This document shows, piece after piece, positions 1-32,721 of a stretch of DNA of 32,721 nucleotides. How positions within the stretch are numbered: the stretch's first letter is position 1; each line of letters begins with the position of its first letter. The DNA comes from a virus: positions 1 to 32,721 of the IMG/VR virus record IMGVR_UViG_3300017770_000076; one strand, 5' to 3'. The notes under the pieces are model-generated. The model searched no databases. It was not told where the DNA came from and saw nothing but the letters and a program-made list of their open reading frames with translations. A program made the translations under genes and the position numbers.

Positions 1-1
1 A

Positions 2-514
2 GGTGGTAGAGATATCATACTCTGCGGGCAACATGATCGCAGTAATCAATGGCGAGATATGCCTCCAATGTCTAAATGGATATTAGATGTAATAACAACT
101 ATTAGACAACGAACTTCAAGACCTATAATATTTAGACCACACCCACGTTGTAGACTTCCAGGAATAGAACACGAATTTATAAATGTAAAAAGGCAAGAGC
201 CGATTAAAATACCAAACTCATATGACGACTTTGATTTTGATTTGCACAATGCTTATGCTGTTATAAGTTGGACTAGTAATCCAGGAATACATGCTGTAAT
301 AAATGGTATACCAGCAGTTGTAGGAAAAGCAAGTTTGGCATATGATGTTGCCGAACACGATGTAGAAAATATTAATGATCCTAGAACGCCGGATAGAACA
401 CAGTGGCTAAATGATTATGCACATACAGAATGGACTGTAGAAGAGATATCTAATGGATATCCTTTGGCTAGATTAATACCAAAATTAGACGATCTTTTGG
501 TTGACAAACTCTAG
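2..514 (+). CDS. Glycosyltransferase-like protein, C-terminal part (5' end outside window)
   Basis: The frame is open from base 2, so the gene starts before the window; the ATG at 59 is probably internal. About 170 residues are visible. The segment AVISWTSNPGIHAVINGIPAVV resembles the nucleotide-sugar-binding part of KpsS/polysialyltransferase-type GT-B enzymes, where a conserved asparagine/serine stretch is followed by a helix and a G-x-P-V-V strand. A preceding RPIIFRPHPR segment also fits that fold. The role would be modification of a surface glycan or of phage DNA or protein, but the substrate cannot be told. Assignment to the fold is by recognition of this motif only; the function is inferred. 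Confidence 0.55.
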   Translation, partial: GGRDIILCGQHDRSNQWRDMPPMSKWILDVITTIRQRTSRPIIFRPHPRCRLPGIEHEFINVKRQEPIKIPNSYDDFDFDLHNAYAVISWTSNPGIHAVINGIPAVVGKASLAYDVAEHDVENINDPRTPDRTQWLNDYAHTEWTVEEISNGYPLARLIPKLDDLLVDKL

Positions 515-566
515 TAGATTTGTTATAATATACTTTATAAATTAACATAAAATTGGTGACATAGTC

Positions 567-1787
567 ATGATATCTAGTAAAAAACTACCACACGGAATTA
601 ACAATACTATCGACGATGCTATTCTATTCCTAGGCGGATCACATCATTACATATTCAATACAGTAACTCAAAACGAGTATACTGGTACACCTGCGTTGAA
701 TCAATATGATATTAATATTGCATCAAGCCTTGCTAACCAACTTGAAAGAGGTTTAGCACTTACAGAAAAACAAGGTGAGATTGGATTGCGTCTTGTTAAT
801 AGATATCAGCCGATGCTTCAAAATGCTGGGTTTGACACAAAAGAATTAATTAACAAAAAAATATTTGCACATCCTTTTAGAAAAATTGATAAAACAAGAA
901 CACTTCATATTGACGGTGATCAAATTATTTGTAAAAGTAATTTTATCGCAGACCTTGTTAACCAATTTAAAAAACGTAAAAAGCCTACTTACTTGGCAGG
1001 CACATACAACGGTGAACGAAAGGAATGGGCATTTGCATTAAATGAAATGAATGTAAAATTTTTACTTAACGCTGTAAAAGGAAAAGCATTCTCAATTGAT
1101 AAACAACTTGAAGAAATTAATAATAAAAGTAATTTAGTTGCAAAAGAAGGAGTAAATTATTTTCCATTGTTAACTATTCAAGATAACAAGTTTGCAATTA
1201 TAAATTCAGATATTCCACAAGAATATTTAGAACCGTTTAACGAGATTGACGATCCTGTACAAGCAGTTATGTATTCTAAGTTACTTGGCGTTACTGTATA
1301 TGATGATGTTATTAGTAATAAATTAGGATTTAAAACATATAAAGATATTCTTTTAGGAAGTAAAAAATCGTGGACAGTAAATAGAAAAACATCAACTCGT
1401 AAATCATTAATGGAATTAATTAATCCAAGCAAACAAACTATGATAATGGTTAGTAGTATTGAGCCGGAAAATTTAGTTGAATGGATTGATATTTTGCGTA
1501 ATAATAATTTGTTAGAACAAACATGTGTAACTTTTAGATATGCTAAAAATAAAGAAATGAATAATTTAATTAAGGAAAATAATATTAATACATTTGATCC
1601 TAGTAAGAAGATTTTAATTACAAATGAAAAAATAAACAAAAACTTTGTTAAAAATAATATTAACCCAAATTTGATTGTGGTTGATTTGGCAAACGAGCCA
1701 AGTCATTATAAGACACAGAATTTTGTTGCAAGTAAGTCATTAGTAGTGTATTATAAACACAAAGGAGATTCAGATGGCATCGTGTAA
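567..1787 (+). CDS. Conserved phage-type protein upstream of UvsW-like helicase, unknown function
   Basis: A 406-residue protein that I do not recognise with certainty. Residues about 62-80 (LTEKQGEIGLRLVNRY) look like a short helical segment found near the N-terminus of some phage helicase-type proteins, but no Walker A or DExH motif is visible. The C-terminal third is rich in Asn, Lys and Ile. The 3' end overlaps the helicase gene by 14 bases, so the two are translationally coupled, and a replication or recombination accessory role is a reasonable inference. The start ATG at 567 has only a weak GGTGA ribosome site. TATAAATT about 35 bases upstream could be a degenerate late-type box. Confidence 0.8.
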   Translation: MISSKKLPHGINNTIDDAILFLGGSHHYIFNTVTQNEYTGTPALNQYDINIASSLANQLERGLALTEKQGEIGLRLVNRYQPMLQNAGFDTKELINKKIFAHPFRKIDKTRTLHIDGDQIICKSNFIADLVNQFKKRKKPTYLAGTYNGERKEWAFALNEMNVKFLLNAVKGKAFSIDKQLEEINNKSNLVAKEGVNYFPLLTIQDNKFAIINSDIPQEYLEPFNEIDDPVQAVMYSKLLGVTVYDDVISNKLGFKTYKDILLGSKKSWTVNRKTSTRKSLMELINPSKQTMIMVSSIEPENLVEWIDILRNNNLLEQTCVTFRYAKNKEMNNLIKENNINTFDPSKKILITNEKINKNFVKNNINPNLIVVDLANEPSHYKTQNFVASKSLVVYYKHKGDSDGIV

Positions 1788-3234
1788 ACTTGTTATCAGA
1801 GATGAAGTAAATGTTAAGTTTGAAAACTTAGACTTATCAATGCGTAAGCATTTAGTTAATAAGTTTAAGTATCAAATTCCATATGCTCGATATCTTCCTG
1901 CGTACAAACTAGGACGTTGGGATGGAACAGTTAGTTTCTTTGGACTAGGCGGCACTACGTATGTTAGTATGCTAGAAGAGGTTTTAGTAGAGTTAGACAA
2001 TAAAGGCGTATATGTTGAAGTAGAAGATCTTAGAGAACAAACACAATTAAAGTTTAATAAGATAAATGAAAACTATTGGAAAGACCAAGGAACAGTATGG
2101 CCCGAAGGACATCAGATGGCAGGCGAGCCTATAGTATTGCGTGACTATCAACTTGATGTTGTTAATAACTTTCTAGCAAATCCACAAGCATTACAAGAAG
2201 TAGCAACAGGGGCAGGAAAAACAATCATTACTGCAACACTGTCACACTTATGTGAACCATATGGTCGTAGTTTAGTAATTGTTCCTAACAAATCACTTGT
2301 TACGCAAACAGAAGAAGACTATCGTAACTGTGATCTTGATGTAGGTGTGTATTACGGTGATCGAAAAGAATTAGGACATACACATACTATCTGTACTTGG
2401 CAAAGTTTAAACATTCTTAGTAAGAAAACAAAAAATCACGAAGCGGCTATTACGTTTCAAGAAGCAATGGAAGATGTAAAATGTATTATTGTTGATGAAG
2501 TACATCAAGCCAAAGCAGATGTTCTTAAGCAACTGCTTACACAAAACTTTGCTCATGTTCCAATACGCTGGGGACTAACAGGAACAATACCAAAAGAACA
2601 ATTCGAATTCCAAGGCATACGAGCAGGACTTGGCGAAGTTATTGGTCAGATTAGTGCAAAAGAATTACAAGACAAAGGTGTATTAGCAAACTGCCATGTA
2701 AACATTGTACAAACAGATGATGTACAAGCATTTGGAAATTATCAAGAAGAACTAAAATACCTAACAACTAACGAAAAAAGAATTGAATGGGTTGCTAGTT
2801 TGGTGGAAAAAATTGCCCAGAATGGTAATACTTTGGTACTTGTAGATAGGATTAGTGCAGGAAATATGTTACAATCTAATATAGAAAACAGTACGTTTGT
2901 CAGTGGAGTAACAAAAACAGATGAACGTAAAGAACATTATGACGAAATTAAAACAGCAACCAATAAAGTTATTATTGCTACATATGGTGTTGCCGCAGTG
3001 GGTATTAACATTCCGCGTATTTTTAATCTTGTTCTTATTGAGCCAGGCAAGTCGTTTGTACGTGTTATACAATCAATCGGTAGAGGCATTAGAAAGGCAG
3101 AAGACAAGGACCATGTACAAATATGGGATATCACTAGCAGATGTAAATTTGCTAAACGGCATCTTACACAAAGGAAAAAGTTTTACAAAGAAGCAAACTA
3201 TCCTTTTACAATAGAAAAGATAGCCATAGATTAG
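1774..3234 (+). CDS. uvsW: UvsW-like SF2 DNA helicase
   Basis: A 486-residue superfamily 2 helicase of the T4 UvsW type. In T4, UvsW remodels branched DNA and R-loops and helps switch from origin-dependent to recombination-dependent replication. Visible motifs are a Q-motif-like RDYQLDVV near residue 123, Walker A ATGAGKT near 143-149, DEVH near 240-243, an LTGT motif III, and a C-terminal QSIGRGIRK motif VI. The N-terminal 110 residues (with the motif RWDGTVSFF) match the small DNA-binding domain of UvsW. Length is close to T4 UvsW (about 500 residues). AAAGGAG precedes the ATG. The start lies inside the upstream gene. Confidence 0.93.
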   Translation: MASCKLVIRDEVNVKFENLDLSMRKHLVNKFKYQIPYARYLPAYKLGRWDGTVSFFGLGGTTYVSMLEEVLVELDNKGVYVEVEDLREQTQLKFNKINENYWKDQGTVWPEGHQMAGEPIVLRDYQLDVVNNFLANPQALQEVATGAGKTIITATLSHLCEPYGRSLVIVPNKSLVTQTEEDYRNCDLDVGVYYGDRKELGHTHTICTWQSLNILSKKTKNHEAAITFQEAMEDVKCIIVDEVHQAKADVLKQLLTQNFAHVPIRWGLTGTIPKEQFEFQGIRAGLGEVIGQISAKELQDKGVLANCHVNIVQTDDVQAFGNYQEELKYLTTNEKRIEWVASLVEKIAQNGNTLVLVDRISAGNMLQSNIENSTFVSGVTKTDERKEHYDEIKTATNKVIIATYGVAAVGINIPRIFNLVLIEPGKSFVRVIQSIGRGIRKAEDKDHVQIWDITSRCKFAKRHLTQRKKFYKEANYPFTIEKIAID

Positions 3235-3242
3235 GAGAACAA

Positions 3243-3746
3243 ATGAGAATATTAACATTAGACAACGAAGCATACAATCTAAATAATTTACCTAAAGAAA
3301 TTAATGAAGACATTAGGTATTCTGTTTTAGATAATTCAGATCCAAAAGAACCTGATTACTTTTTTATGCCTTTAATTTATTTAGAAAGTTTTTCTGCACC
3401 AGCAGTTGTACTACAAATAGATAAATGGCAAATACAGATGCCATTAGAATGGAGTATGCTTATTGGTAATCCTGAAGCAGGAGATTTAGAAGTACTACCA
3501 TTAACAAGTTTAAATGATAGAGGCTTTGAAGCATTTCAGTTTAATCCATTAACAAGTTTTAGACCTGACTTTGTAAGTGTTGATGTAGTAAACGTATATC
3601 AAGATGTTAAATGGTATTTTCCTAAATTGAAACCCGGACAGTTACTTACAACACCATTAGGTGATAAGAAAAATCCTAATTGTGTATTTTTTGTAAAAGA
3701 AGTTTCTCGTTCTAGTGAAACGTTAGATTATAGTTTATTATTTTAA
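3243..3746 (+). CDS. Hypothetical phage protein, 167 residues
   Basis: Unrecognised acidic protein with many prolines and aromatic residues and no membrane segment or obvious motif. It has a good ribosome site (AGGAGAACAAATG), starts 8 bases after the helicase stop, and is followed after one base by the next gene, so it sits in the same transcription unit as the helicase. The composition (WYFPKLKPG, DYFFMPLIYL) suggests a compact globular, beta-rich fold. No function is assigned. Confidence 0.85.
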   Translation: MRILTLDNEAYNLNNLPKEINEDIRYSVLDNSDPKEPDYFFMPLIYLESFSAPAVVLQIDKWQIQMPLEWSMLIGNPEAGDLEVLPLTSLNDRGFEAFQFNPLTSFRPDFVSVDVVNVYQDVKWYFPKLKPGQLLTTPLGDKKNPNCVFFVKEVSRSSETLDYSLLF

Positions 3747-3747
3747 G

Positions 3748-4473
3748 ATGCTTTTTAGTAACAGTATTACAGTTGATTTATACACAGACGATAAACATGC
3801 TTACGATATGTTTCGTCCTGATCATAGTAAGAAGTTTATTCCTAATTGGTGGAAAAAACTTCCAACCAGTCGACCAGATACACATCAACACATACACCTA
3901 GATGGTCTTGAAGTTGCAGGAATGAAAACTTGTCCTGCTATTATAGGCTATATGAAAAAAGGTTTTATTATTCCTAGTCCTGCCAGTATTACAATTCAAA
4001 AATTTATGGACGGTAAAGTAGCATTTGATATACTACCTGAAAAATATTCACAACCGTTAAGTCATACCGCAGAAGATTATAAAGATCATAAACCAGGATA
4101 CCAACATATTAAACTACCGTTGCCTTGGAGAATTAAAACTAATGAAAGTATTGAATGGATATGGAGTCAACCACAATGGCATCAAAAAAATCCGTTAAGT
4201 CATTGGAGTAGTCCAGGTGTAATTGATTTCAAGTATACACATATTGCAGACTACAACTTGTTTTTAAATTCGGGTAATAGATTTAGTATAACACCCGGAG
4301 AACCAATTGCACAATTAATACCACTAACAGATAAAGATATAAAGTTAAAATATCATTTAGTAACAACTGAAGAATTTCATCGTTTAGACAATTATAAAGG
4401 ATGGAGAATTAATAACTTTAAAGAACGCTTACGCATATATAAGGAGAAAGGTAATGACTATGAAAGCAGGTAA
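3748..4473 (+). CDS. DUF6065-like protein
   Basis: A 241-residue protein. The opening pattern (DMFRPDHSKKFIPNWWKKLP), the MKTCPAIIGYMKKGFIIPSPA segment and the late PGEPIAQLIPL segment recall the DUF6065 family, which occurs in phages and in bacterial biosynthetic clusters and has no settled function. The family call is from memory of the pattern and is moderate. It overlaps the following cupin gene by 20 bases. This neighbourhood with cupins and 2OG oxygenases suggests an enzyme set acting on a small molecule or glycan, but that is inference. Confidence 0.7.
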   Translation: MLFSNSITVDLYTDDKHAYDMFRPDHSKKFIPNWWKKLPTSRPDTHQHIHLDGLEVAGMKTCPAIIGYMKKGFIIPSPASITIQKFMDGKVAFDILPEKYSQPLSHTAEDYKDHKPGYQHIKLPLPWRIKTNESIEWIWSQPQWHQKNPLSHWSSPGVIDFKYTHIADYNLFLNSGNRFSITPGEPIAQLIPLTDKDIKLKYHLVTTEEFHRLDNYKGWRINNFKERLRIYKEKGNDYESR

Positions 4474-4831
4474 GATTTGGGGTCAAACAGAATTGATACA
4501 TGCAAACGGTGTACTAGAGTTTCACCGTATTGAATTTAAAGCAAAGTACAAATGTTCAGAACATGAACACAAATATAAATGGAACGGATTCTTTGTTGAA
4601 TCGGGCAAGATGATTGTCCGCGTTTGGCAGGATGATCAAGATGGTCTCGTAGATGAAACTATTCTTGGTCCCGGTGAATTTACTCAGGTGAAGCCTGGTA
4701 AGATTCATCAATTCGAAGGACTTGAAGATGGAGTCGCTTTCGAATTGTATTGGGCAGAATTTAATCACAATGATATTGTGCGTAGAACTGTCGGTACAGA
4801 AGTTAAAAGCAACAAAACAAAAGGAAAATAA
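4454..4831 (+). CDS. Cupin-fold protein
   Basis: A 125-residue single-domain cupin. The first cupin motif is seen around residues 35-52 with H37 and H39 and a conserved glycine at 51. The second is around residues 80-90, with PGKIHQF contributing H85. Such proteins bind a metal and act as isomerases, dioxygenases or sugar epimerases, or simply bind ligands; the reaction here cannot be told. The start at 4454 is chosen for the strong AAGGAGAAAGGTA ribosome site. It ends one base before the purine permease gene. Confidence 0.8.
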   Translation: MTMKAGKIWGQTELIHANGVLEFHRIEFKAKYKCSEHEHKYKWNGFFVESGKMIVRVWQDDQDGLVDETILGPGEFTQVKPGKIHQFEGLEDGVAFELYWAEFNHNDIVRRTVGTEVKSNKTKGK

Positions 4832-4832
4832 C

Positions 4833-6125
4833 ATGTTAGATAAACTATTTGGTTTAACAAAAGCAGGTACTACTGTAAGAACAGAAGTAATGGCTGGCGT
4901 TGCCACTTTCCTAACAATGGCATATATTACTGTAGTTAACCCTGCTATTCTTTCAACTGAAGGAACCGGTATGGGTTTTGGTGCTGTATTTACAGCAACA
5001 ATTATTGCCGCAGTAATTGGTACATTGATTATGGGACTATGGGCTAATTGGCCTGTAGCACTAGCACCAGGTATGGGACTTAATGCGTTCTTTACATTTG
5101 GTGTAATCTTTGGTATGGGGTATACATTCCAACAAGCACTGGCGGCTGTATTTGTCGCAGGTATTGTGTTCATTGGATTGTCTTTGACACCTGCTAGAAA
5201 ATATATCATTAATTCAATTCCACGAAGTATGAAACTTGGAGTAGGGGCAGGCATTGGCTTATTCCTTGCTATCATTGGATTCAAAAATGCAGGTATCGTA
5301 ATTGACAACCCTGCAACTTTAGTTGGACTTGGTGATATTTCTAGTTGGCCTGTATTACTTGCAGGTTTAGGTTTTGCTATTATGGCTATCCTAGACAAGC
5401 GTAAAGTACCAGGAGCAATTATAGTTGGCATCCTTGCAGTAAGTATTATTGCTTGGATCTTTGGAGTATCTGACTTAAATGGTTTTGCAGGAGCAATTCC
5501 TAGTCCGGCACATGCTTTCAGTTTAGACTTTAGCATGATTGCTACGGCAGGATTCATTGGTACTGCGTTTGCATTTTTGTTTGTAGACTTCTTAGATACA
5601 GCAGGTACACTTACTAGTGTTGCTAACCTAACAGATAAAGTTAACAAAAACGGTGAAGTCGAAGGTATTGACAAAGCCTTGTTAGCAGATTCTGTGGCTA
5701 CAACAGCAGGTGCATTGGCTGGAACTTCAAATACTACTTCATACATTGAAAGTGGAGCAGGTATTAAAGAAGGTGGTAAAACAGGATTGACAGCAGTAGT
5801 TGTTGCTATCTTGTTTGGTGCTTGTTTATTCCTTGCACCTCTAGCACAGAGTATTCCTGCATTCGCTACGGCGCCTGCACTTATATTCATCGCAACTTAC
5901 TTCTTAAGAAATCTTAAGGACATTGATTGGGATGATGTAACGGAGTATGCACCAGCAGTGTTGGCGGCAGTTATTATGCCATTAACATTTAGTATTGCCT
6001 ATGGTATTGCAATTGGCTTTATTGCTTATGTTGTTATTAAAGCATTAAGCGGTAAACAAGCAGACCTTAACGGTGGCAGTCTAGCAATAGCGGCAGTAAG
6101 TTTACTGTACTTTGTAGCAGTATAA
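4833..6125 (+). CDS. NCS2/AzgA-type purine permease
   Basis: A 430-residue polytopic inner-membrane protein of the AzgA branch of the NCS2 nucleobase transporter family, whose known members import adenine, guanine or hypoxanthine with protons. Seen directly: the N-terminal TFLTMAYITVVNP segment, ALAPGMGLNAFF, the FVDFLDTAGTL motif, GTSNTTSYIESGAGIKEGGKTG, and about 12 hydrophobic segments. Length matches cellular members, so the gene seems full size. AAGGAAAATAACATG gives the start; an upstream in-frame ATG lies inside the cupin gene and has no ribosome site. A phage copy could raise purine supply for DNA synthesis. No frameshift or stop is seen. Confidence 0.93.
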   Translation: MLDKLFGLTKAGTTVRTEVMAGVATFLTMAYITVVNPAILSTEGTGMGFGAVFTATIIAAVIGTLIMGLWANWPVALAPGMGLNAFFTFGVIFGMGYTFQQALAAVFVAGIVFIGLSLTPARKYIINSIPRSMKLGVGAGIGLFLAIIGFKNAGIVIDNPATLVGLGDISSWPVLLAGLGFAIMAILDKRKVPGAIIVGILAVSIIAWIFGVSDLNGFAGAIPSPAHAFSLDFSMIATAGFIGTAFAFLFVDFLDTAGTLTSVANLTDKVNKNGEVEGIDKALLADSVATTAGALAGTSNTTSYIESGAGIKEGGKTGLTAVVVAILFGACLFLAPLAQSIPAFATAPALIFIATYFLRNLKDIDWDDVTEYAPAVLAAVIMPLTFSIAYGIAIGFIAYVVIKALSGKQADLNGGSLAIAAVSLLYFVAV

Positions 6126-6364
6126 TGGATAAAATATACGAGTCTCCGGATGGAGGTGAAACAGTTTATGAACGTGATACTGAAACTGGGACTCGTATAT
6201 TAATTCAAGAAAAAGAATACCCAGAGTGGCATTTAACAGAATTAGAAATAAGTGAAATATTAGAAAATGCTAACGACGGAAATAAAACATTACAGAATAT
6301 GTTAAAAGAATTAAAAACAGTTTATTACTTAACAATGGAAAACAATGATGCTTACCCCGATTAA
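6125..6364 (+). CDS. Small acidic phage protein
   Basis: A 79-residue protein beginning MDKIYESPDGGETVYERD, very acidic and without cysteines or membrane segments. It resembles small conserved proteins of marine T4-like phages, but I know no function. It overlaps the permease stop by one base (TAATG) and overlaps the next gene by 20 bases, so it is part of the same operon. The C-terminal half is predicted helical (LKTVYYLTMENN). Confidence 0.75.
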   Translation: MDKIYESPDGGETVYERDTETGTRILIQEKEYPEWHLTELEISEILENANDGNKTLQNMLKELKTVYYLTMENNDAYPD

Positions 6365-6947
6365 TACAATACCTACACTAGTATGGAAAGCAACTTATCC
6401 GGGTAATTTTTCATCTGCTTGTTCTCGTGCTATTAAAGAAACAGTGTTGATGCCAGAGAATGCAGGTAGTATGCGTGGCGGCGGCAAAACAAATGCTAAT
6501 CATAATCCTTTAGATCCACACATGTGGGAGGAGTTACACGACTTTATGATTTGGTTACAACCAATTGTAAATAATGTTTGGAAAGAATGGGATATGCAAG
6601 AATTACCATTAGAAGTTATGAATAGTTGGACTAATATAACAAACCAAAACGGATATGTTGTTGAACACGATCATAGTCCGGCACATATGGCGGCAAGTGT
6701 TTACTTAAACAAACCCGAAGATAGTGGCGATATAGAATTTAGAAATCCTTTACATTCAAGTTGGACATATATGCCAAGAAGTCATACAGATTTTAGTAGA
6801 CAAGACTTCTGGCAGAGTGTACAATGTAATACTAACGATGTGTTACTTTTTCCTGCTTGGCTTTCACATAGAGTACAAGCAAATCAAGTTAATGAAAACA
6901 GAGTTGTTATGAGTATGAATATTGTAGGAATAAAAAATGAAATTTAA
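6345..6947 (+). CDS. 2OG-Fe(II) oxygenase (PF13759-like)
   Basis: A 200-residue member of the phage-common 2-oxoglutarate, iron-dependent oxygenase group. The family needs an HxD/HxH pair, a distal His and an Arg that binds 2-oxoglutarate. Here EHDHSPAHMAASVYL supplies H108 and H110, LSHRVQAN supplies H175, and R186 lies in NRVVMSMNI. A GDIEF strand follows the first motif, as expected. The substrate in phages is unknown; hydroxylation of protein or of a nucleobase or glycan has been proposed for relatives. It sits next to a cupin gene, which it overlaps by 11 bases. It is the first of three oxygenases in the window. Confidence 0.85.
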   Translation: MMLTPINTIPTLVWKATYPGNFSSACSRAIKETVLMPENAGSMRGGGKTNANHNPLDPHMWEELHDFMIWLQPIVNNVWKEWDMQELPLEVMNSWTNITNQNGYVVEHDHSPAHMAASVYLNKPEDSGDIEFRNPLHSSWTYMPRSHTDFSRQDFWQSVQCNTNDVLLFPAWLSHRVQANQVNENRVVMSMNIVGIKNEI

Positions 6948-7263
6948 AAGTTCTAGTATAGAAGGTACTGTTGTTAAAAACGATGATCGCTACATTGTAA
7001 AAGACAATACTACATTAAAAAATTTAGTTGTAAGTAGCACAAGATTAAGTCCTCGTAAAAGCACAAGCGGACACAAGCACGAAGGACAAGAAGAAGTTTA
7101 TATGTTCCTAGAAGGTTATGGCACTATGGAACTTGACGATGTAACACACAATGTTGAAGCCGGAGATACTGTGCTAATCGAAGATGGTGTGTTTCACAGA
7201 GTACATGCAGGCAATGAAGAATTGTATTTTGTTTGTGTGTTTGACGGGAGGAGACATGGCTGA
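6937..7263 (+). CDS. Cupin-fold protein
   Basis: A 108-residue cupin with an intact metal site: GHKHEGQEEVYMFLEGYG gives H46, H48 and E53, and GVFHRVHAG gives the fourth ligand H87. The overall pattern G-x5-HxH-x4-E-x6-G is canonical. It could be a small mannose-6-phosphate-isomerase-like or dioxygenase-like enzyme, or a ligand sensor. It overlaps both the 2OG oxygenase before it and the gp62-like gene after it, so all three should be made from one mRNA. Confidence 0.87.
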   Translation: MKFKSSSIEGTVVKNDDRYIVKDNTTLKNLVVSSTRLSPRKSTSGHKHEGQEEVYMFLEGYGTMELDDVTHNVEAGDTVLIEDGVFHRVHAGNEELYFVCVFDGRRHG

Positions 7264-7708
7264 AAAGAAAAAGTTTCTTGATTTAAAAGCAATGTTACGT
7301 GCAGTAGATAAACGTAACAAGGATTGGTATAATAAACTCAGCGATGATGACAAAAAGTTATTTGCTCCGTTTATTGCTATGCGTTATGTAAGTAATGTTA
7401 AGGCTGATCAGTTTTTTCAAGAACATTATTTAGAAATGACTAACGAGTTTGTAAACAAACATCACTGGACCTTAAGTAAAAATCATAAAGGCTTACTGTG
7501 GAAGTTAATGGCAATGTGTGGTGCATATGAAAATTTCTTTCATCAGTATGTAGCGGCGCCAAAGAAACAAGCAAAGAATAAATTTGAACAATATCTTTTA
7601 GATAAAAATCCTAATATGAAGGTGGACGATGCAACAACCTTATCAAGTGTTATGTCAAAAAGTGAACAAAAACAATACATGGAAGAACAGGATCCAAATG
7701 CCAAATAA
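7256..7708 (+). CDS. gp62-like clamp-loader small subunit
   Basis: A 150-residue protein beginning MAEKKKFLDLKAMLRAVD. The order of elements (a short helix, then WYNKLSDDDKKLFAPFIAMRYVS, then LLWKLMAMCGAYENFFHQYVAAPKK, then a C-terminal helix ending SEQKQYMEEQ) matches the small clamp-loader subunits of marine T4-like phages, homologues of T4 gp62. In T4, gp62 pairs with the gp44 ATPase to load the gp45 clamp. Start 7256 is chosen for GGGAGGAGAC. The family match is from pattern memory, so confidence is moderate. The gp44 and gp45 genes are not in the window. Confidence 0.65.
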   Translation: MAEKKKFLDLKAMLRAVDKRNKDWYNKLSDDDKKLFAPFIAMRYVSNVKADQFFQEHYLEMTNEFVNKHHWTLSKNHKGLLWKLMAMCGAYENFFHQYVAAPKKQAKNKFEQYLLDKNPNMKVDDATTLSSVMSKSEQKQYMEEQDPNAK

Positions 7709-8381
7709 GGATTTTGATTGTGTACATTGTGGCAAAGCGTTTCAAAAAGAGAAAACGCTGATAGCCCATATGTGCGAAGCAAAGCGTCGACATTTACAAA
7801 AAGATGAGAAACGTGTGCAAGTTGGTTTTATGACTTTTAATAAATTTTATCAGCAAGTGCAACGAAGTAAAGAAAAGACATACGAAGACTTTTGTAAGAG
7901 TCCATACTATAATGCATTTGTTAAATTTGGTAGTTTTGTTACTAACGTTAGTTGTATATACCCAGAAAAGTTTATTGACTTTGTAATCAAAAGCGGTGTT
8001 AAATTAGATCATTGGAGTCGTGACGCACTATATGATACATATCTTTTTGAAATGATTAAAGTAGAACCTGTTGAAGGTGCAGTTCGTAGATCGATACAAA
8101 CGATGATGGATTGGGGCGACAAACACGAATCGCCATACAATCATTATTTCAAATATGTAAATCATAATAGGGCAGTCAACGATATTAGATATGGACGTAT
8201 TAGTCCGTGGTTGCTATTAAATACAGCGGCTGGTATTGAATTGGTTGGAAGTTTTAATGACGAGCATCTAACTATGGTAGAGCCTATTTTGGATATAACA
8301 TACTGGAAAAAACACTTTACAAACAACTCAGAAGATGTTAAACTAGTAAAAGAAATAACAAAGGAAGCACAAATTGCCTAG
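7698..8381 (+). CDS. C2HC zinc-finger phage protein
   Basis: A 227-residue protein with an N-terminal zinc finger: C8 and C11 in FDCVHCGKAF, then H24 and C26 in LIAHMC. The remaining 190 residues contain a conserved-looking helical region (FMTFNKFYQQVQRSKEKTYEDFCKSPYYNAFVKFG is split here across two helices). The finger suggests DNA or RNA binding. It overlaps the gp62-like gene by 11 bases and lies inside the replication block, so a replication or transcription role is possible but unproven. Confidence 0.75.
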   Translation: MPNKDFDCVHCGKAFQKEKTLIAHMCEAKRRHLQKDEKRVQVGFMTFNKFYQQVQRSKEKTYEDFCKSPYYNAFVKFGSFVTNVSCIYPEKFIDFVIKSGVKLDHWSRDALYDTYLFEMIKVEPVEGAVRRSIQTMMDWGDKHESPYNHYFKYVNHNRAVNDIRYGRISPWLLLNTAAGIELVGSFNDEHLTMVEPILDITYWKKHFTNNSEDVKLVKEITKEAQIA

Positions 8382-8616
8382 ACAAACATTACCAAAAAAA
8401 CTCGTAACAAAAGGCTCTAGATACAAAGAGTCAACAACATATGATCCTAAGACTATGACTAAAACTAAAGGTGGACACGGCTTTGGTATGAGACGTGGTC
8501 ATAAAGATGACAATGAATGGGACGCAAGTGGTCTTCATTTAATTGAAGTTTTTAAATGGTCGGTACCAGAATCTAAACAAGACGAGTACGAAGAGTTTAA
8601 GAAATATTATGCCTGA
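8374..8616 (+). CDS. Small basic phage protein (TTG start)
   Basis: An 80-residue protein. The only sensible start is a TTG at 8374, preceded by AAAGGAAGC; there is no ATG before residue 28. The N-terminal half is strongly basic (MPRQTLPKKLVTKGSRYK) and the C-terminal half acidic. It overlaps the zinc-finger gene by 8 bases and the DnaE-like gene by 8 bases. The tight packing between two coupled genes supports that it is real. Function unknown. Confidence 0.65.
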   Translation: MPRQTLPKKLVTKGSRYKESTTYDPKTMTKTKGGHGFGMRRGHKDDNEWDASGLHLIEVFKWSVPESKQDEYEEFKKYYA

Positions 8617-9187
8617 TGTTGATTTAGATTTTTTTGATCGAGATAAAGTTTTAGCACAATTTAAACATGTGACTGCATCTCGTTTAGAAAAACAAGAAGT
8701 TAAAAAACATAACACAGGTGTTTATTTTCATAATGCTCCAGTGCAACCATTTACTGGCTTATGTACTATAGATCATAAAGAAGCCGACGAACGTGGTTAT
8801 TTTAAAATTGACATGCTTAATGTCCATATCTATGAACATGTAAGAGATGAAGAACACTTAAATACATTGTTAGAGAAGGAGCCGTTATGGGAGTTACTAA
8901 CAGAGCCAGACTTCAGCAACAAATTGTTTCACGTCGCAGAACACAGTACAATTCTAAAAAGCGTGAAGCCAACAAGCATACAACAGTTGGCGGCAGTACT
9001 AGCGATGATAAGACCAGCGAAGCGTCATCTTATAGGGAAGCAGTGGCCAGACATTATGAAGGAAGTGTGGACGAAACCAACTGACGGAAGTTATTATTTT
9101 AAGAAAGCACATGCAGTTGCATATGCTCATGCAATCGTAGTACATATGAATTTATTATGTGAACAAGTAAGTGCTCAACAACCATGA
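8609..9187 (+). CDS. Miniature DNA polymerase III alpha (DnaE)-like protein
   Basis: A 192-residue protein that carries, in the correct order, short signatures of bacterial replicative polymerase alpha. These are PDVDLDF at residues 2-8, KKHNTGVYFHNAP near 32-44, KIDML at 66-70, LKSVKP near 116-121, LAAVLAMIRP at 127-136, and FKKAHAVAYA at 164-173. In DnaE the first and third motifs hold the three catalytic aspartates, and D3, D5 and D68 are all present here. Cellular DnaE is over 1000 residues, so the palm and fingers have been cut to their cores and the PHP, beta-binding and OB domains are missing. Start 8609 overlaps the previous gene by 8 bases. Activity is unknown; it could be a regulator or decoy rather than a polymerase. 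Confidence 0.72.
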   Translation: MPDVDLDFFDRDKVLAQFKHVTASRLEKQEVKKHNTGVYFHNAPVQPFTGLCTIDHKEADERGYFKIDMLNVHIYEHVRDEEHLNTLLEKEPLWELLTEPDFSNKLFHVAEHSTILKSVKPTSIQQLAAVLAMIRPAKRHLIGKQWPDIMKEVWTKPTDGSYYFKKAHAVAYAHAIVVHMNLLCEQVSAQQP

Positions 9188-9363
9188 TGAATTGGTTGTT
9201 TTATACAGTTCCAGAGGAACAAGGTTTTAATTATTTGTTCAAAATTATTATTTGGTTATTGATAATGCCGTCGCTATTAGGCCTTCAACTTACATCATTA
9301 GGGGTACTATTCATATACCTAACTGTTGATATAGTCTTTTATTTAAGTTTACGAACTAACTGA
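9184..9363 (+). CDS. Small membrane protein
   Basis: A 59-residue ORF starting in an ATGA overlap with the DnaE-like gene. Two hydrophobic segments are visible, LFKIIIWLLIMPSLLGLQL and LGVLFIYLTVDIVFYLSL, with a short acidic N-terminus (TVPEEQG). It probably lies in the host inner membrane. The stop overlaps by 25 bases the 3' end of the convergent gene on the minus strand. No ribosome site is needed if it is coupled. Function unknown; a holin-like role cannot be excluded but nothing supports it. Confidence 0.6.
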   Translation: MMNWLFYTVPEEQGFNYLFKIIIWLLIMPSLLGLQLTSLGVLFIYLTVDIVFYLSLRTN

Positions 9364-9719
9364 ATACTTTTACGTTTAATTCGTTTCTGGGCAATGTCGT
9401 GTAATCTAACTACAGGTCCGAACAATATCTCAATATCTTTTGTAGTAAAACTTTTTATCATGTGTTTAAAGACATGCATTTCTTTTTTCATAAAGATATT
9501 GATAGGGATTTTTCTGTTCGATTCCCACCACCAAATTTCACCGCACTGTAAGATTAGACGTTTTTCGTCATCTGTACAAGTACCTAAATCGTACATGCTA
9601 GTTACTGCATGATCTTGATTTATTATAATGCCCACGTACTCATTTGTAGCGTGTTTAACTCCGCTAATAAAAGGTATAGTTTGTTCTAATTCTTCGTTTT
9701 TAATTGTCATGTCTTTCAT
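9339..9719 (-). CDS. Conserved T4-like cyanophage/marine phage protein, unknown function
   Basis: A 126-residue protein. The central string CGEIWWWESNRKIPINIF and the C-terminal RIKRKSIQLVRK are typical of a protein conserved in many marine T4-like phages, with HATNEYVGIIINQD near the start. No function is established. Start at 9719 (MKDMTIKNEE) is preferred; ATG at 9710 is an alternative, and a longer TTG-started version would run antisense through the next gene. It lies opposite to its neighbours: convergent with the small membrane gene and divergent from 9747-10553, with only 27 bases between the two starts. Confidence 0.85.
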   Translation of the reverse strand: MKDMTIKNEELEQTIPFISGVKHATNEYVGIIINQDHAVTSMYDLGTCTDDEKRLILQCGEIWWWESNRKIPINIFMKKEMHVFKHMIKSFTTKDIEILFGPVVRLHDIAQKRIKRKSIQLVRKLK

Positions 9720-9726
9720 ATAAATA
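9719..9726 (+). promoter_or_regulatory. Late-type promoter box TATAAATA
   Basis: An exact match to the T4 late promoter box TATAAATA, 20 bases upstream of the structural-type gene at 9747. It overlaps the start codon of the divergent gene on the other strand. Confidence 0.6.
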
Positions 9727-9746
9727 CTATTGGATGACACAATGAT

Positions 9747-10553
9747 ATGCTCAAAGTACCAATATATATTTATGAAACCGGTAATGCCATCTACAGTGAT
9801 TTGGATGCCGGAATTACTCAAGGATTCGCACCTATGTATCAGGACGATTTAAATGTTTTTAAAGGAGTGGATAACACTCTAAAATTTACGGTTAAGAACC
9901 AAGATCAAAAACCTATAGATATTAGTTCAGGTAATGTTTTTAAGTTTACGATATTAGACAATGCAAATGGTGCTAGTTTCTTAAACAAAACTATGACTAT
10001 AGTTGATGACGGTTCGACTCGTTCTACAAAAGGCGTAATCACTGTAGAATTATCTGAAAGTGATACAATTGACTTAATATCACAAAAATATAGATTTAGC
10101 ATTACTAGAACTGTAAACAACAAAGTAAAACCTGTTTATACAAACACATATCATGGTGCGTGTGGACGTTTAGAAATATCAGATGCTTGTTATGCAATGC
10201 ATACTCCAAGCGACGAAGTTACTACGTTTTCATCAACTACTGATTATGACACGAACATTACTACACATATTAGTAGTCATATAGATGCTCATGCTAGATT
10301 AAAACGTGCAAATGATTTGCATACAGTACAATATTACTCTACTGCATATAGCGGAACAGTTACATTAGAAGCAACGCTTGATAATCAACCTTCTAACGAC
10401 ACTGACTGGGTAAGCATAAAAGATGTTGTACTTTCAAACGCAACAGGAAATAATTATTTCAATGTCAACGGAGTATATAATTGGCTAAGAATTAAGCATA
10501 TTCCTTCCATTTCGAACACCGGAACACTTGACAAATTACTATTAAGATCGTAA
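9747..10553 (+). CDS. Phage structural-type protein
   Basis: A 268-residue protein, rich in Thr, Ser, Asn and Asp, with the beta-strand composition of virion proteins. The N-terminal 130 residues (DDLNVFKGVDNTLKFTVKN, SGNVFKFTILD) resemble N-terminal beta-sandwich domains of baseplate or fibre proteins. The C-terminal part (SGTVTLEATLDNQ, NGVYNWLRIKHI) resembles a second beta-sandwich of the type seen in neck and head-decoration proteins. A late-type box upstream supports late expression. I cannot name a T4 equivalent. It interrupts the replication genes. Confidence 0.7.
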   Translation: MLKVPIYIYETGNAIYSDLDAGITQGFAPMYQDDLNVFKGVDNTLKFTVKNQDQKPIDISSGNVFKFTILDNANGASFLNKTMTIVDDGSTRSTKGVITVELSESDTIDLISQKYRFSITRTVNNKVKPVYTNTYHGACGRLEISDACYAMHTPSDEVTTFSSTTDYDTNITTHISSHIDAHARLKRANDLHTVQYYSTAYSGTVTLEATLDNQPSNDTDWVSIKDVVLSNATGNNYFNVNGVYNWLRIKHIPSISNTGTLDKLLLRS

Positions 10554-10562
10554 AATAGTAAT

Positions 10563-11588
10563 ATGAATCTGATACAACAAACACTACTAACCTCCTTACC
10601 TTCGAAACATAAGAAAACCCCTAGTGGTTGGATTAGTTTTAATGGTCCATGCTGTATCCATAATGGAGAAAATATGGATAAACGTATGCGTGGTGGGTTA
10701 ATGCAGAACGGAGATGGAACAACAAGTTATCATTGTTTCAATTGCGGATATACTGCAAGTTATGTTCCAGGAAGAAATTTATCTTATAAATTACGTAAAC
10801 TTCTTGGTTGGCTTGGCATGCCAGATTCTGAAATAACTAGACTTAGTCTAGAGGCTTTGAAAATAATACAAGTTGACTCAGATTCTCAACGCAAAGAAGA
10901 AACATTCATTACGCCTACATTTCAAAATAAAGAACTGCCAGTCGGAGCAAGACCAATTATGGAATGGCATGACTGGAAGGCATTAGAGCCAAGCGGGTTG
11001 GATCCAGATTTGTTTGGAGCCATTGAATATCTTTTGAGTAGAGGCCTGATGATAGATGATTATAAATTTATGTGGACACCGGAAGGGTCTTATAGGAATA
11101 GATTAATAATACCTTTTTATTATCAAGGGGACGTAGTCGGATACACTGCAAGAAAGATAGGAAATGGCTCCCCCAAATATATAACTGATAGCCAACCAGG
11201 ATATGTCTTTAACTTAGATAAACAAAACTATCATAGACGTTATTGTTTTGTTGTTGAAGGTCCGTTAGATGCTATTAGTATAGACGGTGTTGCAGTATTA
11301 AGTAATGATGTTAAAGACACACAAGCAATGGCAATTAACAGTTTACAACGGCAAGTAGTTGTTGTTCCTGACAGAGATAAAGCAGGTGCAGATTTACTTG
11401 ATAGTGCATTACATTATGGATGGGGTGTTAGTTTTCCAGACTGGGATAACAATATTAAAGATGTAAATGATGCTATTAAAACATACGGCAAAGTATATAC
11501 ACTTACAAAAATAATCAATAGTATCGAAACTAGCAAACTTAAAATAGAACTATTAGCAAAGAATTATTTTAATGAAAATAATAGATAA
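10563..11588 (+). CDS. T4 gp61-like DNA primase
   Basis: A 341-residue primase. The N-terminal zinc-binding domain has C30, C31 and H33 followed by C58 and C61 (CFNCGYTA). The TOPRIM domain has the conserved Glu in VEGPLDAI (E232) and the DxD-type motif in VPDRDKAG (D270, D272). T4 gp61 is 342 residues, so the size matches. It makes short RNA primers for the lagging strand together with the gp41 helicase, whose homologue is encoded at 14747-16168. The stop overlaps the next gene by 17 bases. No ribosome site is obvious at the ATG. Confidence 0.9.
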   Translation: MNLIQQTLLTSLPSKHKKTPSGWISFNGPCCIHNGENMDKRMRGGLMQNGDGTTSYHCFNCGYTASYVPGRNLSYKLRKLLGWLGMPDSEITRLSLEALKIIQVDSDSQRKEETFITPTFQNKELPVGARPIMEWHDWKALEPSGLDPDLFGAIEYLLSRGLMIDDYKFMWTPEGSYRNRLIIPFYYQGDVVGYTARKIGNGSPKYITDSQPGYVFNLDKQNYHRRYCFVVEGPLDAISIDGVAVLSNDVKDTQAMAINSLQRQVVVVPDRDKAGADLLDSALHYGWGVSFPDWDNNIKDVNDAIKTYGKVYTLTKIINSIETSKLKIELLAKNYFNENNR

Positions 11589-12099
11589 CGCAATTAAAGA
11601 ATATGATTTAAAATTGTTAGAATCTAATCTAACAAGTAATTTAGTTCCGTGGACATACAATCATAATGTTGCATATGGTGATGGAAAAAAACAATACGGA
11701 TTCAGCACTAATGTATTCGAAGATGGAAAAATTGAAAATCCTAGTCTTGCATTATTACTAAATCCTGTGAAAGAATTACTAGGAGATATTGACTTAATTC
11801 GCTGTAGAATAGGGTTTATATTTTATTCAGGACAACAACAAGATCAATATCACGATGCTCATGTGGATTTTAAATTTGAACATAAAACTAGTTTGTTTTA
11901 CGTAAACAACAGCGATGCACCTACGGTGTTTTACAATGAAGTATTTCCTAGTCAAGACAATAATTTTACAGTCAAAGATACAGTATACCCTAAGGCAAAT
12001 ACGATAATTACATTTAACGGGTTACAATATCATAGTAGTAGCAGTCCTAGAACACCTGGGCATAGACTAGTTGTAACATTTAATTATAAGGTAAAATAA
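11572..12099 (+). CDS. 2OG-Fe(II) oxygenase (prolyl-hydroxylase-like)
   Basis: A 175-residue oxygenase of the P4H-like type. The iron site is HVD (H97, D99) in YHDAHVDF and the distal H154 in QYHSSSSPRTPGHR; R165 would bind 2-oxoglutarate. A strand LFYVNN follows the HxD motif as usual. It differs in sequence from the other two oxygenases in the window, so these are not recent duplicates. It overlaps the primase gene by 17 bases and the following SGNH-like gene by one base (TAATG). Substrate unknown. Confidence 0.82.
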   Translation: MKIIDNAIKEYDLKLLESNLTSNLVPWTYNHNVAYGDGKKQYGFSTNVFEDGKIENPSLALLLNPVKELLGDIDLIRCRIGFIFYSGQQQDQYHDAHVDFKFEHKTSLFYVNNSDAPTVFYNEVFPSQDNNFTVKDTVYPKANTIITFNGLQYHSSSSPRTPGHRLVVTFNYKVK

Positions 12100-12884
12100 T
12101 GTACGAAATATTATATGCAAATGGCGATAGTTTTACACATGGAATGGAAATCCTAGGTAATAACAATGTATCAGAAGAAAACAAATATCATGCTTATCCA
12201 ATGCAGATAACAGATAAACTTAATATTGGAAACAATGTTAATAGTGCATTACCTGGTGCACCTAATGAATGGATTGCACGTACAACTATTTTAGATCTAT
12301 TAAAACTAAAACAAGAAGGACAAGACTTATCAAAGGTGTTTGTTATTGTAGGGTGGAGTGGTATTAATAGACTAGAAATTACGGCCAAAGAAGAAATTAA
12401 AATGCTTAAGAAGACAGGTGAGTGGCCGCCAATTGGTATGGTGTCAACTGAGATCGAAATGTTTGGTACAAACTTTGTAAATCCAAATACAACCAAATGG
12501 GTCAAAGATGAGAACGGTAATACGGTGTGTAGTTTTGGAGATGATGCACAAATGTTCTGTGCTCAATATCTTTGGGACGAAGACTTAGAACACGAAAAAT
12601 GGTTTGGGTATATCATGTTAGTAAAAAACTTTTGTGAGAATAATAATATAAAATATTTCTTTCATAACAATGTGCATTCATGGAATAAAGATCTTAACAT
12701 TCGTCCTAATCTTTTAAAAGATATTTTTGACAAACGTTATTATCAACCTTATGACTTTGCGTTTAGTCCGTGGGGAAAAGAAAGACACAGTTACGGTGTT
12801 CGAAAAGAAGGACACTTTACAAAACAAGTTCATGTAGCATTTACAGATTTGATACTTCCGTATATTAAGGAAAATTGCCTATGA
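12099..12884 (+). CDS. SGNH-hydrolase-like protein, copy 1
   Basis: A 261-residue protein with block I ANGDSFTHG (nucleophile S11), a block II glycine in ALPGAPNEW, and a block III-like GWSGINRLE where the usual GxND asparagine is replaced or shifted. A late EGHFTKQVH segment may hold the block V histidine. The pattern fits phage SGNH/GDSL-type proteins, possibly DUF6071. Family members are esterases or acetyl-transfer enzymes acting on glycans. It is followed by a paralogue in an ATGA overlap. Catalysis is plausible but not certain because block V lacks the usual D-x-x-H spacing. Confidence 0.75.
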   Translation: MYEILYANGDSFTHGMEILGNNNVSEENKYHAYPMQITDKLNIGNNVNSALPGAPNEWIARTTILDLLKLKQEGQDLSKVFVIVGWSGINRLEITAKEEIKMLKKTGEWPPIGMVSTEIEMFGTNFVNPNTTKWVKDENGNTVCSFGDDAQMFCAQYLWDEDLEHEKWFGYIMLVKNFCENNNIKYFFHNNVHSWNKDLNIRPNLLKDIFDKRYYQPYDFAFSPWGKERHSYGVRKEGHFTKQVHVAFTDLILPYIKENCL

Positions 12885-13645
12885 AAACATTATTCGCAAT
12901 AGGTGACAGTCTTACTGCTGGTGCAGAATGTATCGGTGATAAAGACATGACCGAATTAAACAAAGAACATGCATATCCTATGTATGTAGCAAACAAATTA
13001 AAATTTGATACTTGTATTAACAAAGCATTACCAGGAGCGTCTAATGATTGGATAACACGTAAATGTGTATTAGAATTAGAAGAACTTAAACGACGAGGAC
13101 AAGATTTAAAAGATTGTTTTGTGCTAGTTGGATGGTCAAGCATTAATAGAACCGAAGTTAATATTCGTAGTGTTTTAGATCAAGTAGCAGTTGACCCAGA
13201 AATAAAATTAGAATTCATGCCAGACTTACAACATGCTGAAATGAATTTGTTTAGTTCATTGTTTGTTAATGCTAATACTAATCCGACCAAAGTCAAAGGC
13301 GATGGTGGGTTGTTTATAGAAACTTGTCACGAAGTTAAAAACTTTAGTGGAAAGTATCTTTGGGATTATGAACTTGAATATGAAAAATGGTATTCAAATA
13401 TTCAACTACTAAGATCATATTTAGAACAAAACGTAGGAAACTTTTTGTTTCACAATAATATACACAAGTGTGAAGTGCATAGTGATACATATAATTTTAA
13501 AAACTACTTTCAACCTAGAGATGAAAGTTTTAATGAATGGGCAACAACTAACGAATATAGTAGGATGAAACTATTTCATCCTGTAGAAAAAGCACACGGT
13601 GATTATAGTAAATTACTAGTCAAATATATCGAGGATAATTTATGA
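12881..13645 (+). CDS. SGNH-hydrolase-like protein, copy 2
   Basis: A 254-residue paralogue of the preceding protein. It aligns along its whole length: AIGDSLTAG (S10), NKEHAYPMYVANKL, NKALPGASNDWITR, FVLVGWSSINRTE, SGKYLWDYELEYEKWYSNIQLL, and FLFHNNIHK. The C-terminal HPVEKAHGDYSKLLV is the place of the block V histidine. The divergence (roughly half the residues differ by eye) shows an old tandem duplication. Start 12881 is chosen for AAGGAAAATTGCCT and the ATGA overlap; TTG at 12875 is less likely. Confidence 0.75.
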   Translation: MKTLFAIGDSLTAGAECIGDKDMTELNKEHAYPMYVANKLKFDTCINKALPGASNDWITRKCVLELEELKRRGQDLKDCFVLVGWSSINRTEVNIRSVLDQVAVDPEIKLEFMPDLQHAEMNLFSSLFVNANTNPTKVKGDGGLFIETCHEVKNFSGKYLWDYELEYEKWYSNIQLLRSYLEQNVGNFLFHNNIHKCEVHSDTYNFKNYFQPRDESFNEWATTNEYSRMKLFHPVEKAHGDYSKLLVKYIEDNL

Positions 13646-13755
13646 AAAGTATTTGGTTAAAAATAAAATTAAAATATGCTAAATGGAAAACTAAACGCGA
13701 AGTTAGAAAAAAACTTAAACTGTTACAAAAGAAAGATCCTTTTATATATAAATGA
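13642..13755 (+). CDS. Tiny lysine-rich protein
   Basis: A 37-residue ORF starting in an ATGA overlap with the second SGNH-like gene and ending in an ATGA overlap with the carbamoyltransferase gene. Nearly half of its residues are Lys or Arg, with Trp at positions 5 and 15. It may bind nucleic acid or a membrane. The double coupling is the main support that it is translated. Confidence 0.55.
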   Translation: MKSIWLKIKLKYAKWKTKREVRKKLKLLQKKDPFIYK

Positions 13756-14747
13756 TTATGAATAATAAAATTACGTGGGGTATAGTAGCAAACAGTCATG
13801 ATGCTAGTCTTGCGATATTCAAAGGTGTACATCCTGTGTGGGCGTGTTTAGCAAAAGACTTTACAGGTGTAGACAATGATCCTGACTTGAATTTTACAAT
13901 GACTAGTGTAGCAAAAGAGATGTATGGCATTCCTGATGAAATAGTATGGTATGAATATCCTAGACTCAAATGGTTGCGTCAACTGTGGGCAGGACAGAGA
14001 ATTCCTTATAGTGATACAAATGTAAGAGAATATCTAAAATCCTATGACGTTGGACCTATTAATAAATTATCGTACACAAAGCATCACGAAAGCCATGCCG
14101 CATATGGTTACTACGGTACCAATAGCGGAAATACACGTTGGGCAATAGTTGTACTAGATAGTATAGGCGAGTTTGAAACTTATACTATATGGGACGGACT
14201 TGGTGGTCGTATTAAAAGAATTCACAGTCAAGGATATCCGCACTCCATAGGTTTATGGTATAGTGCTATGACACAACGACTAGGACTAGTAGCAAACAAA
14301 GATGAATATCTTGTAGCACAAATGGCAAAGCAAGGTAATGCTGAACGTTATAAAAAAGATGTAGATGAATTATTTGATATCAACTATCCTAGTGTAAAAT
14401 TTAATGTTAACATGCACAGAGGATTAGATGCTTGGTTACCTGATGCAGATGCTAATGATTTGGCCGCGGCAGTACAATCCAAGTTTGAAGAAATCATTAT
14501 GGGAATTAGCCTTTGGTTAAAGAACGTACACCATTATGAACAAGTGTGTTTTATGGGCGGGTGTGCATTAAACAAACCTGCAATAGATAATGTTATAAAC
14601 TCTAGAATGTTTCAACATGTGCATGTTCCAAAACACCCAGGCGATCCGGGAAGTTGTTTAGGAAGTGTTTTCGCCAAAACTAAAACAAGAGTTGACTTTA
14701 GCGACAAAATATGGTATAATAGTACAACAGATGGCAAAGGGAAATAA
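13752..14747 (+). CDS. NodU/TobZ-type carbamoyltransferase, catalytic-domain only
   Basis: A 331-residue protein matching the N-terminal Kae1-like domain of O-carbamoyltransferases. Seen directly: NSHDASLAIF near residues 14-23, KHHESHAAYGYYGT near 110-123 with the conserved metal histidines, AIVVLDSIGE near 131-140, GGCALNKPA near 269-277, and HPGDPGSCLGSVFA near 298. Cellular enzymes are about 550-600 residues and have a further C-terminal domain that is absent here. They transfer a carbamoyl group from carbamoyl phosphate to a sugar or antibiotic hydroxyl. Similar short versions are known in marine T4-like phages. The target may be a glycan or modified base. Confidence 0.82.
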   Translation: MIMNNKITWGIVANSHDASLAIFKGVHPVWACLAKDFTGVDNDPDLNFTMTSVAKEMYGIPDEIVWYEYPRLKWLRQLWAGQRIPYSDTNVREYLKSYDVGPINKLSYTKHHESHAAYGYYGTNSGNTRWAIVVLDSIGEFETYTIWDGLGGRIKRIHSQGYPHSIGLWYSAMTQRLGLVANKDEYLVAQMAKQGNAERYKKDVDELFDINYPSVKFNVNMHRGLDAWLPDADANDLAAAVQSKFEEIIMGISLWLKNVHHYEQVCFMGGCALNKPAIDNVINSRMFQHVHVPKHPGDPGSCLGSVFAKTKTRVDFSDKIWYNSTTDGKGK

Positions 14748-16168
14748 TGCAAGATTTTAATCAAGATATACAGAAGTTATTTTTAGAAATGTTTCTAAGC
14801 GATGCAGAAGCATTTGTAAGATGTCAAGGTATATTTGAAAGTGAAAACTTTGATCAAAAACTAAAAGAAGGTGCTGAATTTATCAAGCACTATGTTGATG
14901 AATACAAAGTTATGCCTGAACTTGAAATTGTAAACAGTAGTTGTGGAACACAATTCAAAGATGCTAGTAGTGTAGGACAAGAACACACAGACTGGCTGTT
15001 GGATACATTTGAACAGTTTAGTAGACACAAAGCACTAGAACGTGCAATTCTTAAGAGTGCAGACTTACTTGAAAAAGGTGAGTATGGTCCAGTAGAAGGA
15101 CTAGTAAAAGAAGCAATACAAATTGGACTTGCAAAGGACATGGGTACAGATTATTTCTTAGATCCTAAAGCAAGACTAGAAGGACTCAAAGACAACAACG
15201 GACAAGTAAGCACTGGCTGGCCTAGTATTGATAGAAAACTGTTTGGTGGATTCAACAGAGGTGAACTTAATATTTGGGCAGGTGGATCGGGTGCAGGTAA
15301 GAGTTTGTTCTTGCAGAATATGGCAGTTAACTTTGCACTAGAAGGTATGAATGTATTGTACATAAGTTTAGAACTTTCTGAAGCACTAACGGCTATGCGT
15401 ATTGATAGTATGCTTACAGGTGTAGCAACAAAAGAAATTTTTAAGAATCTTGATGATGTAGAGATGAAAGTCAAAATGATGGGCAAGAAGTCAGGTAAGA
15501 TACAAATCAAATATATGCCTAGTGGTAAGAACGCAAACGACTTGCGTAGTTACGTAAAAGAATGGTCAATTAAAAACAAGTGTCAACCAGATGTGTTATT
15601 AATTGACTACTTAGATTTGATGATGCCATTGAGTGTTAAAGTATCACCAAGTGACTTGTTTGTTAAAGACAAATATGTAAGTGAAGAACTACGTAACTTG
15701 GCTATGGAACTAGGTTGTGTGTTTGTTACAGCGTCGCAGTTGAATAGAGCGGCAGTAGAAGAAATTGAATTTGATCATTCGCACATCAGTGGAGGATTAA
15801 GTAAGATTCAAACTGCTGATAATGTTATTGGTATCTTTACAAGTAGAGCAATGAAAGAACGTGGACGTTATCAAATACAGTTTATGAAAACTAGAAGTAG
15901 TAGCGGTGTAGGACAAAAAGTAGATCTAGAGTTTGATGTAGATAGTTTACGTATTAAAGATCTAGTAGAAGATGAACAAGGTTCATACAACCAGTCTACA
16001 GGAAGTAGCATTTATTCTAATATTAAAAAACAAAGCACAATAGATGATTCTAATACTACAGAACGTAGTGATCCAACTGAAGGTATTACTGTAGGTAAGG
16101 TAAGTGGTAAAACACAATCAACTAAACTAAGAGAACTTCTTAAAACAATTAATACTGAAGAAGATTAA
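14747..16168 (+). CDS. T4 gp41-like replicative DNA helicase (DnaB family)
   Basis: A 473-residue RecA-fold hexameric helicase. Walker A is GGSGAGKS at residues 179-186, Walker B is LLIDYLDLM near 284-292, and the motif QLNRAA lies near 338. The N-terminal 140 residues are helical as in gp41. It would unwind the lagging-strand template and recruit the primase encoded at 10563-11588. T4 gp41 is 475 residues. The start overlaps the carbamoyltransferase stop by one base (TAATG). The 3' end overlaps the convergent oxygenase gene by 4 bases. The C-terminal 60 residues are Ser/Thr-rich and probably disordered. Confidence 0.93.
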   Translation: MQDFNQDIQKLFLEMFLSDAEAFVRCQGIFESENFDQKLKEGAEFIKHYVDEYKVMPELEIVNSSCGTQFKDASSVGQEHTDWLLDTFEQFSRHKALERAILKSADLLEKGEYGPVEGLVKEAIQIGLAKDMGTDYFLDPKARLEGLKDNNGQVSTGWPSIDRKLFGGFNRGELNIWAGGSGAGKSLFLQNMAVNFALEGMNVLYISLELSEALTAMRIDSMLTGVATKEIFKNLDDVEMKVKMMGKKSGKIQIKYMPSGKNANDLRSYVKEWSIKNKCQPDVLLIDYLDLMMPLSVKVSPSDLFVKDKYVSEELRNLAMELGCVFVTASQLNRAAVEEIEFDHSHISGGLSKIQTADNVIGIFTSRAMKERGRYQIQFMKTRSSSGVGQKVDLEFDVDSLRIKDLVEDEQGSYNQSTGSSIYSNIKKQSTIDDSNTTERSDPTEGITVGKVSGKTQSTKLRELLKTINTEED

Positions 16169-16995
16169 ATTAAATCTCGCCACCTTGCTATAGGTAATTT
16201 TTCGCTATTGGTATACCAAAGATTTCCATAGAATTGTGTGCGTTGAAACTGCAAATGATCATAGTCTAACTTAACAGCATGTATTGTTCTGCTATTAGGA
16301 GCAAACATTGTTATACTATTGTTCTTGGTGTGTTTGAACTTTGTATCTGCCCAACTCCACGGAACCCAACAACGGTCTACATTAGAATTGTTTTCCCAAT
16401 AATCATACAAGTGTTTTTTATCTTCCACAAACTCCATAAAATGGGTGTGCAGTCCTAGATGTTCTGCTTGTGGATTGTTTATGTTAATCATATATGTTGC
16501 ACATTTACGTCTTATATCCGGGTGTGGAGATATTTCATAACCAGAGACATATTTTTGTATTGCTGTTTCTACTCTAGTTTCTCTAGTCTTGCCAAATTTA
16601 TTTTTAATACAATCATGCCACGCATCGCTGTTGAAAAATTCAACAAGTTCTTCTAGTACTGTATCTTGATATGATTGCAATCGAAAAGCAATGCCTACTC
16701 CCTCTAGTAAGTCCTTGTTAGTAGTTTTGTAATCATCACTCTGTTTATTATACCAACTAATATAACTATTAACATTTTGCGTACACCCTGGAAAACTTAC
16801 AGGCTTGTAGTCGTATGTTTGTTGTAGTTGTTCACACATTGCTTCTGTACTATCAAATTTAGGAACATTTATCTGCGTTGCATTAACAATTTGTACAAAG
16901 TGTTCTTCGTTAAAGAAATCTTCACAGTAAACAAAATCAAATGGGGTTTTACTAATGGTCTGATTGTTTATCTTATCAATCAAATAATCATACAT
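16165..16995 (-). CDS. 2OG-Fe(II) oxygenase
   Basis: A 276-residue oxygenase. HPD at 158-160 (in YEISPHPDIRRKCATYMI) gives the HxD pair, H239 lies in NSRTIHAVKL, and R252 in FQRTQFYGN is the likely 2-oxoglutarate ligand. The start at 16995 follows AAAGGAGC; upstream in-frame codons overlap the previous gene and have no ribosome site. It is convergent with the helicase gene and downstream of the YqgE-like gene by 14 bases, so it belongs to the minus-strand late block. It is the third unrelated oxygenase here. Substrate unknown. Confidence 0.82.
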   Translation of the reverse strand: MYDYLIDKINNQTISKTPFDFVYCEDFFNEEHFVQIVNATQINVPKFDSTEAMCEQLQQTYDYKPVSFPGCTQNVNSYISWYNKQSDDYKTTNKDLLEGVGIAFRLQSYQDTVLEELVEFFNSDAWHDCIKNKFGKTRETRVETAIQKYVSGYEISPHPDIRRKCATYMININNPQAEHLGLHTHFMEFVEDKKHLYDYWENNSNVDRCWVPWSWADTKFKHTKNNSITMFAPNSRTIHAVKLDYDHLQFQRTQFYGNLWYTNSEKLPIARWRDLI

Positions 16996-17009
16996 TGTAT
17001 GCTCCTTTA

Positions 17010-17558
17010 TTAAAACATACTTGCTGTGGCTTCTTCGACACAGGTTTTTACAATCTGCTTCCACAATAATTTAGGATTGATATTCAAAACATCTTTAGGA
17101 CAGTCTGTTACCAACCATTTGTGTTGAGGTGTCCACGGGTGTTCTCCGCTCATTTCACCTGCTAATTGATGTGGTGCCCATGTACACATTCCTAGTGTGA
17201 TTATCCAATCGCTTGGACCTCTGCTACGTTGCAATTCTTCAAACAATGATTGATTGCTGGTAACATTTAAATTGTCATTGATGGGTATAGTATTGCTCAT
17301 AATACAATCACTAGAGTGTACAATGTGCAGTGCATTTGGTTCGACTGGACCGCCTATAAAACAATTCTTATCTGTGTCAATATGAACGCCGATTTCCGAA
17401 ACAACAGTGTTCACTTTAAGTGTGTCGGTTTGTTTGTTTAATTGTAACCCCCAAGTTCCTGTTTTAGGACTGTCTTCAATAACAAGAATTACACTTTCTT
17501 TAAAGAATTCTGAATGACTAGTAGGCTGTGAAGCCAACAACTTGTTGGTATAATTCAT
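17010..17558 (-). CDS. YqgE/AlgH (UPF0301) family protein
   Basis: A 182-residue protein with the family pattern: NKLLASQP, FFKESVILVIE, GTWGLQLNK, CFIGGPVEPNALHIVHSSD, WIITLGMCTWAPHQLAGEM and HKWLVTDCP. Cellular YqgE/AlgH proteins are about 185 residues, so it is full length. Their biochemical role is not firmly known; AlgH affects alginate and other pathways in pseudomonads. A phage copy is unusual. It has a late-type box 5 bases before its ATG and no ribosome site, so its mRNA may be leaderless. The upstream nitrilase gene ends 8 bases away. Confidence 0.87.
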   Translation of the reverse strand: MNYTNKLLASQPTSHSEFFKESVILVIEDSPKTGTWGLQLNKQTDTLKVNTVVSEIGVHIDTDKNCFIGGPVEPNALHIVHSSDCIMSNTIPINDNLNVTSNQSLFEELQRSRGPSDWIITLGMCTWAPHQLAGEMSGEHPWTPQHKWLVTDCPKDVLNINPKLLWKQIVKTCVEEATASMF

Positions 17559-17563
17559 AATAG

Positions 17564-17571
17564 TATTTATT
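17564..17571 (-). promoter_or_regulatory. Late-type promoter box AATAAATA
   Basis: Reads AATAAATA then CTATT then the ATG of the YqgE-like gene. The box overlaps the stop codon of the nitrilase-like gene. No Shine-Dalgarno lies between box and start. Confidence 0.55.
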
Positions 17572-18334
17572 TGATTTCTACTGTTGCATTTGGCTGTCCG
17601 AGGTCAAGTTTCACTACCCAATCACCGTTAGGATCTAATACACCTAATGGACATTGTAGTTTCTCAATCTCTTCGCCGTTCATACCTAGACTGCTTCCGC
17701 TTACAACAATATGCATATTAAATGATCTTGCATACATCTGTAAATGATTTTCGTGCCAAGTATATATTGTTTGATCCCACGGAACACGACCTCCTACATT
17801 GCAATTAACACTGCAAAATAAAACATCCACACCCATTCTCGAAAGTCTATTCACATAATAAGGATTACCTGTAGGACTTACTGTGGGTGTTGCCCATATG
17901 TCATTACAAATCAAAACTCCTCCTTTGTGATTGTTGGGTAGGTCGAATACAAAAGGTGCCCATCCCGGGAGATAAGCATTTCGTTCGCCACCACCATGTA
18001 TGGTAGTTGTCAATAGGCGCTTGTTATAAGCACCTTTGTATCCGTTGTCATATACCCTAACTTGATTGTAGGGCATACCATCAGGTTCCATCCAACCTGT
18101 ACCTAGAAGTAACTGTTTTGATTGTTGTGTTGCAACTCCAACTAGATATCTTTCTGCTTCCATGAGTTCGTTGACATTGTGCATGTCATTGATAACAGGA
18201 GGAGCAAAGTAACCACTGAGGCTTCCTTCGCCTGTTAGAATATATCCTTGACCATCATTGATGCACTGTTCAATTGTGTCGATGTTGGCATCTAATTTTT
18301 TTGTTATTGGTAATTGTGTTGCTGTTACTTTCAT
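17567..18334 (-). CDS. Nitrilase-superfamily (carbon-nitrogen hydrolase) protein
   Basis: A 255-residue protein with the Glu-Lys-Cys triad of the family: E36 in TGEGSLSGY, K105 in YNKRLL, and C143 in GVLICNDIW. The supporting segments are also in place: LLLGTGWMEPDG before the lysine, VDVLFCSVNC, and ARSFNMHIVVSGSSLG near residue 205. The length of about 255 fits single-domain amidases. Members hydrolyse amides or nitriles, or serve as the glutaminase part of NAD synthetase. The substrate is not predictable. The start at 18334 is placed 5 bases after a TAAATA box with no ribosome site. Confidence 0.87.
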   Translation of the reverse strand: MKVTATQLPITKKLDANIDTIEQCINDGQGYILTGEGSLSGYFAPPVINDMHNVNELMEAERYLVGVATQQSKQLLLGTGWMEPDGMPYNQVRVYDNGYKGAYNKRLLTTTIHGGGERNAYLPGWAPFVFDLPNNHKGGVLICNDIWATPTVSPTGNPYYVNRLSRMGVDVLFCSVNCNVGGRVPWDQTIYTWHENHLQMYARSFNMHIVVSGSSLGMNGEEIEKLQCPLGVLDPNGDWVVKLDLGQPNATVEIK

Positions 18335-18339
18335 AACAG

Positions 18340-18347
18340 TATTTACG
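18340..18347 (-). promoter_or_regulatory. Late-type promoter box CGTAAATA
   Basis: Reads CGTAAATA, CTGTT, then the ATG of the nitrilase-like gene. It has the same 5-base spacing as the other late genes here. Confidence 0.5.
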
Positions 18348-18351
18348 AAAC

Positions 18352-18729
18352 CTAAAGACTGGTGCCTGGATTATTGAAAGGTGCAAAATTCATACCTGGC
18401 AAAAAGATACATGCCATATCCTCATTTGGTTGTATGGTAATACTAAATGATTTAGTTTGTGGATTGATCCATATGACCATTCTACCTTTGAGCATTTGAC
18501 CATTTGGTATTCTCCATGATGCATCACCTGTTGCTGTGGGCAACTCTTTGTAGTTTTGTAGTATTTCCATTATACTAGCGATAGGTCCACAGTCTAACAT
18601 AACTGGTAGATTTACTATCCCATCATTTGGTACTTGTGGTGTCGGACTAGGAGTTGCTTCTGGTTGTGCAAACACAGTGGTTGCGGATAATAACCAAAAA
18701 AGAAATCCTATTAAGATTGTTTTTTGCAT
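18352..18729 (-). CDS. Exported protein with signal peptide
   Basis: A 125-residue protein. The N-terminus MQKTILIGFLFWLLSATTVFA is a classical signal peptide, with cleavage expected after VFA before QPEA. A short Pro/Thr/Ser linker follows (TPSPTPQVP), then a domain of about 90 residues with two cysteines (C47, C107 by count, approximate) and MVIWINPQTKSFSITI. It should end up in the periplasm or on the virion. No family recognised. A late-type box lies 5 bases upstream of the ATG. Confidence 0.75.
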   Translation of the reverse strand: MQKTILIGFLFWLLSATTVFAQPEATPSPTPQVPNDGIVNLPVMLDCGPIASIMEILQNYKELPTATGDASWRIPNGQMLKGRMVIWINPQTKSFSITIQPNEDMACIFLPGMNFAPFNNPGTSL

Positions 18730-18730
18730 A

Positions 18731-18910
18731 CTAATATTTATGTTTGCGTTCGCCTGGGGGTCGTTGTTTGAATTCTTGCGCCACTGTGCGCCAATGATGC
18801 AGAGCCTGTCGACACTGTTCTTGTTCCATTGGGTCTTGCAGTTTTTTTAATTGTGCTTCCAGGATTCGTATTTGTTCTCCGGGACTTTTTCGATGTTTAA
18901 ATTTTTTCAT
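18731..18910 (-). CDS. Small basic helical protein
   Basis: A 59-residue ORF, MKKFKHRKSPGEQIRILEAQ and onward, ending PPGERKHKY. It is strongly basic and the middle (QLKKLQDPMEQEQCRQALHHW) looks like a helical hairpin. The stop lies one base before the start codon of the signal-peptide gene, within the next gene's promoter segment. No ribosome site is seen, as for the neighbouring late genes. Its function is unknown; it fills an otherwise empty stretch and its codon use resembles its neighbours. Confidence 0.55.
   Translation of the reverse strand: MKKFKHRKSPGEQIRILEAQLKKLQDPMEQEQCRQALHHWRTVAQEFKQRPPGERKHKY
18735..18742 (-). promoter_or_regulatory. Late-type promoter box CATAAATA
   Basis: Reads CATAAATA, TTAGT, then the ATG of the signal-peptide gene at 18729. 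It also encodes the last residues (HKY) of the small basic protein. Confidence 0.5.
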
Positions 18911-18943
18911 AGTAGTGTTGTTTAAAAGATAAAACCGGTTTTA

Positions 18944-19195
18944 CTAAATGTTTGTTTTAGTTCCGCTGTCTAGTTCAAGCAAACGTTTTAGTTTGTCTTT
19001 TTGTATGCAGAATACACTTTCAATCTGTTTACCTTGGAACGCCTGCATCATTGCTTGTTCCAACTGAGTGCTGTTTGTGTACACATATTGTTGACATGCG
19101 TCTACTGTGTCAAAGTGTGGTTGGGTGTAAACAAACGTGTCTTGACTGCCGTCTGTGTTGATACCCAGCATGAGTACAACTATAAACCATTTCAT
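18944..19195 (-). CDS. Small exported or membrane-anchored protein
   Basis: An 83-residue protein with a short hydrophobic N-terminus (MKWFIVVLMLGI) that may be a weak signal peptide or anchor, and two cysteines (in ACQQYVY and VFCIQK) that could form a disulfide in the periplasm. The C-terminal tail is basic. It has a TAAATA box 5 bases before ATG and no ribosome site. No family recognised. Confidence 0.65.
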   Translation of the reverse strand: MKWFIVVLMLGINTDGSQDTFVYTQPHFDTVDACQQYVYTNSTQLEQAMMQAFQGKQIESVFCIQKDKLKRLLELDSGTKTNI

Positions 19196-19200
19196 ACAAG

Positions 19201-19208
19201 TATTTAGT
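19201..19208 (-). promoter_or_regulatory. Late-type promoter box ACTAAATA
   Basis: Reads ACTAAATA, CTTGT, then the ATG at 19195. A second similar box, GATAAATA, lies at 19226-19233. Confidence 0.5.
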
Positions 19209-19388
19209 CTCTGTTGTGAATGCTATATTTATCTGTACAAGGGTAGATGAGTTGTTTATCGAAGTTTTATACAACCTTTTATATTATATAGAACTAGGTT
19301 CTGTGTACATGCGAGTGTGTGTTGATCTTATCACATAAACAACTCTACAAGTATTTACTTGACTGTCGCAAACACCCGGGATAATAGG
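19209..19388. other. Non-coding gap with orphan late-type box
   Basis: No ORF of note on either strand. It holds GATAAATA (19226-19233, minus) and AGTAAATACTTGT (box at 19352-19359, minus). The second is the same as the promoter of the 19195 gene but is followed by AGAG instead of ATG. An imperfect hairpin AGAAC-CTA-GTTCT lies near 19292-19304. It may be a decayed gene or a small late transcript. Confidence 0.4.
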
Positions 19389-19610
19389 TTATTTTCCGCA
19401 ACTCTCAGGAGCAAAAACACAGCCTAGTACGTCTGCTATACCTTGGAAGTTGGGTGGGCCATTCTCTGTACGCGAAGCGTCAGCCGCAGATTTTTTCGAC
19501 TGCGAAGCAGTAGCGGTAGCATTTTTAGCGTCAGGTTCAACCAGCGTGTTCAAGGGTTGCGTACAACCAACAAGCCCAACTAGAACCAGTGTGACAAGGA
19601 GCGTTTTCAT
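19389..19610 (-). CDS. Small lipoprotein
   Basis: A 73-residue protein with a lipobox: MKTLLVTLVLVGLVGC, where LVGC should be cut before the cysteine at residue 16 and lipidated. The mature part is Ala/Ser/Lys-rich (ATASQSKKSAADAS) with two cysteines near the end. A small phage lipoprotein could be an outer-membrane spanin, but no partner spanin with the typical layout is seen beside it, so this stays speculative. Its start is only 13 bases from the divergent gene on the + strand. Confidence 0.75.
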   Translation of the reverse strand: MKTLLVTLVLVGLVGCTQPLNTLVEPDAKNATATASQSKKSAADASRTENGPPNFQGIADVLGCVFAPESCGK

Positions 19611-19624
19611 AATAAATATTTATA
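19611..19624. promoter_or_regulatory. Divergent overlapping late-type promoters
   Basis: The 13 bases between the two start codons read AATAAATATTTAT. On + this is AATAAATA plus TTTAT before ATG at 19624. On minus it is TATAAATA plus TTTATT before ATG at 19610. The two boxes overlap and leave no room for a leader. Confidence 0.55.
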
Positions 19625-20019
19625 TGAAAGCAGATGATGCATACATCGAAGCGTTTCAAACTGTGGTAGACGACACGGAAAATACCACCGGACTAACCTT
19701 GCCTTGGCACATCAAACAGTATGTTGTACATCTACTAGCAGAGCGTGTCACACACGACCTACAACCTATAAACACCTATGCAGAAACTGTGTTTGCTATG
19801 ACCACAGCACGTGATGCTAAAAGCCTAGGTGACAGTGCTCTATGGCTCACAGGTGTGTTTCCTAGTGTTCCCCAACGCAACTATAAAACTGAAATTGGAC
19901 GTATAGCATACTCTAGACTCACACATGAATCACTTTGGAACACACAGTTGTTCATTGACCTTGAAGAGCATATATACCCTGTGCGTAACTTTATCACACA
20001 TGTGATTCGTCCACTTTGA
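19624..20019 (+). CDS. Conserved hypothetical protein (bacterial and phage type)
   Basis: A 131-residue mostly helical protein. The segments YVVHLLAERVTHD, ARDAKSLGDSALWLTGVFP and TEIGRIAYSRL recall a widespread bacterial family of unknown function with the pattern GDxALxLxGxFP; the resemblance is from memory. The start at 19624 is taken because it follows the late-type box by 5 bases; the longer reading frame upstream is antisense to the lipoprotein gene. It is the only + strand gene in this block and converges on the ORF at 19994. Confidence 0.75.
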   Translation: MKADDAYIEAFQTVVDDTENTTGLTLPWHIKQYVVHLLAERVTHDLQPINTYAETVFAMTTARDAKSLGDSALWLTGVFPSVPQRNYKTEIGRIAYSRLTHESLWNTQLFIDLEEHIYPVRNFITHVIRPL

Positions 20020-20191
20020 CTAGTACGTGAGCATACTTTAAATAGAACAGTTGATGTAGAGCGTGAGTTGAATCTAACCAAAAGCGTGTTCTATTAGCAT
20101 GAGCATCTATGACTACTCCACATAGACTTAGATCACGTATAAAGCCCTGTGCTTGATCAAAGTCTCTTGTGTATATGCAGTAGTGTTCTAT
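19994..20191 (-). CDS. Coding-like frame with no standard start (ATA or frameshift)
   Basis: Sixty-five codons before a TGA, reading EHYCIYTRDFDQAQGFIRDL, then LCGVVIDAHANRTRFWLDS, then HALHQLFYLKYAHVLVKV. The composition is protein-like and the frame fills a gap that has no other gene, but it contains no ATG, TTG or usable GTG. An ATA codon sits exactly where an ATGA-type overlap would be: the stop of the 20188-20412 gene and this ATA form ATAG, with AAAGGCG about 10 bases before. The alternative is a -1 shift from the upstream gene at CTTAAAAAAC near 20216-20225. A sequencing or assembly change of ATG to ATA is also possible. Confidence 0.45.
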   Translation of the reverse strand: MEHYCIYTRDFDQAQGFIRDLSLCGVVIDAHANRTRFWLDSTHALHQLFYLKYAHVLVKVDESHV

Positions 20192-20412
20192 TTGATTTGC
20201 GCCTTTGCTATGCGTTTTTTAAGTGTACTAACCTTACCCGTGAGTGCGTCATTGTGGTATGCACTATAAAACTCTTGTACAACTGTGCTCAAACGTTGTT
20301 GTACGTCTTTGATACGTTGCTCAGAATGGTCATAGTCTAGGGTGGGTTCTATCCTATCAAACTGACTTGAATTGGGTGTGTTGTTGGCTAGACTATCTAA
20401 AAACTTGCTCAT
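20188..20412 (-). CDS. Small helical protein
   Basis: A 74-residue protein, MSKFLDSLANNTPNSSQFD at the start and a long amphipathic helix (EQRIKDVQQRLSTVVQEFY) in the middle, ending in a basic tail. It could form a coiled coil. The sequence before its ATG reads ATAACTA-CAAGT-ATG, a degenerate version of the late box with the usual 5-base spacing. The stop overlaps the possible ATA start of the following frame. Function unknown. Confidence 0.65.
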   Translation of the reverse strand: MSKFLDSLANNTPNSSQFDRIEPTLDYDHSEQRIKDVQQRLSTVVQEFYSAYHNDALTGKVSTLKKRIAKAQIK

Positions 20413-20511
20413 ACTTGTAGTTATGCAGAGGGGTATGCTCAGCCAAAAAAAATGTGTGCGTAAAAATTTTTATACACTACTTTACTAGGGGGTGGTTGCT
20501 TTTAAGGTGTC

Positions 20512-20652
20512 TTAGACGCATTTTAAGCGTCGTACACGTGCCTTACGCACTCGTGGTGTGTGCTTGGTAGTCTTAGGCTTTGTGTGTGCTAAGATGGCTC
20601 CTGTGCGTATATAGTGCTGTGTGAGGGGTGATTTTGGATCGTAGGTGTTCAT
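20512..20652 (-). CDS. Possible tiny basic protein
   Basis: A 46-residue ORF, MNTYDPKSPLTQHYIRTGAI, ending in a very basic tail (RVRKARVRRLKCV). There is no clear ribosome site (TTTTGGAATG). Support is the ORF itself, the strongly biased composition, and its placement in line with the neighbouring minus-strand genes. It could be a DNA-binding peptide or not expressed at all. Confidence 0.35.
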   Translation of the reverse strand: MNTYDPKSPLTQHYIRTGAILAHTKPKTTKHTPRVRKARVRRLKCV

Positions 20653-20950
20653 TCCAAAATATTAGTTATCAAAATTGCAGTTTTCGAGGTGGTTTATATA
20701 GTGCAAAAAATTAGATACAATTTTTTAAATATCTTGTTTTTCTCCTGCCTGGTGATTCTGCATCACCATGGTTTTATTATATAAGCCCCTCGCCTCAAAT
20801 TATTTTTTCTTTTTGGATTGCCGTCAAGAAAAAAGACTAGTATTTCTACTAGCCTCTTTCCCCCTAGCGTTGTGCTAGTCTCCTTTGTTGTGTGCTGTTG
20901 CTTAATACCCTACGTATCCCAGCCTAGGCCAGCACTGCCCGTTCCCCTTA
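20653..20950. other. Gap between early-type and late-type minus-strand blocks
   Basis: About 300 bases with no convincing gene. It holds a strong minus-strand terminator (20827-20854), a second CTAG hairpin (20864-20878), a 6-bp hairpin GGTGAT-TCTGC-ATCACC at 20751-20767, and A/T-rich runs. It appears to insulate the early genes to the right from the late genes to the left. Confidence 0.5.
20827..20854 (-). terminator. Intrinsic terminator with GAAA loop
   Basis: On the minus strand GGCTAGTA, GAAA, TACTAGTC form an 8-bp stem (one G-T pair) with a GNRA-type loop, followed at once by TTTTTTCTT. It would end transcripts of the 20951-21358 gene. Confidence 0.7.
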
Positions 20951-21358
20951 TTAGTCTGCTCTTGAATCCATGTAGGCCTTAAAGCCATAGTTCTTAAACA
21001 CTTGGGCACAGGCTTGAGCACCGTGCTCTTTAACATCCATGCTCTGCCCTGCGTGTTTGCTAGGGTTCCAAATAGAGTATGCACCACTGTAGTCCTTTTC
21101 AATGCCAGCGGCCTTGAATGCCTTACCCAACTTGGTATTGCCCTTAACACCGTAGATCTTAGTTGATGCAAAGCCACAGTACATAGGCTCACCATACTGG
21201 TTGCCACCTGTGCTTTGGTTCCAATCTGCCAAGAATGACTGTGCCGCAATGTGTGCCGCATCTAATGATTCTTGTAGGATTGCTCGAACATCTTCCGCTG
21301 TGTAGTGGTTGATGTCATCGCTTACTGCTACTGCTGTTCTTGTCATTGTGTCTAACAT
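20951..21358 (-). CDS. Early phage protein, unknown function
   Basis: A 135-residue soluble protein: MLDTMTRTAVAVSDDINHYT, then a helical segment (AILQESLDAAHIAAQSFLAD), then a Gly/Tyr-rich part (CGFASTKIYGVKGNTKLGKA). It has its own sigma70-type promoter and AGGAGCGAAT ribosome site. An overlapping frame at 20902-21261 is rejected. Higher GC than the late genes. No family recognised. Confidence 0.8.
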   Translation of the reverse strand: MLDTMTRTAVAVSDDINHYTAEDVRAILQESLDAAHIAAQSFLADWNQSTGGNQYGEPMYCGFASTKIYGVKGNTKLGKAFKAAGIEKDYSGAYSIWNPSKHAGQSMDVKEHGAQACAQVFKNYGFKAYMDSRAD

Positions 21359-21389
21359 ATTCGCTCCTGTTTGTTTAATTTATACTTAC

Positions 21390-21418
21390 AGTGTACTATC
21401 AATTACCGGTTGTGTCAA
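21390..21418 (-). promoter_or_regulatory. Early promoter for 21358 gene
   Basis: TTGACA, 17-base spacer with CAACCGGTAA, TACACT. The 5' leader begins GTAAGTATAA and ends in AGGAGCGAATATG. Confidence 0.8.
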
Positions 21419-21425
21419 CCCCTAA

Positions 21426-21725
21426 TTAAAGGCTAACGTCTAGTTTATCAAAGCCAAAACTTGCTACGATTGATACTGTACCACAGTCTTCTACTAGGAT
21501 ATCTCCTACACTTATAGAGTGCATTGGCTTGTGTCTTGTGTAGGCCTCTTCAGGGCCTATGTTGCCTATCTGGAATGCTTCGTTTAGATCACTCGCATCC
21601 AGGTCTGCAACGTGTTCGTAGTGCTTGATGTTGGCCACAGGATCAAACCCTCTACCGTAACTGAACGGGGTGTCGGGGTACATTGCTTGGTGTGCTTCGT
21701 GTCCTACTTGGTAAACTTTGATCAT
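21426..21725 (-). CDS. Conserved small protein (SVGD-type)
   Basis: A 99-residue protein, MIKVYQVGHEAHQAMYPDTP, with a middle LNEAFQIGNIGPEE and the segment HSISVGDILVEDCG then SFGFDKLDV. The pattern of a YQ start and an SVGD-[IV] segment near the end is common in small proteins of plasmids and phages, with no agreed function. It has its own promoter and an AGGAGCGAAG ribosome site. Confidence 0.8.
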   Translation of the reverse strand: MIKVYQVGHEAHQAMYPDTPFSYGRGFDPVANIKHYEHVADLDASDLNEAFQIGNIGPEEAYTRHKPMHSISVGDILVEDCGTVSIVASFGFDKLDVSL

Positions 21726-21756
21726 CTTCGCTCCTTTTTCTAATTGTTATACTTAC

Positions 21757-21785
21757 AGTATACAGTCTAAATTGAGTTGTGTCAA
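21757..21785 (-). promoter_or_regulatory. Early promoter for 21725 gene
   Basis: TTGACA, 17-base spacer CAACTCAATTTAGACTG, TATACT, then GTAAGTATAA. Confidence 0.8.
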
Positions 21786-21798
21786 CCAAAAAGGTGAA

Positions 21799-21829
21799 CC
21801 CCAGTAAGAGGAGCGAATTCCTACTGGGG
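21799..21829 (-). terminator. Terminator hairpin whose loop carries TTCGCTCC
   Basis: On the minus strand CCCCAGTA pairs with TACTGGGG, with GGA/TCC able to extend it, followed six bases later by TTTTT. It ends the AAA-ATPase transcript. The loop region GGAATTCGCTCCTCT is the exact complement, over ATTCGCTCCT, of the ribosome sites AGGAGCGAAT of the 21358 and 27274 genes. Confidence 0.65.
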
Positions 21830-21869
21830 CTCTGTTAACGCGATTGATCTCCTCGAGCGAGGGTAATTG

Positions 21870-22910
21870 TTAAGAAGATCGCAACACTGTGGTCGCCGCG
21901 TAATCCCTCCAACTGGAAGGGAAACTTTGTGCAAGGTCAGCACATTTAAGTACTGTCCTTAGAGACAGTTCACGTAAACGTTTGCTGTTCTCGGTTATAA
22001 ACTCTACCACATCGTCCTTGCGTTCCTGTGGCATATTGTATTCATCCAGCATGCCATCTCTGACAATCTGTTTGATACGCAACATCTTCTCACGATGTGT
22101 GTCTATGGTCAAATCCACATAGTGACAACGTGACTCTAGTGCTTCTAGGTGATCCTTGAGTTTCTTACTACGAACGTTTTCAAACTTGATATTGGTAATG
22201 AATATCGCACTACCTTTGAATTCAAATCTGTCTGGAATACCTTCGCTACGCAGTAGTCGCGAATCAGTGTTCCAACTTATATAACGCTTCTTACTAGTAT
22301 CCAAGGCCGCCTTAAGAATGTTCAGCGAAAGGTCATCTAGTAACACAGAGTCACAGTCATCAAACACAACTACGTTCTTAGGATCTGAAAACTTGTACAG
22401 TTTGCTGTAGAGTCCAATTGCACTCATAGCACCCTTGACAACTTCGTAGCGTCTGCTTTTGCCACTTACATCATCAAAGATTGAATCCTTTTCTAGTTGT
22501 GTTTCAACACCGAAACTCTTACCAACACCCGGAGGGCCACTTACGATCATTGCACGTATGTTACCTTCCTTGCAGGCTCTGGTCATCTCGTCTAGGATAC
22601 CAAAACGTTTGCCAATACGTTCCATGACCTGTTCATCGGTCTCTGTGTCCTTGACTGTGTTCTTGAGAGCGTTTTGCTTGACTTCATCGAAGTTGCTGTC
22701 TACGATCTCATAGTCCTGTGGTGTGTCGATCTTTACACGTATACTACGTTCTGGAAAGCCTGCTTGTGCGGCTCCATCAACAGTTACATACGCACCGTTC
22801 TTGCCTTGTTTGAAATGCTCAATGAGTGGAAACTTCATGCCTGATACATCTGTATCTGCGCCTCTGATCTTGTATGTTCCAGTCTTGAACTGTATTAATG
22901 CTGTCTTCAT
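21870..22910 (-). CDS. AAA-family ATPase
   Basis: A 346-residue protein. The ATPase core starts near residue 100: Walker A GPPGVGKS at 125-132, Walker B VVVFDDCD at 180-187, a sensor-1-like IFITN near 237, and a helical lid after it. The N-terminal 90 residues are a separate small domain. It is the largest protein of the early block. Related single-AAA proteins occur in many marine T4-like phages with no proven role; remodelling of DNA or host complexes is plausible. It has its own promoter (16-base spacer) and a GGAGCGAAAC ribosome site. A terminator follows. Confidence 0.85.
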   Translation of the reverse strand: MKTALIQFKTGTYKIRGADTDVSGMKFPLIEHFKQGKNGAYVTVDGAAQAGFPERSIRVKIDTPQDYEIVDSNFDEVKQNALKNTVKDTETDEQVMERIGKRFGILDEMTRACKEGNIRAMIVSGPPGVGKSFGVETQLEKDSIFDDVSGKSRRYEVVKGAMSAIGLYSKLYKFSDPKNVVVFDDCDSVLLDDLSLNILKAALDTSKKRYISWNTDSRLLRSEGIPDRFEFKGSAIFITNIKFENVRSKKLKDHLEALESRCHYVDLTIDTHREKMLRIKQIVRDGMLDEYNMPQERKDDVVEFITENSKRLRELSLRTVLKCADLAQSFPSSWRDYAATTVLRSS

Positions 22911-22939
22911 GTTTCGCTCCTTTTGTTAATTACTCTTAC

Positions 22940-22967
22940 AGTATACACTCATATGCATGTGTGTCAA
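22940..22967 (-). promoter_or_regulatory. Early promoter for AAA ATPase gene
   Basis: TTGACA, 16-base spacer CACATGCATATGAGTG, TATACT, then GTAAG. The spacer is partly palindromic around ATGCAT. Confidence 0.75.
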
Positions 22968-22976
22968 CCATTATTT

Positions 22977-23162
22977 TTAATTCCATTCGTCCCAATTGTA
23001 AATGCCTTCGACCCCTTGCTCTAGTTCTTGGTCTCGCATGTCTTCGATTGATTCGAACTCTTCCTCATTCTCGATGAGCGTGTCACTGTCGTCCGGTGAC
23101 GCTTGATCCAACAACTCATCCCACTCGTCCTCCATAGGACGCTTACCCCACTTAGGCCCCAT
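22977..23162 (-). CDS. Small highly acidic protein
   Basis: A 61-residue protein after MGPKWGKRPMEDEWDELLDQ; roughly a third of the residues are Asp or Glu and there are four Trp. The start at 23162 is in a TAATG overlap with the upstream gene and has GGAGGTCAGTA as ribosome site. Such acidic proteins can mimic DNA, for example to block nucleases, but nothing specific is shown here. Confidence 0.7.
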   Translation of the reverse strand: MGPKWGKRPMEDEWDELLDQASPDDSDTLIENEEEFESIEDMRDQELEQGVEGIYNWDEWN

Positions 23163-23368
23163 TACTGACCTCCTACTGTTACTTGATATCCATATGCCCA
23201 ATGACCGTTGTCCATGTCAAAGATGCATCTGTCCTTGTCCTCTACAAAGATCTTGTCCATTGCAATACCATACTTCTCTGAATGATTTTTGCACAGTTCG
23301 ATCCCTGTGACTTTTGCTTCGCCGAATCTGCTGTCGACTGTTGTTCCGATTTTAATATAAGTTCTCAT
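23162..23368 (-). CDS. Small early protein
   Basis: A 68-residue protein, MRTYIKIGTTVDSRFGEAKV, with alternating strands typical of a small SH3-like or KOW-like barrel (GTTVDSRFGEAKVTGIEL, HWAYGYQVTVGG). This is a fold guess only. First gene of a two- or three-gene unit with the acidic protein. TTAGGAGCGAACATG gives the start. Confidence 0.75.
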   Translation of the reverse strand: MRTYIKIGTTVDSRFGEAKVTGIELCKNHSEKYGIAMDKIFVEDKDRCIFDMDNGHWAYGYQVTVGGQ

Positions 23369-23384
23369 GTTCGCTCCTAACTTG

Positions 23385-23528
23385 TTAACTGTTTATACTT
23401 ACAGTATATGCTCTAACTGTGTAGTTGTCAACCACTTTCTTGGGTTGATTTTTATATAGTTTTGGTGGGTTGAATGCCCGATCATTGTTGAGTCTTGCAA
23501 TGCTTTTGGTGCTACGAATCAGTACCAT
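23385..23528 (-). CDS. Possible small protein reading through a promoter
   Basis: A 47-residue ORF (MVLIRSTKSIARLNNDRAFN and onward) starting in a TAATG overlap with the 23528-23950 gene, with GGAGGTAGCC before it. Its last 17 codons run through the whole promoter of the next gene, both -35 and -10, and the stop is in the leader. The strong ribosome site supports translation; the ending may be incidental. Confidence 0.45.
   Translation of the reverse strand: MVLIRSTKSIARLNNDRAFNPPKLYKNQPKKVVDNYTVRAYTVSINS
23403..23431 (-). promoter_or_regulatory. Early promoter for 23368 gene
   Basis: TTGACA, 17-base spacer ACTACACAGTTAGAGCA, TATACT, then GTAAGTATAAAC. No ACCGGT. Confidence 0.78.
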
Positions 23529-23950
23529 TAGGCTACCTCCTCTTCAAGTTTGATGTACTCCTCTTGGAAGTCTGTACGATTGCCGCCGGCCAACATCCTG
23601 TATGAAGTTGCCTTGCCCTTGTAGCCGGGTTGCCAATAGTCTTCTGCCTTGACATAACGGCTAGCATAGAAGCCCTTGTCCTCTACATGGATGTTCCACG
23701 GAGTTTCCCACTCCTCACAACACACTGCGTCATCTTCCATGACGTCCGAGTAGATGATGTATTCTTCTTGATACTCATCGCTCGACTCGATCAGTGCTCG
23801 TAACTGCGGAAGCAGATCCTTGTTGCTCACACCCGGTACCACATAAGTGTCGCCACCCTTGAACTTCCAATACTGTGGACACTCACCTTTGCCATCCCAA
23901 TCGTGGGCGCCGTAGTTTTCCTTGTATTGTGTTTGAATTACTAGTTTCAT
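23528..23950 (-). CDS. Early phage protein, unknown function
   Basis: A 140-residue acidic protein rich in Tyr and Trp: MKLVIQTQYKENYGAHDWDG, then GGDTYVVPGVSNKDLLPQL and EEWETPWNIHVEDKGFYASR. The opening QTQYKENYGAHDW recalls a family of small phage proteins of unknown function. It contains five prolines, in sharp contrast with the next six genes to the right. Own promoter and AAGGAGCGAAC ribosome site. Confidence 0.8.
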   Translation of the reverse strand: MKLVIQTQYKENYGAHDWDGKGECPQYWKFKGGDTYVVPGVSNKDLLPQLRALIESSDEYQEEYIIYSDVMEDDAVCCEEWETPWNIHVEDKGFYASRYVKAEDYWQPGYKGKATSYRMLAGGNRTDFQEEYIKLEEEVA

Positions 23951-23979
23951 AAAGTTCGCTCCTTATTGTTTATACTTAC

Positions 23980-24008
23980 AGTATAACTGGTTTTTCCGGA
24001 ATTGTCAA
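23980..24008 (-). promoter_or_regulatory. Early promoter for 23950 gene
   Basis: TTGACA, 17-base spacer ATTCCGGAAAAACCAGT, TATACT, then GTAAGTATAAAC. TTCCGGAA is a palindrome. The left border of the pyrimidine-C-free block falls inside this promoter at 24000. Confidence 0.8.
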
Positions 24009-24032
24009 CCTCTTTTTTGCATTATTTTACAA

Positions 24033-24242
24033 TTAATTTGTCGCGTATTTGCTAGTGTATTCGTACCACATTTCGCTATACAAATCGTCTTTGCAATCTG
24101 CTTCACTGCTTCCCTGTAGCAAACCCTCGTGTTCTTGCATCACGTCTGCAAGTTCGTATACATTTTCGCATTCGCTAATTTTATCAAAAGCAATGTCGTA
24201 AAACTTGTTTACATTGTCTTCTATTAAATTGTACATTCCCAT
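24033..24242 (-). CDS. Proline-free small acidic protein (block gene 1)
   Basis: A 69-residue acidic protein with no proline. The C-terminal part, EADCKDDLYSEMWYEYTSKY, resembles DDDCVNEGVSEMWHDYCKRN in the protein at 24748-25104, so the two may be distant paralogues. Every C of the sense strand follows A or G. It has its own promoter with a 7-bp inverted repeat and an AGGAGCGACG ribosome site. No known family. Confidence 0.75.
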   Translation of the reverse strand: MGMYNLIEDNVNKFYDIAFDKISECENVYELADVMQEHEGLLQGSSEADCKDDLYSEMWYEYTSKYATN

Positions 24243-24275
24243 CGTCGCTCCTCTCGCTTTTTTATTTTATAATTA

Positions 24276-24304
24276 ACAGTAGCACACTTTTGCACTACTG
24301 TCAA
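24276..24304 (-). promoter_or_regulatory. Early promoter for 24242 gene
   Basis: TTGACA, 17-base spacer GTAGTGCAAAAGTGTGC, TACTGT. ACAGTAG and CTACTGT form an inverted repeat spanning the -35 and -10. Confidence 0.75.
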
Positions 24305-24323
24305 CTAGTTTTTTTATTTTATT

Positions 24324-24665
24324 TTAGCACTCCATACTAGCGTAGTTGTTGTCTTGCATGCCTTGTTCAGTAAAACTTACATCCATATTAAGTGCTTTAC
24401 TAATAGCATTTTCAAATCCACTGTCAGTGTAAATTTCCCATGTTGTGTCATGTTCCACATTTACCATTTTGTAACTGTAGTCATCATCAACATTTACTGT
24501 TTCAATAACTTGTATACTTTTTACAGCAACAGTATCACTTCCATTGTAATCCCATATGCTGTCCATAGCAAGTTTAACATTGCCTTCAGTTTCATATGTT
24601 GTATAGTTTATAGTTTCATTTGCGTTTTTTTCAACGCTTGTGTGTGTTTTTGTAATGTTTAACAT
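24324..24665 (-). CDS. Proline-free protein (block gene 2)
   Basis: A 113-residue protein, MLNITKTHTSVEKNANETIN, rich in Asn, Thr, Val, Asp and Tyr, with no proline; by the base rule all its serines must be AGY. The middle (YETEGNVKLAMDSIWDYNGS, KSIQVIETVNVDDDY) looks like alternating strands. Own promoter and ATGGAGCGTACATG start site. Not recognised. Confidence 0.75.
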   Translation of the reverse strand: MLNITKTHTSVEKNANETINYTTYETEGNVKLAMDSIWDYNGSDTVAVKSIQVIETVNVDDDYSYKMVNVEHDTTWEIYTDSGFENAISKALNMDVSFTEQGMQDNNYASMEC

Positions 24666-24700
24666 GTACGCTCCATAATGTTAATTGTTATTGTATTATT

Positions 24701-24729
24701 AATATAACACAGTTTTTCCAAACTGTCAA
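24701..24729 (-). promoter_or_regulatory. Early promoter for 24665 gene
   Basis: TTGACA, 17-base spacer GTTTGGAAAAACTGTGT, TATATT. ACAGTTT-GGAA-AAACTGT is an inverted repeat with 7-base arms. Confidence 0.8.
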
Positions 24730-24747
24730 GCATTAAATTAAAGTTTT

Positions 24748-25104
24748 TTACATACGCATACAAGCGTCTTCGCCGTCGTAATCGTGTGCTTGTTTGTCTA
24801 AAAAGTAAAAGTTTAAAATGTTATTACGTTTGCAATAATCGTGCCACATTTCACTAACGCCCTCGTTAACACAATCGTCGTCGTATCTATAATTAGTAAC
24901 ACATTGCATTGCTTTTTCATATGTAATTGTGTTGTCATAAAACATAGTAATTAACTTTTTTGCATTGTCTAAAATTTCTTCACACGTATCCGTTTCCCAA
25001 TAATTTTCAAATTCACTGTCAAATATTTCAACTTTGTAATTTGCCCAGTGTGTTAAAAAGTTTACCATGTGTTGTAATTGTGTTTTTGTAATTGTGTTTT
25101 GCAT
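24748..25104 (-). CDS. Proline-free protein (block gene 3)
   Basis: A 118-residue mostly helical protein, MQNTITKTQLQHMVNFLTHW, with an acidic middle and no proline. The segment DDDCVNEGVSEMWHDYCKRN matches the C-terminus of block gene 1. Its opening MQN-x-ITKT resembles that of block gene 5 (MQNFKTITKT). Four to five cysteines are present. Own promoter; ACGGAGCGTACATG start site. Confidence 0.75.
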   Translation of the reverse strand: MQNTITKTQLQHMVNFLTHWANYKVEIFDSEFENYWETDTCEEILDNAKKLITMFYDNTITYEKAMQCVTNYRYDDDCVNEGVSEMWHDYCKRNNILNFYFLDKQAHDYDGEDACMRM

Positions 25105-25132
25105 GTACGCTCCGTATTGTTATTATATTATT

Positions 25133-25161
25133 AATATAGCACAGTTTTTCCAAACTGTCAA
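25133..25161 (-). promoter_or_regulatory. Early promoter for 25104 gene
   Basis: TTGACA, 17-base spacer GTTTGGAAAAACTGTGC, TATATT. Almost identical to the promoters at 24701 and 25770. Confidence 0.8.
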
Positions 25162-25164
25162 TTA

Positions 25165-25302
25165 TTATTTTACAAAATACGTATAATAATCTTCCTCATG
25201 CTCCGCTATTTTGTCCCCATTTTGCAAGTTGTTGCTTTGCTCCATTTGTGTGTAAGCACGTTGTAAAAAGTAATATGTAATTTTGTTTAGTAGTTTTTGC
25301 AT
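25165..25302 (-). CDS. Proline-free tiny protein (block gene 4)
   Basis: A 45-residue protein, MQKLLNKITYYFLQRAYTQM, then an acidic tail ending YYTYFVK. The start at 25302 follows GAGGGTTACACAC; an in-frame ATG at 25317 lies inside that site. The N-terminus is an amphipathic helix that could touch a membrane. No proline. The promoter overlaps the terminator of the upstream gene. Confidence 0.6.
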   Translation of the reverse strand: MQKLLNKITYYFLQRAYTQMEQSNNLQNGDKIAEHEEDYYTYFVK

Positions 25303-25335
25303 GTGTGTAACCCTCATTTTGTTATTGTATAATTT

Positions 25336-25364
25336 AATGTAGCACAAAAAACACAGTTATGCAA
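25336..25364 (-). promoter_or_regulatory. Early promoter for 25302 gene
   Basis: TTGCAT, 17-base spacer AACTGTGTTTTTTGTGC, TACATT. The -35 is one arm of the terminator stem and the spacer holds its T-run. Confidence 0.65.
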
Positions 25365-25385
25365 ATACTTTTATTGCATAACTGT
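25345..25385 (-). terminator. Intrinsic terminator, 12-bp perfect stem
   Basis: On the minus strand ACAGTTATGCAA, a 9-base loop, and TTGCATAACTGT form a perfect 12-bp stem followed by GTTTTTT. It lies 9 bases after the stop of the 25395-25739 gene and doubles as promoter DNA for the next gene. Confidence 0.8.
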
Positions 25386-25394
25386 TATGTAATT

Positions 25395-25739
25395 TTAGTT
25401 GCTTAAATATACGTAATTTTCTAAGTTAACTTTTTGCATTGCTGTGTTAGCAACTACAGTTGTAAACAAACTGCTTTCATCATAGTACGTTATGTTGTTA
25501 GCAAACACTTCCATTATGCTTTGCAACGCTACGTAATCATTGCTTTCATTTTCAACGTACAGCATTTGCAACTGTGCAAAAATGTTAGCACTGTTAATAA
25601 AGTAACTTGCACTTGTGCAATCTGCTTCCACTACGTTTAAGTTGTTAAAGCAGTTATTAATTACAACGTATAACGTATCCATGTGTACGCTTTTAGTTTT
25701 AGTTGTAGTTGTTTTAGTAATAGTTTTAAAGTTTTGCAT
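25395..25739 (-). CDS. Proline-free protein (block gene 5)
   Basis: A 114-residue protein, MQNFKTITKTTTTKTKSVHM, then a helical body (LYVVINNCFNNLNVVEADC, ANIFAQLQMLYVENESNDY). It is rich in Asn, Thr, Val and Ala, with no proline and no TCN serine. Strong AAGGAGCGTACATG start site, own promoter, and a clear terminator after it, so it is a one-gene unit. Not recognised. Confidence 0.75.
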   Translation of the reverse strand: MQNFKTITKTTTTKTKSVHMDTLYVVINNCFNNLNVVEADCTSASYFINSANIFAQLQMLYVENESNDYVALQSIMEVFANNITYYDESSLFTTVVANTAMQKVNLENYVYLSN

Positions 25740-25769
25740 GTACGCTCCTTATGCATTTGTTATTGTTTT

Positions 25770-25798
25770 ATAGTAACACAGTTTTTCCAAACTGTCAA
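25770..25798 (-). promoter_or_regulatory. Early promoter for 25739 gene
   Basis: TTGACA, 17-base spacer GTTTGGAAAAACTGTGT, TACTAT. Confidence 0.8.
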
Positions 25799-25801
25799 TT
25801 A

Positions 25802-26161
25802 TTATTTTGCATTAAAATACATGTCCTCGTTGTAAAGTTGTGTATAGTTTGCTTTTAAATTAAAATGTTGTTGTAAAATTTGTGTTGCAAGTTTGTTGCA
25901 AGTACAGTTATAAACGTTTCCACTTATAAAATTTGTGTTGTAATTTGCATAACAATCTACAACATAAGTTGTGTTATTATGCACAACATTAAACATAAAG
26001 CAAATGTCCACGTCGTCTGTGTAAATGCTTGTGCAAGTTACATGCTTACTAATTGTTTGTTGCTTTGCAAACTTATGACGTTTTTTAAATTGCTTTAAAA
26101 CGCTTTGTGTGTGTACACTACTAAAACTATTATTTGTTGCTACTAAATTTTGTGTTTGCAT
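25802..26161 (-). CDS. Proline-free protein (block gene 6)
   Basis: A 119-residue protein, MQTQNLVATNNSFSSVHTQS, with a basic region (KQFKKRHKFAKQQ) and then a Cys/Asn/Tyr-rich half containing five or six cysteines (VTCTSIY, DICFMF, VDCYANY, YNCTCNK). The cysteine spacing could bind metal. The single TC of the whole block is at the Arg-His junction of KKRHK. No proline. Start site AAAAAAGCGAGGAAAAAT. Confidence 0.75.
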   Translation of the reverse strand: MQTQNLVATNNSFSSVHTQSVLKQFKKRHKFAKQQTISKHVTCTSIYTDDVDICFMFNVVHNNTTYVVDCYANYNTNFISGNVYNCTCNKLATQILQQHFNLKANYTQLYNEDMYFNAK

Positions 26162-26191
26162 ATTTTTCCTCGCTTTTTTATTTTATAACTT

Positions 26192-26220
26192 AATATAGCA
26201 CACTTTTTTCCAAAATGCAA
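26192..26220 (-). promoter_or_regulatory. Early promoter for 26161 gene
   Basis: TTGCAT, 17-base spacer TTTGGAAAAAAGTGTGC, TATATT. Confidence 0.7.
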
Positions 26221-26254
26221 GTAAAATAAACATAACAAGTTAATTAAAAAGAGG

Positions 26255-26283
26255 TTGACAAACCGGTATTTCCATGTTATAAT
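26255..26283 (+). promoter_or_regulatory. Only + strand early-type promoter
   Basis: TTGACA, 17-base spacer AACCGGTATTTCCATGT, TATAAT, a near-perfect sigma70 match. The spacer is nearly the same as that of the minus promoter at 29133. No ORF with a ribosome site follows on this strand. Confidence 0.75.
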
Positions 26284-26289
26284 ATAAGT

Positions 26290-26337
26290 ACGCTCCCGAT
26301 GGGCGAAGGCTCAGGTTGGTGGCTATCCTTTAGCCAC
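26290..26337 (+). ncRNA. Candidate small RNA with anti-ribosome-site 5' end
   Basis: A transcript from the + promoter should start about base 26289-26290 and begin (G)UACGCUCCCGAUGGGCG. GTACGCTCC (26288-26296) is the exact complement of GGAGCGTAC, the ribosome site of the 24665, 25104 and 25739 genes. A 7-bp hairpin GTGGCTA-TCCTT-TAGCCAC (26319-26337) follows and might end the RNA, though only TTCCCC follows it. It is also antisense to the 3' end of the 26323-26688 gene. Confidence 0.4.
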
Positions 26338-26688
26338 TTCCCCTGTTTCATCTTCTTCGAGTGCTACTAGAGGATCCTCATCGTAGACCGACCATGGTAG
26401 TTCATCGTCTTCATACAAACGATAGAACTTCTCCTCGACCTCTTTCCATTCACTCCACAGTTCTCCTGAACTCTGTTTGTGAAAGCCTCTGAAGCCTCCT
26501 TCGAGGATATAACAGAGTGTGTCGCTTTGACCGTCTTCGTTAAGGTCCTTCTTGATATTTGTGAACTCGACTTGTAGCAACCTCTCTGCTAGAACATAGT
26601 GGGTAAGGTTCAACCCTCGACCGTCTTGTCCTACTACTGTTTCGGCTTCTACATCACGAAAGTCTGACGGTAAACTATCTTTAGCCAT
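26323..26688 (-). CDS. Early phage protein, unknown function
   Basis: A 121-residue, very acidic protein, MAKDSLPSDFRDVEAETVVG, with a predicted beta segment (SDTLCYILEGGFRGFHKQSS) and an acidic C-terminal tail. It overlaps the Api92-like gene by 8 bases and has GGAGGCAGTCA before its ATG, so the two form an operon. The stop codon lies in a 7-bp hairpin (GTGGCTA...TAGCCAC). Function unknown. Confidence 0.8.
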   Translation of the reverse strand: MAKDSLPSDFRDVEAETVVGQDGRGLNLTHYVLAERLLQVEFTNIKKDLNEDGQSDTLCYILEGGFRGFHKQSSGELWSEWKEVEEKFYRLYEDDELPWSVYDEDPLVALEEDETGEVAKG

Positions 26689-27274
26689 TGACTGCCTCCT
26701 TGTCTACAATGAACTTCTCGGTATCTGTTTTCTGTTCTTCTTCATACTCACGCACCATCTCAGAGAAGTTGAACTGTTCATTCAAGTCAAAGATCAAACC
26801 TGACATAGGATCTTCCATCTCATCTGCGGTAAACTCACTCATGGTCACTTCTGCATCTGCAAAGTCTTCCCACAGTCCTCCGAAGTCCATACCACCTTCA
26901 TAGTAGTAAGACTTGATACTACAGTCTTCGTTGTCTGTTAGGAAATACTCGTAAGCATGAATGGGTGGTGCCCACGCACTGTCGAACCATCCGTTGATAG
27001 TTGTGCCGTCGTCGGATAGTTCAAGTCCATCCATGTCAACATCCCACTTGGTTCCCCAGTTCTGAACTCTCCAGTCATACCAGTTGTCGAAACCATCTAC
27101 CAACGGTTGCACCTTGCCTTCTTTAGGCGCCGGTGAAGTTGTTCCTTCTAATGCTTCTGGCATTGGCTTGAGTTGTTGTAGCAAGGCATTGTCTTCTTTT
27201 GCCTTTGCATAGATCGCGGTGATCTTTTCTTTAGGCCCTGTTAGGGTAATCGTATTATTGCACCAATTAGGCAT
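26681..27274 (-). CDS. Api92-like / DUF1281 ferredoxin-like protein
   Basis: A 197-residue protein beginning MPNWCNNTITLTGPKEKITA, the signature opening of the Api92-like (DUF1281, YubB-type) family found on phages and plasmids. Further matches are the DWRVQNWGTKWDV segment, the WFDSAWAPPIHAYEYF segment, and YYYEGGMDFGGLWED. The family has a ferredoxin-like fold and no known activity. First gene of a two-gene unit, with the strongest operator palindrome in its promoter and an AAAGGAGCGAAT ribosome site. Confidence 0.9.
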   Translation of the reverse strand: MPNWCNNTITLTGPKEKITAIYAKAKEDNALLQQLKPMPEALEGTTSPAPKEGKVQPLVDGFDNWYDWRVQNWGTKWDVDMDGLELSDDGTTINGWFDSAWAPPIHAYEYFLTDNEDCSIKSYYYEGGMDFGGLWEDFADAEVTMSEFTADEMEDPMSGLIFDLNEQFNFSEMVREYEEEQKTDTEKFIVDKEAVNG

Positions 27275-27308
27275 ATTCGCTCCTTTATGTTTAATTGTTT
27301 ATAGTTTT

Positions 27309-27337
27309 ATTATAGCAGACAATACCGGTATTGTCAA
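27309..27337 (-). promoter_or_regulatory. Early promoter with 18-bp perfect palindrome
   Basis: TTGACA, 17-base spacer ATACCGGTATTGTCTGC, TATAAT. GACAATACCGGTATTGTC (27318-27335) is a perfect palindrome overlapping the -35. Confidence 0.85.
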
Positions 27338-27341
27338 CCAC

Positions 27342-27602
27342 TTATTTGTTTTGATTGTGTTGTTCTATAGCCTTTTTATCTGCGTAATGGCTACCCATTT
27401 CTTCTATGACTTCGATAGTAGACTTTTCTAGTGACTTCTTGAAGTCGGTGTTCTGGATCTTCTTAGACGTGTTGTTGAGTGATATCAACACTCGGATCCC
27501 ATCTAGGATAGGATTCCCTGTTGACCAGTCTCCACTGTGTGCGTGTGTAGGGACACTGAGTGCCCCTACTATCACTGTACCTATGATTAGGTTACGCAAC
27601 AT
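27342..27602 (-). CDS. Small exported protein
   Basis: An 86-residue protein with a signal peptide, MLRNLIIGTVIVGALSVPTH followed by AHSG, cleaved probably after THA. The mature 60 residues are helical and polar (TSKKIQNTDFKKSLEKSTIE). It overlaps the preceding gene by 11 bases. An early gene product sent to the periplasm could act in superinfection exclusion, but no feature shows this. Confidence 0.72.
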   Translation of the reverse strand: MLRNLIIGTVIVGALSVPTHAHSGDWSTGNPILDGIRVLISLNNTSKKIQNTDFKKSLEKSTIEVIEEMGSHYADKKAIEQHNQNK

Positions 27603-27891
27603 TTGTTTCTGGTGTTGCTTCTGCTACGGGTTGCTTAAGACTTACACCGTACTTCTTGGCCGCTTTTTTAAGAGCGTCTTTTACGGCTGTGTCTTCGCCT
27701 GCGTATCCGATTGAGTTCAGGAATACTACAGCATCACCTTTCAACATTTCTGTTGGAAGTTCTTTGATGTTCACCCCTTGGTGTCCATTCTTATCTAGGA
27801 CTTTAATCCTCATGATGTCGTTGGCAAATCTGATTTTCGTTTTGCCGTTGCTGGTACTTGAACCTGCGTATTTGTATGTTTTAGTTGTCAT
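27592..27891 (-). CDS. Early phage protein, unknown function
   Basis: A 99-residue protein, MTTKTYKYAGSSTSNGKTKI, then RFANDIMRIKVLDKNGHQGV, a basic helix (KDALKKAAKKYGV) and a flexible Pro/Ala tail. The ribosome site AGGAAAGGCATATAATG differs from the usual early type. The leader has a hairpin CAATAA-GAAA-TTATTG. First gene of a two-gene unit with the exported protein. Confidence 0.78.
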   Translation of the reverse strand: MTTKTYKYAGSSTSNGKTKIRFANDIMRIKVLDKNGHQGVNIKELPTEMLKGDAVVFLNSIGYAGEDTAVKDALKKAAKKYGVSLKQPVAEATPETNVA

Positions 27892-27945
27892 TATATGCCT
27901 TTCCTATTTGCGTTAAATGATACAATAATTTCTTATTGTGTTTAT

Positions 27946-27974
27946 ATAATAGCACGGTTTGGCCAAACTGTCAA
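27946..27974 (-). promoter_or_regulatory. Early promoter for 27891 gene
   Basis: TTGACA, 17-base spacer GTTTGGCCAAACCGTGC, TATTAT. GTTTGGCCAAAC is a 12-bp palindrome, intermediate between the two operator types. Confidence 0.8.
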
Positions 27975-27994
27975 CCATTTTTTATCCAAAATAC

Positions 27995-28327
27995 CTATTT
28001 AGATTCAGTATCATCTTCAGGTATATAGTTTGGACCCCAAAACGCTTTTGGTTTGGTATGAGGGTGGTTGCGGCTGTGCTCCTTAACGTCAGGAAGATCA
28101 CTGTTCGCTACCCTTACCTCTCCGCCGAACTTATCCAACACCTTAGTGGCATTAGTAAACTTTCTAGCGCCATTAGTCTGTTGAAATTCTTTTATGTCAG
28201 CATAGGCCTGCTTCAGTTCCTCGACTGTAGTGATTAAACGATTCTCGTAGGTTGCTTCAACCTTACCTTTGTCGTTGGACACTACACCTGTAGGAACATT
28301 TATTCTTTGATGTTGAAACTCTGTCAT
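27995..28327 (-). CDS. Early phage protein, unknown function
   Basis: A 110-residue protein, MTEFQHQRINVPTGVVSNDK, with a helix (TTVEELKQAYADIKEFQQTN) and a Pro/His-rich end. It has a strong GGAGG but no sigma70 promoter of its own; it is probably read from the 28619 promoter. Its leader holds an inverted repeat that touches the ribosome site (28341-28367). Confidence 0.75.
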   Translation of the reverse strand: MTEFQHQRINVPTGVVSNDKGKVEATYENRLITTVEELKQAYADIKEFQQTNGARKFTNATKVLDKFGGEVRVANSDLPDVKEHSRNHPHTKPKAFWGPNYIPEDDTESK

Positions 28328-28340
28328 TTCGTTTATCCTC

Positions 28341-28367
28341 CGGTTATCGTGTTGTATTTAATAACCG
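28341..28367 (-). promoter_or_regulatory. Leader inverted repeat next to ribosome site
   Basis: On the minus strand CGGTTAT and ATAACCG (7-bp arms, 13-base loop) stand directly before GAGG; the last G of the stem is the first G of GGAGG. The loop contains TAAATAC, a late-type box core. Confidence 0.4.
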
Positions 28368-28394
28368 ATTGCCTATGCCTTGTGGAAGGTGGCT

Positions 28395-28619
28395 CTATGC
28401 CACCAACCCTTCTATCCAACTTTGCGGAACAACTCTACCTATGTCCTTGCCGCCTAAATATTTGTTAATGTGTTTTGAAGTTGTGACGCTAAACTTCTCG
28501 TCTGTTCTAAATGCACCCTGCTCACAGTATCCTGCTACCGGAGTGCTATATGAAAACAGTACGCTCTTACCGTTTACTTCAACTTCGTTCATGTTGCTTC
28601 CAATATTTTTAAGTTTCAT
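28395..28619 (-). CDS. Small early protein
   Basis: A 74-residue protein, MKLKNIGSNMNEVEVNGKSV, with strands LFSYSTPVAGYCEQG and a C-terminal HINKYLGGKDIGRVVPQSWI. The pattern is familiar from small phage proteins but has no known function. Its stop codon sits in the loop of a hairpin GGTGGC-ATAGA-GCCACC. Start site AAAGCGAGGAACAT. Confidence 0.78.
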   Translation of the reverse strand: MKLKNIGSNMNEVEVNGKSVLFSYSTPVAGYCEQGAFRTDEKFSVTTSKHINKYLGGKDIGRVVPQSWIEGLVA

Positions 28620-28648
28620 ATGTTCCTCGCTTTGTTAGTTTATAATAT

Positions 28649-28677
28649 ATAATAACACCGGTTTTACCATTTGTCAA
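28649..28677 (-). promoter_or_regulatory. Early promoter for 28619 gene
   Basis: TTGACA, 17-base spacer AATGGTAAAACCGGTGT, TATTAT. Confidence 0.8.
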
Positions 28678-28680
28678 CCC

Positions 28681-28875
28681 CTAATTATTCTCGGCGCTGA
28701 TTGCTATCCAAACTCCGGTACCGAACAAGCATAATCCTATAAAGGACAGCATGATCATTTCACTAATAGTGTTGCCGGGACCACAATGTCCATCACAGTC
28801 TCCGCCACTGCCTGCCATCATTACAATTCCAGCAATGATGAAGAATGCTCCTAGCCATGTTTTAATTTTTTCCAT
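28681..28875 (-). CDS. Small membrane protein with two segments
   Basis: A 64-residue protein. Two hydrophobic segments (WLGAFFIIAGIVMMAG and MIMLSFIGLCLFGTGVWIAI) flank a Gly/Cys loop, GGDCDGHCGPGN. It should be a hairpin in the inner membrane. It starts in a TAATG overlap with the upstream gene. Small early membrane proteins can alter host permeability or block a second phage; nothing more is visible. Confidence 0.72.
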   Translation of the reverse strand: MEKIKTWLGAFFIIAGIVMMAGSGGDCDGHCGPGNTISEMIMLSFIGLCLFGTGVWIAISAENN

Positions 28876-29099
28876 TAGCCTAAGTCCTCCTCTTCTCTAC
28901 CTTGTGCAAAGTCCAACAAGTCAGCCGCCATAGCCGCCGCCTGTGCTCGTGTCAACTGTACACTATCAAAAAACTTGTCTGCCGTTGCAGGAAGTTGTTG
29001 CTTCTTCTGTGTCAACTGTACACACGAACCTCTAGTCTCTCCACCCCAAAACCTTGTAAGTGATACGCCCTGTGCGTGTGATTTAAGTTCTGTACTCAT
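28875..29099 (-). CDS. Small early protein with internal repeat
   Basis: A 74-residue protein, MSTELKSHAQGVSLTRFWGG, with a repeated VQLT motif (SCVQLTQKK and DSVQLTRAQ) coming from a 15-base repeat 60 bases apart (28949 and 29009). The C-terminal half is an Ala-rich helix, AQAAAMAADLLDFAQ. Start site AAAAAAGCGAGGAGATATAA. Confidence 0.75.
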   Translation of the reverse strand: MSTELKSHAQGVSLTRFWGGETRGSCVQLTQKKQQLPATADKFFDSVQLTRAQAAAMAADLLDFAQGREEEDLG

Positions 29100-29132
29100 T
29101 TATATCTCCTCGCTTTTTTAGTTTATATTATT

Positions 29133-29161
29133 ATAATACACTGGAAATACCGGTTTGTCAA
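29133..29161 (-). promoter_or_regulatory. Early promoter for 29099 gene
   Basis: TTGACA, 17-base spacer AACCGGTATTTCCAGTG, TATTAT. Confidence 0.8.
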
Positions 29162-29170
29162 CCAAAAAGA

Positions 29171-29272
29171 TTAATTAATTTGAATTATTCCTAGGCCCCA
29201 GAGTGTTGCAAATATGCCACAACATATGATCAGTTCTACTTCTAAACCGCCTTGTTCTAAGAATTTTATCAT
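29171..29272 (-). CDS. Tiny single-span membrane protein
   Basis: A 33-residue ORF, MIKFLEQGGLEVELIICCGI then FATLWGLGIIQIN, starting in a TAATG overlap with the 29272-29733 gene. One hydrophobic span with two cysteines. Coupled starts of this kind are common in this block, which supports it. Confidence 0.5.
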   Translation of the reverse strand: MIKFLEQGGLEVELIICCGIFATLWGLGIIQIN

Positions 29273-29733
29273 TAACTTAATCCTTTCTCTGCATCTGACT
29301 GTCCTGCAAGGTAAGCCTCTCTTAGATCACCTTGTTGATACTGTTCAGGAATGTTATAACCATAGATGTGCATATATTCATCTTCACCCATGATCCTTGT
29401 GTTATACATAAACGTCTTGTCATGATCTGTAATGAAATTTAGGTATTGCCACATATGTTCGAAGTCATCACCTATCCAATCCCACTCGTTGGCTTCACCT
29501 AGTTTTAATAGGTCTTCGAGAGTGTATTGTTTAAGTCTGTCAAACGATAGTTGGTTCTTGACTTCAAGTGTTTCTAGATCCACACACCCTTCAAATGGAT
29601 TGTTATCTAGTTCTGTGTCTACAACCAAGTATCTCATTCTGTGTAGGTTGTATTCGAAGAAGTTCTGGTTGTTGTATGTGCTTTCCCAGTCTTCGTTCTT
29701 ATCGTAAAAAAAGTTTATTTCTGCTTTGTTCAT
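29272..29733 (-). CDS. Early phage protein, unknown function
   Basis: A 153-residue acidic protein rich in Tyr, Asn and Trp: MNKAEINFFYDKNEDWESTY, then LVVDTELDNNPFEGCVDLET and ANEWDWIGDDFEHMWQYLN. It has a good AAGGAGCGAG ribosome site but no promoter of its own in the 17-base gap, so it is read from the 30226 promoter. No family recognised. Confidence 0.8.
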   Translation of the reverse strand: MNKAEINFFYDKNEDWESTYNNQNFFEYNLHRMRYLVVDTELDNNPFEGCVDLETLEVKNQLSFDRLKQYTLEDLLKLGEANEWDWIGDDFEHMWQYLNFITDHDKTFMYNTRIMGEDEYMHIYGYNIPEQYQQGDLREAYLAGQSDAEKGLS

Positions 29734-29750
29734 CTCGCTCCTTGTTGTTG

Positions 29751-29957
29751 TTATATTACGAACCTACCTAATAGTCCTGCCAATGTCATGCACAGGTTCA
29801 CACACATGATCGGCTTGTCCTTCATATAGTATCCAGCGACCAACCATAGGATACCACCTGTTATTTGCAACCAAAAGCCCCATTCAACTCCTGCGGAGAA
29901 TAAACCAAAGCCGATGATTAGGGCGACCGTAGCCGCCCATTTCAAAGTGTCTAACAC
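29751..29957 (-). CDS. Small membrane protein (GTG start)
   Basis: A 68-residue protein with two or three hydrophobic segments (AATVALIIGFGLFSAGV, GFWLQITGGILWLVAGYYM, CMTLAGLLGRFVI). The GTG at 29957 forms a TAGTG overlap with the upstream stop and has AAGG 10 bases before; a GTG at 29996 would give 13 more residues overlapping the upstream gene and is less likely. Confidence 0.65.
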   Translation of the reverse strand: MLDTLKWAATVALIIGFGLFSAGVEWGFWLQITGGILWLVAGYYMKDKPIMCVNLCMTLAGLLGRFVI

Positions 29958-30226
29958 TAGGCCGCAAGCCTTAGGTGTGCCGCCGGTACTCTCCACTTGC
30001 CATCTATGCCACAGTCTACCTGTACATACTTGATGGCAGTCTTGATCACTGTACCTTTAACAGTCTTACCATACCTGCCGTCGAATTCAACAGTGTCCCC
30101 ACTTCTTAGAGTGTTGGCCATCTGTCTGTGTGCCTGCGATCTCGCATACTTCACAGCCTCTACAACCTTGTTAAGGTCCTTAGATTCCATGTTGTGGATC
30201 TCTGCAATTATTGTTGATAGTTTCAT
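29957..30226 (-). CDS. Conserved T4-like marine phage protein
   Basis: An 89-residue protein with an N-terminal helical part (IIAEIHNMESKDLNKVVEAV, SQAHRQMANTL) and a C-terminal small beta-barrel (RSGDTVEFDGRYGKTVKGTV, KWRVPAAHLRL) like a KOW/SH3-type fold. Proteins with this layout are common in marine T4-like phages; function unknown. First gene of a four-gene unit. Start site AAGGAGCGACATATG. Confidence 0.82.
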   Translation of the reverse strand: MKLSTIIAEIHNMESKDLNKVVEAVKYARSQAHRQMANTLRSGDTVEFDGRYGKTVKGTVIKTAIKYVQVDCGIDGKWRVPAAHLRLAA

Positions 30227-30255
30227 ATGTCGCTCCTTATTGTTAATATAAGTAT

Positions 30256-30284
30256 ATTGTAACAGATAATACCGGTATTGTCAA
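30256..30284 (-). promoter_or_regulatory. Early promoter for 30226 gene
   Basis: TTGACA, 17-base spacer ATACCGGTATTATCTGT, TACAAT. The palindrome matches that at 27318 with one change. Confidence 0.82.
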
Positions 30285-30290
30285 CCATTA

Positions 30291-30572
30291 TTATGCCGCT
30301 TGTTTATTGAGTTCTGAGTATGCTTCAAAGTTCCTAATAGGAGTATTCTCTTTGTATGACTCCCGGAACTTGAACATGTCTCCGAAGTGTTGTTTGTATG
30401 CTGTAATGAATACAGCCGCATCACCATCTTCTTCTAGGTATGCTGTCCTACCGTTGCTGTATGAGTAGTCCGAGATCTTGTCCTGGATGCCCAAGGATAC
30501 CAAGTCCTTGTAGGGTACTGCCAACCAACCGTGTCCTGGATCAGTGTGGAATATATATGTTGTGTCTTTCAT
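30291..30572 (-). CDS. Conserved small protein (DPGHGWL type)
   Basis: A 93-residue protein. The segments YIFHTDPGHGWLAVPYKDLV, DKISDYSYSNGRTAYLEEDGD and AAVFITAYKQHFG form a pattern seen in small plasmid and phage proteins of unknown function. Own promoter and ACGGAGCGAACATG start site. Confidence 0.82.
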   Translation of the reverse strand: MKDTTYIFHTDPGHGWLAVPYKDLVSLGIQDKISDYSYSNGRTAYLEEDGDAAVFITAYKQHFGDMFKFRESYKENTPIRNFEAYSELNKQAA

Positions 30573-30600
30573 GTTCGCTCCGTTTCTCTATTGTTATTAT

Positions 30601-30629
30601 AATATAGCATAGGTATTACCGGTTGTCAA
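30601..30629 (-). promoter_or_regulatory. Early promoter for 30572 gene
   Basis: TTGACA, 17-base spacer ACCGGTAATACCTATGC, TATATT. Confidence 0.82.
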
Positions 30630-30634
30630 CCTCT

Positions 30635-31150
30635 TTATGCAACCTTTCTTTCTTCCAACATTTCAAGATGTCTTTTCAACATATCGATATGTTCTAGGAT
30701 AGCATACTTCTCTAAAGGTTTGAACTGTGGGTTCTCGTAGTGTGTATAGAACCATTCACCTACAGCCTTGCCCATGTAGTCCTTCTTGCCTGTGTTGTTC
30801 TTAAGCAGGTAGATGTATTCTTCTCCTGTGTTGAACCCTTCAGCCATGTACTCAGCCTCGTCCTTGTAGACTTTAGGACCTTGATCCTTTTCGCCTCTGT
30901 CTCTGCCGTAGTATACATTCTGAACATCGTGCATGGGATTGTCTCTGTCATCAAAGTCGATCTTCTCCCCAACTATGAATCTCCATGATGAACTATTACC
31001 TAGATCGATTGCTTCACCCACCTTGGCCGGATCCATCCAATAGTCTACCAGTGTGTAACCAAGTCCACCCGGATAACCATCCCAATGTTGATATGCTGTT
31101 TTGATTGTGCCATCCTCTAACTGGATGCCTATTCTTGCTCTTGTTGCCAT
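30635..31150 (-). CDS. Conserved phage protein (MATRARIGI type)
   Basis: A 171-residue protein with the opening MATRARIGIQLEDGTIKTAY then QHWDGYPGGLGYTLVDYW, a signature of a family common in phages and plasmids with no known function. The C-terminal 40 residues form a long helix (EHIDMLKRHLEMLEERKVA). Own promoter, AAGGAGCGAAACAAATG start site. The frame 30760-30972 on the same strand is a shadow. Confidence 0.85.
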   Translation of the reverse strand: MATRARIGIQLEDGTIKTAYQHWDGYPGGLGYTLVDYWMDPAKVGEAIDLGNSSSWRFIVGEKIDFDDRDNPMHDVQNVYYGRDRGEKDQGPKVYKDEAEYMAEGFNTGEEYIYLLKNNTGKKDYMGKAVGEWFYTHYENPQFKPLEKYAILEHIDMLKRHLEMLEERKVA

Positions 31151-31183
31151 TTGTTTCGCTCCTTGTTGTTTAATTTATAACTT

Positions 31184-31212
31184 ACTATAGCAGGCAATAC
31201 CGGTTTTGTCAA
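31184..31212 (-). promoter_or_regulatory. Early promoter for 31150 gene
   Basis: TTGACA, 17-base spacer AAACCGGTATTGCCTGC, TATAGT. Confidence 0.82.
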
Positions 31213-31433
31213 CCATTATTTTCCACACAGAAACGATAGAAAACTACCTCGTCCACAGCAAGTTTGAATTCATCCAGGGTGGCACCGCGATATGGAGATA
31301 TCCGATGCCATGTGCTGGGTGTTTGACCCCATGGCACCAACTGCCAATCAGGGTCTCTAATCTCGTGGAAGATCTTTCTATTATCCTCTTCTTCTTGTAT
31401 GTCCTGCTCGTAGGTATAGCCTCTGTATTCCAA
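31209..31433 (-). CDS. Small early protein (TTG start)
   Basis: A 74-residue acidic protein, MEYRGYTYEQDIQEEEDNRK, then DWQLVPWGQTPSTWHRISPY. It begins at a TTG directly after the TAG of the upstream gene; AAGGAGG eight bases before makes this start convincing. Its last codons overlap the -35 region of the next promoter. Unknown function. Confidence 0.75.
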   Translation of the reverse strand: MEYRGYTYEQDIQEEEDNRKIFHEIRDPDWQLVPWGQTPSTWHRISPYRGATLDEFKLAVDEVVFYRFCVENNG

Positions 31434-31766
31434 CTACGCGGCCTCCTTGAAGAATGTTTGAACTGGTTCCCAATCACAGCCATCATCTGTTACATGCCAT
31501 GAGCCTTTCATGTGTAGGAACAAGTGACTCTCTCTACACTTTCTGGATCCTGCTGGTTGTGTTCTAGGTGCCCAAAACATATCGTCACCGTAGCCTTCTA
31601 CCCAGTCTTCACGTTTGATGTCTGCATGTGCTGTGACATACTTCTTGGCATCTTCCAGTGTGGGTACCGAACGTGCTAGGAAGTCTGCGAACTGTTCTAT
31701 GTTCTCAACTTCGTGCTCGGTGCTTACCACATCGTAACCACAGTATGCTATCTTAATCTTGTACAT
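31434..31766 (-). CDS. Early phage protein, unknown function
   Basis: A 110-residue protein, MYKIKIAYCGYDVVSTEHEV, then a helix (ENIEQFADFLARSVPTLEDA) and a Trp/His-rich half (KGSWHVTDDGCDWEP). The start at 31766 is placed by GCGAGGATATAAT; longer versions would begin upstream of the promoter. Forms a two-gene unit with 31209-31433. Confidence 0.78.
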   Translation of the reverse strand: MYKIKIAYCGYDVVSTEHEVENIEQFADFLARSVPTLEDAKKYVTAHADIKREDWVEGYGDDMFWAPRTQPAGSRKCRESHLFLHMKGSWHVTDDGCDWEPVQTFFKEAA

Positions 31767-31797
31767 ATTATATCCTCGCTTTTTTAGTTTATAATAT

Positions 31798-31826
31798 ATA
31801 GTAGCAGGATTAACCGGTTTTGTCAA
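31798..31826 (-). promoter_or_regulatory. Early promoter for 31766 gene
   Basis: TTGACA, 17-base spacer AAACCGGTTAATCCTGC, TACTAT. The -35 and operator also encode the end (VDKTG) of the small ORF 31810-31950. Confidence 0.82.
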
Positions 31827-31950
31827 CCAAAAAATTACCTATTTGGAAAATAATTTCCTGAGCCGATGCTAGTATGGGCTCTGCAAGTGAGGGATCCACA
31901 TAATATAATGTGCCCACAACTCCGATGGCAATTCCAATGAGTATTCTCAT
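31810..31950 (-). CDS. Tiny membrane protein reading into a promoter
   Basis: A 46-residue ORF, MRILIGIAIGVVGTLYYVDP, then SLAEPILASAQEIIFQIGNF. One N-terminal membrane span or uncleaved signal. GGAGGACTAG gives a strong ribosome site and the start follows the stop of the upstream gene directly. The stop TAA lies in the ACCGGTTAA of the next promoter. Confidence 0.55.
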   Translation of the reverse strand: MRILIGIAIGVVGTLYYVDPSLAEPILASAQEIIFQIGNFLVDKTG

Positions 31951-32229
31951 CTAGTCCTCCAGTTCTACGTCAGGCATGTCTGCCTCCAGTTGTTTAAGTT
32001 CTTTGACCAAGCCGATGAACTTCGAAAACACTATGTCCAAGTCCTCGCCTTGTTTCAAACTCCCGTGCCAATCATGATCGTGTGGCATGGTATAGCCTTC
32101 TGCTAGGTGATGATGATCATCAAAGTAGCCCTGCCATTCTCTTAGTTCTCTAACCTCCACGTATAGGAAGCCTACAACAACTATGAGAGCACCCGCAATG
32201 GCCCCTCTTATTAGGTCACCGTTCTTCAT
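31951..32229 (-). CDS. Small membrane-anchored His-rich protein
   Basis: A 92-residue protein: an N-terminal span (LIRGAIAGALIVVVGFLYVEV), then a His/Asp-rich stretch (FDDHHHLAEGYTMPHDHDWH) that could bind metal, then a helix. The start at 32229 (MKNGDL) is preferred because GGAGATTGAAC precedes it and the upstream ATG at 32253 would lie at the transcription start. Confidence 0.68.
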   Translation of the reverse strand: MKNGDLIRGAIAGALIVVVGFLYVEVRELREWQGYFDDHHHLAEGYTMPHDHDWHGSLKQGEDLDIVFSKFIGLVKELKQLEADMPDVELED

Positions 32230-32262
32230 GTTCAATCTCCATTTGTTATTCATATTATCCTT

Positions 32263-32290
32263 AGTATAGCATCTCTGCACAGTTTGTCAA
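32263..32290 (-). promoter_or_regulatory. Early promoter for 32229 gene
   Basis: TTGACA, 16-base spacer AACTGTGCAGAGATGC, TATACT. ACCGGT lies just upstream of the -35 (in AACCGGTTGACA) rather than in the spacer. Confidence 0.75.
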
Positions 32291-32340
32291 CCGGTTTTTT
32301 CGGAAAAGAACAAAGACACGAAAGAACGAGAAAATGTATA

Positions 32341-32592
32341 CTACCTGCACAGCCATTCTCGCCCCGTGCAAAATCTTTCATAATCTCCAATATTATTCGG
32401 CAATCTCGCCCCATAGTCCGTGACAGTTTCCGGTGTTGACATGTATTGACTAATGACATCTCGTCCTTGTTGATCGGTCGTTGAACAAGCCGTCATTAAT
32501 AGTATGCTCGTTGATATCATGCTCATTGATAACCACCTCTTGACCTTATGCGTATTGACGCCATGTGTTGATACATTCATTGATGTGTGCAT
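32341..32592 (-). CDS. Small lipoprotein
   Basis: An 83-residue protein with an N-terminal basic stretch, a hydrophobic core (MSMISTSILLMTAC) and a lipobox MTAC giving a lipidated Cys near residue 36. The mature part (STTDQQGRDVISQYMSTPET) is polar and ends GREWLCR. The start at 32592 follows GGAAGGGTCA; a later ATG (residue 23 or 25) would give a more usual signal length. Early lipoproteins in phages can block superinfection, but this is only a possibility. Confidence 0.7.
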   Translation of the reverse strand: MHTSMNVSTHGVNTHKVKRWLSMSMISTSILLMTACSTTDQQGRDVISQYMSTPETVTDYGARLPNNIGDYERFCTGREWLCR

Positions 32593-32620
32593 TGACCCTT
32601 CCTTATTGTTTATACTATAC

Positions 32621-32649
32621 AGTATAGCATGGTTTTACCACTTTGTCAA
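32621..32649 (-). promoter_or_regulatory. Early promoter for 32592 gene
   Basis: TTGACA, 17-base spacer AAGTGGTAAAACCATGC, TATACT. GGTAAAACC replaces the ACCGGT operator. Confidence 0.8.
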
Positions 32650-32659
32650 CCACTTTTTT

Positions 32660-32700
32660 ACACTATATGAACTGTAGCCAGACTCTGACTACTATAGTGT
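32660..32700. repeat. Nested inverted repeat
   Basis: ACACTATA and TATAGTGT (8-bp arms) enclose GTAG-C-CAGA-C-TCTG-A-CTAC, itself an imperfect palindrome, with six bases TGAACT bulged on one side. No T-run follows on either strand, so it is not a typical terminator. It probably lies in the 3' region of a gene outside the window. Confidence 0.5.
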
Positions 32701-32721
32701 GTATAAGAGAGTACCGGCATA

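Follow-up and report, generated by a model that had tools for sequence, protein, structure and literature searches.

Sense-strand absence of YC dinucleotides, a recurrent trait of phage gene clusters with a possible origin in RNA attack

The YC-free block and its genes

The DNA analysed here (the window) is a linear viral record of 32.7 kb (IMG/VR record IMGVR_UViG_3300017770_000076, 32,721 nucleotides) in which genes for a helicase, a primase and DnaB are present. Positions 24001–26250 contain six small genes, all on the minus strand, and this sense strand has only one YC dinucleotide (CC or TC) in 2250 nt. Genes and promoters were called by simple scripts. The genes, with observed/expected YC counts, are g1 (24033–24242, 69 aa, family F9, 0/11), g2 (24324–24665, 113 aa, the 'EQGMQ' family, termed A or F0, 0/18), g3 (24748–25104, 118 aa, 0/22), g4 (25165–25302, 45 aa from its ATG, family F14, YC-free), g5 (25395–25739, 114 aa, family F15, YC-free) and g6 (25802–26161, 119 aa, 1/26), in which GR (GG or GA) is also scarce (10/26). 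For g4, the ATG at 25302 is preferable to the TTG at 25347, which corrects an earlier ORF call. The six encoded proteins lack proline, and all of their serine codons are AGY.

Each gene has its own predicted promoter, likewise on the minus strand. Promoters with a palindrome, ACAGTTTggaaAAACTGT, were predicted for g2 (24701–24729, TTGACA/TATATT), g3 (25133–25161) and g5 (25770–25798, TTGACA/TACTAT). Those of g4 (25336–25364, TTGCAT/TACATT) and g6 (26192–26220, TTGCAT/TATATT) have a different -35 element, and -10 and -35 elements were assigned to g1 at 24276–24304; the g1 and g4 promoters were identified by inspection of the sequence. The minus-strand genes flanking the block at its lower (23528–23950, YC 33/34) and upper (26323–26688, YC 31/26) boundaries are normal, as are YC and GR in the flanks generally.

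The original prediction had reported that GG was absent and GA present once on the plus strand of this block, that both were common just outside it, that the effect was strand-specific, and that the rule amounted to removal of every YC from the sense strand; all of this was confirmed. The single GR step (GA, at 26077) compares with 129 expected from composition, whereas YC on the same strand is 163 versus 223 expected, so that the depletion is strand-specific, and the minus-strand orientation of all six genes makes the rule a sense strand without YC. The block is made up of a GR-free gap of 2078 nt (23999–26077) and an adjoining one of 174 nt; no other gap in the window exceeds 147 nt. A corrected sequence with ordinary counts had been proposed as a check, and two further assemblies retain the same GR-poor block, 3300017755 with 4 SNPs in 2280 nt and 3300017763 with 2 SNPs in 2052 nt. 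Since the SNPs among the three assemblies add no YC, assembly or reading error was excluded.

Recurrence in related phages

Related contigs were retrieved through homologues of a nearby window gene (21870–22910, phrog_1250). Sense-strand runs without YC reached 1288 nt, 950 nt and 666 nt in three loci (L032, L051 and L077) and 425 nt at 50% GC in loci L035–L042, whereas GR runs in these loci were shorter than 170 nt. Homologues of g2 (alignments A1 and A2) were found at 80 further loci, and in most loci with 42–52% GC they had no YC versus 19–33 expected, so that this family is YC-free in dozens of phages; its members in viral contigs of a different group (GC 34–40%) and in Xanthomonas phage X1 are YC-normal. 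A homologue of g4 (L166:5688–5849) is likewise YC-free, and homologues of g5 in L166, L225 and L226 are YC-free on their own sense strand.

Overall, 102 distinct genes at 45 loci were essentially YC-free, on contigs of related, large phages from the environment with 37–52% GC; they belong to 37 protein families, a set that includes a single PA5oct entry that is probably a chance reading frame. A gene-by-gene census was bimodal, with 98 distinct genes below 5% of expected YC, these counts being of distinct but not independent genes because many loci are close relatives. The mode near zero was unique to YC and had no counterpart for RG, CY, GY, RC, CR or YG. The YC-free genes of four larger contigs (353, 185, 116 and 49 kb) are essentially confined to a single region per genome. 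Genes next to the clusters in related contigs have ordinary YC, with a mild depletion that fades with rank (0.65, 0.78 and 0.88), partly because intermediate families sit there. The absence of YC is therefore a recurrent trait and not a local oddity.

The same protein can be encoded with or without YC. One gene (L132:6619–6948) is YC-free (0/23), whereas its homologues in L119, L120, L129 and L140, which are 84–86% identical and share its promoter type, have 17–20 YC; one YC remains in the promoter spacer of this gene, but there is none between +1 and the stop codon. Homologues of g1 (L092:2696–2899, 59% identity, YC 11/13) and of g2 (L092:1274–1534, 64% identity, 15/23) are YC-normal. Such pairs indicate that the trait is gained or lost by lineage.

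Among isolated phages, blastn with the block gave no match, tblastn with family A gave only Xanthomonas phage X1, and two other families used as queries gave nothing. No clue to the host was found in the genome contigs, and an Rfam search returned tRNAs only.

Strand and extent of the depletion

The rule follows the sense strand of each gene. Eight YC-free genes in L166 lie in both orientations; the g5 homologue is turned relative to those of g2 and g4, and it is its own sense strand that lacks YC. Between a divergent YC-free pair the DNA is rich in both YC and GR. In L225 the g1 and g5 homologues form a divergent pair, the g5 homologue being again turned relative to neighbouring YC-free genes, and a GR-free stretch of 1496 nt covers the minus-strand genes. 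YC-free genes in both orientations exclude replication-strand and genome-strand causes.

The depletion is also limited to the transcription unit. For YC-free genes that are first of a block, with a normal upstream neighbour, the ratio of observed to expected YC was 0.58 before the -35 element and fell to 0.22 across the promoter spacer, 0.13 across the leader and 0.01 within the coding sequence, versus 0.96, 0.86, 0.42 and 0.88, respectively, in normal genes. The last YC precedes the predicted start by a median of about 59 nt, which indicates that promoters are partly affected. In a profile aligned on the start codon, the coding sequences of YC-free genes were at 0.01–0.05, there was no YC at -30 to -19 relative to AUG (0 in 1152 nt), and YC was tolerated at -9 to -1 (12 in 864 nt, or 0.385 of normal), a pocket of 9 nt that rests on 12 YCs in eight genes. 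Where normal genes have strong promoters, their leaders are also depleted (0.23); only a handful of promoters could be set against these in a leader comparison with other phages. Downstream of the stop codon, YC reappears mostly in terminator-like stems or in the next gene's promoter, and 79% of the YCs after the stop of YC-free genes are paired versus 63% in normal genes; residual YCs inside coding sequences are paired no more often than other Cs.

A second-order signal was found on the antisense strand of YC-free genes, where YC is depleted in YCA and AYC contexts (sense TGAT 0.19, GGAT 0.31). T is avoided before GR (0.14 versus 0.33) and not before GY (0.39 versus 0.36), and a few genes lack both YC and GR. 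The context preference on the sense strand itself is confounded by codon choice.

Codon usage and substitutions

If the proteins of 93 YC-free genes were encoded with normal codon usage, 1547 YC would be expected, versus 5 found, and YC is purged to zero at all three codon phases as well as at codon junctions, so that an artefact of protein composition was rejected. YC codons are replaced by codons ending in A rather than T. Threonine codons in YC-free genes are 0.30 ACT and 0.60 ACA (0.34 and 0.34 in normal genes), whereas C-to-T change predicts 0.58 for ACT; alanine codons shift in the same way. Isoleucine is always ATA when the next codon starts with C, and GGC (glycine) and GAC (aspartate) are increased. 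Proline is 0.0% of residues versus 3.5% in normal genes, and the few YCs left in family F1 lie largely at a conserved Phe-Pro, so that essential residues are tolerated. Where YC-normal homologues have serine TCN, YC-free genes have AGC or AGT 26 times and Phe or Leu 2 times; where they have proline, YC-free genes have Thr 19, Ser 9 and Leu 5 times.

The YC-free state is thus not a scar of C-to-T deamination, and the absence of YC is maintained by selection and not by C-to-T mutation. The original prediction had put forward an APOBEC-type deaminase as its leading reading and had proposed to test homologues for directional change of YC to YT; the spectrum of A-ending codons, AGY serines, threonines for prolines and increased GAC and GGC is not that of such a change and contradicts the reading. 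Programmed diversification, another of its suggestions, is not supported, the block being nearly invariant between assemblies and family A keeping invariant columns across phages; its view of a long-settled state is supported.

Searches for a candidate agent

No YC-specific RNase was found. In 17 related contigs there was no match to RegB (a search run without a positive control) and no homologue of T4-type DenB (T4 control positive, although distant homologues could escape). TGT/DpdA was absent from 32 records of up to 353 kb, and QueC was not consistent. PADLOC gave no match among the ten cluster proteins scanned, and the consulted passage of a toxin table lists no plain YC enzyme. The AlphaFold2 model of family A (g2) is beta-rich and confident (pLDDT 91), and neither PDB (E below 0.5) nor BFVD (E below 0.05) yielded a match. 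Family F3 has a weakly ferredoxin-like fold, and its weak fold-search matches suggested no function.

Possible causes of the YC-free state

The reading that we favour, tentatively, is that the mRNAs of the block have been recoded for immunity to an RNA attack that recognises YC, most likely by an endoribonuclease. Avoidance of a YC-directed nuclease was one of the options in the original prediction and is judged the best fit. The block would be a cluster of early genes of the host-takeover type, and the infected cell, at the time when these genes are needed, would contain an activity directed against YC in single-stranded RNA. The most likely candidate would be an endoribonuclease specific for YC, which could come from the host, as an abortive-infection enzyme, or from the phage, as a host-shutoff enzyme. 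Ordinary mRNAs, in which YC occurs about once per 12 nt, would be destroyed, and selection would have rewritten the transcription units until the mRNA offers no accessible YC step, so that YC-free mRNAs would survive and be translated. In a stronger form, which we hold a little more tentatively, this would be a 'protected message' channel: a YC-reading RNA nuclease of phage or host would wipe out nearly all mRNA, and only the mRNAs of unrelated early genes, rewritten at the cost of proline, would survive and be translated.

The limits of the depletion to the sense strand and the transcription unit, its recurrence in unrelated genes and its absence from some homologous phages are observed directly; from these we infer RNA rather than transcribed DNA as the target, attack at individual sites, and a nuclease as the agent. 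The clustering of genes at exactly zero YC suggests that each site counts, which argues for a per-site action such as cleavage over cumulative binding by Rho. The YC pocket before AUG points to an RNA-level process, since only such a process would know the start codon. However, several observations speak against an attack on RNA. Absence of YC upstream of the Shine-Dalgarno sequence (SD) with tolerance between SD and AUG needs ribosome protection or leaderless translation, and a cut upstream of SD should do little harm, yet no YC is found there. Promoter spacers of YC-free genes are depleted too (0.22), and residual YCs in coding sequences are not paired more than other Cs. The antisense depletion in YCA and AYC contexts is not explained by an attack on mRNA, nor are the few genes without GR as well as YC, and these signals, together with the avoidance of T before GR, lie beyond an RNA-only model. 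Furthermore, neighbouring genes with the same promoter type keep their YC, so that timing alone cannot say which genes need protection.

Immunity to the termination factor Rho, whereby a YC-free nascent transcript would not be bound and hence not terminated, appears unlikely, although several observations agree with it. Rho utilization (rut) sites are described by YC dimers (PMC9160355), the depletion lies on the sense strand of a transcribed region with its leaders included, the nascent RNA of the transcription unit is without YC, and YC is allowed in hairpins, in keeping with Rho's requirement for RNA free of structure. However, Rho depends on several YC spread across tens of nucleotides, so that a last isolated YC should be neutral and selection should relax at low YC, yet a separate mode lies at exactly zero. 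Translation normally shields genes from Rho, yet coding sequences are the most strictly purged part, and the antisense context effect is left unexplained.

A transcription-coupled attack on DNA, in which a nuclease or deaminase defence would hit YC on the displaced non-template strand, with selection clearing all such sites by whatever substitution, is in our view rather improbable. It would account for the sense-strand bias, the weaker antisense depletion in YCA and AYC contexts, the depleted promoter spacers and the genes without YC on both strands. It does not fit the YC-rich DNA between divergent genes, the untouched neighbours with the same promoter type, the YC-tolerant pocket at the start codon or the failure to detect T4-type DenB in the 17 related contigs.

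Transfer of cassettes as single-stranded DNA in sense polarity, with only YC-free cassettes surviving, is very doubtful. One cluster per genome, the changes of orientation in L166 and L225, depletion extending to about -60 and palindromes at YC-free promoters are consistent with it, but the L132 gene is YC-free with its promoter YC kept, and its 84–86% identical homologues share the promoter type. About as doubtful is selection on mRNA structure or codon usage alone, with no factor that reads YC: YC can pair with GR and with SD, and leaders behind strong promoters of normal genes are depleted as noted, but selection on structure would be graded, whereas here all codon phases and junctions are at zero and proline is lost. 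Blocking of RNA polymerase by 7-deazaguanine in template GR, which some genes would then avoid, would yield template-strand specificity; it was rejected as highly improbable because TGT/DpdA is missing from the records examined and QueC is not consistently present. Hypermutation by a cytosine deaminase, turning sense-strand YC into YT, has a matching target context in YC on one strand, as APOBEC-like enzymes prefer YC, and has almost no probability left in view of the codon spectrum. Avoidance of a CRISPR PAM, as for CC under type I-F targeting, is comparably remote and was rejected by the strand rule: PAM depletion is known in phages (PMC12174588), but a double-stranded target is hit on either strand, whereas here the sense strand alone is affected, gene by gene, in one cluster per genome, with avoidance on both strands in only the few double-free genes.

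Comparison with known systems

The pattern implies a strong, previously undescribed recognition of YC, linked to RNA or to transcription, in infected environmental bacteria, and sequence alone marks which phage genes must function under YC pressure. The question is directly testable, since YC can be restored synonymously, gene by gene. We know of no other natural case of an absolute dinucleotide ban over whole genes that applies to the sense strand only and deletes an amino acid, and none was found in the open-access papers searched for a natural sense-strand-only absolute ban.

Several known systems resemble it in part. APOBEC-type hypermutation shares the YC context but leaves C-to-T changes, whereas the phage genes show any substitution and keep C after purines. 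CRISPR type I-F PAM depletion is likewise a defence-driven avoidance of a dinucleotide in phage; it is mild, genome-wide, confined to CC and strand-free, whereas the present avoidance is total, concerns YC on the sense strand and is limited to certain genes. T4 endonuclease IV (DenB), a dC-specific single-stranded DNA endonuclease (PMC12405507), acts during phage infection on cytosine wherever single strands are exposed, but it is a DNA enzyme and no homologue was detected in large related contigs. Rut sites share the YC unit on RNA, the requirement for unstructured RNA and the sense strand, but they consist of many YC in C-rich untranslated RNA, whereas the phage genes are purged even of single YCs and even where translated. 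Immunity to a sequence-specific RNase has in common with the phage genes that the motif is wholly absent from the mRNA. Cells expressing MazF still translate ACA-less mRNAs (PMC5408214), and in that E. coli system, as proposed here, messages without the motif remain available for translation when all others are destroyed by an RNase specific for it; the MazF system is engineered for single-protein production and concerns ACA, whereas the phage case is natural, concerns YC and spans many protein families, with an agent that is hypothetical.

Promoters and spacers of the YC-free genes

A palindrome running from -35 to -10 was found in 40% of the promoters of YC-free genes, the small phage genes whose sense strand is almost devoid of pyrimidine-C steps (YC), versus 6% of the promoters of genes with ordinary YC content. 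Examples are located at positions 24701-24729 of the window and, in the related phage contigs L120 and L103, upstream of 5297 and 5765, respectively. These palindromes vary in sequence, and changes in one arm are matched in the other.

A YC-rich hairpin-like element of the CCCCGCTG/GGGGTGCAACCCC types, for which Rfam returned no match, was found repeatedly between YC-free units (L032, after 20334; L077, after 12627; L141, about 5620-5670; L166, 6840-6870 and 7273-7300).

Variation in YC content

Three homologues of YC-free families in L050 (4661-5014, 12940-13236 and 13322-13693) had about half the expected YC, and this lineage is possibly in the course of gaining or losing the YC-free trait. 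The final ~140 nt of a normal gene adjoining the cluster in L141 (3920-4342) were YC-free; the trait can extend into an upstream neighbour.

The sense strands of five genes, located in L166 (7898-8140 and 8395-8646), L153 (2328-2678 and 3159-3722) and L226 (5685-5930), were almost or fully devoid of both YC and G-purine steps, and three of the five lacked a Shine-Dalgarno sequence.

Other genes in the window

The window also encodes a putative 2OG-Fe(II) oxygenase (6345-6947, PF13759), two paralogous neighbours (12099-12884 and 12875-13645), both PF19547 (DUF6071), and a carbamoyltransferase (13752-14747; PF02543, phrog_1601).
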